Source of the DNA: Haloplanus sp. | GTDB lineage: Archaea > Halobacteriota > Halobacteria > Halobacteriales > Haloferacaceae | Reading direction: 5' to 3' | NCBI RefSeq assembly: GCF_028275055.1 | Contig: NZ_JAQCNJ010000039.1 | Span: 1-64,000, forward strand | DNA: 64,000 nt | Part shown: positions 1-64,000 of the stretch, in pieces | How positions within the stretch are numbered: the stretch's first letter is position 1 | How the letters are laid out: each line of letters opens with the position of its first letter | The notes under the pieces: generated by a model | What the model was told of the DNA's origin: nothing | The model's input: the letters and a program-made list of their open reading frames with translations, nothing else | Database searches by the model: none | Translations under genes and position numbers: made by a program

Positions 1-623
1 AACCCGGACATGGAGGTGATCGCGGAGATCAACACGCCCGCCTCCTTCGAGACGTTCAGCGAGACGCTGAACACCGGCATAGTGTTATCGGCACCACCCA
101 CGCCGAGGACGTGGAGACGCTCATCAACCGTGTGATCGAACAAGGGCTCGCCCCCTACCTCCTGCGGGAAATCGACCTCGTCGTGTTTCCACACCACGTC
201 GACGGCGAACGCTACGTCGCGGAGGCGGTGGAACTCCTGAGCGAACGGGAGTACGAGGCTCTTGAGGGCGGCCGACTCCTATCGGGTGTCGTCAAGAAGG
301 GCGAGCGCACACTCCACTGGGACGTCGTCGCGCGCCGCGACACGGACGGACGGTTCGACCTCGATTACGCCCATCCACACCTCGACGACGGCCACCGCTC
401 GGTCGGCATTCGCACCTTTCACCGACTGGCCGACGCGAGCGACCGCGAGGTCGAGGCCGTCGAAGCGGAGTTCCACCGCAAACACCGATACGTCCGGTAT
501 CTCGTCAAGGAGGGCGTCGCCGACGTCGACGACCTCTTCGGGTTCGTCTCGGACCTACGGACCGACGAGGCGGCGACGGTCGAACGCGCACGGAGCGAGA
601 CGGGTGGGGCCGGGAGCGACTGA
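1..623 (+). pseudogene. 3' part of archaeal type II/IV secretion (PilB/GspE-type) ATPase, frameshifted
   Basis: The window opens inside this gene. Frame 1 reads NPDMEVIAEINTPASFETF and runs to NTG at base 78. The conserved continuation HSVIGTTHAED lies in frame 3 from base 78. One C appears to be missing in the GGCAT context, where GGCCAT would keep the frame. The TGHSVIGTTHA stretch matches the conserved block near the ATP site of secretion NTPases that power archaeal pili. The remaining 180 residues, rich in acidic residues, form the usual C-terminal part and end at a normal stop. Either the gene is broken or the sequence has a one-base error. Its usual partner, a TadC membrane protein, sits alone near 26.8 kb. 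Confidence 0.75.
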
Positions 624-639
624 CGCGTGGCCCCGGAAC

Positions 640-1010
640 CCACCCCAACCGCCGAAGGACGTTCGGCACGACACTGGCGAGTCCCCGAGAACGAGCAGTG
701 CCGCGAACCCGAGCGACGGGTGAACGCCTTCACACCGGCCGGTGCTCGCGTTCCGGGTTTCGAGCGTACTCGTTCAGGTCGTCGAACGAGCGCCAGTACT
801 GCACCACCACCGGAGCGCGAAGGCCGAACCACGCCCGCGACCCGAGCAGTCCGCCCTCGGGGTCGGCCTCGAGTTCCCGCAACAACCGCGGCATGGCAAC
901 ACCACCGGCAGCCACCTGTGTACCGTCCACAGCGAGTTGATACGCATTCCGATCAGAAAGACCCCTCCACCTCCGCGGTCATTCGCCCGTGGACGATGTC
1001 GGATATGTCG
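640..1010 (-). pseudogene. decayed DUF4188 family gene
   Basis: Three reading frames on the minus strand together give a recognisable DUF4188 protein (a family of about 150 residues related to phenylacetaldoxime dehydratase). MTAEVEG comes from base 982, [19 protein letters not shown] in another frame, then [10 protein letters not shown] and [18 protein letters not shown] in a third, ending at an early stop near 731. At least two one-base shifts and a premature stop are needed, and the C-terminal part survives only as a weak match down to about 640. The region codes for no intact protein and otherwise fills a gap of nearly 500 bases. Confidence 0.55.
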
Positions 1011-1112
1011 AATCGGCGCCGACTGCGGCCGTGGGGATCATATGGGTTCGTCTCCTCCCGCCGTCTCCACCGACCGTGTTAACAGTTTTACGTGTCCAGT
1101 CCTCAGCAATCC

Positions 1113-1289
1113 ATGGGTGACGTAACCATGTGCCACCACTACGAACGTGAGTCTTGGGTCAACGATCAGGCCGACGACGAACCGGCGGCCGACACGGACG
1201 CCGAGGACGACGATTGGCTGCCCGACGAGTTCGAAGAGGAGCGTGACACCGACGTCAGCCTGCTGACCGACGGCGGCGACGACGCGTAG
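1113..1289 (+). CDS. small acidic protein, unknown function
   Basis: This encodes 58 residues beginning MGDVTMCHHYERES and continuing as an Asp/Glu-rich tail. A TTTTA element at 1086-1090 lies about 26 bases ahead of the ATG at 1113, which fits a leaderless start. The ATG at 1128 (MCHHYE) is an alternative. The CHHYE motif is the only part that looks constrained, since it could bind a metal. I do not recognise a function. The next gene is convergent. Confidence 0.55.
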   Translation: MGDVTMCHHYERESWVNDQADDEPAADTDAEDDDWLPDEFEEERDTDVSLLTDGGDDA

Positions 1290-1343
1290 TCACACCGCGG
1301 TTCGCGGCCGCCAGGTCTGCCATTTTTTCGCCCGAGCGGGCGG

Positions 1344-1994
1344 TCAGAGTCCGTACGGATCGAACGACGGACGCGTATCACCGGTTAACGGACAGTCGTA
1401 GGCATCTCTGATCCCCTCGGCGACCGTTGTCGACGGCCGAGTGAACAGAAAGACGACGCCGTACGGCCACGCGTGCGACGACGCGTCCGGAGGGTCGGGG
1501 TCGAGAAAGAGCGCTTCGATGGCCGGATCGCCGATCTCCGGGACGGACTCGAACTCCGCTTCGAGGGGGAGGAGCCCGGTCAGAACGCTCGGGACGAACG
1601 CGCCGTCGTTTGGTAGGGGGGCACGAGGTTGGACACCACAGACGCCGATCGGATCGCCGTTCTCGGTCAGAACGGTGTACGACGGTGCCCCGGCGCCGGG
1701 CGTCCAGCAGTTCCGGGCGACCTCCGGCGGGTCGATATCGACCGCGAAGGCGGTCCGGACCCGTCCCACCCGCTTGACGGCGGTCAGCCGCCACGGTTCG
1801 GCGTCGTCCGCCGGGTCGCCGGCGAGCGTCGCCTCGATGAGATCCCCGGTTTCGAGCGCGTCGACGGTCGACTGGTTGTCGGTGTAGCCGGACCGATAAA
1901 CGGAGTACAGCGTCGGCTCGTCGACGGCCTGTACGTTGATGTGTGGGACCGATTCGACGCCGCGGTACACCCGAAACCGTCCGGACTGTTCCAT
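1344..1994 (-). CDS. conserved haloarchaeal protein, possibly DUF6663
   Basis: A 216-residue soluble protein with no signal peptide or membrane segment. It begins with a SGRFRVYRG stretch, has the phrase TGDLIEATLAGDP in the first third, and ends VFLFTRPSTTVAEGIRDAY followed by a short RPSFDPY tail. This pattern resembles the DUF6663 family of haloarchaea as I remember it, but I am not certain. Cysteines are few and no catalytic motif is visible. It stands alone between a small acidic gene and an SDR gene, in a separate transcript from either. Confidence 0.6.
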   Translation of the reverse strand: MEQSGRFRVYRGVESVPHINVQAVDEPTLYSVYRSGYTDNQSTVDALETGDLIEATLAGDPADDAEPWRLTAVKRVGRVRTAFAVDIDPPEVARNCWTPGAGAPSYTVLTENGDPIGVCGVQPRAPLPNDGAFVPSVLTGLLPLEAEFESVPEIGDPAIEALFLDPDPPDASSHAWPYGVVFLFTRPSTTVAEGIRDAYDCPLTGDTRPSFDPYGL

Positions 1995-2061
1995 ACAAAG
2001 CGACCGGGACGCGCGGTCCTATGCGTTTCGCTCGTGACGATGGTGGATGCCGGACCCGCAA

Positions 2062-2847
2062 TCACCGCGGCGTTCGGGTCACCCCGCCGTCGATCCGAAC
2101 CGTCTCGCCGGTGATATAACTCGCCCGTGGTGAGAGCAGGAACGCGATCAGATCGGCGAGTTCGGCCGGATCGCCCGGGCGGCCGAGAGGGATGTCCCCG
2201 AGCCACGCCTCCCGGGCCTGTTCCCGTGATTCGAACGCGCCGACCGCCATGCTCTCCTCGACCAGGTCGTCGATCCGCCCGGTCTCGAACGGGCCGGGAG
2301 CGACGGCGTTGACCCGAACCGCCGGGGCCAGTTCGCGCGCGAGCGTCGCGTCCAACCCCACGATGGCGAGTCGGAGCGCGTTCGACAGGGCGTAGTTCTC
2401 GATCGTCTCCCACACGGTCCGGGAGGTGATCGAGACGACCGACCCGCCGCCGTCGCGAAGGTGTGGTGCCGCCGCCCGCACGACCCGGACGACGCTCAGC
2501 ACCAGCAACTCGTAGGTGTCGAGCCACTCCGTGTCGTCGATGTCGAGAAACGGCCGGGTGGCGGGGCCGCCGACGTTCGTGACGACGTGGTCGAGACCGC
2601 CGAAGGTGTCGACCGTCTCCCCGACGAGCGCGGTCACCGCGTCCGGGTCGGTCAGATCGGCGGCGACCCCGACCACGTTCCCGGCGCCGTCGTCGAGTTC
2701 CGCCACCGTCTCCGCCAGTCGATCCTCGTCACGACCGTTACAGACGACGCGGGCACCCGCCGCGGCCAGCGTCCGGGCACACGCCTTTCCGAAACCGCGA
2801 CTCGATCCCGTCACCAGTGCGACGTTGCCGTCGAGTTCGAGATCCAT
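2062..2847 (-). CDS. short-chain dehydrogenase/reductase with altered active site
   Basis: A 261-residue Rossmann protein of the SDR superfamily. TGSSRGFG (residues 13-20) is the nucleotide-binding loop, NVGG (91-94) follows strand 4, and Ser142 and Tyr152 are in place. The expected YxxxK lysine is replaced: the sequence reads YALSN, with Asn156 where Lys belongs. This LSN form is known in a FabG-like subgroup, so catalysis may differ from classical SDRs. The ATG at 2847 is chosen because homologues start [14 protein letters not shown]. The gene is divergent from the membrane hydrolase gene, with 110 bases between them. Substrate unknown. Confidence 0.85.
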
Positions 2848-2957
2848 AGGCGTCGGTTCGGGGCCAGTGACTAATACCGACCGCCCCCGAGCACGGACGG
2901 AACAGCGGATATCCGCCGCCCCGAAACAGCCAAGCCCGATCCGCCGAATCGTCGGGT

Positions 2958-3410
2958 GTGTCACCGCTCGGCCACCTCGCGCTCGCCGTTCTCGCGGCCC
3001 GAATCGCGGGGTATCGCGGTCGTGCCGCCGCCGTGCTTCTCGTCGGTGCCTTTCTCCCGGATGTCGTCGACAAACCGCTCGGGGCGCTGGGGCTCGTGCC
3101 CTCGTTTCACACCGTTGGACACTCCGTGTTCGTTCTCGCGGCGGTCGGGGCCGTTTGCCTCGCCACCGGCCGCGGCCGCCCGCTCGCACTCGGCTGGCTG
3201 TCACACCTCCTCGGGGACCTGCCGCTCGCGATTCCGCGGTATCTCGATCACTACATCTGGCCGGCGCTCGCCCCGCCAGCGCCGCCGGCCGACCCCGTCC
3301 GAGGGTATGTGGTTGGCTACGCCACCAGCCCGGCGTTCGCCGCCGAACTCCTCCTGTTTGGACTGGCGCTTGTGCTCGTCGCCCCCGACCTGTTGCGAGC
3401 GGAGACGTAA
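2958..3410 (+). CDS. YdjM-type membrane-bound metal-dependent hydrolase
   Basis: A 150-residue integral membrane protein of the DUF457/YdjM family. The family's polar motifs are all present: GHLALAV near the N-terminus, [11 protein letters not shown] around residue 32, HTVGHSVFV near 50 and [10 protein letters not shown] near 80. These His and Asp residues are thought to hold a metal. Four or so hydrophobic segments alternate with them. The start is a GTG at 2958. The physiological substrate of this family is not settled, though some members are linked to lipid or DNA-damage phenotypes. Confidence 0.8.
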
Positions 3411-3466
3411 CGGTCTCCTCGCCGGCACGCCGTGGCACTCAATTACCTGCAGCCGTATCCGCGTGT

Positions 3467-3811
3467 ATGGCCGACGAATCACTGTTGTTGCAACCCGTTC
3501 TCGACGATGACGACGACGTGCGCCTCGTCCAGCGGTACGCGAGCGCGGGCGCCCGAACCGGCGCGAAAGTCGGCGCCGCCGCCGGTCCCGTCGGTGCCGG
3601 TATCGGTGCCGGGGTCGGGAGCGCGGCGGGCTTTTTCATCGGATACGGTGTCAGCGGCGTGAACCCCGCCGAACGCCGCGATGTGACGGGAGACGACGGC
3701 TACGAGTACAACAACGACAACGAGTACGGTCAGGACCACGACCACGACGCACACGCCGACGGCGACGACGGACCGGTAACCATCTCCGTTGAGGACGAAC
3801 TCGACTCGTAG
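3467..3811 (+). CDS. glycine-zipper protein with acidic, His-rich tail
   Basis: A 114-residue protein starting MADESLLLQP. The middle (residues 25-62) is a glycine/alanine repeat, GAKVGAAAGPVGAGIGAG, of the glycine-zipper type that packs into membranes. The tail is Asp/Asn/His rich (QDHDHDAHAD) and could bind metal or stay soluble. An AATTAC element at 3441-3446 is 26 bases ahead of the ATG, supporting a leaderless start at 3467. No named family is recognised. A role at the membrane is inferred only from the zipper. Confidence 0.7.
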   Translation: MADESLLLQPVLDDDDDVRLVQRYASAGARTGAKVGAAAGPVGAGIGAGVGSAAGFFIGYGVSGVNPAERRDVTGDDGYEYNNDNEYGQDHDHDAHADGDDGPVTISVEDELDS

Positions 3812-3885
3812 CGACGGCACGTGGTGTGTCGCCCGCGGTCGACCCCCCACCGTGGCCGATACGCCTCCGACGCCGGTCCCTACGG

Positions 3886-4758
3886 TCAGGTCGGCGGCTC
3901 CAGACTGGCGGCCGCCGCGGCGACCGCGCCGCTGATGAGAAGCACGAGAACGCTCGCCGCGTTGAGAAAGGTCGTCGCGCCGATCCGCACCTTTCCGTAG
4001 ATTTCGAGCGGCATGGTCGTCACGCCGCTCCCGGCGAGAAAGAAGGTGATCAGAAACTCGTTGAACGACAACGCGAACGCGAACAGCACCGACGCGACCA
4101 GTGCCGGCCAGAGCAACGGGAGGGTGACGGTTCGAAAGGCGGTCGGACCGTCTGCGCCGAGGTCGTGGGCCGCCTCAACGAGGCCGTCGTCGAGGGTCGC
4201 GTACCGCGACGCGATGAGGAACGTGCTGAACGGCAACACCCAGTAGAGGTGGCCGGCGAGAACGGGACCGAGGCCGAACCCGAGACCGACCCGGCCGGCG
4301 GCGATCCCGATCCCGACGGCGACGACGACGGTCGGGACGAACAACGGAATCGCGACCGTCATGGCGACGCCGGCCCGGACCCATCCCGGGAGCCGTCCCC
4401 GGACGATCGTTCTGGCGGCGAGCAGTCCGAGACCGGTCCCGGCAACGGCGGTGACGGCCCCCACCGCGGTGCTGGTCGCGAGGCTCCGAACGAACCGGGT
4501 GTCGGTCAACACCTCGCCGTACCACCGAAGCGTCGCGCCGTCGAGTGGGATCGAGGGCTGTGACCCCGGCGACAACGACAGGTACGCGACGACGACGACG
4601 GGGAGGTACAGAAAGACTGCGGTCGAAACGACCGTGACGCGGAAGAAGCCGCCGTTGACGACCGCGGCGAGTCCCCCGTGAAGGCGGTCGACCGATCGCT
4701 CGATTCGACCGGCCGGTTGCTCGTGTTCGGCCGTGGGTGGGGACCGGCGCTCGCCCAC
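3886..4758 (-). CDS. ABC importer permease, PotC type
   Basis: A 290-residue inner-membrane permease with six predicted spans, the last gene of a four-gene importer operon. The binding-protein-dependent transport motif is present near residue 195 as EAAHDLGADGPTAFRTVTLPLL (an EAA loop, here with key residues E, A, A, G and P), which docks on the ATPase. It begins at a GTG three bases after the stop of the other permease gene. Similarity to PotC suggests uptake of a polyamine or a similar small cation, but related systems take up thiamine, iron or phosphonates. Confidence 0.88.
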   Translation of the reverse strand: MGERRSPPTAEHEQPAGRIERSVDRLHGGLAAVVNGGFFRVTVVSTAVFLYLPVVVVAYLSLSPGSQPSIPLDGATLRWYGEVLTDTRFVRSLATSTAVGAVTAVAGTGLGLLAARTIVRGRLPGWVRAGVAMTVAIPLFVPTVVVAVGIGIAAGRVGLGFGLGPVLAGHLYWVLPFSTFLIASRYATLDDGLVEAAHDLGADGPTAFRTVTLPLLWPALVASVLFAFALSFNEFLITFFLAGSGVTTMPLEIYGKVRIGATTFLNAASVLVLLISGAVAAAAASLEPPT

Positions 4759-4761
4759 GGG

Positions 4762-5670
4762 TTACCACCGCCCGAGTTCCGCGCGGACGTCGCTCGACAA
4801 CGCACCGATGCCGAAGCCGACGAGAACGATCGCGAGAAACGCGACCGAGAGCGCGGCCGCGAACGGGTAATTGAGCACGTCGTAGAACTGCGCCGTGATG
4901 ACCTGGGCGATCAGTTGCTCCGACGGGGCGGCGAGGATCTGTGGCGTCGCGAACGCGCCGGCGATGCGGGCGTAGACGATGAGCGCACCCGCGACGGCAC
5001 CGCCGTACGTCTCCGGGACGATGATGTCCCGGAAGACACGGACCGGGCCGGCACCGAGGTCACGGGCCGCTTCGACCTGCCGGTAGTCCAACCGTTCCAT
5101 CGAGACGTACATTGTCAGGAGCACGTAGGGGAGGTAGATATGGACAAAGCCGAGGCCAAGCGAGAGGCTCGGGAGTGCAAACGGCCCGACGACAACGCTC
5201 GCGCCACCGCGAAGAAGGTCCAGCGGTCGGTCGGCCAGTCCGGTCTCTGTCAGCAGTACGTTCACGAGACCGTTCTCGGCGAGAATCCACACCCACGTGT
5301 AGTTGAGCACGACGTAGTTCAGCCACAACGGGAGGGTAAACGAAACAAGCAGCGCGAGGCGGTAGCGGGCCGGACACCGGTGGGCGAGCCAGTAGGTCAC
5401 GGGGTATGCGACGGTCAGACAGATGCCGGTGATCACGACGCCGATACCCAGCGACCGGAGCATGACGTCCGGATAGACGCTCCCGCCAAGCGCCGCGTAG
5501 TTCGTGAGCGTCACCGGCGGACTGACGCTCTCGACGAACAGGAAACCGAGCGGAACGACACCGAGCGCAACGGCGAGTGCGGTCGGGAGCGCGGCCAGTC
5601 CCGCGTCGGCGACCGTCCCGCGGGCGGCGGGTGTCGATGGCCACCACGACCGGTCGGTCAGCCCGCTCAT
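4762..5670 (-). CDS. ABC importer permease, PotB type
   Basis: A 302-residue permease with six predicted spans that pairs with the PotC-type subunit. The cytoplasmic coupling loop reads EAARDLGAGPVRVFRDIIVP near residue 210. The N-terminal 25 residues are polar and precede the first span. The start overlaps the stop of the ATPase gene by four bases (5667-5670, ATGA), so the two are translationally coupled. Its substrate follows that of the binding protein in the same operon, which is only broadly assigned. Confidence 0.88.
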   Translation of the reverse strand: MSGLTDRSWWPSTPAARGTVADAGLAALPTALAVALGVVPLGFLFVESVSPPVTLTNYAALGGSVYPDVMLRSLGIGVVITGICLTVAYPVTYWLAHRCPARYRLALLVSFTLPLWLNYVVLNYTWVWILAENGLVNVLLTETGLADRPLDLLRGGASVVVGPFALPSLSLGLGFVHIYLPYVLLTMYVSMERLDYRQVEAARDLGAGPVRVFRDIIVPETYGGAVAGALIVYARIAGAFATPQILAAPSEQLIAQVITAQFYDVLNYPFAAALSVAFLAIVLVGFGIGALSSDVRAELGRW

Positions 5671-6740
5671 TCGCCGTCCTCCGTGTTCGCCTCGGTCACC
5701 AGCGACGCGTCGAGCACGTCGAGCCCAACCGTCGCCCCCACGGTGACGTCCCCGTCGGCGCGGGTCCGTACCCGGACCGAATCGCCTCCGTCGAGAGCAA
5801 CACCGTACTCCTCGTGTGCCCCTTTGTACGAGACGGATCGGACCGTTCCGGAGAGAGTCTCGCCGCCCGGACGGAGATCCTCCGGTCGGATGACAATCGT
5901 TACCGATCCGTCCGGCACCCCGGTATCGGCAGCGGCGTCGAACCGCCCACCGCCGGCCTCAACGGTCACCCGGCCGTTCTCCCGGCCTTGGACCGTGGCG
6001 GTAAGGAGATTGGCGTCTCCGAGAAAGTCGGCCACGAACGCCGTCCGCGGGCGGTTGTAGAGCGTCGACGGCGACCCCGACTCGACGACGCGGCCGTCAC
6101 GCATCACCGCTATCCGGTCGGCCATGCTCAGCGCGCTCTCCTGATCGTGCGTGACGTAGAGAAACGTCGTTCCGACGTCGCGTTGTATCCGGCGGAGTTC
6201 GGTCCGCATCTCGGTCCGGAGCGTCCGGTCGAGCGACGAGAGCGGTTCGTCGAGAAGAAGCACCGACGGCTCGTTGGCGAGCGCTCTGGCGAGGGCGACC
6301 CGCTGGCGCTGACCGCCGGACAGCGACGCGGGATCCCGGTCACCGAACCCCGACAATCCGACCGTCTCCAGCATCTCCTCGACCTGTTCGCGGCGCGTCG
6401 CCTCCGGCACGCCGTCGCGGGCGAGACCGTAGCCGACGTTTTCGGCGACGGTCATGTGTGGAAACAGAACGAGGTCCTGAAAAACGAGGTTCGTCTCCCG
6501 GTCCCGCGGCGGCCGGTCGGTCACGTCTCTGCCGGCGAGTTCGACCTCGCCGGCCGTCGGCGACTCCAGCCCGGCGAGTATCCGCAGGGTCGTCGTCTTT
6601 CCACAGCCGGACGGGCCGACGATGGCGAAAAACTCGCCGGGTTCGACGGCAAGCGAGACGCCGGCCACCGCCGTCGTGTCACCGAACCGCTTGACCAGGC
6701 CGTCCGTTCGGAGGGTCATCTGTGAGGAGCCGCTGGTCAC
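5667..6740 (-). CDS. ABC importer ATPase, PotA type
   Basis: A 357-residue ATPase that powers the importer. Walker A is GPSGCGKTT, the ABC signature is SLSGGQRQRVALARAL, and Walker B reads LLLDEPLSSLD followed by the switch histidine in YVTHDQ. A C-terminal TOBE-like domain (about residues 270-350) fits the PotA/MalK/UgpC class. The start may be the GTG at 6740 or the ATG at 6719 (MTLRTDG). The 6740 start leaves seven bases after the binding-protein gene, as expected in a tight operon. Confidence 0.9.
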   Translation of the reverse strand: MTSGSSQMTLRTDGLVKRFGDTTAVAGVSLAVEPGEFFAIVGPSGCGKTTTLRILAGLESPTAGEVELAGRDVTDRPPRDRETNLVFQDLVLFPHMTVAENVGYGLARDGVPEATRREQVEEMLETVGLSGFGDRDPASLSGGQRQRVALARALANEPSVLLLDEPLSSLDRTLRTEMRTELRRIQRDVGTTFLYVTHDQESALSMADRIAVMRDGRVVESGSPSTLYNRPRTAFVADFLGDANLLTATVQGRENGRVTVEAGGGRFDAAADTGVPDGSVTIVIRPEDLRPGGETLSGTVRSVSYKGAHEEYGVALDGGDSVRVRTRADGDVTVGATVGLDVLDASLVTEANTEDGE

Positions 6741-6747
6741 AACGCGG

Positions 6748-7806
6748 TCACGCGCCCGCCGCGCTCTTGGCCTCGGTCCACACCTGTTGGTACCGCTTGA
6801 TCAGCGACTGCGGCTTGGGCTCCTCGTAGATGAACCGCGTCGGATCGTCGAGACCGAAGGCCGCGCGGTCGATGTCGTTCTCGTTGAACACCCGCCCGTT
6901 CGGGACGGCGATGTTCGAGGGGGCCATCAGCGAGTCGTACCCCACACCGGCGTGCCACTCCTGAATGAAGCGGTGGGCGGCGTCGACGTTCTCGGCTCCC
7001 TCCGGGATACAGAACTGCAGGAACCACGCTTTCGTCCCCTCGTCGGGGTACACCCGTTCGACGGGGACGCCTTCGTTCTGCATCGACGAGATCACGTAGT
7101 TCCAGACCGGTTGGATCGCCACCTCCCCCGACCCGAGCAACTGTTCGGAGTCGCCACCGGACGACCACAGCCCCTCCGCGAGGTTGACGTGGGTCGTCAG
7201 GCGACGACGGGTCGCCTCGAAGTCGATTTCGTCGGCACCGGTCGGATTGAGCGGCTCGGAACCGAAGGCGGCCCGCTCGTACAACAGTTGGAGGCGGGCG
7301 TCGTCCCGGCCGCCGATCAGGCCCCCGTACGACTCGTCGAACAACGCGCGAAGACTCGTCACGTCGTCGCTGATTTCGTCCGTGTTGACCGCAAGCGGCG
7401 TTTGTCCGAACGACCGCGGGACGCCGTACACCGACCCCTCCGATTGGAAGTAGTCTCGCTTGACGAACTCGAAGATGTCGTCGTACGCCGGTACCGCGTC
7501 GAGATCGATCGGTTGCACGAGACCGTCGGCTATCGCGGGCGGCACGGCGTAGTTGCCAAGCGCCACAAGGTCGTGGTCCGACCGGCCCGAACGCAACAGC
7601 GAGAGACTCTGTGCCGAACTCTGTGCGGCCTGTAGCTCGACCGAAATGCCGGTCTCTCGCTCGATCTCGTCGAAGATTCCGTCCGCGTACACGTAGTTCC
7701 AATCCAACAGGCGAAGCGTCGCGTTGTTGCCACCGCCGGTACAGCCCGCGCCGACGGCGACGGTTCCCGCACCGACGCCGGCGAGATACTGCCTTCGCGT
7801 TACCAT
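6748..7806 (-). CDS. ABC importer substrate-binding lipoprotein, PotD-like
   Basis: A 352-residue periplasm-side (pseudoperiplasmic) binding protein, the first gene of the importer operon. The N-terminus TRRQYLAGVGAG is a twin-arginine signal and ends in a lipobox with Cys22 (AVGAGC), so it is exported folded by Tat and lipid-anchored. The body LRLLDWNYVYADGIFDEIE matches the PotD/spermidine-binding group. A leaderless start at 7806 follows a TATA element. Ligand could be a polyamine or another small organic molecule. Confidence 0.85.
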   Translation of the reverse strand: MVTRRQYLAGVGAGTVAVGAGCTGGGNNATLRLLDWNYVYADGIFDEIERETGISVELQAAQSSAQSLSLLRSGRSDHDLVALGNYAVPPAIADGLVQPIDLDAVPAYDDIFEFVKRDYFQSEGSVYGVPRSFGQTPLAVNTDEISDDVTSLRALFDESYGGLIGGRDDARLQLLYERAAFGSEPLNPTGADEIDFEATRRRLTTHVNLAEGLWSSGGDSEQLLGSGEVAIQPVWNYVISSMQNEGVPVERVYPDEGTKAWFLQFCIPEGAENVDAAHRFIQEWHAGVGYDSLMAPSNIAVPNGRVFNENDIDRAAFGLDDPTRFIYEEPKPQSLIKRYQQVWTEAKSAAGA

Positions 7807-7830
7807 CGGTACGTATCGCCGCCGGATCCT

Positions 7831-7842
7831 GATAAATTATAC
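7831..7842 (-). promoter_or_regulatory. TATA element of the PotABCD-type importer operon
   Basis: On the minus strand this reads TATAATTTATC, about 27-35 bases ahead of the ATG at 7806. In an otherwise GC-rich region this is a clear archaeal TATA box and sets a leaderless or near-leaderless start for the binding-protein gene and the operon behind it. Confidence 0.7.
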
Positions 7843-7871
7843 GAGAACCGTATGAACGCCCCTGGCCCGGT

Positions 7872-9257
7872 TCAGCGTTTGCCAAGCGCCCGTTCGAAGG
7901 TTCGCTGTGCCCGTTCGTACCCGTCGTTCCGATCGACGATCGGGTGTGGGTAGTTCGGTGCGAGCGATTCTCGCTCGCCCCGCGAGAGCGTCGGCCAGTC
8001 GACGATCTTGTTGGCCGGCACGTCACGCAGTTCCGGCACGTACTCCGTGACGTACGCCGCACCGTCGTCGTACTTTGCCATCTGGCTCACGGGATCGAAG
8101 ATGCGCACGTCCACGGAGTCGGTTCCGGTCGACGCGATCCACTGCCAGTTCCCGTTGTTCGGGGCGTAGTCGTGATCGATCAGTTGTCGCTGGAAGTGAC
8201 GCGCGCCCCGCCGCCAGTCGACGAGGAGGTGTTTGGTGAGAAAGCTCGCGACGACCTGCCGCGGCCGGTTGTGAATGTACCCCTCGCGGTCCAGTTGCCG
8301 CATCCCCGCATCGACGAGGGGATAGCCCGTCTCGCCAGCCACCCACGCCTCGAACGCATCGTCGTCACCGCTCCACTCGATGTCGTTGGGCGGGTCGTCG
8401 TAGTTCGACTCCCCGAGGTCGGGGTTGTGGTACAACAGGTGGTAGTTGTGTTCCCGCCACGAGAGTTCGTAGCGGTATTTGTCGACGTTCCGCGCCTCGC
8501 CGCCGGTCACCGCATCGTACACCGCCGAGGCGTCTTCCCATACCTCCCGGACGCCGATCATCCCGCCCGCGAGATACGGCGACAGGCGGGAGACGGCCTG
8601 TGTCGGCGCCTCGACCGCCCGTGCCAGATCGTCTCGGGTGTCGTTGTAATCGTAGATGCCGGCGTCGAGAAAGTCGTCGAGCCGGTCGCGTGCGGCGGTG
8701 TAGCCGGCCTTCGGGAGGTCGATATCGACGTCCGGCAGCGGAACGGTCGTCCCGTCGGTCACGTCCGCAAGGCGGTCGTCGCTGGGCTCGTCGAACGGCC
8801 GCGATTTCGGCACCCGCTCCCAGTCGTTGTAGAACCGTCCGTGGGTGGGGTATCGCTCGTCGAGCCGACCCGGATCGACCAACACGAGGTCAGTCCGGCT
8901 GTCGGTGTCGACGCCCGTTCCCGACAACGCCCGTTCGACCGCCCGTTGTCTCGTCCGCCGCGCGGGCCGGTAATGCTCGTTGTAGTGGACGGTATCGGCG
9001 TCGAACTCCGCCGCAACCGCCGCGAGTACCTCGTCCGGCGTCCCGCTCCGGACCAGCAGGTCACTCCCGAGTTCGCGGTAGCGTGTTTTGAGCGCCCGAA
9101 CGCCCCGCATGAGAAACGCGCGTTGGCGTTTTCCGATCGTCCCCAACGCCTCCGAATCGTAGACGTACACCGGGAGAACGGTCTCCGACTGTGCCGCCGC
9201 GGCCAGCCCCGCGTTATCCCGTGTTCTGAGGTCGCGCTGATGCCAATGTAGACGCAT
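7872..9257 (-). CDS. photolyase/cryptochrome family flavoprotein
   Basis: A 461-residue member of the photolyase/cryptochrome family, with an N-terminal alpha/beta domain (MRLHWHQRDLRTRDN) and a C-terminal FAD-binding helical domain. FAD-domain motifs include SRLSPYLAGG, WREHNYHLLYHN, GYIHNRPRQVVASFL and NNGNWQWIASTGTD. The motif IHNRPRQ differs from the MHNRVRM of the second photolyase in this window, and residues after the tryptophan block read SVDVRIFDP instead of QPYFRIFNP. It may repair a different lesion or act as a light sensor. Chosen start ATG 9257. Confidence 0.85.
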   Translation of the reverse strand: MRLHWHQRDLRTRDNAGLAAAAQSETVLPVYVYDSEALGTIGKRQRAFLMRGVRALKTRYRELGSDLLVRSGTPDEVLAAVAAEFDADTVHYNEHYRPARRTRQRAVERALSGTGVDTDSRTDLVLVDPGRLDERYPTHGRFYNDWERVPKSRPFDEPSDDRLADVTDGTTVPLPDVDIDLPKAGYTAARDRLDDFLDAGIYDYNDTRDDLARAVEAPTQAVSRLSPYLAGGMIGVREVWEDASAVYDAVTGGEARNVDKYRYELSWREHNYHLLYHNPDLGESNYDDPPNDIEWSGDDDAFEAWVAGETGYPLVDAGMRQLDREGYIHNRPRQVVASFLTKHLLVDWRRGARHFQRQLIDHDYAPNNGNWQWIASTGTDSVDVRIFDPVSQMAKYDDGAAYVTEYVPELRDVPANKIVDWPTLSRGERESLAPNYPHPIVDRNDGYERAQRTFERALGKR

Positions 9258-9377
9258 ATTTCATGAGTGTACTGGGGCGACGAGTACCTGTCGTGTCGCC
9301 AGGCACCGGCGTCTGTCGACTCGGGCCGTACCGGTGGATACGTCCGATACGTCGCGGTCACCGAGAAGGCCCCGTGA

Positions 9378-10115
9378 CTACCCCTCGGCTAGGCGGCCGC
9401 CGTCGACGGCGACGTTCTGCCCGCTGATGTAGCCCGCATCCTCGTGGAGAAAAAAGAGCATCGGCGCGGCCACGTCGTCGAACGACGCCGCCCGACCGCG
9501 GGGGAACGACGACACGTCGGAGACGGTGTTTTCGACGGCGAACGGCGACACCGCGTTGACGGTGATCCCGTCGTCCTGCGTATCGGCCGCGAGCATGCGC
9601 GTGAACATCAGTACACCCGTTTTGGCGACGAAGTACGGAAAGTTGACCGGGTGGGCAACTCCCTGATCGCTGTCCGCGAACCCGATGTTGACGATCCGTC
9701 CCCAGCCGGCGTCACGCATCCCCGACAACGCCCGACGCGAACAGAGAACGGTTCCGTAGAACGTGCTCTCGACCACGTCGCGCCACGCGTCCCACTCGAT
9801 CTCCGTCCAGTGGCGCGGATCGAAGTTGCCGACGTTGTTGACGAGGATGTCGACGGTCCCGAGCGTTTCCTCGACGGCCTCGAACATCGTGTCCACGCCG
9901 TCCGGATCGGTCACGTCGGCTTGAACGGTCGTTGCCTCGACGCCGTGGTCGCGTGCCTCCTCGGCCGTCGCCGTCGCCGCCGCCTCGCTCGTCCGGTAAT
10001 GGACAACGACGTCCGCACCACACGCCGCGATCCGGAGCAGGAGTTCGCGACCGACACGCGTCGCGCTTCCGGTCACCAGTGCCGTCCGTCCGCTCAGATC
10101 GACCGTCGAGAGCAT
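9378..10115 (-). CDS. short-chain dehydrogenase/reductase
   Basis: A 245-residue SDR with a canonical active site. TGSATRVG (residues 15-22) binds the nucleotide, NNVGN (93-97) follows, and Tyr161-Lys165 form the YxxxK pair (PYFVAKTG). The cofactor loop lacks the acidic residue typical of NAD users and has VHYRTS after strand 2, which suggests NADPH. It resembles FabG or pteridine-reductase-like enzymes. It lies between the photolyase and ABC-2 exporter genes, all on the minus strand but with gaps of over 30 bases. Substrate unknown. Confidence 0.87.
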   Translation of the reverse strand: MLSTVDLSGRTALVTGSATRVGRELLLRIAACGADVVVHYRTSEAAATATAEEARDHGVEATTVQADVTDPDGVDTMFEAVEETLGTVDILVNNVGNFDPRHWTEIEWDAWRDVVESTFYGTVLCSRRALSGMRDAGWGRIVNIGFADSDQGVAHPVNFPYFVAKTGVLMFTRMLAADTQDDGITVNAVSPFAVENTVSDVSSFPRGRAASFDDVAAPMLFFLHEDAGYISGQNVAVDGGRLAEG

Positions 10116-10154
10116 GCTCCACGAACGACACGGACGGTCTTGAATCCTCGTTCG

Positions 10155-10970
10155 TCAGTAATCCCCCAACACGCCGAGCCGCCGCGCCCGTCGGCTCGTG
10201 TACCGGAACACGAGGTAGCCCAGAACGAGGTACCCGACGGCGACGCCGACGAGAATCGCGAGGTCGGCCGCCGGAAACTCCCAGAGGCGAACGCCGTCGA
10301 CCATCGCCCGCTGGAGCAGGGCGCTCCCGTGGGCCAGCGGCAGCGCTCGCGTCCAGCCGAGGTCGAACGTCGGTGCGGAGATGAGGACGATGAACCCGAA
10401 CTGGAGCAGGTTCAGCCAGTTGCCGACCCGCTTGTACAGAACGGTGACACCGCCAGCCGCGAGGCCACAGCCGAGCACCGAGGCGACGCTGAGCGCGGCC
10501 ACGACGGTCACGGTCAGGACGTGGACGCTGAGGGTCGTCCCCGTCACGACGAGCATCACGCCGAGGATGACGGCGGAGGTGAGAAAGGTCCGGACGAGCT
10601 TTGCAATCCCTTTTAGGAGCGCCACGGGTGCGAACCCGAACGGCGTCATGACGTGTCGTTCCAGCGTTCCCCACTGCACCTCGCTCCCGATGTCGTTCGA
10701 TATCGACGAGTAGGCCCCGACCGCGAGCGTCCAGAGAAAGTATCCGACGATGATGCCTTCAATGGAGTCGGTGAGCGCACGCCCGGCGACCATCCGCCCG
10801 CCGTAGAACAACACCCCGAAAAAAAAGAGCGCGACGACGATGCCGCCGATGGCGTTTGCGGGATACCGGACGAACACGAGCAGTTCCCGGTAGAGAACGG
10901 CCCGAGACAGGGCGAGGTAGCCCGCTTGCCGTACCGGCGGGGTTTCAGATGAGTCCGGATCCGCCGTCAC
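10155..10970 (-). CDS. ABC-2 type exporter permease
   Basis: A 271-residue membrane protein with six predicted spans and a cytoplasmic N-terminus of about 25 residues. The topology and the IGSEVQWGTLERHVMTP segment fit the ABC-2 family, which exports drugs, lipids or polysaccharides. Its ATG overlaps the stop of the upstream ATPase gene by four bases (10967-10970), showing a two-gene transporter. The cargo cannot be told from sequence. Confidence 0.85.
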   Translation of the reverse strand: MTADPDSSETPPVRQAGYLALSRAVLYRELLVFVRYPANAIGGIVVALFFFGVLFYGGRMVAGRALTDSIEGIIVGYFLWTLAVGAYSSISNDIGSEVQWGTLERHVMTPFGFAPVALLKGIAKLVRTFLTSAVILGVMLVVTGTTLSVHVLTVTVVAALSVASVLGCGLAAGGVTVLYKRVGNWLNLLQFGFIVLISAPTFDLGWTRALPLAHGSALLQRAMVDGVRLWEFPAADLAILVGVAVGYLVLGYLVFRYTSRRARRLGVLGDY

Positions 10971-11992
10971 GCCTCCGGCCCCCCTTGCTCCGTGCCGTCC
11001 GTGAGACTGAGCAACACGTCGTCGAGTCCGGGGTCGACGCTTTCGACCGCCGTGAGCGCCACGTCGTGGCGACGGAGATACGACATGAGCGCGTAGAGTC
11101 CCTCGGTATCCGTGGTCACGCCGACCTGTGTGCCGCGGTCCAGCCGTTCGACGCCCGTCACGTCGACCCGTTCGCGGAACCCCGCCAGCAGGTCGGCGTC
11201 GAACCCCGGACTCGTCAGTCGGAGCGTGTGCCCCTCGGCTTGAAGCAACGCGTCGACGGTGTCGTCGGCGACGACCTGCCCGTCGGCGACGACGACCACC
11301 CGGTCACAGACGGTTTCGACGACGCCCATGTCGTGGCTGCTGAGAATCACCGTCAGCCCCGTCTCGGCGGCCAACCGCCGTATCTCCGCCTGTAACATGC
11401 GGGCGCTCGCCACGTCGAGACCGAGCGTCGGTTCATCGAGAAAGACCACGTCCGCGCCCCCCGCGAGAACGCTTGCCAGCGACACCTTCTGTTTCATTCC
11501 TCGCGAGAGGTCCCGGACCGGTTCGTCGGCTTTCTCTGTCAGGTTCAACCGGTCGAGCAGGCGTTCGTGGCGCGCCGCAACGGAGTCCGGGTCGACGCCG
11601 CCGACGGTCGCAAAGTAGCGCAGGTTCTCCCGTACTGTCAGCCGCCAGTAGTCGTTTCGCGCGCCCTCGAGCATCGCGTCGACGTGTGCGTACGCCTCGC
11701 GGGGCGCGTCGCGGACGTCGACCCCCATGATCCGAACGTCGCCCTCGTCGGGCAACACCATACCGAGGATCGACTTGATGAGCGTCGTCTTTCCGGCTCC
11801 GTTCGGACCGAGGAGGCCGACGACCGACCCCCGTTCGACCTCAAGCGAGACCCCGTCGACGGCCGTCACCGCGTCGGGACCGCTCCCGAACCGCTTTCGG
11901 AGGTCGTCAACGGCGACGGCCGGCGCGTGGACACCCCGTGCCGTCGCTTGCCCACCCTCGTCGGCGTCTCGTCCTCGATATCCTGTGGTCAC
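10967..11992 (-). CDS. ABC-2 exporter ATPase
   Basis: A 341-residue ATPase partner of the ABC-2 permease. Walker A is GPNGAGKTT, the signature region reads RDLSRGMKQKVSLA (a SRGMKQ variant typical of ABC-2 drug or antibiotic exporters), and Walker B is VVFLDEPTLGLD. The C-terminal 80 residues match the DrrA-type extension of such ATPases. The first 25 residues are poorly conserved, so the true start may be internal, before VAVDDLRKRFG. Confidence 0.88.
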   Translation of the reverse strand: MTTGYRGRDADEGGQATARGVHAPAVAVDDLRKRFGSGPDAVTAVDGVSLEVERGSVVGLLGPNGAGKTTLIKSILGMVLPDEGDVRIMGVDVRDAPREAYAHVDAMLEGARNDYWRLTVRENLRYFATVGGVDPDSVAARHERLLDRLNLTEKADEPVRDLSRGMKQKVSLASVLAGGADVVFLDEPTLGLDVASARMLQAEIRRLAAETGLTVILSSHDMGVVETVCDRVVVVADGQVVADDTVDALLQAEGHTLRLTSPGFDADLLAGFRERVDVTGVERLDRGTQVGVTTDTEGLYALMSYLRRHDVALTAVESVDPGLDDVLLSLTDGTEQGGPEA

Positions 11993-12106
11993 GGCCGTTC
12001 TACGTCGTGGACGAATAAATGTGCGTGGCGGGGGTGTCCGGTCGCGGTGGCGTGGTGTGTCGGCGGTCTCCGAGCGTTTTTTTCCGTCGAGTCACAACGA
12101 CGTGTA

Positions 12107-12718
12107 GTGCTTTCCGACCGCGACCGCACCAAACTCGACCCGAGCGACGACCGGGCGTTCTACGACGCGCCGCGGTTCGTCACACACGCCGACGACGCCT
12201 TTCTCGCCCGGCTCACGGCCCTGTACGACTCGGTGACCTCGCCCGGTGACCGGGTCTTCGATGCGATGGGGAGCTGGGTGTCACACCTCCCGGACACCGA
12301 CTACGACCGGGTGGTCGGACACGGGCTCAACGAGGCCGAACTCGCAGAGAACGACGTTCTCGACGAGTGGTTCGTCCGCGATTTCAACGCCGATCCGTCG
12401 CTCCCGCTCGACGACGCGGCGTTCGACGCCGTCTGCTGTGCGCTGTCGGTCCAGTATCTCCAGTACCCGAGCGACGTGTTCGCCGCGTTCGCTCGCGTTC
12501 TCGGCCCGGGTGGCGTGCTCGTCGTGAGCTTCACCGATCGAATGTTCCCGACGAAAGCGGTCCGAGCGTGGCGAAACGCCTCGATGGACGGCCGTGCCGA
12601 ACTGGTCGCGGGCTACTGCCGGGAGGTGGGGCTCGCCGTCGAGACTGTCGTTCGCGAACGGCCGGGGGGCGATCCGTTCTACGCCGTCGTGGCGCGACAC
12701 GCTCCGAGCGACGGGTGA
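12107..12718 (+). CDS. class I SAM-dependent methyltransferase-like protein
   Basis: A 203-residue protein from a GTG at 12107 with the reading VLSDRDRTKLDPSDD. A T-rich stretch at about 12076-12083 sits 27 bases ahead, fitting leaderless initiation. The fold resembles Methyltransf_11: DRVFDAMGSWVSHLP replaces the usual VLDLGCGxG, and DAVCCALSVQYLQYP corresponds to motif 4. The loss of the glycine-rich loop is normal in this haloarchaeal family, so SAM use is inferred rather than seen. Substrate unknown. Confidence 0.7.
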   Translation: MLSDRDRTKLDPSDDRAFYDAPRFVTHADDAFLARLTALYDSVTSPGDRVFDAMGSWVSHLPDTDYDRVVGHGLNEAELAENDVLDEWFVRDFNADPSLPLDDAAFDAVCCALSVQYLQYPSDVFAAFARVLGPGGVLVVSFTDRMFPTKAVRAWRNASMDGRAELVAGYCREVGLAVETVVRERPGGDPFYAVVARHAPSDG

Positions 12719-12779
12719 GTCGGGGGACACCGGACATCACGAGCGATGCGCTTGTCACGATCCGGGCCTCACGGCCGGT

Positions 12780-13553
12780 ATGGAGACCGATGCCGACGAC
12801 CGGATCGCTGCCGCTGTCGCCGCCCTGTCCGACCGAGCCACGGAACGCGCGGGTGACGAGTTCACCCGAGCGGCGTGGCTTTCCCTCGCGGACCCACGTC
12901 CCGAGGCGGAACTGAGCCCGTTCGACACCGACGAACGGGGGTGGGTTGGTGCCGGGCTTCGGTGGCTCGTCGTCGCAGCCGTCGCTTACCGGGTCGCGGG
13001 CCGAGACGCCCGCGCCACCCGTCGAGGGGTCGAAGGCATCGCCGTCGCGCGCGACCTGATGACAACGCTCGACGCCCCCGCACAGCAGGCCTGTCTCGCC
13101 GAGTTCGTCGCGGACTTCCGCGTTGTCGCCGCGATGGACGGCGTCGACGATGCCTACGCGGACGCCGCCGAGGCGTACCGCGACGCGGGCGAGAACGTCG
13201 ACGATCCGCGACGGGTCGCGACCAGCCCGTTGTTCAAGGCCGCCGACGAACCGATCAAGCAGGTGGCCCGCGGCCCCGCCAACGGGGAAATCGCCATCGA
13301 GTGGGCCGACCTGCACGGGAGCGACCCTGCCGATCCCGGTGCGTTTCTCGCCCGGCGGGCGACGTACAAACGCCAGCGGTTCGCCTCGCTGCTTGACCGC
13401 GTCGTCGACGACGGGCAACTGGCCGCCCCACGCGGGACCACCGCCTACGGCGACGACAACCACCGGTGTCCGGACTGTGGGTCGACGGACGTGAACTGGA
13501 CCGCCGGCCACGTTCTCTGTCTGCGGTGTTCGGCCCCGATGGAACGCGATTAG
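12780..13553 (+). CDS. zinc-ribbon protein of unknown function
   Basis: A 257-residue protein with a mostly helical, Ala/Asp-rich N-terminal part and a C-terminal zinc ribbon: CPDCGSTDVNW then CLRCSAP (C-x2-C, about 15 residues, C-x2-C). The start is ATG 12780 (METDADDR). The stop overlaps that of the convergent methyltransferase gene by four bases (TTAG at 13550-13553). A role in nucleic acid or protein binding is possible from the ribbon alone. I do not recognise the rest. Confidence 0.65.
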   Translation: METDADDRIAAAVAALSDRATERAGDEFTRAAWLSLADPRPEAELSPFDTDERGWVGAGLRWLVVAAVAYRVAGRDARATRRGVEGIAVARDLMTTLDAPAQQACLAEFVADFRVVAAMDGVDDAYADAAEAYRDAGENVDDPRRVATSPLFKAADEPIKQVARGPANGEIAIEWADLHGSDPADPGAFLARRATYKRQRFASLLDRVVDDGQLAAPRGTTAYGDDNHRCPDCGSTDVNWTAGHVLCLRCSAPMERD

Positions 13554-14146
13554 GCCCGCCCGGCGAAGACGAACTCGGAGCGACTCCCGAGCGGATCGGT
13601 CGCCGTCTCCGTCCGTAATGTATCGAATCCTGCGTCGCGTAGGTGATCGAGTGTCCGGTCGCGACCCGGCGACGAGAAGAACATCCGCCCGCCCATCCAG
13701 CCCTCCCGCACCGTCTCGAACCGGCCGCTCGGAAGCGTCAGCAGGAGCGTCCCGTCCTGGCTGAGAACTCGGTCGAACTCCCGGTACACCTCGGGTTGCC
13801 GGTCGCGGGGCACGTGGAAGACGGCGTGGTACGCGGTGACGGCGTCGACGCTTCCGTCGGCGAGGGGGACGGCCGTCATGTCGGCCTGGACGAGGTGTGC
13901 ATCGGGGACGGTGTCGCGGGCGAGTTCCAACCCCCGCCGCGAGATGTCGAGTCCGATCCGCTCGCCGGACAGGTTCGCGAGCGTCCGCGCCCCGTCACCA
14001 CACCCGACGTCAAGCACCGTCGGATCGGGCGGCAGGTCGGCGGTCAGGTCATCGAGCAAGTCGGCGTCCGAGCCGGTCGGGTCGCGCCGCCGAGCGTACG
14101 TCTCCGCGATGTCGTCCCACGCCCGCCGGATCGCATCCTGGTCCAT
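13550..14146 (-). CDS. class I SAM-dependent methyltransferase
   Basis: A 198-residue methyltransferase with the classic motifs: VLDVGCGDGARTLANL (motif I, about residues 45-60) binds SAM, GLDISRRGLELARD follows, and VDAVTAYHAVFHVPRD is motif IV. The C-terminal region is compatible with a small-molecule O- or C-methyltransferase such as the UbiE group. It faces the preceding gene and shares its stop region. Substrate cannot be assigned. Confidence 0.8.
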   Translation of the reverse strand: MDQDAIRRAWDDIAETYARRRDPTGSDADLLDDLTADLPPDPTVLDVGCGDGARTLANLSGERIGLDISRRGLELARDTVPDAHLVQADMTAVPLADGSVDAVTAYHAVFHVPRDRQPEVYREFDRVLSQDGTLLLTLPSGRFETVREGWMGGRMFFSSPGRDRTLDHLRDAGFDTLRTETATDPLGSRSEFVFAGRA

Positions 14147-14233
14147 AGCTTCCGATCGGACGCCGACGAGTTAGACCCCACGACCGGGCGATACAGAATC
14201 CACCCCGCGGTCACCGGGCAGTCGGGGGTTCGA

Positions 14234-15165
14234 TCAGCCGTTACCGTTGCCCTTGTCTTTGTTCTTGTTCTTGTCTTTGCCGCTCCTCTTCCCTTTTCGA
14301 TTCCCGTTCCCACCCGGCGGGTTCGGCAGGAACGGGTCGTACGTGACGTTTCCGACCACGTCGCTTCGGTCGTCGGCGTCTTGATTGAACGCCGCTTCCT
14401 CCGGCCCGTCGGCACTCCCCCACCAGTTGTTCTTCGCGTCGACGGCGGGGTCGTCCGATGGGTCGCGGCTCCCGCCGTCGGTCCCGTTCCGGTTGTTGAG
14501 GCCGACCGCGACGAGAAACTGGTTCGGACGGACCGTGAGGCCGCTCCCGTCACCGTCGATTTTCACCGCTTCCGGCTGGATGGTCTCCTCGCTCGTGACC
14601 TCCCCGATCACGTTGTGGCTGATCGTCGTCCCCTCGGTCGACGGCGAGGCGACATTGATACCCTGTGTGACGGTGAATCCGAAGTCGCCGTTATCAGACC
14701 GGTCCGAGTCGGTGTCGTACGCCGCGACGAGGTCGCGGATCTCGTTGTTGTTGATGTCGACGCCGTCGGTCGCGTGTTGGACGACGATCCCCACGGCGCG
14801 ACGTCACTTTCGACGTCACGGATCGTGTTGTTGTTGACCGTCGTATCAGTCACGGTCCCCGGATTGCTGTCGTTCGCGTCGAACAGGACGCCGTTGACCG
14901 TCGGGAAGCCCGAGTCCTCCGTTGTCCCCTGATCGAGGTTCTGTACGACGTTGTTCGTGATCTCGATTCCCTCGTGGTCGCCCCGGCCGACGATGATGCC
15001 GGTCACACCGAGACGGCCGGTCAACCCGACGTCCTCGACCGCGTTGTCCTCGATGGTCGCGTTGTCGAAGCTTTTCTCGATCTTGATCCCGAGCAGGCCG
15101 TCCGGGTTCGTCACCGTGAACCCGCGGACGGTCACGGTGGTGGTCGTTCCCGTGTTATTATTATT
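14234..15165 (-). pseudogene. truncated, frameshifted parallel beta-helix (NosD-like) protein
   Basis: Two frames join to make one right-handed beta-helix protein. The upstream part (from about 15135) reads TVRGFTVTNPDG and ITNNVVQNL repeats and breaks after ESDVAPWG. The downstream part continues IVVQHATDGVDINNNEIRDL and ends with a Lys/Asn/Gly-rich tail. The break is near 14795, in a run of four Gs where five would keep the frame. No signal peptide or helix cap is present, because the open frame starts directly beside the formamidase promoter. The gene looks cut at its 5' end and frameshifted. Intact relatives are secreted surface or polysaccharide-binding proteins. Confidence 0.7.
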
Positions 15166-15188
15166 ACGTGGCTCGCACCCACGACCGC

Positions 15189-16493
15189 ATGTCCGAGCAG
15201 ATCCAACAGGAACTCGATGTCGACCAGTTCACGCTCGGCCTCGTCGGTCCCGAACAGGAGTGGGCCGGGACGGTCGCCGACGGCGGGACGATCCGAACAC
15301 ACACGCCGCCGGCGTGTTGGGGGCCGATGATCACCCCCGAGTTTCGCGGGGGCCACGAGGTCACCCGACCCATCCGGGTCGAGAACGCCGAACCCGGCGA
15401 CGCGCTCGTCGTCCGGATCAGGGATGTGGAGGTAACGAGCGTCGCGACGAGTACCGGAAGCATGGCCGAACGCGAGGCGGCGTTCGGCGACGACCCCTTT
15501 GTCGACCACCGGTGTCCGGGGTGCGGGACGGAGTGGCCCGAAAGCGTCGTCGAGGGCATCGGCGAGAACGCGATCAAATGCGCGGAGTGTGGTGCCAACG
15601 CCTCCTCTTTCGGCTTCGAGTTCGGTTACACCGTCGCCTTCGACGACGACCGGTCGGTCGGCCTGACCGTCGGCGAGGAGGGGGCGACCGACCTCGCGGA
15701 ACGCGCCCGCGAGGCGACGGCGCTCCCCGAGAACTCCCGCCAGCACCCCATCCTCCTGTATAAGCCCGACGAGATACCGGGGACGCTCGGTCACCTCCGT
15801 CCCTTCATCGGCAACATCGGCACCACGCCGGCCCGGGAGTTCCCCGACTCGCACAACGCCGGCGACTTCGGCCAGTTCCTGATCGGCGCCGACCACGACT
15901 GGGGGCTGCCCGACGAGGACGCCCTCGCCGACCGCACCGACGGCCATCTGGACTCCAACGACGTGCGGCCCGGCGCGACGCTGATCTGTCCGGTGGAGGT
16001 CGACGGCGCCGGCCTCTACGTCGGCGACCTGCACGCGAACCAAGGCGACGGCGAACTCTCCCTGCACACGACCGACGTGAGCGGGCGGACAGAACTGGAG
16101 GTGGAGGTCATCAAGGACCTCGACATCGCCGGGCCGTTGCTTCTCCCCAACGCCGATGATCTGCCGGATATCGCGAAGCCGTACACGGACGAGGAGCGCG
16201 CGACGGGTGCCGAGTTGGCCGACCGGCACGGCGTCAACGAGGTTCGTGACGCCGCCCCGATCCAGGTGATCGGGTCGGGGGCGACGATCAACGACGCCAC
16301 CGACAACGCGTTCGACCGTGCGGGCCACCTGCTCGATATGAGCGAAGGCGAGGTCCGCGCCCGGTGTACGTTCACCGGCGGTGTCGAGATCGCGCGCCTC
16401 CCCGGCGTCGTCCAACTGTCCATGCTTGCGCCGATGGATCGGCTGGAAGACGCTGGCTTGGCCGACGCGGTGCGGGCACAGTACGACCGCTAA
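15189..16493 (+). CDS. acetamidase/formamidase family amidase
   Basis: A 434-residue FmdA/AmdA family protein that would hydrolyse formamide or short amides to ammonia and the acid. The typical beta-rich fold shows as IRVENAEPGDALVVRI, WGPMITPEFRGGHE and VCDLHxxQGDGE (here GDLHANQGDGELS). A four-cysteine pattern, Cys109/112 and Cys131/134, could hold zinc. The ATG at 15189 lies about 27-30 bases after the TTATTATTATTA element, so it is preferred over the GTG at 15168. The stop overlaps the convergent ubiquitin-like gene by four bases. Confidence 0.88.
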   Translation: MSEQIQQELDVDQFTLGLVGPEQEWAGTVADGGTIRTHTPPACWGPMITPEFRGGHEVTRPIRVENAEPGDALVVRIRDVEVTSVATSTGSMAEREAAFGDDPFVDHRCPGCGTEWPESVVEGIGENAIKCAECGANASSFGFEFGYTVAFDDDRSVGLTVGEEGATDLAERAREATALPENSRQHPILLYKPDEIPGTLGHLRPFIGNIGTTPAREFPDSHNAGDFGQFLIGADHDWGLPDEDALADRTDGHLDSNDVRPGATLICPVEVDGAGLYVGDLHANQGDGELSLHTTDVSGRTELEVEVIKDLDIAGPLLLPNADDLPDIAKPYTDEERATGAELADRHGVNEVRDAAPIQVIGSGATINDATDNAFDRAGHLLDMSEGEVRARCTFTGGVEIARLPGVVQLSMLAPMDRLEDAGLADAVRAQYDR

Positions 16494-16750
16494 CCGCCGC
16501 GCATCGCCGGAAACAACGCCACCTCGGCGTCCGGCGGGCAGTCGTCGTCAGGCGCGGCCCGTTCGCCGTTGACCGTAACGCGGACGCTCGGTCGGAGGGC
16601 ACCCGTTTCGTCCACCAGTTGCGACGCCGCGCGTGGGTACGCGTCGACGAACGCTTTCACGACGGCCTTGACGGTCCGATCGGTCGGATCGACGCTTGCT
16701 CGTTTCCCGCCGGTCGCCGAGCGAAGCGGTCCGTAGACGAGCAGTTCCAT
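16490..16750 (-). CDS. ubiquitin-like MoaD/SAMP family protein
   Basis: An 86-residue beta-grasp protein, MELLVYGPLRSATGG at the start and VALFPAMRGG at the end. The C-terminal Gly-Gly is what an E1-like enzyme adenylates, either for sulfur transfer to molybdopterin or tRNA, or for protein conjugation as with haloarchaeal SAMPs. The size matches SAMP1, whose tail is FPPVSGG. It is a single gene facing the formamidase. Which role it plays cannot be told from sequence. Confidence 0.82.
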   Translation of the reverse strand: MELLVYGPLRSATGGKRASVDPTDRTVKAVVKAFVDAYPRAASQLVDETGALRPSVRVTVNGERAAPDDDCPPDAEVALFPAMRGG

Positions 16751-16847
16751 ATCCCGTGATGGTGCCTCGTCCTCCTAACTGTGTGGCCGCGGTCCGATCC
16801 CGCCCCCACCGACGGATTTTATGCTATCGGCGGCGTTGTCGGCACCG

Positions 16848-17060
16848 ATGAGTACGGAACAGGAGTGTCTCGGCTGTGGCGTCGACTTCGACACAGACGA
16901 CGGCGTCTGCCCCGAGTGCGGTTGGGACCCCGCCGACTTTGCAGAACAGGGTCGCTACGGACTGGCGAAGTCAGGACACGGCGAGCCAAGCGACGACGGC
17001 GACGACGCCGACCGGTCGGGCTCCGTGGGGCCGCCGCCCGGCCCCGGCGGTCTGATTTAG
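16848..17060 (+). CDS. small zinc-finger protein
   Basis: A 70-residue protein starting MSTEQECLGCGVDF with CPECGW following, giving C-x2-C and C-x2-C knuckles about 11 residues apart, then an acidic, Pro/Gly-rich tail. A TTTTATG element at 16817-16823 lies 27 bases ahead of ATG 16848 and supports this start over the ATG at 16821. Such mini zinc ribbons are common in haloarchaea and probably act as adaptors or regulators. Its stop overlaps that of the next convergent gene (TTAG). Confidence 0.7.
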   Translation: MSTEQECLGCGVDFDTDDGVCPECGWDPADFAEQGRYGLAKSGHGEPSDDGDDADRSGSVGPPPGPGGLI

Positions 17061-17833
17061 AACGACGACAACGGCGGTCGGTCCTCGGCACGACGGGACT
17101 CGTGGAGCGCGTCACAGACCGAGCCTTGACCGCTCATGTTGACCCCGGCCGCTCGGGTCCGGTGGTGGACCGTCTCGAACGCCTCGGGACCGATTGGTTC
17201 GCCCGCCGGCGTCCGGAACAGTTCCGGGTGGTCGTCGTCGACGAGGCCGGTCGCGGCCGCCTTCTCCACGTACCGCTCCAGCGGGTCGGCGTCGACGCAC
17301 ACCCCGACCGCGCCCTCACGGAGCCACACGTGGGCGTTGTCGTTCTCGATCATTATATCGTCCCGCGTCAGGGCAACGATCTGGTCGCCGTCGAGGCCAG
17401 CATCGAGGAGCGCGCTGGTGGCGTCGTGTTGGCGGGCGAGGCGTGCCTTCTCGTCGAGTTCGGTACGGACCGGTTCGACGCCGCCCTCGGCGTCGGGGAA
17501 CGCCTCACCGAATGACAGCCCCTTGTTGACGCCGCGGTTGATCTCCCGTTCGTGCATATGCTCACGGAGTTCGATCGTCGCCTCACTCACCCCGTGCAGG
17601 CGTTCGATTTCGTCGCGGGCGTCGGTGGCCATCATCCACGCGAACGCCGGCGAACACCACGCCGTGGGGAGCGTCATGGCGACGTGTACCTCGTTGCCGT
17701 CGATTCCGATCTCGTCGATATACTCCAGTTCGACGATGGACGTGTCGAGTTCGGGGTCGGTGACGCGGTCGAGTCGTTCACGGATCCGCGCTTCGCTGAC
17801 CCCGTCCTCGCCGTCGCGTGTGTCGGCCGACAT
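17057..17833 (-). CDS. DUF59 (MIP18-like) protein of the di-iron monooxygenase accessory type
   Basis: A 258-residue protein. Residues 15-100 form a MIP18/DUF59 domain with DPELDTSIVEL and a cysteine in LPTAWCSPAFAWMM (Cys60). The extension REHMHEREINRGVNKGLSFGE, then a helical ELDEKARLARQHD segment, matches the longer DUF59 proteins that sit in bacterial propane-type monooxygenase operons rather than the short SufT/PaaD form. It starts five bases after the amidohydrolase stop, so the two are co-transcribed. It probably helps load iron or a cofactor on to a partner enzyme; this is inference from the family. Confidence 0.75.
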   Translation of the reverse strand: MSADTRDGEDGVSEARIRERLDRVTDPELDTSIVELEYIDEIGIDGNEVHVAMTLPTAWCSPAFAWMMATDARDEIERLHGVSEATIELREHMHEREINRGVNKGLSFGEAFPDAEGGVEPVRTELDEKARLARQHDATSALLDAGLDGDQIVALTRDDIMIENDNAHVWLREGAVGVCVDADPLERYVEKAAATGLVDDDHPELFRTPAGEPIGPEAFETVHHRTRAAGVNMSGQGSVCDALHESRRAEDRPPLSSF

Positions 17834-17838
17834 CGGTT

Positions 17839-18900
17839 TCAGTCGTCCGCGGGCGTTGCACTCCGCCCGTAGTGGTCGCCGAGGCCGAACTCCTTTGTCA
17901 CGGCGTCCTCGCGGAACTGGCGTTTCTTCTCCTCGATGTCGATGTCGTACAGGTCGGCGGCGTTCTCGCCCATGATCTTCTTTTTGATCTCTATGTCGAG
18001 TTCGACGCCGTACTCGTCGCGTTGCTCCTGGGTCAGTTCGGCGTTCATCACCACGTCGACAAGCCAGTCGGGGTTCCAGAGCGCGTAGTCGGAACCAAAG
18101 AGGAGGCGGTCCTCGCCCAACCAGAAGAGGAGTTCGCCCATGATCTCGCCGAACTTCCGGGGGCGGTGAACCGCCATGGGTGCGGCGACGGCGAGGCCGC
18201 CGTAGACGTTGGGCTCCTGTGCGGCGATCCAACAGAAGTCGTCGAGCCGTGGGAGGCCGACGTGTTCGACGACGAAGTTCAGTTCGGGGAAGGAGGTGGC
18301 GGCGTCGTCGACGTCGGCCACGTCGAAGGCATCGCGGTTCAGCGGGCGGATCGTCGGTCCCTTATGTGGGTGGATCTTGTCGATGCCGAGTTCGGCACAC
18401 TTCTCCAAAAAGCGGAACGACTCCTCGCTGTCGAGACGCCAGCCCTTCGAGTCGCCGTTCCACTCGGCGGTGTACAGTTTCACGCCCTCGATGTCGTACT
18501 GTTCTTTCTGCCGTTCCAGTTCCCGCAGGCCGGCCTCGCCGTCACGCGGGTCGAACCGCCCGTTGAGAACGAACCGCTCCGGATACCGCTCGGCCAGTTC
18601 GGCGTTGTCACCGATGGTGTTGAACCCCTCCGCGTAGAAGTCCTGCAGATACGTGGGCTGGAAGATACCCATATCCACCGCCGCGTTGCCGAACAGGTCA
18701 CCGGCCATCCGATCCGCGTCGTACTGCCGGTACTCCTCTAGGTCCCACTGTTTTTCCTCGGGGGTGAACGCCGTGTGGTAATCGTAGAAACACTGGATGA
18801 ACTGTTCGCCGCCCTCGTGTGTGATGTTCGGTTCGCTCGCGTCCCACAGGTGGAGGTGCGAGTCGATGACGAACACTTCCTCGCCTTCGTACTCGTACAT
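17839..18900 (-). CDS. amidohydrolase-2 family protein, monooxygenase-operon type
   Basis: A 353-residue TIM-barrel metal hydrolase. The metal motif is H15-L-H17 (DSHLHLWD), with IHPHKG, VVEHVGLPRL and FGSDYALWNP carrying the later ligands. The whole sequence, including QCFYDYHTAFTPEE and GVKLYTAEWNGDSKG, resembles the amidohydrolase found beside propane/phenol monooxygenase genes (mim/prm type) in actinobacteria. The start at ATG 18900 is set by a TATATA element at 18924-18929. Its exact reaction is unknown, and a structural role in enzyme assembly has been considered for this family. Confidence 0.8.
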   Translation of the reverse strand: MYEYEGEEVFVIDSHLHLWDASEPNITHEGGEQFIQCFYDYHTAFTPEEKQWDLEEYRQYDADRMAGDLFGNAAVDMGIFQPTYLQDFYAEGFNTIGDNAELAERYPERFVLNGRFDPRDGEAGLRELERQKEQYDIEGVKLYTAEWNGDSKGWRLDSEESFRFLEKCAELGIDKIHPHKGPTIRPLNRDAFDVADVDDAATSFPELNFVVEHVGLPRLDDFCWIAAQEPNVYGGLAVAAPMAVHRPRKFGEIMGELLFWLGEDRLLFGSDYALWNPDWLVDVVMNAELTQEQRDEYGVELDIEIKKKIMGENAADLYDIDIEEKKRQFREDAVTKEFGLGDHYGRSATPADD

Positions 18901-18998
18901 GCGGGAACATGTGAACATTCTTCTATATAACTCCATTACGATTATTTGCGATTATCGGTGGAGCAACATTTTTTACTGCCGGGGTGAAGCCGTCACGT
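18901..18998. promoter_or_regulatory. divergent promoter with direct repeats
   Basis: This 98-base region separates the amidohydrolase gene from the alcohol dehydrogenase gene. TATATA at 18924-18929 faces the amidohydrolase and TTTTTTAC at 18969-18976 faces the dehydrogenase; each is about 25 bases from its start. Between them CGATTAT occurs twice, at 18939-18945 and 18949-18955, ten bases apart or one helical turn, a layout typical of a regulator site. GAACAT is also repeated at 18905-18918. Shared control of the two transcripts is likely. Confidence 0.55.
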
Positions 18999-20039
18999 AT
19001 GCTCGCGGCACGACTCCACGAGTACACGGAGGAGATGAGCGAGGCACTCTCCATCGACGAGGTGGATCGGCCGACGGCCGACACGCCGGACGCCGTCGTC
19101 GTCGAGGTGGAGGGGGCCGGGTGGTGCCAGACGGACAACCACATCGTCGAGGGGATGTGGGCGGAGTACGCCCCGCAACCGCTCCCGATGACGCTCGGCC
19201 ACGAGAACGCGGGCACCGTCGTCGATGTCGGCGAAAACGTCGATATCGTCGACCCCGGCGATCAGGTGATCTGTCACCCGCACGTGACCTGTGGCACCTG
19301 CCGCCCCTGCCGCCTCGGCGAGGACATGTACTGCGAGAACGCCCGGTTCCCCGGGCTGACGACCGACGGCGGGTTCGCGGAGTATCTCGCCACAAACGAA
19401 CGCGCCGTGATCCCGTTGCCCGAGGGGGTCGATCCGGCGGAGATCGCGCCCCACGCAGACGCCGGGATCACGGCGTACCATGCGGTCAAAAAGGCGGTCG
19501 ACGAACTGAACCCTGGCGACCACGCCGTCGTCATCGGCGTCGGCGGTCTCGGACACATCGGCCTCCAGTGTCTCGACGCGACGAGCGCCGCGGAGATCAC
19601 CGCACTCGACCTGAAAGCCGAGGCCCGCGATCTGGCCGCCGACCTCGGAGCCCACCACGTCGTCGACCCGTCGAGCGCCGACGTGGCCGCGGAACTCGAC
19701 GCGATCACCGACGGCGTCGGCGCACGACAGGTGCTTGACTTCGTCGGCGCCGACGTGACGACCGGCTACGCCCCGGACATCACGGCCGCGGGCGGCGACC
19801 ACCATATCGTCGGTTACGGCGGCCACATTCACGAACCCGCACAGGCGCTCGTCGACGGCGAGTTCGACTACCGTGGGACGCTCGTTGGCCGATACGCCGA
19901 GCTACAGGAACTGGTCGCACTGGTCGAACGCGGCGACGTGGCTCTGCGGACCTCGCGGCACGACCTCGGCGACATCAACACCGTCGCCGAACGTCTCGAA
20001 CACGGCGAGATCGAGGGTCGTGCGGTGGTTATCCCCTGA
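18999..20039 (+). CDS. zinc-dependent alcohol dehydrogenase (MDR family)
   Basis: A 346-residue medium-chain dehydrogenase. Catalytic zinc ligands are Cys in GWCQTDNH and His-Glu in LGHENAG; structural zinc is bound by four cysteines in TCGTCRPCRLGEDMYCEN. The nucleotide fold shows as VVIGVGGLGHIGLQCL, with Asp in ALDLKAE favouring NAD. The ATG at 18999 follows a T-rich box, so it is chosen over an upstream ATG at 18984. Divergence from the amidohydrolase/DUF59 pair matches bacterial monooxygenase operons, where such an enzyme oxidises the alcohol product. Confidence 0.88.
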   Translation: MLAARLHEYTEEMSEALSIDEVDRPTADTPDAVVVEVEGAGWCQTDNHIVEGMWAEYAPQPLPMTLGHENAGTVVDVGENVDIVDPGDQVICHPHVTCGTCRPCRLGEDMYCENARFPGLTTDGGFAEYLATNERAVIPLPEGVDPAEIAPHADAGITAYHAVKKAVDELNPGDHAVVIGVGGLGHIGLQCLDATSAAEITALDLKAEARDLAADLGAHHVVDPSSADVAAELDAITDGVGARQVLDFVGADVTTGYAPDITAAGGDHHIVGYGGHIHEPAQALVDGEFDYRGTLVGRYAELQELVALVERGDVALRTSRHDLGDINTVAERLEHGEIEGRAVVIP

Positions 20040-20149
20040 CCGATCGCTCCCGTCGGTGACGGGGGCGGTGACCCCGCCGTACACGGCACGCACGACGCGG
20101 CCTCGACCCGACACCACCGCGCGAGGCGACATACCGTCCCCACTCCGAG

Positions 20150-21088
20150 TCACTCCACCGAGTCGAGTATCTCGACCTCCCCCGAGTTCGAGAACCGGTA
20201 GCGACGCCCGGTCCACTCGAACTCGTCGATACCTACGGCCACGATGATGACGACCGGAAGCACAAGCAATCCGGGGTACGCGTACAGGAAGTTCACCCGT
20301 CCGAGGCCGAACCGGGCGTACACGGCCGCGAACCCGACCGTCACCGCGACCGCTGCCCCGAGTGGAAACAACACGCCGCCGGCAAGGAACGCCACGCTGA
20401 GTACGATTCCCGGTAGCCACCTCCCGTTGACGCCACCGATGCGAGTAAACCGGACCAGTCGGTGACGGACGCTCCGGGCGTCACCGGGAACCTCGACGTG
20501 AGTCACCATCGACCCGACGGCGTGGACGTGTGGCAGACGCTGTGTCAGGAGGTAATCATCGCTCAGAACCTCCCGTAACTCCTCCACGAACTCCGACACC
20601 GGCACGGTCAACTCGGATCGCGTGAACACGACGCCACCGCCCCACGCGGTGTCTTCGACCCCGCCCAACTGCAGGTAAACCAGGAGCGTGAACAGGGCCC
20701 CGTACCACGGCTCGAACAGCCGCCACCAGCCACCTCCGGTAAAGAACGGAACGGCCGTCGCCGGGCCGTGTGTCTCGCCGGCGGCGACGAGCCGATCGAG
20801 CCAGTTCATATCCCGCTCGAAGTCGTCGTCGGTCCAGACGAACCGGTCGTGGCGGGCGGTGGCCATGCCGTGTGCGAGCGCGTTGGCCTTCCCCGAACAG
20901 CCGTCGGGCTCCCCGGCGGTCAGTATTTTGGCGTTCTCCGGTGGTTCGTGGCTCGCGACCGGATCCTCCTCGGCGTCACAGATGACGAGCAGTTCGTCCT
21001 CCGGGGTCAACTGCGCGGCCACCTGCTCACAGGCCGTGTTCCACTCGACCGTCGGCAACAGCACACTCACCGGGTCGCGATCTGACAT
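20150..21088 (-). CDS. membrane-bound glycosyltransferase, family 2-like
   Basis: A 312-residue protein with an N-terminal GT-A domain and C-terminal membrane spans. The Rossmann part begins VSVLLPTVEWNT, and WTDDDFERDMNWLDRLV carries the metal-binding DDD triplet at about residue 96. GVVFTRSELTVP and DDYLLTQRL supply the later GT2 motifs (ED and QxxRW equivalents). The last 100 residues contain three to four hydrophobic helices. It likely transfers a sugar from a nucleotide donor on to a lipid or surface acceptor. Start ATG 21088. Confidence 0.8.
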   Translation of the reverse strand: MSDRDPVSVLLPTVEWNTACEQVAAQLTPEDELLVICDAEEDPVASHEPPENAKILTAGEPDGCSGKANALAHGMATARHDRFVWTDDDFERDMNWLDRLVAAGETHGPATAVPFFTGGGWWRLFEPWYGALFTLLVYLQLGGVEDTAWGGGVVFTRSELTVPVSEFVEELREVLSDDYLLTQRLPHVHAVGSMVTHVEVPGDARSVRHRLVRFTRIGGVNGRWLPGIVLSVAFLAGGVLFPLGAAVAVTVGFAAVYARFGLGRVNFLYAYPGLLVLPVVIIVAVGIDEFEWTGRRYRFSNSGEVEILDSVE

Positions 21089-21164
21089 CGATCGTAGTCG
21101 GTGATGTGGCCGACACGACTTCAATATTGTTCGGGTCGTGTGAGAGCGGCCGCCACGTCTCATA

Positions 21165-21189
21165 CGGGGTTCGAACCCCCGTTTGGCCC
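21165..21189 (+). other. tRNA T-arm-like fragment
   Basis: Bases 21165-21181 read CGGGG, TTCGAAC, CCCCG, an exact five-base-pair T arm with a canonical T loop, followed by TTTGGCCC, which could be a 3' acceptor strand. No GGCCAAA 5' strand, D arm or anticodon arm is found upstream, where the glycosyltransferase gene lies. It is not a full tRNA gene. It could be the 3' end left at an integration site, or chance. Confidence 0.25.
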
Positions 21190-21409
21190 GGACACACCCC
21201 ATCGCGATCCGACCGCTTCCGTTGTCCGGACGCGCGTCGTAGCGTAGCGGGTCGTGTACCACCCGGCCGGAGACGGCGGGACGTCGGTAGAGCTAACGGC
21301 ATCGGTGCCTATGGCCGACCATGTCGATTCCGAGAGCACGAACCGTCCGGTGCCGACACGCGACGGCCCGCGTCGCCGCTCCGACCGCTCACGACACGAC
21401 GGAACTGCC

Positions 21410-21664
21410 ATGACGGACTTACTCGCAAAGATCAAACGCGATGGTCCGGCGATGGCGCTCGCCGCCGTCGGCGTTCTGGCAGTCGTCACCGTCGGCATCG
21501 GTATCTTTGTCGCCTCTATCCGCGTTCTCCTGCCGGCGACGTACTCATTGTTCCCCGGCATCGATCCGACGACCCTCGCCGCCGCCGTCGGCTTCGGTCC
21601 CGCCGCCGTCTACGGCATCACGGTCGCCGTTCTGATCCGGCGGTACGTCGTCTTCGGCGACTGA
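21410..21664 (+). CDS. small two-span membrane protein
   Basis: An 84-residue protein starting MTDLLAKIKRDG with two long hydrophobic segments (about residues 14-35 and 52-77) and a short charged tail, IRRYVVFGD. The same frame is open further upstream, with an ATG at 21311, but that extension is Arg/Ser-rich and looks like non-coding sequence. Function unknown. Such short two-span proteins are frequent in haloarchaeal genomes. Confidence 0.6.
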   Translation: MTDLLAKIKRDGPAMALAAVGVLAVVTVGIGIFVASIRVLLPATYSLFPGIDPTTLAAAVGFGPAAVYGITVAVLIRRYVVFGD

Positions 21665-22060
21665 CGGGCGGTTACCCGGGCGCCCCCTCGGCTGACAGGG
21701 CACGGTTGCGTCACGCCCCGACCGACCGATGGTCGGACATTTATGTGACCGTGGCGGCGTCTGGTCGATCACCGCGATAGGCTCCCTCCGGGAGCGTGCG
21801 GGAACCTGCGACGGCCAATCACGACGAACGAGTACCCGTCCGGGGCCATCGGATAGTTACTGCCCGTCTTCCCCGTGGTCACCCTCGACACACAGAGCAT
21901 ATTTCGCCTGCTCACCGGGGTCTGTAACCCGTTGGTCCGCCGCCGATCGCCTACTCGCTCCGCCTCGCCGGCCGGCACCGGCGCGGACCGGGGCGCTGAG
22001 TCGACGCGCCAGCAAGCGGCCGTCCGTGGGGTCTTTGCCCGGCCGGCCTCAGTCACCGGC
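21665..22060. other. 396 bases without a convincing gene
   Basis: Open frames on both strands here are Arg/Pro/Ser-rich shadows without a haloarchaeal acidic composition. No tRNA, repeat or strong promoter is seen, apart from a weak CATTTATG at 21737-21744. The following gene starts at 22061. Confidence 0.5.
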
Positions 22061-22432
22061 ATGGCAGACGCCCGCCGCGACGGGGCTCTCGCACTCGCCG
22101 CTTTCGCCGTTCTCGTCACCACCGGCGTGCGCGGTGTCGGAGTCGCGCCGTTCGTCCGGCCGGTCGCCGTTGCGGCCGGCATCGGTGCAGCCGTCGCACT
22201 CGAGTGGTGCTTTCTCGCCTCGTCGACGCTCGCCGCCGGGTGGGAGCGCCGGGGCGTTCCCCTCGCCACAGCCGGGGTGTTCGTCGTTGCCGCCGCCGCG
22301 CTCATCTCCCATGTCCCGTGGCTCGTCGGCGCGGCCGCTTGGGGACTGGTGGCCTATCTTTGTCTGCTCGGGTGTATCCGTCTCGGCTGGGGAAACCCGG
22401 TGGCACGTCTGGTCGCATCCGACCGTCGGTAG
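22061..22432 (+). CDS. four-span membrane protein of unknown function
   Basis: A 123-residue hydrophobic protein starting MADARRDGALALAAFAV, with four predicted membrane helices separated by short loops, and a basic C-terminal tail. The chosen ATG gives a typical cytoplasmic N-terminus; the frame is open for 186 bases upstream but that part is Arg/Ser-rich and unlikely to be coding. No family is recognised. Confidence 0.6.
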   Translation: MADARRDGALALAAFAVLVTTGVRGVGVAPFVRPVAVAAGIGAAVALEWCFLASSTLAAGWERRGVPLATAGVFVVAAAALISHVPWLVGAAAWGLVAYLCLLGCIRLGWGNPVARLVASDRR

Positions 22433-22581
22433 CCCCACCGCCCGCCATCGGCTTTCAACGCTGATAGTTCGTGCGACATGTTTATGTATGCCACACTATG
22501 TCATGTGAGCGAGCACGCGCGCTGCCAGCCGGTCAGGCACGGTCCGCACATGGTGGCGGTTCGAAATCACACCAGAAAGAT

Positions 22582-23997
22582 ATGCCAGACGAACTTACCG
22601 CCCGGACACTCGAATCACTGCCGACCGGTGCAGCCATCATCGACGAGGATCGAACGCTGATCGCGTCGAACGCCGCGTGGACGGAGTTTCTCGACACCAC
22701 CGGCATCGACCCGTCGGTCGAACGGACGGTGACCAACTACCTCGGGACGCTCGTCAGATCTTACGACGGGCCACCGCCGACGGATCCCAGCGAGAGCGAC
22801 TCCCTCGCGATCACGCTGACGCTTCCGTACCAGGCGAGCGACGACAACCGCACGCACCGCCTGCGGATCGAGACATTTGCCTACGACGACGACGACTGGT
22901 ACGCGAGTCTCAGCGTCGCCGACCGACGGTCGCCGGGGTGGTCTCAAACCCAACTCAAAGAACGCACGATGGACGAGGCCCCCGTCGGGATCACCATCTC
23001 GGACTACACCGTTCCCGACAACCCGCTTATCTACGCTAACGCCGCGTTCGAGCGCATAACCGGGTACGATGTGATGTCGGTTCTCGGACGGAACTGTCGG
23101 TTTCTCCAGGCGCGGTCGACCGCCCTCGGGCCGGTTACCCGGTTCCGCGAGGCTATCGAGGACAACGAGTCGACGACGGTCGAACTCGTCAACGAGCGCA
23201 AGAACGGCGAGCGGTTCTGGAACGCGGTCACGCTCGCACCCCTCCGGGACGACACCGGCACCGTGACGAACTGGGTCGGGTTCCAACAGGACATCACCGC
23301 ACGCAAGGAGGCCGAACAGGCGCTCAGCACCGAGCGTGACCAGTACGCGCTCCTGAACCAGATCGTCCGCCACGACATTCGAAACGACGCGACGGTCATT
23401 CGTGGGTGGGGAGCACAGCTCAGCGACGACGTGTCCGAGGAGGGAGCGGAGGCACTCGACCGCATCATGGGGGCGGCGACGCACACGCTAGAGCTCACGG
23501 AAGCGGTTCGCGACCTCGCCACCATCGTCAGCACCGACGACCCGGCGCTCGAACCGATCGCGCTCACCGATATCCTCGACAAGGAGTTCCAGCGCATCCG
23601 GTCGAACTTCGATTACCAGGCCGACTCGCTGTCGTTGCGGGTCGATGGGACGCTCCCGGATGTCGAGGTGTTGACGACACCGCTCCTGTCGTCGGTGTTC
23701 ACCAACCTCTTCGATAACGCCGTCTTTCACAACGACGCCGACGAAATCCGGATCACCGTCTCGGTCGACGCCAGCCCCGACACGGTTCGTGTCCACGTCG
23801 CCGACAACGGCCCCGGCATCCCCGACAGCCGGAAAGACGAGGTGTTCGATCGGGGCGAGCAGGGGCTACAAAGTTCTGGAAGCGGCCTCGGACTGTATCT
23901 GGTCGACCGGTTGGTCGAACGGTTCGGTGGGGACGTCCGACTCGCGGACAACGATCCACGCGGAACAGTCATCACCATCGAACTCCGACGAGCCTGA
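22582..23997 (+). CDS. LOV-domain blue-light sensor histidine kinase
   Basis: A 471-residue cytoplasmic kinase. Residues 1-110 form a first PAS-like domain. Residues 130-240 form a LOV domain: GRNCRFLQ at 169-176 contains Cys172, which forms the flavin adduct in light, with Asn204 and Asn214 (NERKNGERFWN) and the glutamine in VGFQQDIT as the usual flavin contacts. A HisKA-like helix follows with His264 (RHDIRND), then the HATPase domain with N box FDNAVFHN, DNGPGIP and GSGLGLYLV. No membrane span or receiver domain is present. The start at ATG 22582 gives MPDELTART. The DICT gene follows in the same direction. Confidence 0.88.
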   Translation: MPDELTARTLESLPTGAAIIDEDRTLIASNAAWTEFLDTTGIDPSVERTVTNYLGTLVRSYDGPPPTDPSESDSLAITLTLPYQASDDNRTHRLRIETFAYDDDDWYASLSVADRRSPGWSQTQLKERTMDEAPVGITISDYTVPDNPLIYANAAFERITGYDVMSVLGRNCRFLQARSTALGPVTRFREAIEDNESTTVELVNERKNGERFWNAVTLAPLRDDTGTVTNWVGFQQDITARKEAEQALSTERDQYALLNQIVRHDIRNDATVIRGWGAQLSDDVSEEGAEALDRIMGAATHTLELTEAVRDLATIVSTDDPALEPIALTDILDKEFQRIRSNFDYQADSLSLRVDGTLPDVEVLTTPLLSSVFTNLFDNAVFHNDADEIRITVSVDASPDTVRVHVADNGPGIPDSRKDEVFDRGEQGLQSSGSGLGLYLVDRLVERFGGDVRLADNDPRGTVITIELRRA

Positions 23998-24000
23998 CAT

Positions 24001-24030
24001 GCGACCGATCTTCCCCCCACCTTCGGTCGC
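24001..24030 (+). other. intergenic hairpin between LOV kinase and DICT genes
   Basis: GCGACCGA at 24001-24008 and TCGGTCGC at 24023-24030 are perfect inverted repeats around a 14-base loop rich in pyrimidines. It starts three bases after the kinase stop. There is no T tract after it, so it may slow or process the transcript rather than end it. Confidence 0.4.
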
Positions 24031-24060
24031 GAGGCGGGCGTCGTCCCACCGGAGGGACGT

Positions 24061-24852
24061 ATGTCGCTGAAGCGGTTTTTCGACCGGATCGACGAGTCGC
24101 GGCGGTCTCTGCTTGTTGCGAACCGGTCGAGTCCCGATCCGATCCAGAACGCCATCGAAGCGACCTTCGACGACCAGCCGGTGCAGGTCGGCGAACGGAC
24201 CGTCCCCGACGTCGATGCCGACACCGTTCTTCTGGTCGACGACAGCGAGATACTGGCGACATCACCTCTGTCGGCGCTCCGTGACACCATCGTCACGGTC
24301 AACTCCGATCTGTACAGCACCGGCGCCAAGCGACTCGAAGACCTGGATCTGCCCACGGTGCTCGAACAACTCGACGATATCCGGTTCACGCTTCGTGGCT
24401 ATCCGAAGTCCCACACCGAAAAACTCCTTCTCATCGTTATCTCGCGGTATATCGAACGGGTCGCGTGGCGTGCCGGTCAGGGCCGCCATCGGGCGTCGTT
24501 CCAGTCTCTCTCCCGGATCGAGGACGAACGCGGCACCCGACGGGTGTACGAGCGTCTCGGCGACACGGACGTGGATGTCCACGTCTACGGCCTCCCCGAC
24601 TGGGACCCCTCCAAACGTCTCGAGGTGACGACCCACGCCGGCCACGGTAGTGACTTCCGGGATTCGTGGTTCGTTCTGTTCACGCCGTCGCCGCCGTCGC
24701 CGGGCACGGACGCCCCCGACCCGCCGCGGACGGACCACGGCCCGGTCGCACTGCTGGCGATCGAAACCGAACCGCAGGTGTGGGAAGGCTTCTGGACGTT
24801 CGACCCATCGCTCGTGGCCGACCTGAACACGTACATCGCCCGGGAGTTGTGA
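24061..24852 (+). CDS. DICT sensory domain protein
   Basis: A 263-residue soluble protein that matches the haloarchaeal DICT-domain group (named for its occurrence with diguanylate cyclases and two-component systems). The N-terminal MSLKRFFDRIDESRRSL and the phrases LLVDDSEILATSPL, SRYIERVAWRAG and FWTFDPSLVADLN are family features. DICT domains are often linked to light signalling in cyanobacteria. It lies 63 bases behind the LOV kinase and may receive or modulate its signal; that link is inference from position. Confidence 0.75.
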   Translation: MSLKRFFDRIDESRRSLLVANRSSPDPIQNAIEATFDDQPVQVGERTVPDVDADTVLLVDDSEILATSPLSALRDTIVTVNSDLYSTGAKRLEDLDLPTVLEQLDDIRFTLRGYPKSHTEKLLLIVISRYIERVAWRAGQGRHRASFQSLSRIEDERGTRRVYERLGDTDVDVHVYGLPDWDPSKRLEVTTHAGHGSDFRDSWFVLFTPSPPSPGTDAPDPPRTDHGPVALLAIETEPQVWEGFWTFDPSLVADLNTYIAREL

Positions 24853-24914
24853 CCCGATCGCCCTCCCATCTGTCGGGCGAACGTTCCGGCTCGGGTGGGG
24901 GGCCGCCACGCGCC

Positions 24915-24950
24915 GGGGCCGACGGGGCCGACGGGGCCGACAGGGCCGGC
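24915..24950. repeat. 9-bp tandem repeat in intergenic DNA
   Basis: GGGGCCGAC occurs three times without change from 24915 to 24941, followed by a degenerate copy AGGGCCGGC. It lies between the DICT gene and the FlaD/E-domain gene. A CCATTA promoter-like element follows about ten bases later. It may be a slippage product with no function. Confidence 0.6.
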
Positions 24951-24987
24951 CCAAAGAGCCATTACCGCTCGCGCCCAGAATGGAGCC

Positions 24988-25467
24988 GTGCTTGATCCGT
25001 CGGAGTACGACGTCCGGGAGCTCCGCTCGGTCGCCGATCTGGAGGGCATCGACGCCGAGACGGGTGTCAGCCTCCCGCGGGCGACGGGCTCAGAGTACCG
25101 GCCGCCAGCGCCGGACGAGCCCACACACGAGCAGTGCGAGGCGCTGGTTGCGGTCGGCGGTGTCGATCCTGACCGCCTCGGCGAGCGCCCCTACCTCCCG
25201 ACGTTTCCCGACTCGGACGCGGCCCGACGGGTCGGTCGCGATTGGATCGCCTACCTCGTCATGACCGCGGGCGACCGTCCGACACGGAACGCCATCGCCC
25301 GTTACCGCGCGCTCGGCTGGCTCGGCGAGCACGCCGAGACGACACTCGACAACCGGGTCGACGACGCGGTCGCCGCGCTGGAGCCGGGCGACGGATCGCT
25401 CGACCGTGCTGACCACCTGTTGAGCTTCGCACACATCATCCGGCTGCTCGGCGTCGACAACCGGTAA
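24988..25467 (+). CDS. FlaD/FlaE-domain (archaellum accessory type) protein
   Basis: A 159-residue protein, GTG start at 24988. The core YLPTFPDSDAARRVG then DWIAYLVMTAGDRPT and IARYRALGWLGE fits the FlaD/FlaE domain of archaellum accessory proteins, which form the cytoplasmic ring and connect to chemotaxis. It lacks the FlaC coiled coil. It is far from any archaellin genes in this window. A CCATTA box about 27 bases upstream supports the start. It may be an adaptor for pilus or archaellum control. Confidence 0.6.
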   Translation: MLDPSEYDVRELRSVADLEGIDAETGVSLPRATGSEYRPPAPDEPTHEQCEALVAVGGVDPDRLGERPYLPTFPDSDAARRVGRDWIAYLVMTAGDRPTRNAIARYRALGWLGEHAETTLDNRVDDAVAALEPGDGSLDRADHLLSFAHIIRLLGVDNR

Positions 25468-25510
25468 CGGCCGTCTCATTTATACGACTGGTGGGCGAAC
25501 CGCCGGTCGT

Positions 25511-26695
25511 ATGAGTGAGGGAGCGACGGAACAGACGGACGACGACACGACAGGCACGGCCGACCAACCCGACGACGCCGACCCGGACACCGACACGGGC
25601 GACGAAGCGACAACGGACGACACCGACACGGCCGCAAGCGAGGGGGCCGGGACCGACGCCGACACCGACACCGACCCGGCAGCGGTCGGCGTGAAACTCG
25701 GGAGCACCCGGACGGTGGTCGCGATGCCCGGGACCGACGGCGTCGAGACGGTCCAAACGCTGACCTGTCTGACGACCTACGAGGACGTCCTGACCGGCGA
25801 GGAGCAGGTACTGTACGGACAGGAGGCCGCGACCGAGTACCCCGACAGCGTGCGATTTATGTTGCGATCGGGGTTGCCCGAGGACGACGAGAGCGCCGGC
25901 CTCGCGGAGACGTTTTTTTCCACGTTCGTCGAGTCGAACGCCGTCCCCGAGGAGAGCGTCGTCGTCTACGCCGTTCCGACCCTCGACGAGGCGCAGGGCC
26001 GTGAGAACCTCACCGCCGTTGTCGAGGGCGCACCCATCGGGGAGGCGGGCCTGCGTAGCTACCCCGAGTCGCTCTGTGCGTCGATTCCGGCCCTCGGCGA
26101 TGGACTCGACGCCGTCGAAAAGACCTTTCTCGGCGTCAACCTCGGGTCGACGAATCTCGAAGCCAGCGCGTACCGCCGTGGCTCACAGCTCCAACGGTAC
26201 GCCACCGGGAGCGTCACCGGCAACGAGGTCGACCGCACCATCGCCAACTACGTCGAGGAGGAGACACAGGGGCGGGTCAACATCGACCGGACGACCGCCC
26301 GCGAGTACAAGGAAGCCCACGCCGACTTCGTCGACTACGACCCCTTCAGCGATATCGTCCAGCAACCCGGCGGCGGCACCCACGAGTTCACCATCGAGAC
26401 GTCGGTGATGGACGCCGTCGACGAGTACGTTGACGACGCCGTCGACGAACTCGCGAACGCGTTTCTCCCCGAACTCGCCAACAACAACCTGAAGGTGTAC
26501 CGACGGGCCCTCGAATCGCCCATCGTGCTCACGGGCGGGATGACCGCCATCCCGGGGCTTGTCGACGAAATCGAGCAGCGCCTCTCCGACGAACTGAACC
26601 AGGACGTGACCTGCATCGCCGCGGACGACCCGGCGACCGCCGCCGCACGCGGCGCCCAGCGCATCGCGACGCGGCTAGCCGCCGACGGGGCGTAG
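25511..26695 (+). CDS. actin/Hsp70-superfamily ATPase, salactin/MreB-like
   Basis: A 394-residue protein with a 55-residue Asp/Thr-rich N-terminal tail followed by an actin fold. VGVKLGSTRTVVA is phosphate loop 1, FLGVNLGSTNLEA is phosphate loop 2, and PIVLTGGMTAIPGL is the adenosine loop. The length and acidic tail recall salactin, the filament-forming actin of Halobacterium, although orthology needs an alignment. A TTTATAC element at 25479-25485 precedes ATG 25511 by about 27 bases. It sits between a FlaD/E-type gene and a TadC pilus operon. Confidence 0.75.
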   Translation: MSEGATEQTDDDTTGTADQPDDADPDTDTGDEATTDDTDTAASEGAGTDADTDTDPAAVGVKLGSTRTVVAMPGTDGVETVQTLTCLTTYEDVLTGEEQVLYGQEAATEYPDSVRFMLRSGLPEDDESAGLAETFFSTFVESNAVPEESVVVYAVPTLDEAQGRENLTAVVEGAPIGEAGLRSYPESLCASIPALGDGLDAVEKTFLGVNLGSTNLEASAYRRGSQLQRYATGSVTGNEVDRTIANYVEEETQGRVNIDRTTAREYKEAHADFVDYDPFSDIVQQPGGGTHEFTIETSVMDAVDEYVDDAVDELANAFLPELANNNLKVYRRALESPIVLTGGMTAIPGLVDEIEQRLSDELNQDVTCIAADDPATAAARGAQRIATRLAADGA

Positions 26696-26821
26696 CTCTC
26701 TGCGGCCGCACGGACCGGGTGCGCCGTCGCGACGGCAGAACGCGTGACCCACATGGATTCATGACTTCAATTCTGAGAATCGCGTCGAACGTTTAAGTAC
26801 GATCGGGCGGCAGGTCGCAGT

Positions 26822-28756
26822 ATGTCGGACGACGTGGGGACGACGTCGACGACCGACCGGGTCTCGTCTCCGGAGTCGGTGCGGCCCACCGGGTACGCCA
26901 CCACGCTCGACCGGGTTCTGTACGCCCTCTTCGCCCGCCACGCCGACGACCGACGCCACGTTCGCGATCGAAAACGGTACCACGGTACCGACCTCCGTCT
27001 CAGCTTCGACGTGTATCTCGCCCGCGTCTACGGCCTCTCGTGGGCCGTCGCGCTGGCCACGACTGCCCCCGCGGTCGGCGTTGCGGTGTTGCTCGCGGAC
27101 GCGCTTTCCGGGCCGGCCGCGGGGATGGCTGTCGCCCTCCCGTTCGCCCGGTTCGGTCTCCCAACCCCGTCCCCGACCCTCGTCATGGTGGTGGCGGCGC
27201 TGGTTGGGGGTGGGACGGTCAAAACCGCGGTCGTCCGTCTTGGCGGTCAGTACCTGCGGTGGATGGCGAACGCACGACGAGCCGACATCGAGCGGACTCT
27301 CCCCGGCGCGGCCCGGTATCTTCACGTTCTCTCCTCGGGCGGTGACGGTCACCGCGCGATGCTCCGGAAGGTCGCCGACACCGACCCCTACGGGGAGACC
27401 GCGGTGTCGATCCGGGCGGTGTTGAACACCGCCTCGCTGACGGGAAGTCTCCACGAGGGGCTGCGGCGCGTCGCCCGCGATACCCCTTCCCGGGATCTAC
27501 TCGCGCCGTTTCTCCTGAAGTTCAGCGAACACGCCCAGCAGGGCGAGTCGGAGCTCGCAAACTACCTCCGGATGGAGAGTCGAATGCTCGCCCACCGGCA
27601 GGACCGCGCCCGACAACGCGCGACCGGACTGCTCGAACTCCTCTCGGAGGTGTTCATGGTTCTGCTGGTGTTGCCGACGCTGCTGGTGATCGTACTGACC
27701 GTTCTCGCGATCATCTCGCCTAGCCTCTCGACGCCGGTCGTGACGCCGCTCGGGACGACCACACCCCGGGCGATGATCGTTTACACCAGCGCCTGCTTCG
27801 TTCTCGGCCTCGGCCTCGGCGCGAGCATCGTCGTCGCCGGCCTCCGCCCGCCCGGACAGACCGTCCACTACGACCGCCCGCGCGGTGCCGCCGCGACGCT
27901 CCTGACCGCCACCCGAAACCCGGCAAGCGCCGCCGTCGTCGCCGCCGTCCCCGCAGCTGTAGCCGTCGCGGCGCTCCATGCCGCCGGGGTTGGTCCCGTC
28001 GACGTGTGGCTCCTGGGCTACGCCGCCTACGCGCTCCCCGTCGGCGTCGTCGGTGTCCGGCGCGCCCGCCTCGACGACGCGAAGGACCGCGAGATCAAGG
28101 ATTTTGTCCACGCCGTCTCCGGTCACGTCAACCTCGGCCGCCCGTTCCCGCGGGCGGTCGAACTCGTCGCCAACGACGTGGACTTTGGCCCACTCGATCC
28201 CGACGTGGCCGACCTTGCCCTGAATCTGGGGTTCACAACCCCCGAAACGGGCGCCGACGAGAACGCCCGTGCCGCGGCGCTCGACCGGTTCGTCGAGGGT
28301 GTCGGCACACCACTCGCCGAGCAGACGGTCGGGCTGGTGACCGGCGCTCTCGACGCCGGGAGCGACGCCGGCACGGTCTTCGATACGCTCCAGACGGAGA
28401 TCGGACGCCTCTACCACGAGAAACGGGAGCTTCGGGCCAACCTGCTCGCGTACGTCGCTGTCGGGTGGACGACCGCACTGCTCGTCATTGGCATCGCTGT
28501 CGCCGTCGGCCTCCACGTCTTCGACGGCTTCGAACAACTCGCGACCGTCCGCGGCGCGGCCGGCCACGTGATCGAGGGATCGGCGATCGATATCGATCGC
28601 GAGCGCTACCGACTCTACGCCGTCACCCAAGCGACGATGCTGGCGTCAGGGTGGTTCGCCGGGACCGCCAGCAGAGGCCGGTACGAGGCGTTGTTACACT
28701 CCGGCGCGCTCGTCGCCGTCTGTCACGTCGTCTTCGCAGGGGTGGGGATGATATGA
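26822..28756 (+). CDS. TadC/PilC-type pilus assembly membrane protein
   Basis: A 644-residue platform protein for type IV pilus-like machines. It has two T2SSF-type domains (about residues 150-270 and 420-560), each framed by membrane helices, with LPGAARYLHVLSSGG and IKDFVHAVSGHVNLG as matching segments. It would sit at the membrane and connect the ATPase to the pilin. A TTTAAGTAC element at 26791-26799 gives a leaderless start. Its ATPase partner, usually the gene before it, is missing here; the only ATPase in the window is the broken one at the very start. Confidence 0.82.
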   Translation: MSDDVGTTSTTDRVSSPESVRPTGYATTLDRVLYALFARHADDRRHVRDRKRYHGTDLRLSFDVYLARVYGLSWAVALATTAPAVGVAVLLADALSGPAAGMAVALPFARFGLPTPSPTLVMVVAALVGGGTVKTAVVRLGGQYLRWMANARRADIERTLPGAARYLHVLSSGGDGHRAMLRKVADTDPYGETAVSIRAVLNTASLTGSLHEGLRRVARDTPSRDLLAPFLLKFSEHAQQGESELANYLRMESRMLAHRQDRARQRATGLLELLSEVFMVLLVLPTLLVIVLTVLAIISPSLSTPVVTPLGTTTPRAMIVYTSACFVLGLGLGASIVVAGLRPPGQTVHYDRPRGAAATLLTATRNPASAAVVAAVPAAVAVAALHAAGVGPVDVWLLGYAAYALPVGVVGVRRARLDDAKDREIKDFVHAVSGHVNLGRPFPRAVELVANDVDFGPLDPDVADLALNLGFTTPETGADENARAAALDRFVEGVGTPLAEQTVGLVTGALDAGSDAGTVFDTLQTEIGRLYHEKRELRANLLAYVAVGWTTALLVIGIAVAVGLHVFDGFEQLATVRGAAGHVIEGSAIDIDRERYRLYAVTQATMLASGWFAGTASRGRYEALLHSGALVAVCHVVFAGVGMI

Positions 28757-29454
28757 CCGACCGCGGTCAGTCGGCGATCATCGGCGTCGCCGTGTTGCTT
28801 GCGGTGACCGTCGTGAGCATCACTGCGCTGACTGTCGCTGTCGGCTCCGTCGTTGAGGAGAGCGCGACCGCCGCCGAAACTCGGGGCGTCGCCTCGGCGA
28901 TGGACGACGCTCTCGACACCGAGCGAAGCGGACCTCACGAGCGGCGCGTACCCGTGGCAGAGGGACGACTCCGAACCGTCGAGCGCACGGTGCGACTTCT
29001 TGACGGCACGGAACCGGTTGTCGAACGATCGGTCGGTGGCCTCGTGTACGCCGCCGGCGACCGCCGGGTTCGCTACGTTGCCGGGGCAGTCGTCCGCGAC
29101 ACCGGCAGCGGCACCCGCCTCCATGCACAGCCGGCCGTTTCAACCCGTGAACGGACGCTGTTCGTCGGTCTGCCGGTTCTCGGGACCGACGCCGTCGCCG
29201 TCGACGGCGACGCGACGGCCGTTCTTCGGACGAACGTGACCCACGAGCGCCGGCACGTCTCCGGTGGCGGCTTCGGTCTCGCGGTCGAGACGCGAACGCC
29301 CGGCGTCTGGGAGCGGCGGTTCGACGCCGTTGGCGCGACGACGACCCGCCACTCGTTCGACGACGACGGCGTCCCGAGCGTCGTCGCTCGGTTCCCGAAT
29401 ACCGAGGACGTGTACGTGTTCGTTCACCACCTGAACGTGGAGGTGGGCGGATGA
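28753..29454 (+). CDS. pilin-like protein, DUF7289 type
   Basis: A 233-residue protein with an N-terminal GQSAIIGVAVLLAVTVVS segment like a class III (pilin) signal, followed by a beta-rich extracellular domain. It overlaps the TadC stop by four bases (ATGA). The DUF7289 family is typical for the first gene behind TadC in haloarchaea. It may be a minor pilin or pseudopilin. The charged cleavage motif is short, so processing is not proven. Confidence 0.65.
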   Translation: MTDRGQSAIIGVAVLLAVTVVSITALTVAVGSVVEESATAAETRGVASAMDDALDTERSGPHERRVPVAEGRLRTVERTVRLLDGTEPVVERSVGGLVYAAGDRRVRYVAGAVVRDTGSGTRLHAQPAVSTRERTLFVGLPVLGTDAVAVDGDATAVLRTNVTHERRHVSGGGFGLAVETRTPGVWERRFDAVGATTTRHSFDDDGVPSVVARFPNTEDVYVFVHHLNVEVGG

Positions 29455-29915
29455 CCCGCGATCCCGATTTCGATCCCGACCGTGATCGGGCGGTGACACC
29501 CGTCGTCGGTAAGGGACTGGAAGCCGCGATCGTTCTCCTCTACGTCGCCTCGCTTGTCGCCGCCCTGCACGGCGGCGTTCTCCCCGACTACCGGACCGCG
29601 ACCGCCACGGAGGTCGGCGACCGAACCCTCGCGTCGGCCGCCGACCGGGTTGAGACGTCGGTCCCGCCGCCGGCAACCGCCGTCGATGTGACCCGGGCGG
29701 TTTCCCTCCCGGAGACCATCGGGCGGTCGACATACCGGATCCACGCGGTCGACAGGGCGCTTGTTCTCGACCATCCCGACCCGGGCCTCGGCGGCCGGAT
29801 CCGTTTGTCGCTCCCCGACCGGGTCGTCACGGTCGAGGGATCGTGGGAGAGCGACGACCCCGCCCGCGTCAGCGTTCAGGGCGAGGCCGATCGTATCCGG
29901 GTGATCCTCTCGTGA
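29451..29915 (+). CDS. pseudopilin-like protein, DUF7266 type
   Basis: A 154-residue protein whose N-terminus RDRAVTPVVGKGLEAAIVLLY has the pilin-like hydrophobic stretch, followed by a small beta domain. It overlaps both neighbours by four bases. DUF7266 is the usual second pseudopilin of haloarchaeal TadC operons. Its role is inferred from position. Confidence 0.6.
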   Translation: MTRDPDFDPDRDRAVTPVVGKGLEAAIVLLYVASLVAALHGGVLPDYRTATATEVGDRTLASAADRVETSVPPPATAVDVTRAVSLPETIGRSTYRIHAVDRALVLDHPDPGLGGRIRLSLPDRVVTVEGSWESDDPARVSVQGEADRIRVILS

Positions 29916-30583
29916 GGGGACAAACCAACCTGCTCGCCCTCGCCGTCGCGCTCGTTCTTCTGACCGGCGCGACGGTTCTCGGCGTGGCGTTCGCCGACGC
30001 GGCGCTTGCCGAGGCCGACCGTGATCCGGTCGAGCGCCACGCCGCCCGTGCGACCGCCGACCGACTGGTTGCCGCCGCCGCCCCGACGACCGTCCGAGCG
30101 AACGCCCTCGACGCCGCGGCGGTCGACGACCTGAACGCGACGCGTCTCGACGGTCTCTCGCCCCCGGCCGCCGGCGCCGATGTCCGGGTCGCTCTCGACG
30201 GCGATCCGGTCGTCGTCCGTGGCGCGCCCGGCGGCGGGACGACCGTCCGGCGGAGCGTCGTGGTCGTCTCCCGAGCCGGCGAAACCCGGCGCGCAGACGA
30301 CGTGGAAAACGGATCGGCGATCCGTGTCCCTCGAGGTGTCGACCGGGCGACCGTCGACCTCGACCCCGGGCCGAACACCACGGTCCGAACCGTCCGGGCG
30401 AACGGGCGCGTCGTTCTCCACGACGAGAACGGGCTCACCCCGGCCGCGACGGTTCGGCTCTCCCGATACGAGCGGACCGTCCTCCGGGTCGACGCCGGCG
30501 CGAACGCCACCGGACGCATCACCGTGACGTACCGGCCCGTGACCGCCGAGCCACGGACCCTGACGGTGACCGTCGATGCGTAG
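29912..30583 (+). CDS. pseudopilin-like protein, DUF7263 type
   Basis: A 223-residue protein beginning VRGQTNLLALAVALVLLTGAT with GTG at 29912, overlapping the previous stop by four bases (GTGA). The RGQ motif and long hydrophobic stretch recall a class III signal, and the rest is a predicted extracellular beta domain with many Val/Arg/Thr strands. Family name is tentative. Confidence 0.6.
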   Translation: MRGQTNLLALAVALVLLTGATVLGVAFADAALAEADRDPVERHAARATADRLVAAAAPTTVRANALDAAAVDDLNATRLDGLSPPAAGADVRVALDGDPVVVRGAPGGGTTVRRSVVVVSRAGETRRADDVENGSAIRVPRGVDRATVDLDPGPNTTVRTVRANGRVVLHDENGLTPAATVRLSRYERTVLRVDAGANATGRITVTYRPVTAEPRTLTVTVDA

Positions 30584-30980
30584 GGGACAGCTCTCCTTGT
30601 CGGTCGTTGAGGCGGCCATCGGGGTCTTTCTCGTGGTCGGCGTAGCCGCGGGATTCACCGCCGGCGTGACACCGACGCCCTCGCCCGAGCCGCGACTGGA
30701 CGTTCTCGCACACGACACCGTGACAGTTCTCGGCTCGGAGCCGACGGCCGACGGCGACGCCGCCCGGCTGGTGGCGCTTGCACGAACGCCGGCGTCGTTC
30801 GACGAGGCCCGCGAACCGACCCGTGACCGGATCGAGCGCCTGCTTCCGGCGGATGTCGCCTTCCGAGTCATCACGCCACACGGCGCGTTCGGATACCCCC
30901 GGCCGCCCGAACGGGCTGTCGGATCGGCGACGGCCCTGACACGACACGGCCCGGTCACGGTCAGGGTGTGGTACGGATGA
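30576..30980 (+). CDS. pseudopilin-like protein, DUF7262 type
   Basis: A 134-residue protein starting MRRGQLSLSVVEAAIGVFLVVG, a clear type IV pilin-like N-terminus with a Glu five residues into the hydrophobic stretch (VVEAAIG). It overlaps the previous gene by eight bases. The glutamate in this position is what the assembly ATPase and inner-membrane partners recognise in pilins. Small size fits a minor pilin. Confidence 0.62.
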   Translation: MRRGQLSLSVVEAAIGVFLVVGVAAGFTAGVTPTPSPEPRLDVLAHDTVTVLGSEPTADGDAARLVALARTPASFDEAREPTRDRIERLLPADVAFRVITPHGAFGYPRPPERAVGSATALTRHGPVTVRVWYG

Positions 30981-31570
30981 CACCCCGGCGGGGGCAACTC
31001 GTTCTCCTCGCGGCCGCCGTCGTCGTCACCGCGCTGGTGCCGATGTTGCTGGCGTACGCCCAACTCGGCTACACCGCCGACACGACGACCACGCTCGATG
31101 CACGGACGACCCTCGCCGACGCCGAACGATCCCTCGAACGCTCTGTCGGTGACGCGACGACGGCGCTCTCGGACCGAGCCGAGGCCGGTAGACACGCCTT
31201 TCTCGCCGATCTGGTCGTCGCCCGTCTCGCCCCGACACGAGAACGGATCGAGTCGTCGGGTACGGACCGCGGCCACGCCGTCGCCGTCACCCGCAACACC
31301 ACCGCGGCGACCGACTGGGCCGAGCGGGCGTGTCCCGGCGGCGAGGCCCGCGACTTCGGCGACTGTGTCGTCACCGATGGAGTCGTCACACAGACGCGGG
31401 CCAACACGACCGTTCTCGTCGCCGTCGCCGTCGACGTACGCGTCACCGCCCCAGACGGTACCGCCGAGGCGACGTTCGTGATCCGGGGTGTCCGGGGGAC
31501 GGTTGGCCGAGCGCGGTCGGTCGCCCGGGCGACGACCGCCGACGCGGGTCGTTCTCCGACCGGCTTATGA
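30977..31570 (+). CDS. pseudopilin-like protein, DUF7261 type
   Basis: A 197-residue protein from ATG 30977 (MTPRRGQLVLLAAAVVVT), overlapping the previous stop by four bases. The RRGQ motif and hydrophobic stretch resemble a pilin leader, and the remainder contains four Cys residues only at RACPGGEARDFGDCV, which may form a disulfide. It is the last pseudopilin gene of the TadC operon. Confidence 0.6.
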   Translation: MTPRRGQLVLLAAAVVVTALVPMLLAYAQLGYTADTTTTLDARTTLADAERSLERSVGDATTALSDRAEAGRHAFLADLVVARLAPTRERIESSGTDRGHAVAVTRNTTAATDWAERACPGGEARDFGDCVVTDGVVTQTRANTTVLVAVAVDVRVTAPDGTAEATFVIRGVRGTVGRARSVARATTADAGRSPTGL

Positions 31571-31593
31571 GTCTCGCCCCCTCACCCGACGGT

Positions 31594-31785
31594 ATGAAGT
31601 TCAGCCTGCCAGTCGCCCTCGGTGTACTGCTCGTGATCGTCGGCGTCGGTGTCGGCGGCCTCGCCGCAAGCGGCGTGATGGCCGTCGGAACGGTTATGAT
31701 GATGGTCGCGCCGTCGATGCTCGTCTTCGGGCTGGTCGCTTTCGGTATCGGCGTCAAACACGGCGAGTTCCGGGCGGAGGGTTGA
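31594..31785 (+). CDS. small two-span membrane protein, possibly DUF7333
   Basis: A 63-residue protein MKFSLPVALGVLLVIVGVG with two membrane spans and a charged tail, KHGEFRAEG. An alternative start at 31567 (MSLAPSPDG) overlaps the pilin-like gene stop. The C-terminal VKHGEFR signature recalls the DUF7333 family. Function unknown. Confidence 0.55.
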   Translation: MKFSLPVALGVLLVIVGVGVGGLAASGVMAVGTVMMMVAPSMLVFGLVAFGIGVKHGEFRAEG

Positions 31786-31839
31786 ACGACTGCGACCGAA
31801 AGCCCGGCATATTTCACGCCGCGTCCCTGCAACTGAGGT

Positions 31840-33744
31840 ATGGCTGACGACCACGGCGGGTTCGAGGGCGTCCGCGAGAACGTCGACGGCCACCCGATGG
31901 TGAACCTGCTGGCCTACGCGGCCACCTACCTGCCCCGTCTCGTTGTCGGTATCCTCTCGGCGTTCGTGACGCGGTTTGCCCGTCTGGTCCCGCCGATCAT
32001 CGTCGCCGCCGCCATCGACCGGGTCGTTCTCTCCAGTGGCGACCCCGGTCTGTTGGCGACGGTCGGCCTTCTCCCGTCGGGTCAGATCACCTCGGAGGCC
32101 GCGAAAATCGACTTTCTCCGGCGACTCGTCGCCATCGCCGCCATCGCCTATCTCCTCCGATCGGCCACCCGGTTTATCTCGCGGTACCTTCTCCAGTCGA
32201 CCGCCCAGAAGATCCAGCGTGACCTCCGGAACGACACCTACGACCATCTCCAGCATCTCTCGCTCGATTTTTTCACCGACCACCAGACCGGTGGCATGAT
32301 GTCCATTCTCAACAGCGACATCAACCGATTGGAATCCTTTCTGAACACGGAGTTCCGCCAGCTGATCCGCGTGGTCGCCACCGTCGGCGGCATCGCGGCC
32401 GTGTTGTACTGGCACTCGCCGACCTTGGCGCTGATCGCACTCGCGCCCGTCCCGATCATCGGCGTCGCGAGCGGGTACTTTCTGACGTGGATCGAACCCC
32501 GGTATCGGTCGATCCGGCAGACCGTCTCGCGGCTCAACACCCGACTGGACAACAATCTCAGCGGCGCGCCGGTTATCAAGGCATTCGACCGCTACGACTT
32601 CGAGCGCCGGCGTGTCACCGACCAGAGCCAGCGCTACCACGACGAGAAGGTGGCCGCGTTGCGGATCAGGCGGGCCTTTTTCGCCGGTCTCCGCCTGCTC
32701 ACCGGTGTCGTTTTCGTCGGCATCCTCTACGTTGCGGGGATGGACTTCATCACGAGCGCCGACGGCGAGACCGCCCTCCAGACCGGGACGTTTGCGCTCT
32801 TTTTCCTGTATCTCCGTCGGCTCTACTCCCCGATGCGCCGCGTCGGCAAGTCAGCGAACAAGTACCAACTCGCAAAGTCAAGCGCCGAACGCGTCTTCGG
32901 TCTGCTGGGTCGTGAGCCGACGATCACCGACCCTACTGACCCCTACGACCCCGAGACCGTAGAGGGGACGGTCACCTTCGACGAGACGACCTTCGCGTAC
33001 GGCGACGAACCGCCCGTGGTTCGGAGCGTCGACCTCGATGTGCCCGCCGGCGCGACGGTCGGCCTCGCCGGCCGGACCGGCGCGGGCAAGTCCACACTAC
33101 TGAAGCTTCTCCCGAGATTCTACGACGTCGACGCCGGTGCGGTGCGGGTCGACGGCGTCGACGTCCGGGAGTACCGCCTGCGCGCGCTCCGGGACGCCGT
33201 CGCGGTCGTGGAACAACAGCCGTATCTCTTCTCGGGGACCGTCGCCGAAAACGTCGCCTACGGTGACCGCGAGGTGTTGGACGGCGAGGAGGCTGGTGAC
33301 CCCGACGCACGCGAACGGGTTCGTGGGGCCACGGCGGCGGCCGAAGCCCACGAGTTCGTGACCGACCTCCCCGACGGCTACGACACGCGGATCGGGGAAC
33401 GCGGTATCAAACTCTCGGGCGGCCAGCGCCAACGCATCGCCATCGCCCGTGCCCTCCTGAACGACCCCGAGATCATCATCTTCGACGAGGCGACAAGCGA
33501 CGTCGACACGGAAACCGAGGAACGCATTCAGGAAAGCATCGAACGTCTCGTCGAGGATCGCACCGCGTTCGTTATCGCCCACCGCCTCTCGACGATCAAG
33601 GACGCAGACCGGATCGTCGTGATGGACGACGGCGAGGTCGTCGAGCAGGGAACCCACGACGAGTTGCTGCGCGTGGATGGCGACTACGCCAACCTCTGGC
33701 ACGCTCAGGCCGACGAGCGCCCGGTCAGTGCACTCGACGACTGA
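31840..33744 (+). CDS. ABC exporter, fused membrane and ATPase domains (MsbA/McjD type)
   Basis: A 634-residue half transporter. Residues 1-350 hold six membrane helices with QKIQRDLRNDTYDHLQHLSLDFF at the start of the coupling region, and residues 370-610 form the ATPase with GRTGAGKST (Walker A), LSGGQRQRIAIARALL (signature) and IIIFDEATSDVD (Walker B). It would act as a homodimer to export lipids or peptides. A CATATTT element about 30 bases upstream sets the start at 31840. Confidence 0.9.
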   Translation: MADDHGGFEGVRENVDGHPMVNLLAYAATYLPRLVVGILSAFVTRFARLVPPIIVAAAIDRVVLSSGDPGLLATVGLLPSGQITSEAAKIDFLRRLVAIAAIAYLLRSATRFISRYLLQSTAQKIQRDLRNDTYDHLQHLSLDFFTDHQTGGMMSILNSDINRLESFLNTEFRQLIRVVATVGGIAAVLYWHSPTLALIALAPVPIIGVASGYFLTWIEPRYRSIRQTVSRLNTRLDNNLSGAPVIKAFDRYDFERRRVTDQSQRYHDEKVAALRIRRAFFAGLRLLTGVVFVGILYVAGMDFITSADGETALQTGTFALFFLYLRRLYSPMRRVGKSANKYQLAKSSAERVFGLLGREPTITDPTDPYDPETVEGTVTFDETTFAYGDEPPVVRSVDLDVPAGATVGLAGRTGAGKSTLLKLLPRFYDVDAGAVRVDGVDVREYRLRALRDAVAVVEQQPYLFSGTVAENVAYGDREVLDGEEAGDPDARERVRGATAAAEAHEFVTDLPDGYDTRIGERGIKLSGGQRQRIAIARALLNDPEIIIFDEATSDVDTETEERIQESIERLVEDRTAFVIAHRLSTIKDADRIVVMDDGEVVEQGTHDELLRVDGDYANLWHAQADERPVSALDD

Positions 33745-33859
33745 TCGACGCTCTCGGCGTGACGACGGATTCACCACTTTGTAGACCCCGTCTCGCCACG
33801 ACAGCGTCGGTTTTGAACTATCGAATCATCTTTTCGGTCACGGCCCGTAGCCGATACAT

Positions 33860-34750
33860 ATGCGTCTCGCATCCGCGTCCCCGGTCCTGATCGAGGCCGG
33901 TGATTCGCCCGGGGACGCGCCACATCTCGCGGGCCGGTTCGACGCCCGCCGTCTGCTCGTCCCGTTGCTGTCAGCCGGCGTGCCCGCGACGAGCGATCAG
34001 GTCCGCGTCGCGGCGTCGCTGGCCCGCGCGTCGGGCGCGACCCTCTATGCCGTTGATCCGACGACGGCCGTCGACCGATCGACGACGGTCCACGGGGCCG
34101 ACCTCGCGACCGACGGCGAACGCGACCTACTCGACTGGGCGGTCGGAAACGACACCCCATCGGCGTCGCACACCGAAATGGGGCTTCTGTACACACACCG
34201 CCTCGCGAACGGGCTGTTGCGATCGGTCGACCGACACGACATCGATACCATCGTCCTGCCCGGCACGGTCGGGTCGGGGCTGCTCAACCGGGGACTCGCC
34301 GAGCGACTGGCGCTCCACGCCGACTGCGACGTCATCACCGTGAGCGGGGAGTGTGGCTACGAGCGGGTTCCCTCGATTCTTCTCGCCGTCGCGGGAGGAC
34401 CCCACTCCGGCCTGGCGACGGACGTGGCAGGGCGTATCGCCGCCGACTGTGACGCGTGGGTCGACGTGTTCCACGTTGTCGACGAGGACGCGCCGCCCGA
34501 CCGGCGTCGTCGGGCGGAAACACAGGTCGCGGCGGCCGCTCGGCGGATCGGGCGACCGGATTCGACTTCGACGCGGGTCGCCGAGGCCAAAATCGCCGCC
34601 GAGGCCATCATCACCCAGTCGGGGTACTACGGACTCACGGTCGTCGGCGCGCCGACCACGGGGCGTCTCCGACGGTTTCTCGCCGGGTCGACCAACCGGA
34701 CCGTCCGGGATAACGCACGGAGCGTCGTGCTCTCGGTGCGGGCGGACTGA
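33860..34750 (+). CDS. tandem UspA-domain protein
   Basis: A 296-residue protein with two universal stress protein folds. The first half begins RRLLVPLLSAGVPATS and the second VPSILLAVAGGPHSGLATDV; the C-terminal phrase GYYGLTVVGAPTTGRLRRFLAGSTNRTV carries the ATP-binding G-x2-G-x9-G(S/T) motif of the ATP-binding subfamily. Expression is likely stress-linked by analogy. The gene stands alone. Confidence 0.8.
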   Translation: MRLASASPVLIEAGDSPGDAPHLAGRFDARRLLVPLLSAGVPATSDQVRVAASLARASGATLYAVDPTTAVDRSTTVHGADLATDGERDLLDWAVGNDTPSASHTEMGLLYTHRLANGLLRSVDRHDIDTIVLPGTVGSGLLNRGLAERLALHADCDVITVSGECGYERVPSILLAVAGGPHSGLATDVAGRIAADCDAWVDVFHVVDEDAPPDRRRRAETQVAAAARRIGRPDSTSTRVAEAKIAAEAIITQSGYYGLTVVGAPTTGRLRRFLAGSTNRTVRDNARSVVLSVRAD

Positions 34751-35038
34751 CCGTCGCGCCCGCCCTCGCCACGCTTGATGGCAGCCTCCGGTCCCCCACC
34801 GGACGGAGCGTCCGAGGAGCCGTCACGACCGGGACCGTCGCTCTCGGTGTCGCCGTGGATGTCCGGCGTGTGGTCGCCGGCGGGACGGTGAGGTGGCCCG
34901 CGTCGCCGTATGCGACACCACGACACGGTGGCTCGTCACGCCGACGCCTCGCCCGGCGACGTATCACCCGGGAGTCACGCGGGGACCGACCGCGGGCGGC
35001 GGAACCGTTTTGTCGACGGCTTTCTTTTGACCGGTGAC

Positions 35039-36010
35039 ATGTCTGCTCCACGACCGACGGTGGTCGCGGTGGCCGCGCTGGTCCTCCTCGCGGGGTGTTC
35101 CGGCCTCGTTCCCGGTCCCGATTCGACGCCGGAGCCGACCGCGGAGCCGACGGCTACCCCGGCCCAGACGGCCACACCGACGCCGTCGTCGACCGACGCG
35201 AGCTACACCCAGACGCCACACACCGGCTGTCAGCCCGGTGCGATCGAGGCGGATGGCTCCTGTGAGCCCGTCACCTCGGACGGCAACGCCGACATCTTCG
35301 CCGCGGAGAACCTCTCGGCGATCACGACCGAGCGCACGACGATCAACGGCACGCCGGGCTATCTCGCCCGCCCGGCCGACAACGGCACCTACCCTGCCGT
35401 CGTCATGATCCACGAGTGGTGGGGACTCAACGAGAACATCGAACACATGGCCGAGGTGCTCGCCGGACAGGGGTACGTCGTCTTCGCGGTCGATCTCTAC
35501 GACGGCGAAATCGCGCGAAACGCCTCGCGGGCGGCCGACCTCTCCGGGCAGGTTCGGGAGAACCCCGACGTCGCGGTGGCCGACATGAGTCGGGCGGTCG
35601 ACGGCCTCCGCGACATGCCCTCCACCACCGACAAGGTCGCCAGCCTGGGGTGGTGTTTCGGCGGCGGCCAGAGCCTACAGTTGAGCCTCAGCGACGCCGA
35701 TCTGAACGCGACGGTCATCTACTACGGCACGCTCGAAACGGACGAGTCGACGCTCCGGTCGATCGACGGCCCCGTTCTCGGCGTCTTCGGCTCCGAGGAC
35801 GAGGTGGTCGGTATCGAGAACGTCCGCGAGTTCGACCGGACCCTCGATGACCTCGGCGTCGAACACGACGTGTACGTCTACGAGGGTGCGAGCCACGCCT
35901 TCGCCAACCCCAGCGGCGAGAGTTTCCGCCCCAACGCGACGCGGGACGCGTGGACCGAGACGCTCCGGTTCCTCGATGAGACCATGCGCGACGGAGCGGA
36001 AGCGGGGTAG
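35039..36010 (+). CDS. dienelactone hydrolase-family lipoprotein
   Basis: A 323-residue secreted hydrolase. A lipobox is seen at Cys20 (LLAGCSG), followed by a Pro/Thr-rich linker to about residue 55, and an alpha/beta hydrolase with the cysteine triad Cys206 (GWCFGG), Asp254 (GSEDEVV) and His286 (GASHAF). The dienelactone hydrolase family opens lactone rings, but extracellular members act on various esters. Two extra Cys (TGCQPG, GSCEP) may form a disulfide. Start ATG 35039. Confidence 0.85.
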   Translation: MSAPRPTVVAVAALVLLAGCSGLVPGPDSTPEPTAEPTATPAQTATPTPSSTDASYTQTPHTGCQPGAIEADGSCEPVTSDGNADIFAAENLSAITTERTTINGTPGYLARPADNGTYPAVVMIHEWWGLNENIEHMAEVLAGQGYVVFAVDLYDGEIARNASRAADLSGQVRENPDVAVADMSRAVDGLRDMPSTTDKVASLGWCFGGGQSLQLSLSDADLNATVIYYGTLETDESTLRSIDGPVLGVFGSEDEVVGIENVREFDRTLDDLGVEHDVYVYEGASHAFANPSGESFRPNATRDAWTETLRFLDETMRDGAEAG

Positions 36011-36017
36011 CCGTCGC

Positions 36018-36209
36018 TCACTCCTCGGTCAGTTCGTGGATGGCCGCGTCCGCGGCGACCCGCTTGACGCTCTCGATGCCGCGTTCCGCCCCCTGTTTCG
36101 AGGTGTACCCCTCACCGCTGTCGGCGATGATATTGCCGTTCGAGGCGACGAGTCGCCACCGCCACTCGTCGGCGGCGTCGACGAACAGTTCGAAGCGTGC
36201 GCCCGACAT
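36018..36209 (-). CDS. YegP-family (DUF1508) protein
   Basis: A 63-residue protein starting MSGARFELFVDAADEWRWRL, with the strongly conserved SNGNIIADSGEGYTSKQGAERGIESVK motif of the DUF1508/YegP family. It resembles the structurally studied HVO_2922 type. The start is ATG 36209. Function is unknown; the fold is a small symmetric sheet. Confidence 0.85.
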   Translation of the reverse strand: MSGARFELFVDAADEWRWRLVASNGNIIADSGEGYTSKQGAERGIESVKRVAADAAIHELTEE

Positions 36210-36321
36210 ACCATGCCTTTCGACGGAACGGGACAAGAAACCAGGGGCAGGCCGCGGCGGCCGCCGGCACGCCGGACCCACCAGCCGTCGGACTGAAACC
36301 CGTCGCCACGGTAGCTGACGT

Positions 36322-36876
36322 ATGACCGACTCACACGACGACTACGTCGAACGCCTGCGCGCGAACCGGGCGGAGAAAGACCGCGTCTTCGCCGAGGAGC
36401 GGAGTTCGCCGCTCCCGCCGGAGGCACGCGACGACTTCGATGGGCTTGATTACTTCGACCCCGACCCCGACCACCGGGTCACCGCGACGGTCACCGTCCA
36501 CGACGACCCGGACCCGGTCGAGATGGAGACGAGCGACGACCGGACGGTCCGGTATCTGCGTGTCGTCTCGCTCTCGTTCGACCTCGGCGGCCAAACCCAC
36601 ACCCTCGGTGGCTACCGGCAGGAGAACGCCTCGGGTGACGAGTTGTTTGTTCCCTTCCGTGATAAGACGACGGGACAGGCCACCTACCACGGCGGCCGGT
36701 ATATGGAACTCGCCCCCAAGGATGACCTCTCGGACGGCGACGAGGTTCCTGTCGATTTTAACCTCGCGTACACGCCGTTCTGTGCGTTCAGCGACGCCTT
36801 TTCCTGTCCGCTACCCCCCGAGGAGAACTGGCTCGAGACAACGGTCCCGGCCGGCGAGCGGACGCCGGAGCTCTGA
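36322..36876 (+). CDS. DUF1684 family protein
   Basis: A 184-residue soluble protein. GLDYFDPDPDHRV, YFxPDxxYRV-type opening, and FVPFRDKTTGQATYHGGRYMEL with DFNLAYTPFCAFSD match the DUF1684 family, which has a conserved Asn/Tyr/Pro core around NxAYxPxCA. Predicted to be a beta-sandwich. Role unknown. Confidence 0.85.
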   Translation: MTDSHDDYVERLRANRAEKDRVFAEERSSPLPPEARDDFDGLDYFDPDPDHRVTATVTVHDDPDPVEMETSDDRTVRYLRVVSLSFDLGGQTHTLGGYRQENASGDELFVPFRDKTTGQATYHGGRYMELAPKDDLSDGDEVPVDFNLAYTPFCAFSDAFSCPLPPEENWLETTVPAGERTPEL

Positions 36877-36932
36877 GGCACAGACCGTCCACAGTGGCAA
36901 CGGCTACCTTTCTCCGGGTCATACACACGGTT

Positions 36933-37280
36933 ATGCCAACAGTCCGGTTCCGCGACCGCACGATCGACTGCAGTCGAGGTGCGCTCCTCAGGACCGTTCT
37001 CCGCGACGCCGGCCTCACACCGCACAACGGCCTCGCCGACCGGCTGAACTGCGGCGGCCTCGGCACCTGTGGCACCTGCGCCGTCGGCGTCGAGGGTGCG
37101 ACGAGCGATCCGACCGCCCGCGAGCGTCGCCGCCTCGACTTCCCGCCACACGACCCCGACGACGGGTTACGTCTCGCCTGCCAGACCCGGGTTCGGGGCG
37201 ACCTCGACGTGACCAAACACGACGGATTCTGGGGACAACACGTCGACGAGGACGAGGGCGAGGACGAGGACGAGGACTGA
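36933..37280 (+). CDS. [2Fe-2S] ferredoxin with acidic tail
   Basis: A 115-residue plant/halobacterial-type ferredoxin. Cluster ligands are Cys40, Cys46, Cys49 and Cys83 (NCGGLGTCGTC then LACQTRV). The C-terminus ends in a 12-residue Glu/Asp run encoded by a GAGGAC-type repeat, which should raise solubility in high salt. It would carry electrons to an unidentified reductase or oxygenase. Start ATG 36933. Confidence 0.88.
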   Translation: MPTVRFRDRTIDCSRGALLRTVLRDAGLTPHNGLADRLNCGGLGTCGTCAVGVEGATSDPTARERRRLDFPPHDPDDGLRLACQTRVRGDLDVTKHDGFWGQHVDEDEGEDEDED

Positions 37281-37285
37281 CCCCG

Positions 37286-38347
37286 CTACCCGACCAATCG
37301 GGTCGCCAGGTCGTCGGTGACGGCGACGGTCGTCGCGTCGCCGCCGATGTCGGCGGTGCGGGGCGCGGCGGCGTCGGCCAACTGCTCGGCGACGGCCGTC
37401 TCGATGGCCGTCGCGACGGCCGTCTCGCCGAGGTGGTCGAACATGAGCGCCCCCGAGAGAACGGTCGCAAGCGGGTTGGCGACCCCCTCGCCCATGATGT
37501 CGAAGGCGCTGCCGTGGACCGGTTCGAACATCGAGGGGGACGACCGATCCGGGTTGATGTTTGTCGACGGTGCGAGACCGAGGCTTCCCGAGATGATGCC
37601 GCCGAGGTCGGTGAGAACGTCGCCGAAAAGGTTGGAGGCGACGATAACGTCGAACTCGTCGGGACGACGGACGAGGTCCATGCTCGCGGCGTCGACGAGG
37701 AGGCGTTCGACCTCGACGCCGGGGTAGTCCTCGCTCACTTCGGCGACGATGTCGTCCCAAAACACCATGCCGTGGGCCTGTGCGTTCGACTTGGTGACGT
37801 TTGTCAGTTTCCCGTTGCGTTCGCTCGCTGCCTCGAAGGCGGGGCGGACGACCGCCTCGGTCGCCTCACGGGTGAACACCGACGCCTGCACCGCCACCTC
37901 GTTTTCGAAGCCGCGGTGTTCGCGGCCGCCCACGTCGGCGTACTCCCCTTCGGTGTTCTGTCGGTAAACGACGAAATCGATGTCGCCGCCCTCGTAGTTC
38001 CGGAGCGGACTTCGGACGCCCTCGAACAGATACGAGGGACGTTTACAGACGTGTTGGTTGAACCCCTTTGTGATCGGGAGGCGGAGGCCCCGGAGCGTGA
38101 CGTGGTCGGGCACGTCGGGGTGGCCGACCGCGCCGAGGAACACGGCGTCGAACGACTCCAACCGGGCGAGACCGTCCTCGGGCATCATCGATCCTTCGTC
38201 GAGGTATCGCTCGCTCCCCCAGTCAAAGATCGTCGTCGACACGTCAACGCCGTGGGCGGCCGCCGTGTCGACCAACAGCGGTTCGACGGCGTCGACGACT
38301 TCGATACCGATCCCGTCGCCCGGAATCACCGCGATGTCGTAGGACAT
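37286..38347 (-). CDS. NAD-dependent beta-decarboxylating dehydrogenase (tartrate/D-malate type)
   Basis: A 353-residue enzyme of the isocitrate/isopropylmalate dehydrogenase family. GDGIGIEVVDA near the N-terminus, the WGSERYLDEGSMMPEDGL and AVFLGAVGHPDVPDHV segments, YRQNTEGEYADVGG and PVHGSAFDIMGEGVANP are closer to tartrate/D-malate dehydrogenase than to LeuB. It would oxidise and decarboxylate a 2-hydroxy acid. No leu genes are near. A CATTTATC element at 38366-38373 precedes the ATG by 26 bases. Confidence 0.8.
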   Translation of the reverse strand: MSYDIAVIPGDGIGIEVVDAVEPLLVDTAAAHGVDVSTTIFDWGSERYLDEGSMMPEDGLARLESFDAVFLGAVGHPDVPDHVTLRGLRLPITKGFNQHVCKRPSYLFEGVRSPLRNYEGGDIDFVVYRQNTEGEYADVGGREHRGFENEVAVQASVFTREATEAVVRPAFEAASERNGKLTNVTKSNAQAHGMVFWDDIVAEVSEDYPGVEVERLLVDAASMDLVRRPDEFDVIVASNLFGDVLTDLGGIISGSLGLAPSTNINPDRSSPSMFEPVHGSAFDIMGEGVANPLATVLSGALMFDHLGETAVATAIETAVAEQLADAAAPRTADIGGDATTVAVTDDLATRLVG

Positions 38348-38392
38348 GGGCGTGCGTCGCCGGGCGTCTTGATAAATGGTCCGGGGACCGGC

Positions 38393-38940
38393 TCAGGGCC
38401 CGCCGGCCACGCCGTTGTTCGGTCCCAGTTCGAGTTTGGAGGCCGCGTCGTCGACGGTTTCTGCCCCTTTGTTAACCGCGACGATCCGAGCCGCGTTCGC
38501 CGGTTCCGTCCCGACCCGGGTGATGCGGTCGACAACCGTCGACTCGTCCGAACCGAAGGCGGCCAGTTTCGCCCGGAGGCCGCCGAAGCGAGCGATAACG
38601 CATCTCGTCGCCCACGCCCGCGTCGGTGTGGCCGGGCGCGATGAGAACGTCGTCGCCGAACGCGTCGAGATGCTCGGTGAGCGTCGTGTGAGGTCCGGGC
38701 CCCCGTTGTCGGATCGGCGTTTGCTTGTAACTCGGGGCTGGCAACGCTGTCGCAAAAGGGGCCGTCGCCGGTCGGGAGCGTGTCGCCGATCAGCAAGCCC
38801 GTCATCCCGGCGGTGTGGCCGGGGAGCGCCGCCGCCACGCTCGCGTCGCCCACGACAAGTGCGTCGCCGTCGCGGACCGTGAACGTGCCAACGACGCCGG
38901 GGGCGACCGCCGTCGACGACAGCACGGGCGTCGCGTCCAT
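38393..38940 (-). pseudogene. remnant of metallo-beta-lactamase (persulfide dioxygenase-like) gene
   Basis: Three frames on the minus strand spell out the C-terminal half of an MBL-fold hydrolase: ATPVLSSTAVAPGVVGTF and AALPGHTAGMTGLLIGDTL in frame one, TTLTEHLDAFGDDVLIAPGH in a second, and FGGLRAKLAAFGSDEST through KLELGPNNG in a third. The breaks are near 38695 and 38600, each of one base. The HxHxDH metal motif and everything before it are absent because the sequence stops being similar above base 38940. The LELGPNN ending is characteristic of the sulfurtransferase/persulfide dioxygenase group. Confidence 0.7.
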
Positions 38941-39323
38941 CGCCGCCGAGCGACGCGCCGACGTTCGATCGGTGGGTAGCGGCCGACCCCATCCCCGACC
39001 CGAAGCACGACCACCTCCGGGGGCTGGAGACGACGCCGGAGCGGTTCGCCGCGGGGCTTGTCGCACACCCACTCGTGAGCAGGGGGTCGCTGCTCCGGGT
39101 GGTGAGGGTCTTCGGCAACGAGGCCGACGAGACGGTCCGGGAACTCCAGGCTGACCCCGAAGCGCTTGTCTGCAATGGAGCCGATCTGCTGGACGACCGC
39201 TGTGCGGGCGAGACCGACCGGGAGCGCGCGGCCGTGGCTGCGGAGCGAACGGTCGAGACTGCCTACGAGGCGTACGAGCGCCGACTCGATGGTCCCTGGA
39301 TCGAGACCAAGCCGATCTGTTGA
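38941..39323 (+). pseudogene. 5'-truncated gene of unknown function
   Basis: On the plus strand an open frame reads PSPPSDAPTFDRWVAADPIPDPKHD and continues to ETKPIC at 39323, with good haloarchaeal composition throughout. The only in-frame start is a GTG at 39075 (VSRGSLLRVVRV), although the upstream 40 residues look just as coding. Its left end coincides with the loss of similarity of the opposing MBL remnant. Both appear to have lost their 5' ends in one deletion. I do not recognise the family. Confidence 0.5.
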
Positions 39324-39361
39324 GCGGCGATGCCCGCGACGGCCGCCGTTATCGGCTCACC

Positions 39362-39640
39362 TTACCCGGCCGCTTCGTAGACGCGGACGGCTTCTGACGT
39401 GACCGAAACGGTGTGGCCGTACAGCACGAACGTCGTACAGAGCTGCGATGTCGACGACCCGTCGTGGAGATTGTTGAGCGCGTCCATATCCAAAACCTCC
39501 TGGAACGCGTCGGCTTGTACCATCGTATCGACGCCGATGTGTTCGAACGCCTCGTCGAGGGCCTGTTCGAGCGTTTCGTCGCCGAACTCGTGTTCGGTGA
39601 GTGGGGTTCGGTTCGCAAGCTGTGTAATAACTGAGGACAT
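39362..39640 (-). CDS. small conserved protein, unknown function
   Basis: A 92-residue protein, MSSVITQLANRTPLTEHEFG then DETLEQALDEAFEHIG and a C-terminal VSVTSEAVRVYEAAG. It is predicted alpha/beta without membrane spans. The stop is followed closely by the MBL-remnant region. I do not recognise it; the acidic, compact sequence looks like a real haloarchaeal gene. Confidence 0.55.
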   Translation of the reverse strand: MSSVITQLANRTPLTEHEFGDETLEQALDEAFEHIGVDTMVQADAFQEVLDMDALNNLHDGSSTSQLCTTFVLYGHTVSVTSEAVRVYEAAG

Positions 39641-39726
39641 GGCGGTTTGCTTGTCATGTTGTTGTCGAGGACGACTGACGTATCAATCCCTCGGTTCCCG
39701 GCCCCGCGTCGTTCGGACCCGCGGAT

Positions 39727-40233
39727 TCACTCCTCCGATCGGAGTCGACCGATGATCTCGTCCGTGCGGTCGGTCGATCCGAGGTCGACGATGTCGTCGC
39801 CGACACTGATCGGGCCGGGATCGACGACATCCGCACAGATCCCGCCACGACCCTCGCCGAGGGCACGGGCCACACCCGCCTCCGCCGCGAGGTCCTCGAC
39901 GTGTGCACAGGGTGGACGTGGCCGGGTGCCGGTCAGCGTCGCCCCGCCGACCCGAAACCGGTGGTCGAGCAACCCTTGGAGGTCGACACCCTCGGTGACG
40001 ACGTTGCGCCGGTGTTGGCCAGCATCGAGCGACAGGTCGAGTTCCCGGTCGATGTACTCGATGTCCTCGCTTGCGATCAGCGTCACCTCGCAGACGTCGA
40101 AGGGCGTGTAGTGTCCCGTCCCCTCACAGTACCGGTCGCCGCGGAGCCCACCGTCGACGGCCTCGACACGGTCGACGGAGTGCATCGGTTCCGACCCCGC
40201 CTCAGCGACGAACATCTCCGTTACTCGCGCCAT
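39727..40233 (-). CDS. MOSC-domain protein
   Basis: A 168-residue protein with the MOSC (molybdenum cofactor sulfurase C-terminal) domain. ALA/AVDGGLRGDRYCEGTGHY, EVTLIASEDIEYI and RRNVVTEGVDLQGL are family features, and the conserved Cys in RPRPPCAHVEDL is the presumed sulfur carrier. Members transfer sulfur or reduce N-oxygenated compounds. The ATG at 40233 is used because the extension before it is basic and non-conserved. Confidence 0.85.
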   Translation of the reverse strand: MARVTEMFVAEAGSEPMHSVDRVEAVDGGLRGDRYCEGTGHYTPFDVCEVTLIASEDIEYIDRELDLSLDAGQHRRNVVTEGVDLQGLLDHRFRVGGATLTGTRPRPPCAHVEDLAAEAGVARALGEGRGGICADVVDPGPISVGDDIVDLGSTDRTDEIIGRLRSEE

Positions 40234-40354
40234 ACTCCTGGTCGGTGCCCGGCGAGCATAACGGTTCGCACGGGTGTCGTCGCCCAACGAACAACACGTC
40301 GATGATCGACGGAATTATATGGAAACTCGTTAACAATGTACACGGTACTAGGGT

Positions 40355-41458
40355 ATGAGTCTCTCGCACTTCGACGGTACGGCGGTGCCGAGCATCGCCA
40401 CGACGATTCAGAACGCGGGTGTCGCGGGAGCGGGCGGAGCCGGATTCCCGACGCACGCGAAGTGGCAACGCCTCGATGATGTCGACCACCTGCTCGTCAA
40501 CCACCAGGAGAGCGAGCCGATCTACTACATGGATCGGTGGCTGGGTCGGGAGCGCGCGGACGCGTTCGCCGCCCTTTTCGACGCGCTTCTGGAGTCGACC
40601 CTCGAAACGGTGGTCGTTACGCCGAAACTGAAACACCGCGACTGGACCGAACCGCTTGAGGCGGCGACGGACGCGACCGTCTACCGTCCAGAGGACCTCC
40701 CGATCGACGCCGACGACGAGTCGGGTGTGGTGTTTGCCTACACCGAGGACCGGTACAAGTACGGCATGGAGAGTGTTCTTCTGAACGCCGTGGCCGGGAC
40801 GGTTCCGGCCGGCGACGACCTCCCGATGGATCTCGGTTGGATCGTCCAGAACACGGAGACGCTTTGGAACGTCTACCGGGCGATCGATCGCGGCGACCCG
40901 ACGACCCGGACGTACGTCCACGTCGACGGCAACGTCTCCGAACACCGCTTTCTCGACGTTCCCGTGGGAACGACCGCCGCCGACCTCCTCGAGGCGGCCG
41001 GCCGGCCGATCGACTCCCTCTCGGACACCGAGGTGCTCTTGCACGGGGGACCGGGGTGGTGTTTCCGAACCGACGGCACCCCCGAGACGTTCCGGACGTC
41101 CAAGCGGACGAACGGTCTCCTCGTTCTCGACACGGAGACCGTGGCCGCCAACACCTACGGGGAGGGCCGCATCGACGTTCTCGACGCCCGCGACTGGACG
41201 GCGGGCGACCACGAGACCGACCCGACGCGCCTGACCCCCGACGCGGTCGGCGTTCCCCTCGTCGCCAACGAGGCGATCGGTCCCGTCGCCCCCGGGGACC
41301 CGGTCGTCTCGCCCGGCGAGGAGGTGGCCACAGACGAGATGATCGCGACGCCCGGCGACGGCATCAGCAACGCCCACCACGCCCCCATCGACGGAACGGT
41401 CACCGAGTTATGTGACGGTCGCGTCGACATTCGATCGGACGTCTGCCCGGTCGACTAG
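40355..41458 (+). CDS. RnfC/NuoF-like protein lacking iron-sulfur motifs
   Basis: A 367-residue protein with the FMN-binding signature GVAGAGGAGFPTHAKW (about residues 23-38), as in NuoF, RnfC and PduS, then an SLBB-like region at about 190-220 and a barrel-sandwich domain near the C-terminus (VVSPGEEVATDEMIATPG). No C-x2-C-x2-C cluster motif is present; the three cysteines are scattered. It probably binds FMN and passes electrons between NADH and an unknown partner. No other Rnf or Nuo subunit is near. Confidence 0.75.
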   Translation: MSLSHFDGTAVPSIATTIQNAGVAGAGGAGFPTHAKWQRLDDVDHLLVNHQESEPIYYMDRWLGRERADAFAALFDALLESTLETVVVTPKLKHRDWTEPLEAATDATVYRPEDLPIDADDESGVVFAYTEDRYKYGMESVLLNAVAGTVPAGDDLPMDLGWIVQNTETLWNVYRAIDRGDPTTRTYVHVDGNVSEHRFLDVPVGTTAADLLEAAGRPIDSLSDTEVLLHGGPGWCFRTDGTPETFRTSKRTNGLLVLDTETVAANTYGEGRIDVLDARDWTAGDHETDPTRLTPDAVGVPLVANEAIGPVAPGDPVVSPGEEVATDEMIATPGDGISNAHHAPIDGTVTELCDGRVDIRSDVCPVD

Positions 41459-41619
41459 GGATCAAGCGTCGCCACCGCCGTCGGCTCCGCCCGCATCCAC
41501 GCCGTGGGGTTCGTCCGGTCACAGACCACGAGTGCCACGCCGTCCTCGTAGGCGGCGTAGCGGTCGAAGTCGATCGGTTCGGGGTCGGGCACCTCTCGGC
41601 CGAGCGGTTGATCCTGCAT
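41455..41619 (-). CDS. DUF7331-like small protein
   Basis: A 54-residue gene that begins MQDQPLGREV at ATG 41619 and reads FDRYAAYEDG then VVCDRTNPTAWMRAE. This matches the small haloarchaeal DUF7331 type, with its conserved CDRxNPxAW core. Its stop overlaps that of the RnfC/NuoF-like gene in CTAG at 41455-41458. It is too short for most gene callers. Function unknown. Confidence 0.65.
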   Translation of the reverse strand: MQDQPLGREVPDPEPIDFDRYAAYEDGVALVVCDRTNPTAWMRAEPTAVATLDP

Positions 41620-41824
41620 CCACCGGAATTCCGACCAGCGAACATTTCAGTCGACCGGTTCGTGCCGACCGACGTGACCCGCTCGCTCCCGTCCCGACCG
41701 GCACCGACGGTCGATTCGGTGTCGCCGACACTGCCGTCCGGTACCCCGATGGCCTCCGACACGACGCTGTCTTGTGGGTCGAGTTGCTATATCGATCGTG
41801 TCCAGCGAGTTCTCCGGCGACGTG

Positions 41825-42136
41825 ATGGACGTCCTCGGTCAGTTGTTCGAGGCGGGGGCGGCGGCGCTCGACGACGGCGATCCGGACACCGCCAGACAGT
41901 GTCTCACGAGCGCCGAAACGGTGGCGACCAACAAGCTTCCCGACAGCGAGTTCCGGTCCCGCCTGCTCCACGGCTGTGACCGGGCGTTGGCGACGGTCGA
42001 CGGCGACGGGGAGCGACCGGGACCGAATCCGGGAGCGGGGGCGGGGGATCGACCCACCGAGCGCACCGGCGACGATTCGCACGTTGCCGCCGAACACTGT
42101 CGGGTGATGGCCCGCCAGGTCGACGCACGCCGGTAG
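41825..42136 (+). CDS. DUF8101-like protein
   Basis: A 103-residue protein starting MDVLGQLFEAGAAALDDGD. The LFEAG..ALDDGD..TAR and LLHGCDRAL motifs recall the DUF8101 group of haloarchaea. The protein is helical and acidic with a low-complexity Gly/Pro/Asp middle. The frame is open further upstream, with a GTG/ATG at 41774, so the start is not certain. It lies 42 bases ahead of the photolyase. Confidence 0.55.
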   Translation: MDVLGQLFEAGAAALDDGDPDTARQCLTSAETVATNKLPDSEFRSRLLHGCDRALATVDGDGERPGPNPGAGAGDRPTERTGDDSHVAAEHCRVMARQVDARR

Positions 42137-42178
42137 AGCGAGTCGGGCTTTTATTTCGACCCATCCCTACTACTCGAT

Positions 42179-43588
42179 ATGCGCCTTCACTGGCACCGAA
42201 CCGATCTGCGACCGTCGGACAACCTGCCGCTCTCGACGGTCGATTCGGAACCCATCCTCCCGGTGTACGTGTTCGACCCACAGATTCTGGACCACGCTGC
42301 ACCACCACGGATCGCGTTCATTCTCGACAGCCTCGAGACCCTCCGCGAATGGTACCGGGCCCGCGAGAGCGACCTACTCGTGGTCCGGGGCTCCGCCCCC
42401 GAGCAACTCGCCCGCCTCGCCGACGAGTACGACGCCGACGCGGCCTCGTGGGCACAGGCGTACTCCGGCCTCGGCCGGCGGCGCGACGAACGGGTCCAAG
42501 AACGCCTCGACGCGGCGGGCGTCGAGAGCCACGTCGTCCACGACCACCTCCACCACGAACCGGGGTCGATCACGACGAATAAGGGGGAGCCCTACTCCGT
42601 GTACAGTTACTTCTGGAAGAAGTGGCGCGACCGCGAGAAGCGCGGATCGGTACCGGCCCCGGGGGCGGACCGTCTCGTCTCGCCGGGTCGCGACACGCCG
42701 ATCCCGACCCTCGACGACCTGGGGTTCGAGACGCCCGAGGCGACGGTCCCGGACGGCGGCTACGAGGAAGCGCGCCACCGCCTCAACGAGTTCTGCTCGG
42801 AGCCGATCTACCGGTACGAGGAGACACGCGACCGGCCGGCGGCCAACGCCACCTCCCGGCTCTCGCCGCATCTGGCTCACGGCACCGTTGGCGTCCGGAC
42901 GCTCCACGACCGGGTGGTGCGTGCCCGTGAGGAGGCCCCGGACGACGAGGCCCGCGAGGCGGTCGAAACCTTCCGTAGCGAACTCGCGTGGCGGGAGTTC
43001 TACCACCACGTCCTTTATTTCAACCCCGAGGTAGTGACGGAGAACTACCGCGAGTACGAGAACGACATCGAGTGGCGGGACGACCCGGAGGAACTCCAGG
43101 CGTGGAAGGACGGCGAGACGGGCTACCCCATCGTCGACGCCGGGATGCGCCAACTCCGAGCGGAGGCGTACATGCACAACCGCGTGCGGATGATCGTCGC
43201 CTCCTTTCTGACGAAGGATCTCCTGCTCGACTGGCGGGAGGGGTACGACTGGTTCCGCCGGAAACTCGCCGACCACAACCCCGCCAACAACAACGGCGGC
43301 TGGCAGTGGGCGGCCTCGACCGGCACCGACGCCCAGCCCTACTTCCGGATTTTCAACCCGATGACACAGGGCGAGCGCCACGACCCGGACGCAGAGTACA
43401 TCCGCGAGTACGTTCCCGAACTGCGGGGTGTCGATCCGGACCTGATCCACGACTGGCACAACCTGTCGCTAACACAGCGTAGCCGGGCGGCCCCCGACTA
43501 TCCGGCTCCCATCGTCGACCACAGCGAGCGACGCGAGGCGGCGCTTGCCATGTTCGAACAGGCACGCGGCGAGGCCGACGACGGGTGA
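42179..43588 (+). CDS. phr2: class I deoxyribodipyrimidine photolyase
   Basis: A 469-residue photolyase that uses blue/near-UV light to split cyclobutane pyrimidine dimers. FAD-domain motifs are canonical: TSRLSPHLAHGTV, AWREFYHHVLYF, YMHNRVRMIVASFLTKDLLL, and NNNGGWQWAASTGTDAQPYF with the tryptophans of the electron-transfer chain. It differs from the photolyase at 7.9 kb. A TTTTATTT element at 42149-42156 precedes ATG 42179 by 26 bases. A hairpin terminator follows. The gene symbol follows halobacterial usage and is tentative. Confidence 0.9.
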   Translation: MRLHWHRTDLRPSDNLPLSTVDSEPILPVYVFDPQILDHAAPPRIAFILDSLETLREWYRARESDLLVVRGSAPEQLARLADEYDADAASWAQAYSGLGRRRDERVQERLDAAGVESHVVHDHLHHEPGSITTNKGEPYSVYSYFWKKWRDREKRGSVPAPGADRLVSPGRDTPIPTLDDLGFETPEATVPDGGYEEARHRLNEFCSEPIYRYEETRDRPAANATSRLSPHLAHGTVGVRTLHDRVVRAREEAPDDEAREAVETFRSELAWREFYHHVLYFNPEVVTENYREYENDIEWRDDPEELQAWKDGETGYPIVDAGMRQLRAEAYMHNRVRMIVASFLTKDLLLDWREGYDWFRRKLADHNPANNNGGWQWAASTGTDAQPYFRIFNPMTQGERHDPDAEYIREYVPELRGVDPDLIHDWHNLSLTQRSRAAPDYPAPIVDHSERREAALAMFEQARGEADDG

Positions 43589-43593
43589 GTCGC

Positions 43594-43621
43594 CGGGGAA
43601 GCCCCACCGCCGGCTTCCCCG
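43594..43621 (+). terminator. hairpin terminator after the photolyase gene
   Basis: CGGGGAAGCC at 43594-43603 pairs exactly with GGCTTCCCCG at 43612-43621 around an eight-base loop, giving a ten-pair stem, and ACCTTTTTAT follows. It begins six bases after the photolyase stop. The T tract also lies about 27 bases ahead of the next gene's ATG and could serve as its TATA box. Confidence 0.6.
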
Positions 43622-43654
43622 ACCTTTTTATCATGTGAGGCGAGGGAACGCACG

Positions 43655-43861
43655 ATGACAGACGACCAGCCTACCGTCCCGATCGTCTGCCCGGCGTGTG
43701 AGACGACCACCCGCGTTCCCCTCCCGTCGGTCGGCGACGCGGTCGAACGCCACAACGAGTCCGTTCACGACGGCGAGTCGGTCGCCGAGGTCGACCCCGC
43801 CGTCTCCGAACGCCTCGCCGACCTCGTGGCCGACGACATGGGTCTGCTCGAGGACGGCTGA
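43655..43861 (+). CDS. small zinc-knuckle protein
   Basis: A 68-residue protein. The N-terminus carries CPACETTTRVPLP, with C-x2-C, and a RHNESVHDGE segment that could provide His ligands. The C-terminal part is acidic and helical. The TTTTTATC element at 43623-43630 fits a leaderless start at 43655. Function unknown, and no family name is offered. Confidence 0.65.
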   Translation: MTDDQPTVPIVCPACETTTRVPLPSVGDAVERHNESVHDGESVAEVDPAVSERLADLVADDMGLLEDG

Positions 43862-43939
43862 GGCGAACACGTTCGGCGGACCCCTCGTTGCCGGACGGGC
43901 GCATGCCCCGAGGCGACGCCGGCCCCGAACCCATGCGAC

Positions 43940-44343
43940 GGGCGGTCCCAACGGCGGGGACGGTCGTTCTCGGTTGTTTCACCGTCCCGATGGGTGTGCG
44001 GCGATGAGGCGACGACGGTGGGGGTGGCGACTCCACCGACGCCGCCGGTTTCGACGACCGGATGAAGCGTGGGGTGTCGACACACGACGACGTCGTCCTC
44101 GCGAAGGACAACGGCGTCACCCTCGCGGCCGACCCGGCGGCCGGTGTTCCGCCGGGGACCACCGTTGTCCGGAGATGGCCCGGGCAGGACACACGGCACA
44201 ACGTCGTCGCCGGGGACGCCGACCCCGAGAGCGACCCCGTACCGGCGGAACGGCTCATCTCCGAGCATACCGCCGAGGAGCCGGGCACATACCGCTACGC
44301 CTGTACACCCCACCGACCGCTGTGGACGAGAGGCGTCCGGTGA
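43940..44343 (+). pseudogene. decayed halocyanin (blue copper protein) gene
   Basis: Bases from about 44025 read GGDSTDAAGFDDRMKRGVSTHDDVV, then PPGTTVVRRWPGQDTRHNVV and EPGTYRYACTPHRPLWTRGVR before the stop. This is the halocyanin fold. The His, Cys and second His copper ligands remain (HNVV, YACTPH) but the expected methionine is replaced (PLWTRG in place of PLGMRG), and the protein ends early. The signal-peptide part, MRRAVPTAGTVVLG, is in another frame. It is best read as a pseudogene. Confidence 0.6.
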
Positions 44344-44414
44344 CCGCGAGAACGGCCGCGGTCCTCGCGGTCCCGAGCCGCGTTCTTTTACCGTCTACAC
44401 CGACAACAACAGCT

Positions 44415-45050
44415 ATGAGCGACACACGACCGCGTGAACGGATCACGGTCTACTCCGACTACGTCTGCCCCTTCTGTTATCTGGGCCGGCAGTCGTTGTC
44501 GGTGTATCAGACCGACCGCGACGACCCGCTGGAGATCGACTGGCGGCCCTTCGACCTCCGCGCCGGCAGGCGTGGTCCCGACGGTGAGATCGACCCCGAT
44601 GCCGACGACGGCAAAGACGAGGACTACTACCAGCAGGCCCGCGAGAACGTCCGCCGACTCGCCAACGAGTACGACGTCGACATGGCACAGGAGATCGCCA
44701 CCGACGTGGACTCCCGGCCCGCCCAGATCGCCTCCTACCACGTCAGCGAGACCGAACCCTACGAGACGTGGCTGGCGTTCGACGAGGCCGTCTTCGAGGC
44801 GTTGTGGCTCGACGGGCGCGACATCGGCGACCGTGACGTTCTGGTCGACTGTGCGACCGACGCAGGGCTAACCGCGTCGGTCGTCGACGACGCGCTCTCG
44901 GACACCGACCTCGACACACGGCTCGACCGACTGTTCGAGGAGGCCAACGCCGAGGGGATCACCGGCGTCCCGACGTTCGCGTACGACGGCCACGCCGCCC
45001 GAGGAGCCGTCCCGCCCGCCCAACTGGCGCGGCTGGTTGACGGGACCTGA
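44415..45050 (+). CDS. DsbA-family thioredoxin-fold protein (FrnE-like)
   Basis: A 211-residue cytoplasmic protein with the CPFC redox motif (Cys18-Cys21) in VYSDYVCPFCYLGRQSL. LAFDEAVFEALWLDGRDIGD and EEANAEGITGVPTFAYDG complete the DsbA/FrnE fold with its cis-proline (GVPTF). Members act as disulfide oxidoreductases or polyketide-tailoring isomerases. No signal peptide is present. The start is ATG 44415. Confidence 0.87.
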   Translation: MSDTRPRERITVYSDYVCPFCYLGRQSLSVYQTDRDDPLEIDWRPFDLRAGRRGPDGEIDPDADDGKDEDYYQQARENVRRLANEYDVDMAQEIATDVDSRPAQIASYHVSETEPYETWLAFDEAVFEALWLDGRDIGDRDVLVDCATDAGLTASVVDDALSDTDLDTRLDRLFEEANAEGITGVPTFAYDGHAARGAVPPAQLARLVDGT

Positions 45051-45095
45051 TCTCGGTCCCACAACCTCTTGTCGGTCGCCGTGTTATACGGAACG

Positions 45096-46163
45096 ATGGA
45101 CGATTCACTCGCAAGCAGACGGCAGTTTTTAGGATTGAGTGGCGTGGCGGTGACCGCTGGACTTGCGGGCTGTAATTCGTCGCCACTGGCGGCCGACGGC
45201 GACACGGCGAGCGACGCTGGCTCGTACACCCAGATTTACCGCGACGCCATCGACTCGGTGTTGTTGATCCGGACCGACGAGGGAGGCGGAACCGGGTGGG
45301 TGTACGAGGGCGGCCACGTCGTCACGAACGCCCACGTCGTCGGCGAGGCAACATCGGTCGACCTCCGGACCGGCGACGGCCGCTGGCTGGACGGCGAGGT
45401 GATCGGCACCGACCCGAACAGCGATCTGGCGGTTATCGAGACGGACTCGCTCCCCGAGTCGGCGACACCGCTTTCTCTCGCCGAGGAACCGACGACCGTC
45501 GGTCAGGAGGTAATCGCCATCGGCAACCCATTCGACCTCGATGGCTCGGTGACGACGGGTATCGTCAGCGGCACCGACCGCTCCGTTCCCGCACCGACCG
45601 GCTACCGGATTCCCGACGCCATCCAGACCGACGCGGCGGTCAATCCGGGCAACAGCGGCGGACCGCTGATGTCGCTTGACGGCCGCGTGGTCGCCGTTAT
45701 CAACTCGGGGGGCGGCGACAACATCGCGTTCGGTATCTCCGCGGCCCTCGCCCGGCGTGTTCTCCCCGCGCTCATCGAGACAGGGTCGTTCGACCACTCC
45801 TTCCTCGGGGCGTCGCTGACCCCCATCACCCCGGACCTCGCCGAAGCGAACGACCTCGACGAACCGCGTGGACTGCTCGTCGTCGAGGTCATTCCCGACG
45901 GCCCGGCGGTGGACGTGTTGCAGCCAAGCGGCGAGAGCGTGATGGTCGACGGCGAGGCCGTTCCCGGCGGCGGCGACGTCGTGTTGTCCATCGGCGAAAC
46001 GACAACCGATACTACCGAGGCGCTTGGCAGCCACCTCGCCCTAGAGACGAGCCCCGGCGACACCGTCTCGCTCACCATCCTGCGCGACGGAGACGAGCGG
46101 ACCGTCGAGATGGAACTCGGGTCGCGCCCGGACCGGCCGGACCGGCCGGACCTGCCCTCGTGA
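45096..46163 (+). CDS. HtrA/DegP-type serine protease lipoprotein
   Basis: A 355-residue secreted protease. A Tat signal (SRRQFLGLSG) and lipobox at Cys26 (GLAGC) are followed by a trypsin-like domain with triad His80 (TNAHVV), Asp110 (NSDLAV) and Ser187 (NPGNSGGPL). Residues 255-340 form a PDZ domain. It likely clears misfolded proteins outside the membrane. The C-terminus has a repeated DRP motif. Start ATG 45096. Confidence 0.88.
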   Translation: MDDSLASRRQFLGLSGVAVTAGLAGCNSSPLAADGDTASDAGSYTQIYRDAIDSVLLIRTDEGGGTGWVYEGGHVVTNAHVVGEATSVDLRTGDGRWLDGEVIGTDPNSDLAVIETDSLPESATPLSLAEEPTTVGQEVIAIGNPFDLDGSVTTGIVSGTDRSVPAPTGYRIPDAIQTDAAVNPGNSGGPLMSLDGRVVAVINSGGGDNIAFGISAALARRVLPALIETGSFDHSFLGASLTPITPDLAEANDLDEPRGLLVVEVIPDGPAVDVLQPSGESVMVDGEAVPGGGDVVLSIGETTTDTTEALGSHLALETSPGDTVSLTILRDGDERTVEMELGSRPDRPDRPDLPS

Positions 46164-46243
46164 CCACGCGTTTTCGCCGCTGATAATCGGGGCGGACCAC
46201 TGATAGGCCACCCCGCCCTCGACTCCGACCGAGGACGGCCCAC

Positions 46244-48019
46244 ATGGAGTACCGCGCGGTCGTTGTCGTCTCGTTGCTCGTCGTGTTCGGAGCGGTGACG
46301 CCGGTGGCGCCCGCGACAGCCCAGTCCGAGTCCGGTGGCGATGGTTCCGCAGCCGCCTCCGTTTCCATCTCTGTCGACGGCACGCCGCTTGACAGCGGCG
46401 AGGCGTACCACACCCCGACAGACCCGTTGGTTCGGGTGACCGTGTCGGCCGATACACCCGTCTCGCTGGTCGAGGTTCGTGTCGATGGGACGACCAGACA
46501 CAGTTTCGAGCCGTCGAGCGAGGCGGTCGACCGGAGCCTTCCCCTCGAGTTGACGACGGGCGAGCATCGGGTGACGGTCGTCGTCAGGGCCGACGGCACC
46601 ACGACCCACGAGGCGACGATCACAAAGGACGACGCCGACCCGGTCGTCGCCTACGAGGACCCGATCGAGCCCGCACCACTCGATGACGAAATCCCGACCC
46701 TGACGGTTGAGGACTCGACGCTCACCGTCGCCGGCGAGATCAACGACTCGTCGTCCATCGAGTACGTCCGCATCGATCACGCCTACGAGTACGAACGTGG
46801 GGCGTCCCGCGACGGCGACGACGACGACGGGGACTTCGCATACAACGTCGATCAGGCCCCCTTCTCCCCCGAGGAACAGCTCCCGGTCAACACCGACGAC
46901 GGCGACACCAACGACGACGGCGACGACGACGACGTGGAGGGGCGCGATCAGCACCTCCTCCCCTCGCCGGGCACCCGATTCAACGAGTCGCTGACCCTCG
47001 CGCTCGGCACCAACTACCTCCGGATCGTGGTCACTGACGCGGCCGGCAACACGGCGGCCACCCACCTTTCGGTCACCGTCAGCGACGACACGCGCCCGAC
47101 GCTGAACGTGACCCACATCGAGTACGTGTCGCCGACGCGGCTACGCATCACCGGTCGTGTGACCGACGAGGTGGGGGTAAACGACGTCTGGCTACAGGAG
47201 ACCCGGAACACGACCGACGAGACCAAGGACGGAGCCGACACGGAGCGGGCGAGTGACACCGACGACGACCCCGACGAGACTCAAAACGTCACCGTCCGCC
47301 ATCGGCTGGTGTTCCCTCAGACGACGGCCCCCGACCGGAGCCGGCGGAACGTCAGTTTCGAAACCACGGTCTACCACCCACCGGGCGACGACACCGTCGT
47401 GGTCGGCGTGAACGACACCGCCCGAAACGACCGGGTCCGCAACTACTCGTTGTCGACGTTTCTCACGCCGACGATCAGCGTCGACGAGGGGCGGACCGGC
47501 TACGTCGACGGCGGCGATGTCGCGGTCGGTGGCCGCGTCGTCGACGGACAGATCGACGACGTCACCGTTGAGGCGGTTGCTCCGTCGACAGGCCGGATCG
47601 TCGACGCCCGGCCGGTTGACCTCGGGCAGGACGGAACCTTCCGAACGCGACTCGCCGGCGGCACGGACGCGACGCAGGTCCGGGTCCGGGTGCGCGACGT
47701 GAGCGGGGCCGAACACGTCGAGACAGTGACCGTCGACGAACCGGTCGACGATCCCACGCCCGTTTCCACCGCCCGGAGCGGGGACAACGGCGGTAGGGGT
47801 GACGGCACCGACGCCGATAAGACCGAGAGCGATCCCGCCGCGACGGTCCGAATCCCCGTGATCGGCATCACGTTCTCTGTCCCCGCCGTTGGCCTCCCTA
47901 GGCCGCTTGGCGCGTCTCTGTCGGTCCCACTCCCCCTCGTCGGACCGATCGACCTCCCCCTCGCAGCCGTCGGGGTTCTGCTTTTTGTGTTCGTTGTTGT
48001 CGTGGCTCGCGTCCGGTGA
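46244..48019 (+). CDS. secreted surface protein with Ig-like domains and C-terminal membrane anchor
   Basis: A 591-residue protein. An N-terminal Sec signal (VVVSLLVVFGAVTPVAPATAQ) is followed by beta-rich, Asp/Thr-rich Ig-like modules, with repeated Asn-x-Thr/Ser sequons (NVTHIEY, NVTVRHR, NVSFETT) that could be glycosylated. An acidic Asp run (about residues 180-235) and a C-terminal hydrophobic helix, VGVLLFVFVVVVARVR, anchor it. No enzymatic motif is seen. It is likely a surface adhesin or envelope component, but that is inference. Confidence 0.72.
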   Translation: MEYRAVVVVSLLVVFGAVTPVAPATAQSESGGDGSAAASVSISVDGTPLDSGEAYHTPTDPLVRVTVSADTPVSLVEVRVDGTTRHSFEPSSEAVDRSLPLELTTGEHRVTVVVRADGTTTHEATITKDDADPVVAYEDPIEPAPLDDEIPTLTVEDSTLTVAGEINDSSSIEYVRIDHAYEYERGASRDGDDDDGDFAYNVDQAPFSPEEQLPVNTDDGDTNDDGDDDDVEGRDQHLLPSPGTRFNESLTLALGTNYLRIVVTDAAGNTAATHLSVTVSDDTRPTLNVTHIEYVSPTRLRITGRVTDEVGVNDVWLQETRNTTDETKDGADTERASDTDDDPDETQNVTVRHRLVFPQTTAPDRSRRNVSFETTVYHPPGDDTVVVGVNDTARNDRVRNYSLSTFLTPTISVDEGRTGYVDGGDVAVGGRVVDGQIDDVTVEAVAPSTGRIVDARPVDLGQDGTFRTRLAGGTDATQVRVRVRDVSGAEHVETVTVDEPVDDPTPVSTARSGDNGGRGDGTDADKTESDPAATVRIPVIGITFSVPAVGLPRPLGASLSVPLPLVGPIDLPLAAVGVLLFVFVVVVARVR

Positions 48020-48020
48020 G

Positions 48021-48218
48021 CTACCGAGGGTAGCGGCACAGGCAAACAGCCAGCAGACCTGCCGCCAGTACCGAGCCACTCCCGGCCGCGAGACGGAGGG
48101 AGACACCCGATACAGCACCGACGGCAACACCACCGAAAAGGGCCAGTCCCATCGACGCGAGCAGGTAGTCGACCCCTCGCGGTCCCACGACCGTCGAACG
48201 AACGAACGAGTCGCCCAT
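48021..48218 (-). CDS. small membrane protein of unknown function
   Basis: A 65-residue protein starting MGDSFVRSTVVG, with one or two hydrophobic helices and a short basic tail. The stop lies two bases after that of the convergent surface-protein gene. The TAATTA-rich element at 48225-48240 lies directly upstream. Function unknown. Confidence 0.5.
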   Translation of the reverse strand: MGDSFVRSTVVGPRGVDYLLASMGLALFGGVAVGAVSGVSLRLAAGSGSVLAAGLLAVCLCRYPR

Positions 48219-48224
48219 GGCTGC

Positions 48225-48240
48225 TAATTACATTTAATTA
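48225..48240. promoter_or_regulatory. AT-rich inverted repeat upstream of the small membrane protein gene
   Basis: TAATTA, CATT, TAATTA: two copies of a six-base palindrome separated by four bases. It lies seven bases from the ATG at 48218, too close for a TATA box of a leaderless transcript, and could be an operator. The AT content stands out against the GC-rich background. Confidence 0.35.
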
Positions 48241-48319
48241 GGCCCATATACCTCTTTCGCTCCGACGGACCGGTGGGTGGACCGACACACACTTGCTCGC
48301 CTCGCCGGAATCGCGGTGT

Positions 48320-48586
48320 ATGGTCGGATCCCGCACCGCGACGGCGGCCGTCGGGTTGGCCGCGAGCGTCGACGTAAGCGTCGCCGCTTGGTACTATCTC
48401 GACACGCTGATCGCGTTTCTCCTTTTACCGTTCGTCCCCATTCTGTTTTCCCGGGGCGACGACGACGCGCCGCGCCGGGACTGTCCGGTGTGTGGGTTCA
48501 CCAGTCGCGACCCCTCGGTCGAGTACTGCCTACGCGATGGGACGCGTCTCGACCGGAGCAACGACCACGGATGCTGGGGACCGTAG
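48320..48586 (+). CDS. membrane-anchored zinc-ribbon protein
   Basis: An 88-residue protein with one hydrophobic segment (about residues 25-45) and a C-terminal CPVCGFTSRDPSVEYCLRDGTRL ribbon-like motif with three Cys and a likely fourth ligand in HGC. Start ATG 48320; an upstream start at 48293 is possible. It may tether a small partner to the membrane. Confidence 0.6.
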   Translation: MVGSRTATAAVGLAASVDVSVAAWYYLDTLIAFLLLPFVPILFSRGDDDAPRRDCPVCGFTSRDPSVEYCLRDGTRLDRSNDHGCWGP

Positions 48587-48628
48587 TTTATTAATACGAC
48601 TGGGCTAATTATGAGCCGATAGCCAGCC

Positions 48629-49558
48629 ATGGGGGGCGCGAACGGCGATTCGCCGACCGGGGGAAGTACGGCGCAGCGGCCGACCGCGACGCTACGATTA
48701 CTCCGGGGAGCCGCGGGTGGTGGAGACGAACTGTTGGAGGTGACGCCACGCGAGGCGAACGTTCTCGTCGTGTCGGTGTCGCGGTCGGTGGCCGACGTGG
48801 TACAGAACTGGCGGTCCACCGTCGGATCGCTTCCCGCCGCGTTCGCTCTCATCTCCTTTGCGGAACTCACCCGCTCGGCGGCGGACACGACGAACGGCCG
48901 GCCCGCCCGCCGGTCGCTCCCGGGGGGTGACATCACGTTGACGTCGATGGCCGACCCGGGCAACCTGCAACGTCTCGGGACGGCAGTGACACTGTATCTC
49001 GACGACTGGGCCGACTCCGACCGGGAGACTATCGTCTACATCGACGCGCTCTCTCCCCTGATCGAGGAAGCCGACACGGAGTCCGTGTTTCAGTTTCTTC
49101 ACCCGTTGATCCGAAGCATCGAGCACTCCGAGGCCGCACTGATCGCGCGACTCGCTCCCGACGCGGTCGGAGAGCGGACACGGAACACGCTTTGGCCCCT
49201 GTTCGACCGCGTGGTCGATCACACCGACGACCCCACCGAGGTCGACCGCGACACCATCCACGACCTACTCGGGAACCCCCGTCGGCGGTTCGTTCTCCGG
49301 AGCCTGTTCGAGAACCCCGAACTCGGACTGGAGCGACTGACCGCCGGCCTCGCCCGTTGGGAGAACGACACGGACGAACCGACCACAACGGAGCGCGAAC
49401 GGGCGTACACCGCCCTCGCATCGATCCACGTCCCGCGACTGGCCGAGGCAGGCGTTGCAACGTTCGACCGAGAGACAGAGCGGGTGCGTCTCGCCAGCGG
49501 TACGGCGAACATCGACCGACTCGAATGGTTACTGGAGTGGCCGTCCGAGGCGGAGTAG
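48629..49558 (+). CDS. DUF7504-family protein with C-terminal HTH
   Basis: A 309-residue protein of the haloarchaeal DUF7504 group, with a RecA/KaiC-like Rossmann domain (NVLVVSVSRSVADVV, TIVYIDALSPLIEEAD) but no Walker A. The C-terminal 80 residues contain a winged-helix-like DUF7344 segment, LLGNPRRRFVLRSLFEN. Together they suggest a signal-dependent transcription regulator. A TTTATTAAT element at 48588-48596 and CTAATTATG at 48604-48612 precede ATG 48629. Confidence 0.68.
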   Translation: MGGANGDSPTGGSTAQRPTATLRLLRGAAGGGDELLEVTPREANVLVVSVSRSVADVVQNWRSTVGSLPAAFALISFAELTRSAADTTNGRPARRSLPGGDITLTSMADPGNLQRLGTAVTLYLDDWADSDRETIVYIDALSPLIEEADTESVFQFLHPLIRSIEHSEAALIARLAPDAVGERTRNTLWPLFDRVVDHTDDPTEVDRDTIHDLLGNPRRRFVLRSLFENPELGLERLTAGLARWENDTDEPTTTERERAYTALASIHVPRLAEAGVATFDRETERVRLASGTANIDRLEWLLEWPSEAE

Positions 49559-49876
49559 TTACGGATCGGGGTCGACCCGAACCTCGCCGCCCGCGTCGAC
49601 GGCCACCCGACATCCCGCGAAGTCGAAGGTGACCGTCCCACCGTCCCGTGGCACGCCGTCGTGTCTCGGGCCGAAGAGCCGATTCAGCGCGTCCGGTCGG
49701 ATCGCGTCGTTGAGGTTCACGTCGGTCGGTTCGGTTCCGGTCGCGTCGAGAACCGCGTGGACCACCGTAACGCTCAGTTCTTCGTTACCCGTCTCCCGGT
49801 GATCGGCGACGTACACGCCGCGGTCCGGATCGTACTCGGTATTTCGACCGCCGTCGGTCGAGGAGAACTCCGGCAT
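49559..49876 (-). CDS. HalOD1 output-domain protein
   Basis: A 105-residue stand-alone HalOD1 domain: YDPDRGVYVADHRE, LSVTVVHAVLDATGTEPTD and VTFDFAGCRVAVDAGGEVRV match the pattern. HalOD1 is found as output domain of haloarchaeal response regulators. It faces the DUF7504 gene with no gap at their stops. ATG 49876 is the chosen start. Confidence 0.75.
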   Translation of the reverse strand: MPEFSSTDGGRNTEYDPDRGVYVADHRETGNEELSVTVVHAVLDATGTEPTDVNLNDAIRPDALNRLFGPRHDGVPRDGGTVTFDFAGCRVAVDAGGEVRVDPDP

Positions 49877-49994
49877 GCTGAGACGACCGTCGTTATCGGA
49901 CGATGCGGTGCCGGTCACAAAAGTGTGTGTCTACACCACACTGCACTCCGCTTCCGTTTCCGCCTTCGCCTTTGCCATCGACTCCGTTTCCCGG

Positions 49995-50534
49995 TCAGGA
50001 CTCCTCGAGTGCGTCGGTCAGCCCCCACTCCTCGGCGCGGGTTCGGGCCTCCTCCCGGGCTTGTTCGCGGATGGCCTCGATCTGTGACTCGTCGTCCAGA
50101 AACGACTCCACCGCGTCGGTGTCGTCGCCTCCCAACCGGTCCTCGGGCGCGGCGTCGCGGGTTCGCGTCACCAGGTCGCGGTCGTCGGTGAGTCGTTCCG
50201 CCGGCAGCCCGGGCGAGACCCGGAGTCCGTCGGCCTCGTGTGCGGCCGCGAGCGCCGATCGGTCGAGTTCGTAGAGGTCGACGCTGTACGGGCCCGGTCC
50301 CCGGACGTCTTCGAGGGCGTCGGCGCCACCCCGGTCGCTCGTGGTGCAGTACGCCAGCACCGGCACCCCCTCGGTGAAGGTGATGACGCCCCGCGTCTCA
50401 TCGCCCAGTAGCACCGCGTCCTGGGGTTCGACGACGGCGTACCCAGTGAGCCGTCGCTCCAGTGCGGTCGCGAGTGTCACCCCGAGATCGCCGACAACCC
50501 GTGACCGGAGCAGGTCGCCGTCGGGAATCTTCAT
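49995..50534 (-). CDS. conserved protein paired with MinD-type ATPase (DUF8054-like)
   Basis: A 179-residue protein starting MKIPDGDLLRSRVVGDLG that overlaps the stop of the MinD-type gene by four bases (50531-50534). ITFTEGVPVLAYCTTSDRGG and the acidic C-terminal helix EAIREQAREEARTRAEEW are conserved features of the group. It probably works with the ATPase, possibly as an effector. The DUF name is tentative. Confidence 0.6.
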   Translation of the reverse strand: MKIPDGDLLRSRVVGDLGVTLATALERRLTGYAVVEPQDAVLLGDETRGVITFTEGVPVLAYCTTSDRGGADALEDVRGPGPYSVDLYELDRSALAAAHEADGLRVSPGLPAERLTDDRDLVTRTRDAAPEDRLGGDDTDAVESFLDDESQIEAIREQAREEARTRAEEWGLTDALEES

Positions 50535-51304
50535 ACGTCGTCCGGGACGACCGCGCTCCGAAAACGGTCGGCGACGGTCCCGCTCGCCCCGTCGCGAACG
50601 CTGAGACGACTCGCCGCCTCGCGAAATGCCCGCGACGCCGGCGAGTCCGGCGCGTGGGCGAGCAAGGGTTCACCCGCCGCCCGGGCGCTTCGGGCGTCGT
50701 CGCTCTCCGGGACCACGCCAAGCGTCTCGCCGCCGAAGTAACGCTCCGCCCGATCGATGACCCGGTCGATCCCCCCGTCGTCGCGGACACGATTGAACAG
50801 CGTCCCCGCCGTCTCAGTGCCGTACGACCGGGCGTACTCCTGTACCTTCAGGCCGTCCGAGAGCGCCGGGATCGTCGGTTGGAGAACGACAACCGTTCGA
50901 TCGGCAAGCACGACCGGCAGGACCGCGCTTTTCGATCCGAGGGCGGCCGGCGAGTCCAACAAGAGTACGTCGGCGTCGGCGGCTAACGTCGCCACCACGT
51001 CCCGGAGTCGTTCGGGGTCGGCGGCTTGGAACGCCGCCAAACTCGTTCCACAGGGGACGACCCGCATGCCGAACCGGTCGTAGACGGCGTCGTCGACGGT
51101 CGCGTCCGCACCTTCGACCAGCAGGTCGTGAAGCGTCACCGTCGCGTCGTTGAGGCCGGCGTGAAAGAGCAGGTTCGCCATCCCGGTGTCGGCGTCGACG
51201 ACCGTCACGTCGTGGTCCTCGGCGAGGGCCATCCCCAGCGCGAGCGTACTCGTCGTTTTTCCCGTGCCACCCTTGCCGCTCGCTACGGCGAACGCCTCGA
51301 CCAT
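50531..51304 (-). CDS. MinD/ParA-family ATPase
   Basis: A 257-residue deviant-Walker ATPase with KGGTGKTT (residues 11-18), VTVVDADTGMANLL and LLLDSPAALG. It dimerises with ATP and positions partners in the cell. Haloarchaea carry several MinD paralogues that place archaella or chemosensory arrays, and none is known to define the division site. It is divergent from the paralogue gene at 51383. Confidence 0.85.
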   Translation of the reverse strand: MVEAFAVASGKGGTGKTTSTLALGMALAEDHDVTVVDADTGMANLLFHAGLNDATVTLHDLLVEGADATVDDAVYDRFGMRVVPCGTSLAAFQAADPERLRDVVATLAADADVLLLDSPAALGSKSAVLPVVLADRTVVVLQPTIPALSDGLKVQEYARSYGTETAGTLFNRVRDDGGIDRVIDRAERYFGGETLGVVPESDDARSARAAGEPLLAHAPDSPASRAFREAASRLSVRDGASGTVADRFRSAVVPDDV

Positions 51305-51382
51305 CGCCGACGGGTTACGGGCCGGCGGTGTTAAGGGTTCCCTTGGCCCAACCGTTTTACCGATCTACCCCCTCCCAGGGGT

Positions 51383-52918
51383 ATGCCATCCTCCTCGGCC
51401 GCGTTTCGGGAGCTTCTGGACGGACTCGATCCCGACGCGTTCGCCGCGTTCGTCGCGGCCCTGTACGAGGCCCGCGGCCGGGAAACCGACCGTGTCGACG
51501 GCGATATTCTCGTCTCCGACGGCGAACGAACCCGGCGCTTCGCCGTCCGGCACGACACGCCCCCGTCGACCGCCGTGGGCGACATCGACGCCGACGCCAT
51601 CGTCGTCCCGACCGCGGCGGGCGACACCGACACAGACGCCGCCGCCGACGTTATCGACGCCACCCGCCTCAGACGGATGTCGCTGTACGCCGTCGACGAC
51701 CCCGACCGAACGCGCCTGTTCCAGCGGTTTTTCGGCGTCGACACCGCCGATGTCGGCGTGGCCGACCCGTCCCCGGGCGACCGCGGCGCGAGCGACGACC
51801 CGGTGTCGTCGGGGTCGGACGTTGACTCCACGCGGTCGGTCGCGGACGATTCCTTTTCGTCTCAGTCCTCGCCACAGTCGGCGCCGACGACCGCCGGCCG
51901 AGCGGAGGGGGCCGGGCCGTCCGCCGAGCCCCTGAGCGACGACCCCGAGGCAAACGGTCCGAACCGCCTCCCCGCTCGCGGCCTCCTCCCGGTTGTGGGC
52001 GTTCTCCTGTCGGTCGTCGCTGTTACACTCGCCGTCGGTCCGGGACTGGCGGGGCTGGGATTCCCGTCGGTGGCCGACGGTGGTCCCGCCGGCGACGCCG
52101 CCGCGAACGACACGATGGCCACCGCCACGCCGACCACCGCCACGCCGACCGGCGGTCCGGCGGGGGCGTCGAGCCGCGACCCGCCGTCCACCCCCTCCGA
52201 TATCGAGGGTTCAGCGGACGGAGCAGAAGGACCGTACCCACCCGGTGTCGACGCGGACGGCATCGAGAACGCCTCGGTGCTCGCGGCGGCCCACGAGGCG
52301 ACGCTCTCCGGGCGTTCCTACCGGCTCTCGGTTGTCGACCGCGAGTTCCTCAGCGGGCAACCGACCGCCGCCGCGTGGGAGCAAACGGTGGTCGAAGGCC
52401 CGACCCGGTATCGCTCCACCGTCGAGGTGGCTGGAACGTTCCAGCGGCAACCGCGGGCCGTCGCCGACGCGACGGCGTACGCGGACGGGACCGAGCGGTT
52501 CGTCCGCCTGACAAACCGGACGGACGAAACCGGGACGATCCGGTTTGTCGACCGGCGGCCCGATGACAACGCCACCGCCGGCGGCCCCGGATGGCGCCGT
52601 ACCGCGCTCACCCGCGACGACGATCCGTTCGCGACCCGGACCGCGGCGTATCTGCGGCGGACGCTTGACGCGGAGAACTCGGCGTTGCTCGGGGCGTACG
52701 AACGCAACGGGACGCGGTACGTCTGGATCGAATTCCGTCGCCAGCCACCGAACGGTGCTCTCACCGTCGGGAGCCTCCTCGTCGACGAACGCGGCCTCGT
52801 CCACGAACTCCACTACGAGTACGCGTACGTCCCCGTCGGGGAGTCCCCGGTCCGAACGACGACCACCGTCCGGATCACGAGGGGAAACGTCACTGTCTCC
52901 CCGCCGTCGTGGCGCTGA
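51383..52918 (+). CDS. membrane protein, paralogue A of a pair around cbiP
   Basis: A 511-residue protein. Residues 1-110 form a restriction-endonuclease-fold-like domain (AFVAALYEARGRETDRVDGD, RRFAVRHD) without the catalytic residues of a nuclease being evident. A single hydrophobic segment near residue 200 follows, then a Thr/Ala-rich linker and a C-terminal domain starting VLAAAHEATLSGRSYRLSV, as in haloarchaeal DUF7537-type lipoproteins. A GTTTTACC element at 51353-51360 sets the start. Its C-terminal half is similar to the gene at 54455. Confidence 0.65.
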   Translation: MPSSSAAFRELLDGLDPDAFAAFVAALYEARGRETDRVDGDILVSDGERTRRFAVRHDTPPSTAVGDIDADAIVVPTAAGDTDTDAAADVIDATRLRRMSLYAVDDPDRTRLFQRFFGVDTADVGVADPSPGDRGASDDPVSSGSDVDSTRSVADDSFSSQSSPQSAPTTAGRAEGAGPSAEPLSDDPEANGPNRLPARGLLPVVGVLLSVVAVTLAVGPGLAGLGFPSVADGGPAGDAAANDTMATATPTTATPTGGPAGASSRDPPSTPSDIEGSADGAEGPYPPGVDADGIENASVLAAAHEATLSGRSYRLSVVDREFLSGQPTAAAWEQTVVEGPTRYRSTVEVAGTFQRQPRAVADATAYADGTERFVRLTNRTDETGTIRFVDRRPDDNATAGGPGWRRTALTRDDDPFATRTAAYLRRTLDAENSALLGAYERNGTRYVWIEFRRQPPNGALTVGSLLVDERGLVHELHYEYAYVPVGESPVRTTTTVRITRGNVTVSPPSWR

Positions 52919-52922
52919 CCGC

Positions 52923-54458
52923 CTACGCGTCGCCGAGTCCGACGACATCGAGGGCAACCCTCGAAACGAGATCAGCCGCGCGGTCGTACGGCGACGGGTC
53001 GTCGACCGCCGCGTCCGGCCGTTCGGTTCCGCCATACGCCGCGTCGACGACCGCCTCACGCGCCGGACGGTTCGCGAACAGGCCGTGGAGGTACGTCCCG
53101 AACACCTCGCCTCGGGTCGCCCCGAGTTCGGGCCCATCCCGGCCGTCGGGGGCAACGAAGGGCGTGTCGACCCGACCGACCGCTCGCGTTTCGCCGGCGT
53201 GGATCTCGTAGCCGTCGACTGTCGCCGAGACGCCGGCGAGCGGTCCACCGCCGTCGAGGGTCCACGTCGCCGGTTCGACCCGCTTGTCGGCCGAGAACCG
53301 GGTCACGACGGGGAGCAGTCCCAGTCCCGAAACCGCTTCGGCGTCGCCGGTGCCCTCGACCGACGCCCTTTCGATCCGCTCGCCGAGAAACTGGTAGCCG
53401 CCACAGAGCCCGACGACCGGCCCGTCGAACGTCCGAAGCCGTTCGCCGAGCCCCGCCTCGCTGGCGGCGCGCAGGTCGTCCACGGTGTTTTTTGTCCCCG
53501 GGAGAACCACCGCGTCGGCCGCTTGGCCTCCGGGACCGACGGTCCGAAGATCCGCGGAAAGTGGCGCGTACACGACGCGAACGCCGGGGACGCGAGCAAG
53601 CGGTTCGAGATCGGTCGCGTTCGAGAGGTGAGGAAGCCGCGGGACCGCGACCGTGGCCGTTCGCTCAGCGTCGACGCCGTCGTCGCCCCCGACGAGGCCG
53701 CGGTCGCCCCGCGCCGGCAGGGCGACGCTGTCCTCCTCGGGGAGCCCCGGATCGTCGTAGGGGAGAACCGCGAGGACGGGGACGCCCATCCGCTCCTCGA
53801 CGGCGTCGACCCCGTCCGCGAGCAGCGACCGGTCGCCGCGGAACTTCGTGATCACGACCCCCGCGACCCGTTCTCTGAGGTCGTCGGGGAGCAGGTCGAG
53901 GGTGCCGACGATGGCGGCGAAGACACCCCCCCGTTCGACGTCCGCGACGAGCACGATATCCGCGTCGGAGAGCCGCGCCGCCTCAACGTTCGAGAGGTCG
54001 CGGTGGTGGAGGTTGATCTCGGCGATCGACCCGGCCCCCTCGGCGACGACCACGTCGGCGTCGGCCGCGAGGCGGTCGTGAGCGGCCCGGACCGCGCCGC
54101 GGGCCTCGTCCCACCACTCCTCGTAGTAGGCGTCGGCGGCGACGTTCGCCCGGGCCTCGCCGTCGATCACGAGTTGGGACTCGCCGTCACCCCGCGGTTT
54201 CAACAGGACGGGGTTGTGGTCCGTCGTCGGCCGGACGCCGGCGGCGCGGGCCTGCGCGTACTGTGAGACACCGATTTCGCCGAACCCCTCGCCGTTGGCC
54301 TGCGGGACCGCGCGGGCGTTGTTCGACATGTTCTGGGCCTTGAACGGCGCGACGTCGTACCCCGCCTCGGCCAGACGACGACAGAGCCCCGCCGCGACCG
54401 TCGACTTGCCGACGTGACTCGCCGTTCCCGCGATCAGAAGGGTGCGGGCGTCGCTCAC
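52923..54458 (-). CDS. cbiP: adenosylcobyric acid synthase (glutamine-hydrolysing)
   Basis: A 511-residue enzyme that amidates four side chains of adenosylcobyrinate a,c-diamide. An N-terminal dethiobiotin-synthetase-like domain has [10 protein letters not shown] (residues 11-20), and the C-terminal glutaminase domain has the Cys352 nucleophile ([10 protein letters not shown]) and His458 (TYLHGLF). The GTG at 54458 overlaps the previous gene's stop by four bases (GTGA). It lies at the end of the cobalamin operon. The chosen start, [11 protein letters not shown], follows family practice. Confidence 0.92.
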
Positions 54459-56026
54459 GGCCACACCCGTCGTGACGCCGCCTCGGTTGCGTTCGGCCGG
54501 GCTGTGGCCGTGGTTGGCGTCGGCGTCGCGGTCGATCCCGCGGGGTCGGGGTCGGGACTTTTCCCCCCTCGATCGGCCCACGCCGGTCGCGTCACCGTCA
54601 CCGGCTCCGTCATCACCCGAATCGTCACAACCACCCGAACCGACGGCTCGCCGACCGGTCTCGACGCCCGCCGGATGGTCCGCACCAAGCCACGCTCGTC
54701 GACCCGGGCCTCGCCCGTCACGTTTCTCGATCCGGGCCATGGGTCACCGTCTATGCCGATCCGGACCTCCGCCCGGCCGTCACGGGTCTCGTGCCCGACG
54801 ACGCGGGACTCCTCGACACCGAGATACCAGCGGACGTACCGCTGCGACCGGTCGACGATACGGTTCGGGGTGGTCGTCTCCCGTGTCGTCACCCGGACGA
54901 ACTGGGCGCTTTCCGGTGTGTCGCGCCCCTCGATGGGCCGGACGTACAACGCCGTCCCGTTCGCGTACACGGACTCCTCCGCGACAAGCGGTGAGGCGTG
55001 CCCGACCGTGCCGACGACCCGGACGCTCGACCGGTAGTGATCGGACGACTCGACCGCGACACGCTCCTCGGCGACGCCGCGAAGCCGACCGTCGACGTAC
55101 TCCCGGTGAAGGATATGGATCCGGTAGGAACGCCCAGAGAGCGCCTCGGCGTGTGCGCCGGCGACCGAGACCGCACTCGTGACGCCCGCCGCATCGATTC
55201 CCGGCGGGAAGGGGGCCCGGCCTGTCCCGTCGTTCCCGGTGCCCGCCGCGTCCGTCCCGTCGCCGACGGCCGTCGTGTTCGCCCCGGTTGTGTCGGTGTC
55301 GGTGTCGGTACCAGCGGCACCCGCCGGTGCGAACGCCGGCCCGGCCGCCGCCGCGATGCTCCCGATCACGAGCGCCACCGCGGCCCCGACAAGAAGGGTG
55401 CGCCGGGACCACCGGCCGTCCCGCCTGCCGCCGGTCGGGTCGTCGTCTCCGTCGCTCCCGCCGGTCACAGACGGGCCGGCGTCGGCTCCGCCGGCCGGCC
55501 CTCCGCCCGCAACCGCCGTCTCCCGGGACGCCGTCTCCGTGCTGCCGGGCGCACCGCCGCCCACGTCCCCGTTCCCGTCCCCGTTCCCGTCCCCGTCGCC
55601 GTTCCCGTCGCCGGACACGTCCGTCCCGGCCGACGCGCAGTCGGGCGGTTGGTCCGCCGGCGCGGCCGTCACCCTTGAGCCGCCGTCACCGCCGCCAAAC
55701 CACGGATCGCCGGGGCCGCAGTCGCGGTCGAAAAAGCGCCGACACACCCGCTCCCGGCCGGCCGAATCGAGTGCATAAACCAGTAGCTCACGCAGTTCGG
55801 CGGCGGTCAGTGGGTCCCCGTTGTCCCGCGTCGCGACGGTGGCCTCGTCGGCCGTCGCCACGAACCGGTGTGGGTGGACGGATCCACCTCCCGGCGGCGT
55901 CGCCACCACCCTGTGGCCCTCCCGCGTCACCGCCCACCCGCGGGCCTCGTACACGGCGGCGATAAACGCCGCCCGTTCGTCCCGGGAGAGGGAGGCGAGG
56001 CGGTCGGCGAACGCGTCGCCGGTCAT
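54455..56026 (-). CDS. membrane protein, paralogue B of a pair around cbiP
   Basis: A 523-residue protein with the same layout as the gene at 51383: an N-terminal domain ([31 protein letters not shown]), a Gly/Asp/Asn repeat linker, one hydrophobic segment near residue 220, and a C-terminal [17 protein letters not shown] domain. It sits just before cbiP in one transcript. The Gly-Asn-Gly-Asp run is encoded by 12-base tandem repeats. Its function in cobalamin metabolism is unknown and its presence may be accidental. Confidence 0.65.
55567..55608. repeat. 12-bp tandem repeat in a linker-coding region
   Basis: CCCCGTTCCCGT occurs twice exactly, followed by degenerate copies with CGTCGCC insertions. 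On the minus strand it encodes alternating Gly-Asn-Gly-Asp. Copy number is likely to vary by slippage, changing linker length without breaking the frame. Confidence 0.6.
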
Positions 56027-56075
56027 ACCCTCAGATACGGGCGGGCGCGCAAAACCCTTCGGTCGGCGGTCGGAC

Positions 56076-56711
56076 TCAGAACTCCGTCCCCTTTCGCGCC
56101 CGCTGGCCGGCGTCGATCGGGTGGCGCTCCTTCCGCACCTCGCTCACTAGGTCGGCCACGTCGGTCAGGTAGGACGGGTGTTCGTGGCCGCCGGTACAGA
56201 CGAGTTCCAGGTCGTCGGGTTTTCGCTCGACGAGGTCGACCACGTCCGCGGGGTCGATCAGGCCGCGGTTGGCGGCGTAGAGCACCTCGTCTAAGATCAG
56301 CATGTGGACGCCGTTCTCGGGATCACCGTCGAGATCGATGGGATCGGAGCGGTCGGCGTCCGCGGCGGCGTCGATCAGGTCGCGGGCCCGCTCCAACCCG
56401 CCTTTCGCCTTTGCGGCGTGGTCGTCGTCGTCGCTCCCGTCTGCGAAGCCGTGCCAGCCGTAGTGACCGGTGTGTTCGTAACTGAACCCGGCCACCTGCT
56501 CGATGGCGGCGTACTCGCCACGGACGTCCTCGACGCTCGCCGCGCCGCCTTTCATGAACTGGAGGAGGTGGACCCGGTAGCCGTGGCCGGCGGCCCGAAA
56601 CCCCATCCCGAGGGCGGCGGTGGTCTTTCCCTTCCCGTTACCCCACCACACCTGCACGAGGCCGAACTCCTCGGGGACACGCCCCTCGACCGGCCGTGGA
56701 GTGTCGCTCAT
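56076..56711 (-). CDS. cobA: corrinoid adenosyltransferase (CobA/BtuR type)
   Basis: A 211-residue enzyme that transfers the adenosyl group from ATP to cob(I)alamin precursors. GNGKGKTTAALG (residues 24-35) is its P-loop, and LQFMKGG, HTGHYGW and LILDEVLYAANRGLI are the usual CobA family motifs. The ATG at 56711 (MSDTPRP) is preferred; a start at 56741 would overlap the cbiZ stop by four bases and adds ten residues. The enzyme acts on both salvaged and newly made corrinoids. Confidence 0.9.
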   Translation of the reverse strand: MSDTPRPVEGRVPEEFGLVQVWWGNGKGKTTAALGMGFRAAGHGYRVHLLQFMKGGAASVEDVRGEYAAIEQVAGFSYEHTGHYGWHGFADGSDDDDHAAKAKGGLERARDLIDAAADADRSDPIDLDGDPENGVHMLILDEVLYAANRGLIDPADVVDLVERKPDDLELVCTGGHEHPSYLTDVADLVSEVRKERHPIDAGQRARKGTEF

Positions 56712-56737
56712 CGTCCCGATTCGGCTCGGAGCGGTAT

Positions 56738-57478
56738 TCAATGGTCCGGTGTGAGCGCCGAGGTGGCCGCCCGGTCGTCGGTGACGACGCCCGCGCCGGC
56801 CCGCGCGTTCGCCGCGGCGTCGATTCCCTCGTCGCCGTACCGCGACGCCAGCCCCGCGACGAGGGCGTCGCGAACGCAGGCGCGGGCGGCCCCCCCAACG
56901 TCGGTCGCGCTCCCCGAAAACCGGACCGGCTCGCCGGCCGGGTCACAGGCCGCGACGACCGCGTCGGTCGTTGTCCCTGGGACACCGGTCAGTGCGAGCA
57001 ACGTCGCCGCCTTTGCCTCCGCGGCGACCGTCAGCAGGTTCGCCAGCGCACCCGACGGCAGCGCCCGCGTCGTCCCGACGACCACGTTGACCGTGCCGGC
57101 GTAGGAGGCACCACCGCCGTCGTTGTCGCCGCCGCTCCCCGTCCACCCACTGACGGGAAGCGCCGCGGGGTTCGACACGCCGGCCGTGACGACCGCTTCG
57201 ACGGAACCGAGTCGCGCCCGCCGGGCGTGGTGTTGTTCGACGCCGGTCAACAACGCCGGGCCGCGGGCGTCGGGATCGAACCCCGCCTCGGTGAGTCGGT
57301 CGGCGACGTACGCGTCGAGGTCCGTTCGGGACCAACCTTCCGGGACGGTGCAGTTGTAGGCCGCCGGCGCGACGCTTTTCCCGCCGTCGAACCCCGTCGA
57401 GAGCCACCGCGTGCCCGGGCGACCGAGGCGACAGACGCCCGCCCGCACCTCGGCGTCGAAGACCGGAGTCGCGGTCAT
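56738..57478 (-). CDS. cbiZ: adenosylcobinamide amidohydrolase
   Basis: A 246-residue enzyme of archaeal cobinamide salvage that cuts off the aminopropanol side chain to give adenosylcobyric acid, which then re-enters synthesis at CbiB. STGFDGGKSVAPAAYNCTVP near the N-terminus and AGVSNPAALP and GTVNVVVGTTRALPSGALAN are family motifs. The ATG at 57478 overlaps the cobD stop (ATGA). The gene is frequently used by haloarchaea in place of CobU-type salvage. Confidence 0.9.
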   Translation of the reverse strand: MTATPVFDAEVRAGVCRLGRPGTRWLSTGFDGGKSVAPAAYNCTVPEGWSRTDLDAYVADRLTEAGFDPDARGPALLTGVEQHHARRARLGSVEAVVTAGVSNPAALPVSGWTGSGGDNDGGGASYAGTVNVVVGTTRALPSGALANLLTVAAEAKAATLLALTGVPGTTTDAVVAACDPAGEPVRFSGSATDVGGAARACVRDALVAGLASRYGDEGIDAAANARAGAGVVTDDRAATSALTPDH

Positions 57479-58473
57479 AGGTCCAACAGCGCGTCGAGGA
57501 GGCGGTCGTTCTCCGCCGGGCGGCGCACGGCGACCCGGACGTGGTCGTCGAGCCCCCGGAACGTGGTGGCGTCGCGGACCGCGATGCCCGCCCGCCGGAC
57601 GTCGGCGACGAGGGCTTTTACCTCCATCTCGGTCTCCAACAGTAGAAACGGCGCCTCGGAGGGATAGACGTCGAACGGCCCGTCGAGAGCGTCGCGCATG
57701 CGGTGGCGCTCGCGCCGGACCCTCTCCCGCGTCTCGGCGACGAACGTTGTCTGCCGGAGACAGTAGGTCCCCACCGCGGCGGCGGGCGCGGATAGCCCCC
57801 ACGCCGGTCGTGCGGTGTCGAGACGGTCGCGCAGGCCGTCGGTCGCGGCCGCAAACCCCATCCGGAGCCCCGGAAGGCCGAACATCTTCGTCAGCGACCG
57901 CACGACGACGACGCCGGGTTCGCCCGCGAGCGTCGGCCGGTCGGTGAAATCGAGAAAGGCCTCGTCGACGACGAGGAGGGTGTCGGCGGCCCGACACGCC
58001 TCGGCGTACGACACGAGGTCGGCTCGTGGGTACGCGTCGCCTGTCGGGTTGTTTGGGTTGCAGACAACGACGGCCTCGTACCCCGCCGGATCGGTTTCGA
58101 GGAGGCGGTCGTGGTCGACGAACGTCGGTTCCGCCCCTTGGAGACCGACCTCGCGAGCGTACTCGCCGAAGCTCGGCTTCGGGAGGAGAACGCCGTCGCC
58201 GGTGTCAAGCGTCACCTCGAAGGCGAGACGGAGCGCGCCGATGCCGCCGGCCGTCGGCACGACCGACTGCGGCTCACACCCCAGATACTCGCCGGCTGCG
58301 ACACAGTACTCGGGGTAGTCGTCGTCGGGATACCGCGTGGCAGCCAGGTCGGCGGCGTCGGCGACGCCGTTCGGTCGTTCGGGATTCGTGTTGGCGCTGA
58401 AATCGAGCACCGAGGGATCAGACGCCCCCCCGTGGGGGATGCGGTTCACCTCGGGAACGGCGTCAGGGTCCAT
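57475..58473 (-). CDS. cobD: L-threonine-O-3-phosphate decarboxylase
   Basis: A 332-residue fold-type I PLP enzyme that makes (R)-1-aminopropan-2-ol phosphate, the linker of cobalamin. It is similar to histidinol-phosphate aminotransferase. The PLP lysine is Lys196 ([13 protein letters not shown]), with [12 protein letters not shown] for the phosphate region and VDEAFLDF earlier. Overlap with cobT (11 bases) and cbiZ (4 bases) places it in the operon and favours CobD over HisC. Confidence 0.88.
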
Positions 58474-59452
58474 CGGCAGAGCCCACGCGTTCTACCACCT
58501 CAAGCGTTCCGTCCCCGAGGCCGTCGAGAACGCCGGCCCGTTCCGCGAGCAGGAGCGCACCACCCATCCCCGCACCCTCCTTGGCTTCGCCGGCGGCGTA
58601 CCGCGAGAGGGTGTCGGCCCGCTTCTCGAATCCGGGGTCGGTGACGACCGCCTTGCAGTCGAGAGCGGCCGCTACACCCCGAACATCGGCGTTCCCGGCG
58701 ACGTACGTCGTCGACGCGACCGTCAGGGGGTTGGCGACGCCCGCGTGGCGAACCAGTGCGGCGGCGGCGAGCATCTGTGTCCCGCCGCCGAGCACCACGT
58801 CCGTCCCCGATTCGAGCGCGCCGGCGGCCAGTCCGCCCACGACCGCGAGCACCGGGTCGCCAAGAAAACGGACGGCGAGTTCCGGCCGGTAGGCCGCCCC
58901 GCCGGGGTCGAGGTCGCTTGCGGTGAACGCCGCCGTGACGACCTCCCGTTTCAGGTCGACCGGGTTCTCCGGCAGCGACGATGAGGTGTCGATATCGACG
59001 CCGAGGGCCCGGCAGACCCCGAGAGCCGTCGTCGTCCCGCCGGGGATCGTCTCGCCGATCACGAGTTCGTCGTCGGGGAGGTCCCGCCCGAACTCGCGGG
59101 CGGCAACCCACGCCCCCGGCGCGGTCGGCACGGGGTCGGCCTCGCGGATGTCACGGCCCGGTTTCGCGCCAACGTCCACCGTCGCCGCCCCGGTCGGTTC
59201 GGCGAGACCGGCGTCGACGACGAGCGTCTCGAAGCCAACCCGCTCCTGGACCGCGCGGGTGACCGCCGCAGGTGTCGGACACCCTGTCGGACTCACGGGG
59301 ACGACCGGCGAACGAACCAACCGGCCGTACTCGATCAGTTCGGCGTCCGCGCTCGGGGTGTGGGCCATGGCCTTGCGGTCGGCCCCGGCGGCGCTGATCC
59401 CGTCGATCCGGGCCGTCTCGGTCGTGCCCGCGACGAGAACGAACCGGGTCAC
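58463..59452 (-). CDS. cobT: nicotinate-nucleotide--dimethylbenzimidazole phosphoribosyltransferase-like
   Basis: A 329-residue protein of the archaeal CobT group. It makes alpha-ribazole phosphate from a base and nicotinate mononucleotide. Family motifs are [33 protein letters not shown] and [16 protein letters not shown]. The start is GTG 59452, overlapping cobY by four bases. The archaeal type (UPF0284) differs from bacterial CobT and its base specificity is not known here. Confidence 0.85.
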
Positions 59453-60015
59453 GCGAGCGCCTCCGCGACCTGCAGATCGGACGGACGATTCACGTTCACC
59501 GCGAGTCGTGGGTCCTCGACAACGTGTATCTCGTCGCCGGCTCCGTCGACGACGTTGCAGCCGGTCGGGGCGAGGGTCCGTCCCTCGCGGTCGAGCGTCG
59601 TGTCGACGCTCACGCCGAGCCGGCGTTTCAGCGCGACCGGGACCGCCGCCGTGAGCGAGTCGTCGTCCGTCGCTCCATGTCCGTCGAGAACGATGTCGAC
59701 AACCGGCGCGGCGAGCAAAGGTAGGTCGGCGGCGACGGTCAGCGCCGGCCGGCCGACACGGTCCAACGCGGCGGTCAGATCGGCGACGTACCCCTCGCCG
59801 GACGTCTCGACGACGGGCACGCCGGCCGCCCGGAGGTGGTCGCGTGTCGCCGGGGTGTGCGGTGAAACGACCGCGTGGACGGCTCCGACCCGACTCGCGT
59901 CGAGAGCGGCACGAACCCGGTCGACCATGGGGACGTCACCCACCGCGACGAGTGGCTTCTCCACCTCGGCGTCGAGTCTGGTTCCTCGCCCGCCACACAT
60001 CACCAGAGCGTCCAT
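59449..60015 (-). CDS. cobY: adenosylcobinamide-phosphate guanylyltransferase
   Basis: A 188-residue nucleotidyltransferase that adds GMP to adenosylcobinamide phosphate, replacing CobU in archaea. The MobA-like N-terminus [23 protein letters not shown] has the G-G-x-G-T-R nucleotide loop and the conserved KPL. It overlaps cobS by 16 bases and cobT by four. No kinase partner is needed because the archaeal CbiB can use phosphorylated aminopropanol. Confidence 0.9.
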
Positions 60016-60749
60016 GTGACCACCCCCGCGTGGAGCGCGGCGATCCGCCCGAGTTCGTTCGCCGCGCCGAGGGTATCACCCGTAACGCCCCCGAACGCCC
60101 GCGTCGCCCACCGACCGACGAGGACGGCGACCGCCGGCCCGGTGAGCAGCGTCACGGCGAGTGCCGGCGCGGCGCCGGTCGGCGCGGCGAGCGCTACGGG
60201 AAGGGCGGCGGCGACGACCGGGAGAAGCGATGCAGGCCCGACCTCGCCGACGACGGCCGACCCCAGCCCCTCGTGGCCGGGCGTGCCAAGCGCCGCAAGC
60301 CCCGCCATCCCCGTCTTGGCGCTCACCTCCGCCGCGAGAACGAGGCGGATGGCGGCCCGTGGGCCCGCGCCGGCGACCCCGAGACCGGCGAGTGTGAGGG
60401 CAACGAGTGCCACCCCGACCGCGAGCGCCCCGCCGACACCGACTCCCGGATCCTCCAACGCCTCGCGCCGGTCGACCGCCGTCCCGTGGACCGCGGCGGC
60501 GTCGCCCAGATCAGCCAGCCCGTCGACGTGTGTGATGCCGGTGACGAGATACAGTGTCGCGAGATAACACGTCACGACCGTCGGTACGGGCACTGGGAGG
60601 GTGTGAGGGAGTGCGGCGAGAACGCCGACGACGTACCCGGCGACGACAAAGGCGACCGGCGTCCGTCGGAAGGCGTTCCACGCCCGTTCACCGCCGCCGA
60701 CGGGGAGCCGCGTCAGAAAGGCAAGCGCCCCCCGAACCGCGGTCAACAC
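60000..60749 (-). CDS. cobS: adenosylcobinamide-GDP ribazoletransferase
   Basis: A 249-residue membrane enzyme that joins adenosylcobinamide-GDP and alpha-ribazole (phosphate). The GTG at 60749 (LTAVRGALAFLTRLPVGG) overlaps the cbiB stop. GITHVDGLADLGDA and DRREALEDPGVG carry the conserved Asp residues of the active site, and about seven membrane helices follow. It completes the nucleotide loop of cobalamin. Confidence 0.9.
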   Translation of the reverse strand: MLTAVRGALAFLTRLPVGGGERAWNAFRRTPVAFVVAGYVVGVLAALPHTLPVPVPTVVTCYLATLYLVTGITHVDGLADLGDAAAVHGTAVDRREALEDPGVGVGGALAVGVALVALTLAGLGVAGAGPRAAIRLVLAAEVSAKTGMAGLAALGTPGHEGLGSAVVGEVGPASLLPVVAAALPVALAAPTGAAPALAVTLLTGPAVAVLVGRWATRAFGGVTGDTLGAANELGRIAALHAGVVTWTLW

Positions 60750-61645
60750 GCCGCGATCACCCCCGCCGCGGCCAGCCCGAACGCCAGCCACCCGGCCCGG
60801 GAGACGACAGTGATCCCCCGGTCGGCATCGGCCCGCGTCGGCAGGTCGGGCCCCCCGTCGAGCACGTAGGCCCCGGGCTTTCCCAACCGCACCCCCAGCC
60901 CGGCCGCGAGCGTCGCCATGGGCCACCCGGAGTTCGGCGACGACGGCTCGTGGGCGGCCCGCCGTGCGCGAACCACCGCGCCGGGCTTGCCTCCGGAGAC
61001 GGCAAGCAGGCACGCGCTCACGCGGGCGGGCAACCACATGATGAGATCATCGAGGCGTGCGGGGGCCCAGCCCATCGGCTCCGACCGGTAGCCAAAGATC
61101 GAATCCAGCGTGTTGACTGTCTTGATCGCCGCGGCCGCGGCCGCGCCCGCCGCGACCGAGACGGGCGCGAGAAGGGCGAACCCGGCGAGCGGCGCGACGA
61201 GGCCGTCGGCAAGGTTCTCGGCGGCGCTCTCGACGGCCGCGCTCCGAACCTCGCCGCCGGACAGATCGGTCGCGTCCCGCCCTGCAAGCGAGCGGAGACG
61301 CTCCCGGGCGGCCGGAAGGTCCGCCTCGCTCGCGGCGACGACGGCCCACGCCTCGTCGACGAGCATCCGCCGACTGGTCGAGACGAAACAGACGAGGCCG
61401 GCGACGACGGCCCCCCCGACCGGTGACGCCGCGGCGACGACGGCGACGACCCCGGCGGCGACGGCGGCGACGAAAAGCGGGACCGAGAGCGCCGCGACGA
61501 CGCCGGCGAACCGGGGATATCTCCACGCGCGGTCGAGCGTGCCGATCCCTCGGCCCAGCCACGCTACGGGGTGGAGCTTCGTCGGCGGTTCGGCGACCAG
61601 TCGGTCGAGTCCGGCCGCGAGAACGACGGCGACAACGGGTGTCAC
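60743..61645 (-). CDS. cbiB: adenosylcobinamide-phosphate synthase
   Basis: A 300-residue membrane protein that attaches aminopropanol phosphate to adenosylcobyric acid. ESAAENLADGLVAPL, KTVNTLDSIFGYRS, GWAPARLDDLIMWLPAR and SPNSGWPMATLAAGLGV are the CbiB signature blocks. It begins with GTG 61645 overlapping the HAD-protein stop (GTGA). It uses the CobD product. Confidence 0.92.
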   Translation of the reverse strand: MTPVVAVVLAAGLDRLVAEPPTKLHPVAWLGRGIGTLDRAWRYPRFAGVVAALSVPLFVAAVAAGVVAVVAAASPVGGAVVAGLVCFVSTSRRMLVDEAWAVVAASEADLPAARERLRSLAGRDATDLSGGEVRSAAVESAAENLADGLVAPLAGFALLAPVSVAAGAAAAAAIKTVNTLDSIFGYRSEPMGWAPARLDDLIMWLPARVSACLLAVSGGKPGAVVRARRAAHEPSSPNSGWPMATLAAGLGVRLGKPGAYVLDGGPDLPTRADADRGITVVSRAGWLAFGLAAAGVIAAC

Positions 61646-62265
61646 GAGTCGACCTCCAACCGGTCACTCAAGACGGCTAAGGGGGTTTCGGTCACGTCGA
61701 CGAACCGGCCGCCGAGGGACTCGATCCCGCCGTCGGCCGTCGGATCGTCACCGACGTGGATCAGCGCCGAGGGCTCGACACCGAGGCCGGCGGCGACCGT
61801 CTCGAAGGGGCGCGGATGGGGCTTGCGGAAGCCACAGGCGGCGCTCGTGACAACGGTGTCGAACGCCCCTCTGAGGTCGGCACGGACGAGGGTTCGGGGG
61901 ACGAGTTCCGGCACGCTACAGTTCGAACACAGACCCACGGGACCGCGGTCACGCGCGGCGGCGAGGGCGGCCTCGACCCCGTCCGTGCGTCTCACATCGG
62001 GATCGAACGCGGCGACGACGGCGTGTCTGACGACGGTGTCGGACGCCGCAACGCCGCGGCTCCGGAGCGCGGCGGCGGCGTGTGCCGGGAGCGGTAGCTC
62101 CGCGCCGTCGGGCGTGTCGAGATGAGGGGTTCGGTACGCCGTCGCCCATCCCTCGGGGACGGCGACGCCGCGGTCACGAAGCTCTCCGGCGACGGCGGCG
62201 GCCGGGTCGTCCGGCGTCGACGCCGTCACGAGCGTCCCAAACAGGTCGAAGGAGACGGCGGTCAC
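61642..62265 (-). CDS. HAD-superfamily phosphatase of the cobalamin operon
   Basis: A 207-residue haloacid-dehalogenase-type hydrolase, first gene of the operon. Motif I is FDLFGTLVT, motif II is CSNCSVPE, motif III is FRKPHPRPFE with the conserved Lys, and motif IV is IHVGDDPTADGG. Asp residues for phosphoryl transfer are in place. The start is GTG 62265. No recognised alpha-ribazole-phosphate phosphatase is seen in the operon, so this enzyme is a reasonable candidate for that step. That is inference from context. Confidence 0.75.
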   Translation of the reverse strand: MTAVSFDLFGTLVTASTPDDPAAAVAGELRDRGVAVPEGWATAYRTPHLDTPDGAELPLPAHAAAALRSRGVAASDTVVRHAVVAAFDPDVRRTDGVEAALAAARDRGPVGLCSNCSVPELVPRTLVRADLRGAFDTVVTSAACGFRKPHPRPFETVAAGLGVEPSALIHVGDDPTADGGIESLGGRFVDVTETPLAVLSDRLEVDS

Positions 62266-62496
62266 GGGTTGGTGGAGGGTCGGTGTGGAGACACTTCACC
62301 GTCGCGGTCGATACGGTTCGTCCGACCGCACACATAGGATGGGGGCGACGCTGGCTGTGGCGTGGCCGCCGTCCGACTGTTCGCGCTTACCGCGCCCGCC
62401 AACGCCGCCGACCGGTTCCCGGCCGGGCGCACACTCGCCGCGTCACCGCAGGGCTGGACTTCCCCGGCGCCGACGGTGTCGACGCCGATGCCGTCT

Positions 62497-62515
62497 ACAC
62501 TGAACCGTTCAGTGT
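62497..62515. promoter_or_regulatory. 9-bp perfect inverted repeat in an otherwise empty 450-base region
   Basis: ACACTGAAC, C, GTTCAGTGT: two perfect arms around a single base. It lies between the cobalamin operon (which starts at 62265, running left) and cdrL (62718, running right). The rest of 62266-62717 shows no gene; open frames there have a non-haloarchaeal, Arg-rich composition. The site could be an operator for either operon. Confidence 0.4.
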
Positions 62516-62717
62516 GTGAACACCGACGTGATACGAACCTCGTTTTCAGGCGGCGCATGGTCCGGGACGCCGACGCCGCGTGCGGACTCATCGGTCGGCC
62601 GTTCGGCGGCCGAACGCATCCGCTCGACACGGAGCGACGACGCCTCGCCGATGGCGACAGACAGACGTCAGACACGCACGAAGGTTTGATATAAGAGGCG
62701 AACGTGGATGACAAACG

Positions 62718-63230
62718 ATGAGTAAGATCACGTTCCGCGCAGAGGACGACCTCGTTCGGCGCTTGGAGGAGTTCGACGGCTCCAAAAGCGAGGTGATGCG
62801 CGACGCACTGCGCGCCTACCTCGACGGCGCGGACCGTGAGCGGTCATCGTCGGACCGGAACGTGGAGGCGCTGCTCGCCGAACACGCGTTTGCACAACGC
62901 GAGCCACCCGAGATCAACGTAAACGTCACGCTGGACGGTCACAACTCCGAGCCGTCCGACGTATCCGTCGAACGCGACGCCGAGTCGGCAGCGCACAAGA
63001 CGCGGTCCAAAAACGCGGGTGAAGACGCGGATACACGGGATAACACGTGTTCCCAGTGTGGCGAAAAAACGCCCGAAGAGCACGTTTACTGCCCGAACTG
63101 TGGTGAGAAATCGTCCCACCGGGTGTTCTGCGATTGCGGCGACGAGATCCGATCCGACTGGGCGTTCTGCCCCAGCTGTGGTCGACGCACCCCTGCGGCC
63201 GACGTGTTGGATCGGCGCAAACAGTCCTGA
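62718..63230 (+). CDS. cdrL: CdrL: ribbon-helix-helix regulator with double zinc ribbon
   Basis: A 170-residue protein. The N-terminus ITFRAEDDLVRRLEEFDGSK, then SEVMRDALRAYL, is a ribbon-helix-helix DNA-binding domain. The C-terminus has two zinc ribbons, CSQCGEKT, CPNCGEK and CDCGDEI, CPSCGR. This form, just upstream of the small RHH gene and ftsZ2, is what haloarchaea call CdrL, which regulates the cdrS-ftsZ2 transcript. A GATATAAG element at 62689-62696 precedes ATG 62718 by 25 bases. Confidence 0.85.
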   Translation: MSKITFRAEDDLVRRLEEFDGSKSEVMRDALRAYLDGADRERSSSDRNVEALLAEHAFAQREPPEINVNVTLDGHNSEPSDVSVERDAESAAHKTRSKNAGEDADTRDNTCSQCGEKTPEEHVYCPNCGEKSSHRVFCDCGDEIRSDWAFCPSCGRRTPAADVLDRRKQS

Positions 63231-63432
63231 GCGCTGTGTAAACAACGGAACCGGGTGTCTGTCTTACACCTGCCGTCAATTTTATATAGTATTGGGATGT
63301 TGTTGTGTTTGTGTAAGACGGTCGTCTTACAGACTGACCGACATCGGTGGTGTCCAACCGTCGTCTGTCGGTTTCGGCGTGTAAGACACAAAACGGGGAT
63401 GGTCCCTACCCGTCTTACCGGGGGATGCAACA
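63231..63432 (+). promoter_or_regulatory. promoter and repeated operator half-sites of cdrS-ftsZ2
   Basis: A TTTATATA element lies at 63281-63288. The heptamer GTAAGAC occurs forward at 63313-63319 and 63381-63387, and as GTCTTAC at 63261-63267, 63324-63330 and 63412-63418. The copies at 63313 and 63324 face each other and form a palindrome at the expected transcription start. The leader would be about 120 bases, long for a haloarchaeal gene. The repeats look like binding sites for an RHH protein, with CdrL or CdrS as first candidates. Confidence 0.65.
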
Positions 63433-63615
63433 ATGGAGCGTGTGACACTACGAATTCCGAAACAGCAGATCGAGGAGGTCGAACAGATGGTGGAGACGGG
63501 AGAGTTCCCGAATCGGAGCGAAGCCATCCGATCGGCTGTCCGCGAGATGCTTAACGAGCAAAGCGAGTCCAGTGACGACAACCGCAAGCGCAACCGCAGT
63601 TGGGCGAAGGTGTAG
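63433..63615 (+). CDS. cdrS: CdrS: short ribbon-helix-helix regulator of cell division
   Basis: A 60-residue RHH protein, [19 protein letters not shown], then [16 protein letters not shown], ending in a basic/Ser tail. In Halobacterium and Haloferax the same small RHH gene directly precedes ftsZ2, controls it and other division genes, and is called CdrS. Its stop is three bases before the ftsZ2 ATG, so the two share a transcript. Confidence 0.88.
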
Positions 63616-63618
63616 ACG

Positions 63619-64000
63619 ATGCAGGGATTCGTCCAGGATGCCATCGAGCGCGAGGAGCAGGAACAGCGCGACGCCGACGAGGACGACGACTTCGGCGACC
63701 CGCGGATCGTCATCGTCGGAGCCGGCGGTGCCGGGAACAATACGGTCAACCGGTTGTACAACATCGGCGTCGACGGTGCTGAGACAATCGCCATCAACAC
63801 CGACAAGCAGCACCTGAAGATGATCGAAGCCGACACGAAGATCCTCGTGGGCAAGTCGCTCACGCAGGGGCTCGGTGCCGGCGGCGACCCCTCGATGGGC
63901 GAGCGCGCGACCGAGATGGCTCAAGGGACGATCAAGGAGGTTCTCGGCGAGGCCGACCTCGTCTTCGTGACCGCGGGGATGGGTGGCGGGACCGGAACCG
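63619..64000 (+). CDS. ftsZ2: FtsZ2, cell division tubulin homologue (5' part)
   Basis: The first 127 residues run off the window end. An acidic tail ([18 protein letters not shown]) is followed by the GTPase core: [35 protein letters not shown] and [15 protein letters not shown], with the tubulin signature starting [10 protein letters not shown] at the last bases. The short N-terminal tail and the cdrL-cdrS context identify FtsZ2 rather than FtsZ1. It polymerises at midcell and constricts the division ring in haloarchaea. Confidence 0.93.

Follow-up and report, generated by a model that had tools for sequence, protein, structure and literature searches.

The locus analysed here is a conserved cassette independent of any soluble di-iron monooxygenase (SDIMO), and the pairing in it of an amidohydrolase gene (AMH) with an extended DUF59 gene (D59) is fixed. 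It lies in a 64,000-nucleotide stretch of Haloplanus sp. DNA, referred to below as the window. An earlier note had placed AMH, D59 and a divergent zinc alcohol dehydrogenase gene (ADH) at the positions given in Table 1, and Pfam matches for all three indicate that the genes are real. The likeness it saw between the amidohydrolase and extended DUF59 genes and those of bacterial SDIMO operons was confirmed over the full length; an ADH is often found in those operons too, and the window, as had been stated, contains no SDIMO gene.

Organization of the locus

Table 1. Features of the cassette and its surroundings (positions in the window).
Feature	Coordinates	Strand	Description	Family match or basis
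ADH	18999..20039	+	zinc-dependent medium-chain alcohol dehydrogenase	PF08240/PF00107
AMH	17839..18900	-	amidohydrolase-2 TIM-barrel enzyme	PF04909 Amidohydro_2, E 2.6e-48
D59	17057..17833	-	extended DUF59	PF01883 FeS_assembly_P/DUF59, E 3.2e-16
ADH-AMH divergent intergenic region	18901..18998	none	98 nt	direct sequence reading
Zinc-ribbon ORF, 70 aa	16848..17060	+	converges on D59 end	

The true starts are likely the ATG codons at 18900 for AMH, at 17833 for D59, 5 nt past the AMH stop, and at 18999 for ADH, whose listed start (18984) is a GTG farther upstream. Direct reading of the sequence revealed a CTATATA at 18923-18929, about 26 bp upstream of the AMH ATG, a TATA-like box for AMH that fits a leaderless AMH mRNA. 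The zinc-ribbon ORF is a conserved neighbour in 15 of the sampled loci and matches PF23455 (DUF7129) weakly, under the cut-off; it probably lies outside the cassette.

ADH is a zinc MDR alcohol dehydrogenase with both PF08240 and PF00107 present. Its nearest solved structure is the Aeropyrum pernix ADH 1h2b (PDB, E 1e-96), followed by R. ruber ADH-A, and the structural-zinc cysteine set is visible in its sequence. It shares 49% identity with the ADH of the Thermomicrobium trio and 31% with another haloarchaeal ADH.

Conservation of the cassette

We compared the 10-kb neighbourhoods of 58 haloarchaeal loci. AMH and D59 occur together in all 58 and ADH lies within 4.5 kb in 53, while no further gene family is constant among them. 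AMH and D59 overlap by one base in 38 of the 54 loci with both genes called, and the divergent ADH layout is kept in 47 of the 53 ADH-bearing loci. Outside haloarchaea, the trio without SDIMO is also found in Thermomicrobium, Chloroflexota, Bacillota, many Actinomycetota and on one Poribacteria contig; ADH was not nearby in 11 of 25 SDIMO-free bacterial loci, several of them on short contigs. The stand-alone trio of Thermomicrobium roseum (IclR-D59-AMH-ADH, TRD_RS11610-11625) shares the three genes and likewise lacks an SDIMO, but forms one co-directional run with D59 first, whereas here AMH-D59 faces a divergent ADH. In alignments of Thermomicrobium, haloarchaeal and SDIMO-operon members, identity to the Thermomicrobium protein is 47-67% for AMH and 29-37% for D59.

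In bacterial SDIMO operons, ordered alpha-reductase-beta-coupling-AMH-D59-GroEL, the AMH and D59 homologues are fixed members and ADH a frequent one. Compared with operons of the propane/acetone type (e.g. MimABCD), AMH is about 55-60% identical, D59 is co-linear including its C-terminal domain, and ADH is 44-48% identical to most of the SDIMO-operon ADHs tested. The cassette differs from these operons in lacking the hydroxylase, reductase, coupling protein and GroEL-like chaperonin, in its divergent ADH and in forming its own branch in the AMH and D59 trees. Of 66 SDIMO-linked bacterial loci, 64-65 have an adjacent coupling protein and GroEL-like chaperonin; of the 58 haloarchaeal loci, none does.

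Absence of the monooxygenase from cassette carriers

The earlier note left two options, a monooxygenase lying elsewhere or a separate function not yet described, and proposed a whole-genome hydroxylase search and trees of both proteins. The source assembly is a draft MAG, 79% complete; a profile search found no PF02332 hydroxylase in this whole draft genome, nor in three further genomes of the genus that are 99% complete and contain the trio. Among 391 haloarchaeal genomes, D59 is present in 123, about one third of those sampled, and PF02332 in 4, with no overlap between the two sets. The same search does detect SDIMOs, in these 4 other haloarchaea and in at least 10 Actinomycetota, and the haloarchaeal SDIMO operons are without AMH and D59. 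In both the AMH and the D59 tree, the haloarchaeal proteins form one group (SH-aLRT 100) outside the SDIMO-linked branches.

It is therefore hardly credible that this genome encodes an SDIMO at another site, with the trio as its accessory genes for maturation or downstream steps. Bacterial SDIMO operons do contain the same gene families and the draft is incomplete, but PF02332 is missing from all 123 haloarchaeal carriers, the 99%-complete genomes included, the haloarchaeal SDIMOs do without AMH and D59, and the trees separate haloarchaea from the SDIMO-linked branches; at the level of the clade this explanation is refuted. The same absence and the same branching leave no support for a leftover or orphan accessory set. 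Many genomes have the pair without an SDIMO, with ADH as the constant partner. The note had named this pattern, and trees that set both proteins apart from the monooxygenase-linked clades, as grounds for refuting its reading; a separate function is the better of the two options. When the AMH tree was rooted on paralogous amidohydrolases that pair with DUF59, the branch was very long and the root fell, implausibly, within Alphaproteobacteria; this rooting was rejected. Because this outgroup root is unreliable, the trees allow either a gain or a loss of SDIMO, and an ancestral SDIMO linkage may have been lost.

The metal site of AMH

The metal-site pattern of AMH is H15-x-H17, H179, H213 and D271, with K141 also conserved. 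H15, H179, H213 and D271 are present in 38 of 38 alignment rows and H17 in 37. All elements of the ACMSD-type site of PF04909 are thus found in AMH, i.e. H-x-H (beta 1), His (beta 5), His (beta 6) and Asp (beta 8), and presumably correspond to the ACMSD ligands. The nearest folds to the AlphaFold model (pLDDT 89.8) are the uncharacterised BB4693 (Z 25), dihydroxybenzoate and 5-carboxyvanillate decarboxylases (Z ~21) and ACMSD (Z ~19). A sequence search of solved structures gave no match with AMH as single query, and, with profiles as queries, nothing beyond BB4693 and weak matches. The non-hydrolytic enzymes of PF04909 (the two decarboxylases, ACMSD, LigJ and LigY) share with AMH the TIM-barrel (Z 18-21) and the H-x-H/H/H/D pattern, at about 20% identity or less; we know of no DUF59 partner for them. 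Known enzymes of PF04909 mostly use Zn or Mn, and to our knowledge no helpers are known for loading these metals, which speaks against D59 as a metal-loading partner. The piperine amidohydrolase PipM was discarded as a precedent, being of a different AHS subtype and described with no mention of DUF59.

AMH could also be an ARO-type oxygenase (AibH2, PtmU3, SfbO) using iron or Mn/Fe that D59 loads; its position next to oxygenases would then make sense. The AROs do fall in PF04909 (PMC10811679, PMC7782822), the adjoining DUF59 or NifU gene points to iron, and the fold matches include DitZ (8uyr, Z 18.6), an amidohydrolase-fold protein that was crystallised with manganese. However, the diiron ligands of AibH2 are D25, H27, H211, E265, D337 and H340 (PMC7782822), and the beta-6 glutamate (Glu265) is replaced in AMH by the invariant His213, in a weak alignment of the ARO 8sm8 with the paralogue profile. 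In place of the beta-8 D-x-x-H of AROs, nearly all AMH members have D-Y-A-[LI], and no Rieske or reductase family that might be an ARO partner recurs in the 10-kb haloarchaeal neighbourhoods, whose genes are partly annotated. Marked down on the ligand positions, an ARO-type AMH is quite unlikely.

Domains of D59

D59 consists of an N-terminal DUF59 domain (CIAO2/SufT-like) and a C-terminal extension of about 150 residues. C60, present in 46 of 46 sequences, H92, C240 and R247 are invariant. In the predicted structure (pLDDT 92.9), the DUF59 part matches CIAO2B (Z 11.2) and TTHB138 (Z 9.8). D59 misses the NCBIfam cut-offs for PaaD_haloarch (39 of 180 bits) and SUF_assoc (34 of 143 bits), and was on these grounds rejected as a PaaD or SufT equivalog. 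It shares with SufT, PaaD and CIAO2B, which act in Fe-S or metal assembly, the DUF59 fold and the conserved cysteine; unlike them, it has an amidohydrolase partner and a C-terminal domain resembling the tyrosine-recombinase core.

Residues ~125-234 are predicted to adopt this core fold, matching Cre with Z 9.8 over 95 residues and XerD with Z 8.3. Comparison with the tyrosine recombinase profile gave an hhalign value of 82.9%, against less than 1% for controls. Pfam alone is nearly blind to the domain, with a single match among 46 members at E 0.11, and the assignment rests on fold and profile-profile comparison. Relative to the catalytic cores of Cre, XerD and XerH (Z 8-10, weak profile similarity), D59 covers the first half only and lacks the box I catalytic arginine, the aligned position being T, S, D or A in 40 of 46 sequences and D in the window; the box II His is not conserved. 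No paper linking DUF59 with a tyrosine recombinase was found in a limited literature collection, nor a relevant one linking DUF59 with an amidohydrolase.

Pairing of AMH with DUF59 proteins

A DUF59 gene adjoins AMH in 40 of 40 AMH-clade loci examined (Actinomycetota and Chloroflexota, three subfamilies), and none of eight weaker-matching, generic amidohydrolases. For the paralogues (23-30% identity) of haloarchaea, Rhodococcus, Sphingopyxis and Bradyrhizobium the neighbour is again a DUF59 gene, and in one rhizobial subfamily (six plasmid records) a NifU-domain gene occupies the DUF59 slot. Taken together, the constant pairing, its absence from unrelated amidohydrolases and the NifU substitution point to AMH as the most likely client of D59, which would be dedicated to this enzyme, and not to an oxygenase, as an iron/Fe-S or metal-loading partner. 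The link may instead mean a shared pathway.

PaaD, a DUF59 protein adjoining a di-iron oxygenase and needed in vivo for PaaABCE (PMC4498308), is a precedent that counts against AMH as the partner. In an acetone-grown actinobacterium, proteomics found the operon ADH at 6.1% and the amidohydrolase at 3.2%, an abundance equal to that of the monooxygenase subunits (PMC7176365) and as expected for enzymes. Active heterologous expression of MimABCD is reported to need MimG (PMC13221752, citing Furuya 2013); AMH and D59 are not named there among the requirements.

Haloarchaeal loci and most stand-alone bacterial trios have ADH as their third constant gene, which could make D59 and AMH maturation factors for ADH. 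The AMH-DUF59 pairs of the two other subfamilies, however, have no such ADH beside them, and Zn-ADHs do not normally need helpers to be expressed in active form, leaving this role very improbable.

Proposed function

We favour, as the probable reading, a catabolic cassette complete in itself rather than SDIMO remains, with D59 as the dedicated partner of AMH, and ADH and AMH acting in turn on a small alcohol or ketol. The divergently transcribed, NAD-type ADH would oxidise this compound, and AMH, a metal-dependent PF04909 enzyme acting as C-C lyase, hydratase or hydrolase, would then process the resulting carbonyl compound, probably by cleavage or hydration. The DUF59 domain of D59 would probably supply AMH with iron or an Fe-S cluster, otherwise mature it or stay as a bound subunit, and the recombinase-like domain is probably a docking module. 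Acetol/methylglyoxal-type C3 compounds are a first guess at the substrate, by analogy, because the bacterial operons have an acetone context. The service of D59 to AMH, iron delivery, substrate and order of reactions are what we infer for the cassette.

The cassette could instead serve detoxification and not growth, removing methylglyoxal, acetol or similar 2-oxo compounds arising from haloarchaeal glycerol/dihydroxyacetone metabolism. In Peribacillus and Rhizobium N324 the pair has DJ-1/PfpI or gloA genes as neighbours, and some trios of haloarchaea, Thermomicrobium and Thermogemmatispora adjoin genes for IclR-type regulators. These bacterial contexts are few, however, and no such gene is constant in haloarchaea, so detoxification appears unlikely.

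Extending the catabolic reading to the family, we tentatively suggest that the whole 'amidohydrolase' clade (three DUF59 subfamilies and one NifU) could be iron-dependent and possibly non-hydrolytic, each subfamily needing a dedicated Fe-S-assembly-type partner. In the trio, a remodelled tyrosine recombinase core would have been added to the partner as a docking domain, and the module would have been ready-made when SDIMO operons recruited it, so that the target of their AMH/DUF59 genes would be the oxidation product rather than the oxygenase.

The AMH/DUF59 genes that accompany short-chain alkane and acetone monooxygenases in operons have so far appeared in figures with no function assigned. 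Genomes with the module and no oxygenase form a natural series, which shows that oxygenase maturation is not the intrinsic role of these genes, and the oxygenase-free haloarchaeal carriers make their role testable in genetically tractable haloarchaea. The fusion of DUF59 to a recombinase fold is unusual in bringing a DNA-recombination fold into metabolism. Should DUF59 proteins indeed load metal into amidohydrolase-fold enzymes, the widespread SufT/CIAO2 family would have clients beyond classical Fe-S proteins and PaaA.

The trio and its likeness to bacterial monooxygenase operons

The alcohol dehydrogenase (ADH) lies on the forward strand, and the reverse strand carries the amidohydrolase (AMH) followed, after a gap of 5 nt, by D59, a DUF59 protein with a C-terminal extension. 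Pfam matches, full-length conservation in more than 100 genomes and high-confidence structure models indicate that the three are real coding genes. Judging from the sequence, AMH most likely starts at 18900, with a CTATATA box about 26 bp upstream, and the one-base AMH/D59 overlap in 38 of the 54 loci with both genes called is a sign of translational coupling.

Table. Features of the window and of sampled loci (L) of other genomes
Feature	Position	Strand	Remarks
Acetamidase/formamidase-family (FmdA_AmdA) gene	window 15189-16493		adjoins cassette
SAMP1-like ThiS protein	window 16490-16750		score exactly at NCBIfam SAMP1 cut-off
70-aa zinc-ribbon ORF	window 16848-17060		overlaps D59 3' end; kept in 15 sampled loci
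D59	window 17057-17833	-	
AMH (PF04909)	window 17839-18900	-	
ADH (zinc MDR)	window 18999-20039	+	
Family 21/2-type glycosyltransferase	window 20150-21262		MftF (mycofactocin glycosyltransferase) matched weakly, below cut-off
Five similar SDR genes in array	L097:2222-6775		near two IclR-like regulators, beside haloarchaeal SDIMO operon
SDIMO operon	L097:12244-19097		extradiol dioxygenase, TmoB, Rieske ferredoxin, MmoB/DmpM, beta, alpha, XylR_N/V4R activator
Rhizobial amidohydrolase and overlapping NifU-domain gene	L200:3489-4789		pair kept in Shinella, Pararhizobium, Ensifer plasmids

The gene family of the trio is already known by sequence. Its resemblance to soluble di-iron monooxygenase (SDIMO) operons, proposed in an earlier note, was borne out for AMH and D59 by annotated plasmid operons and by the full-length alignment of D59 with SDIMO-operon members, which is co-linear end to end, extension included. 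Plasmids of Aminobacter, Caballeronia, Paracoccus, Ponticoccus, Gemmobacter and Bradyrhizobium carry AMH and D59 behind the genes for hydroxylase, reductase and coupling protein and ahead of GroEL, usually with ADH nearby. All 66 SDIMO-linked loci contained D59, 64 GroEL and 61 ADH somewhere in the locus. The SDIMO operon figures of a seep study label AMH/D59-type genes and give no function (PMC9213486).

Occurrence of the trio without a monooxygenase

No match to PF02332 (SDIMO hydroxylase subunits) was found anywhere in the source genome, a haloarchaeal draft of 2.31 Mb that is 79% complete. The suggestion that the monooxygenase lies elsewhere was not supported: among 391 genomes sampled evenly across the haloarchaeal class, D59 occurred in 123 and PF02332 in 4, with no genome containing both, so the pair AMH/D59 does not need an SDIMO. 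The search works, as it finds these 4 haloarchaea and at least 10 Actinomycetota, although none of the tool's 14 control genomes gave a match. The SDIMO genes of the four haloarchaea (L095, L096, L097, L098) are toluene-4-monooxygenase-like. Neither AMH nor D59 matched in any of their four SDIMO loci and no genome has both, so the SDIMOs of the class do not use the pair. In one of the four, L097, each gene was inspected; together they form a toluene-monooxygenase-like operon, likely for aromatic degradation.

AMH comes with D59 in 58/58 haloarchaeal loci, and ADH lies within 4.5 kb in 53: it is divergent in 47, co-directional and downstream in 4, and upstream in 2. Any other gene family is shared by about a quarter of these loci at most, and an IclR regulator adjoins the trio in a few. 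Trios without SDIMO also occur in Thermomicrobium, Thermoflexus, Bacillota, one Poribacteria contig and a phylum-wide sample of Chloroflexota. In that sample long D59 and ADH were present at all 14 trio-family AMH loci, and among 149 Actinomycetota genomes trio-family AMH was found with SDIMO in 7 and without it in about ten. The SDIMO-independent occurrence of the cassette in about one third of sampled haloarchaea is, as far as checked, new.

The AMH (77 rows) and D59 (75 rows) trees, quick searches without bootstrap, agree: one branch (SH-aLRT 100) separates haloarchaea from all other rows, whereas 7 changes of the SDIMO label are required, all within bacteria. Since the outgroup root is not trustworthy, the claim is limited to haloarchaea not lying inside any SDIMO-linked group. 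Over 48 haloarchaeal loci, the pairwise distances of the three trio members correlate with one another (0.50-0.56; permutation maximum 0.30), as joint inheritance would predict, though plain shared ancestry fits too.

Predicted structures and pairing of D59 with AMH

The AMH model (pLDDT 89.8) is a PF04909 barrel. Its closest fold match is BB4693 (Z 25.4), itself uncharacterised; dihydroxybenzoate and 5-carboxyvanillate decarboxylases follow at Z ~21 and ACMSD at Z ~19. In the D59 model (pLDDT 92.9), one domain is CIAO2B/SufT-like (Z 11.2) and the other resembles the first half of the core of Cre, XerD and XerH at Z 8-10, values below about 8 being unremarkable by the tool's note. Profile comparison of the extension with 21 haloarchaeal integrases gave 82.9% probability (control pairs <1%), and it is this agreement that sets the match apart from a common arrangement; the box I arginine of recombinases is absent from the extension. 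The predicted recombinase-fold extension on D59 is new as far as checked.

Natrinema, Natronorubrum, Haloarcula, Rhodococcus, Sphingopyxis and Bradyrhizobium have AMH paralogues of 23-30% identity, and a single-domain DUF59 gene comes directly after each of these. In Actinomycetota and Chloroflexota, a DUF59 gene is adjacent, up- or downstream, at 40/40 examined AMH-clade loci and beside 0/8 more distant amidohydrolases, the break in Actinomycetota being sharp (E 1e-42 vs 1e-35). In plasmids of Shinella, Pararhizobium and Ensifer, the DUF59 slot beside AMH relatives is occupied by a gene with a NifU domain. That this enzyme has either of two unrelated Fe-S-assembly domains in one and the same slot points to the amidohydrolase as the client. 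The chief counter-precedent is PaaD, a DUF59 protein needed in vivo for a di-iron oxygenase (PMC4498308). The gene neighbourhoods argue that D59 belongs to AMH, its probable client.

The metal-site residues H15 and D271 are lost in 7/7 aligned paralogues, which makes the AMH clade chemically diverse; trio-family AMH keeps the full metal-ligand set. A second haloarchaeal paralogue with a short DUF59 gene (L193, L195, L196), which also lost both residues, lies next to AMP-binding, thiolase, SDR and aldehyde dehydrogenase genes. The clade-wide DUF59/NifU pairing is likewise new as far as checked, and no paper joining it with the SDIMO-free cassette and the recombinase-fold extension was found in a search of open-access literature.

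Putative function

PMC13221752, citing Furuya 2013, reports that the SDIMO MimABCD is active in a heterologous host once MimG is added, which fits AMH and D59 not being oxygenase factors. In an acetone-grown bacterium, the operon ADH and amidohydrolase match the monooxygenase subunits in abundance (PMC7176365). From this acetone context of the bacterial operons we infer that ADH and AMH work downstream of the step that hydroxylates acetone, with acetol or methylglyoxal-type compounds as their substrates, and that haloarchaea encounter compounds of this kind from sources other than their own hydroxylation.
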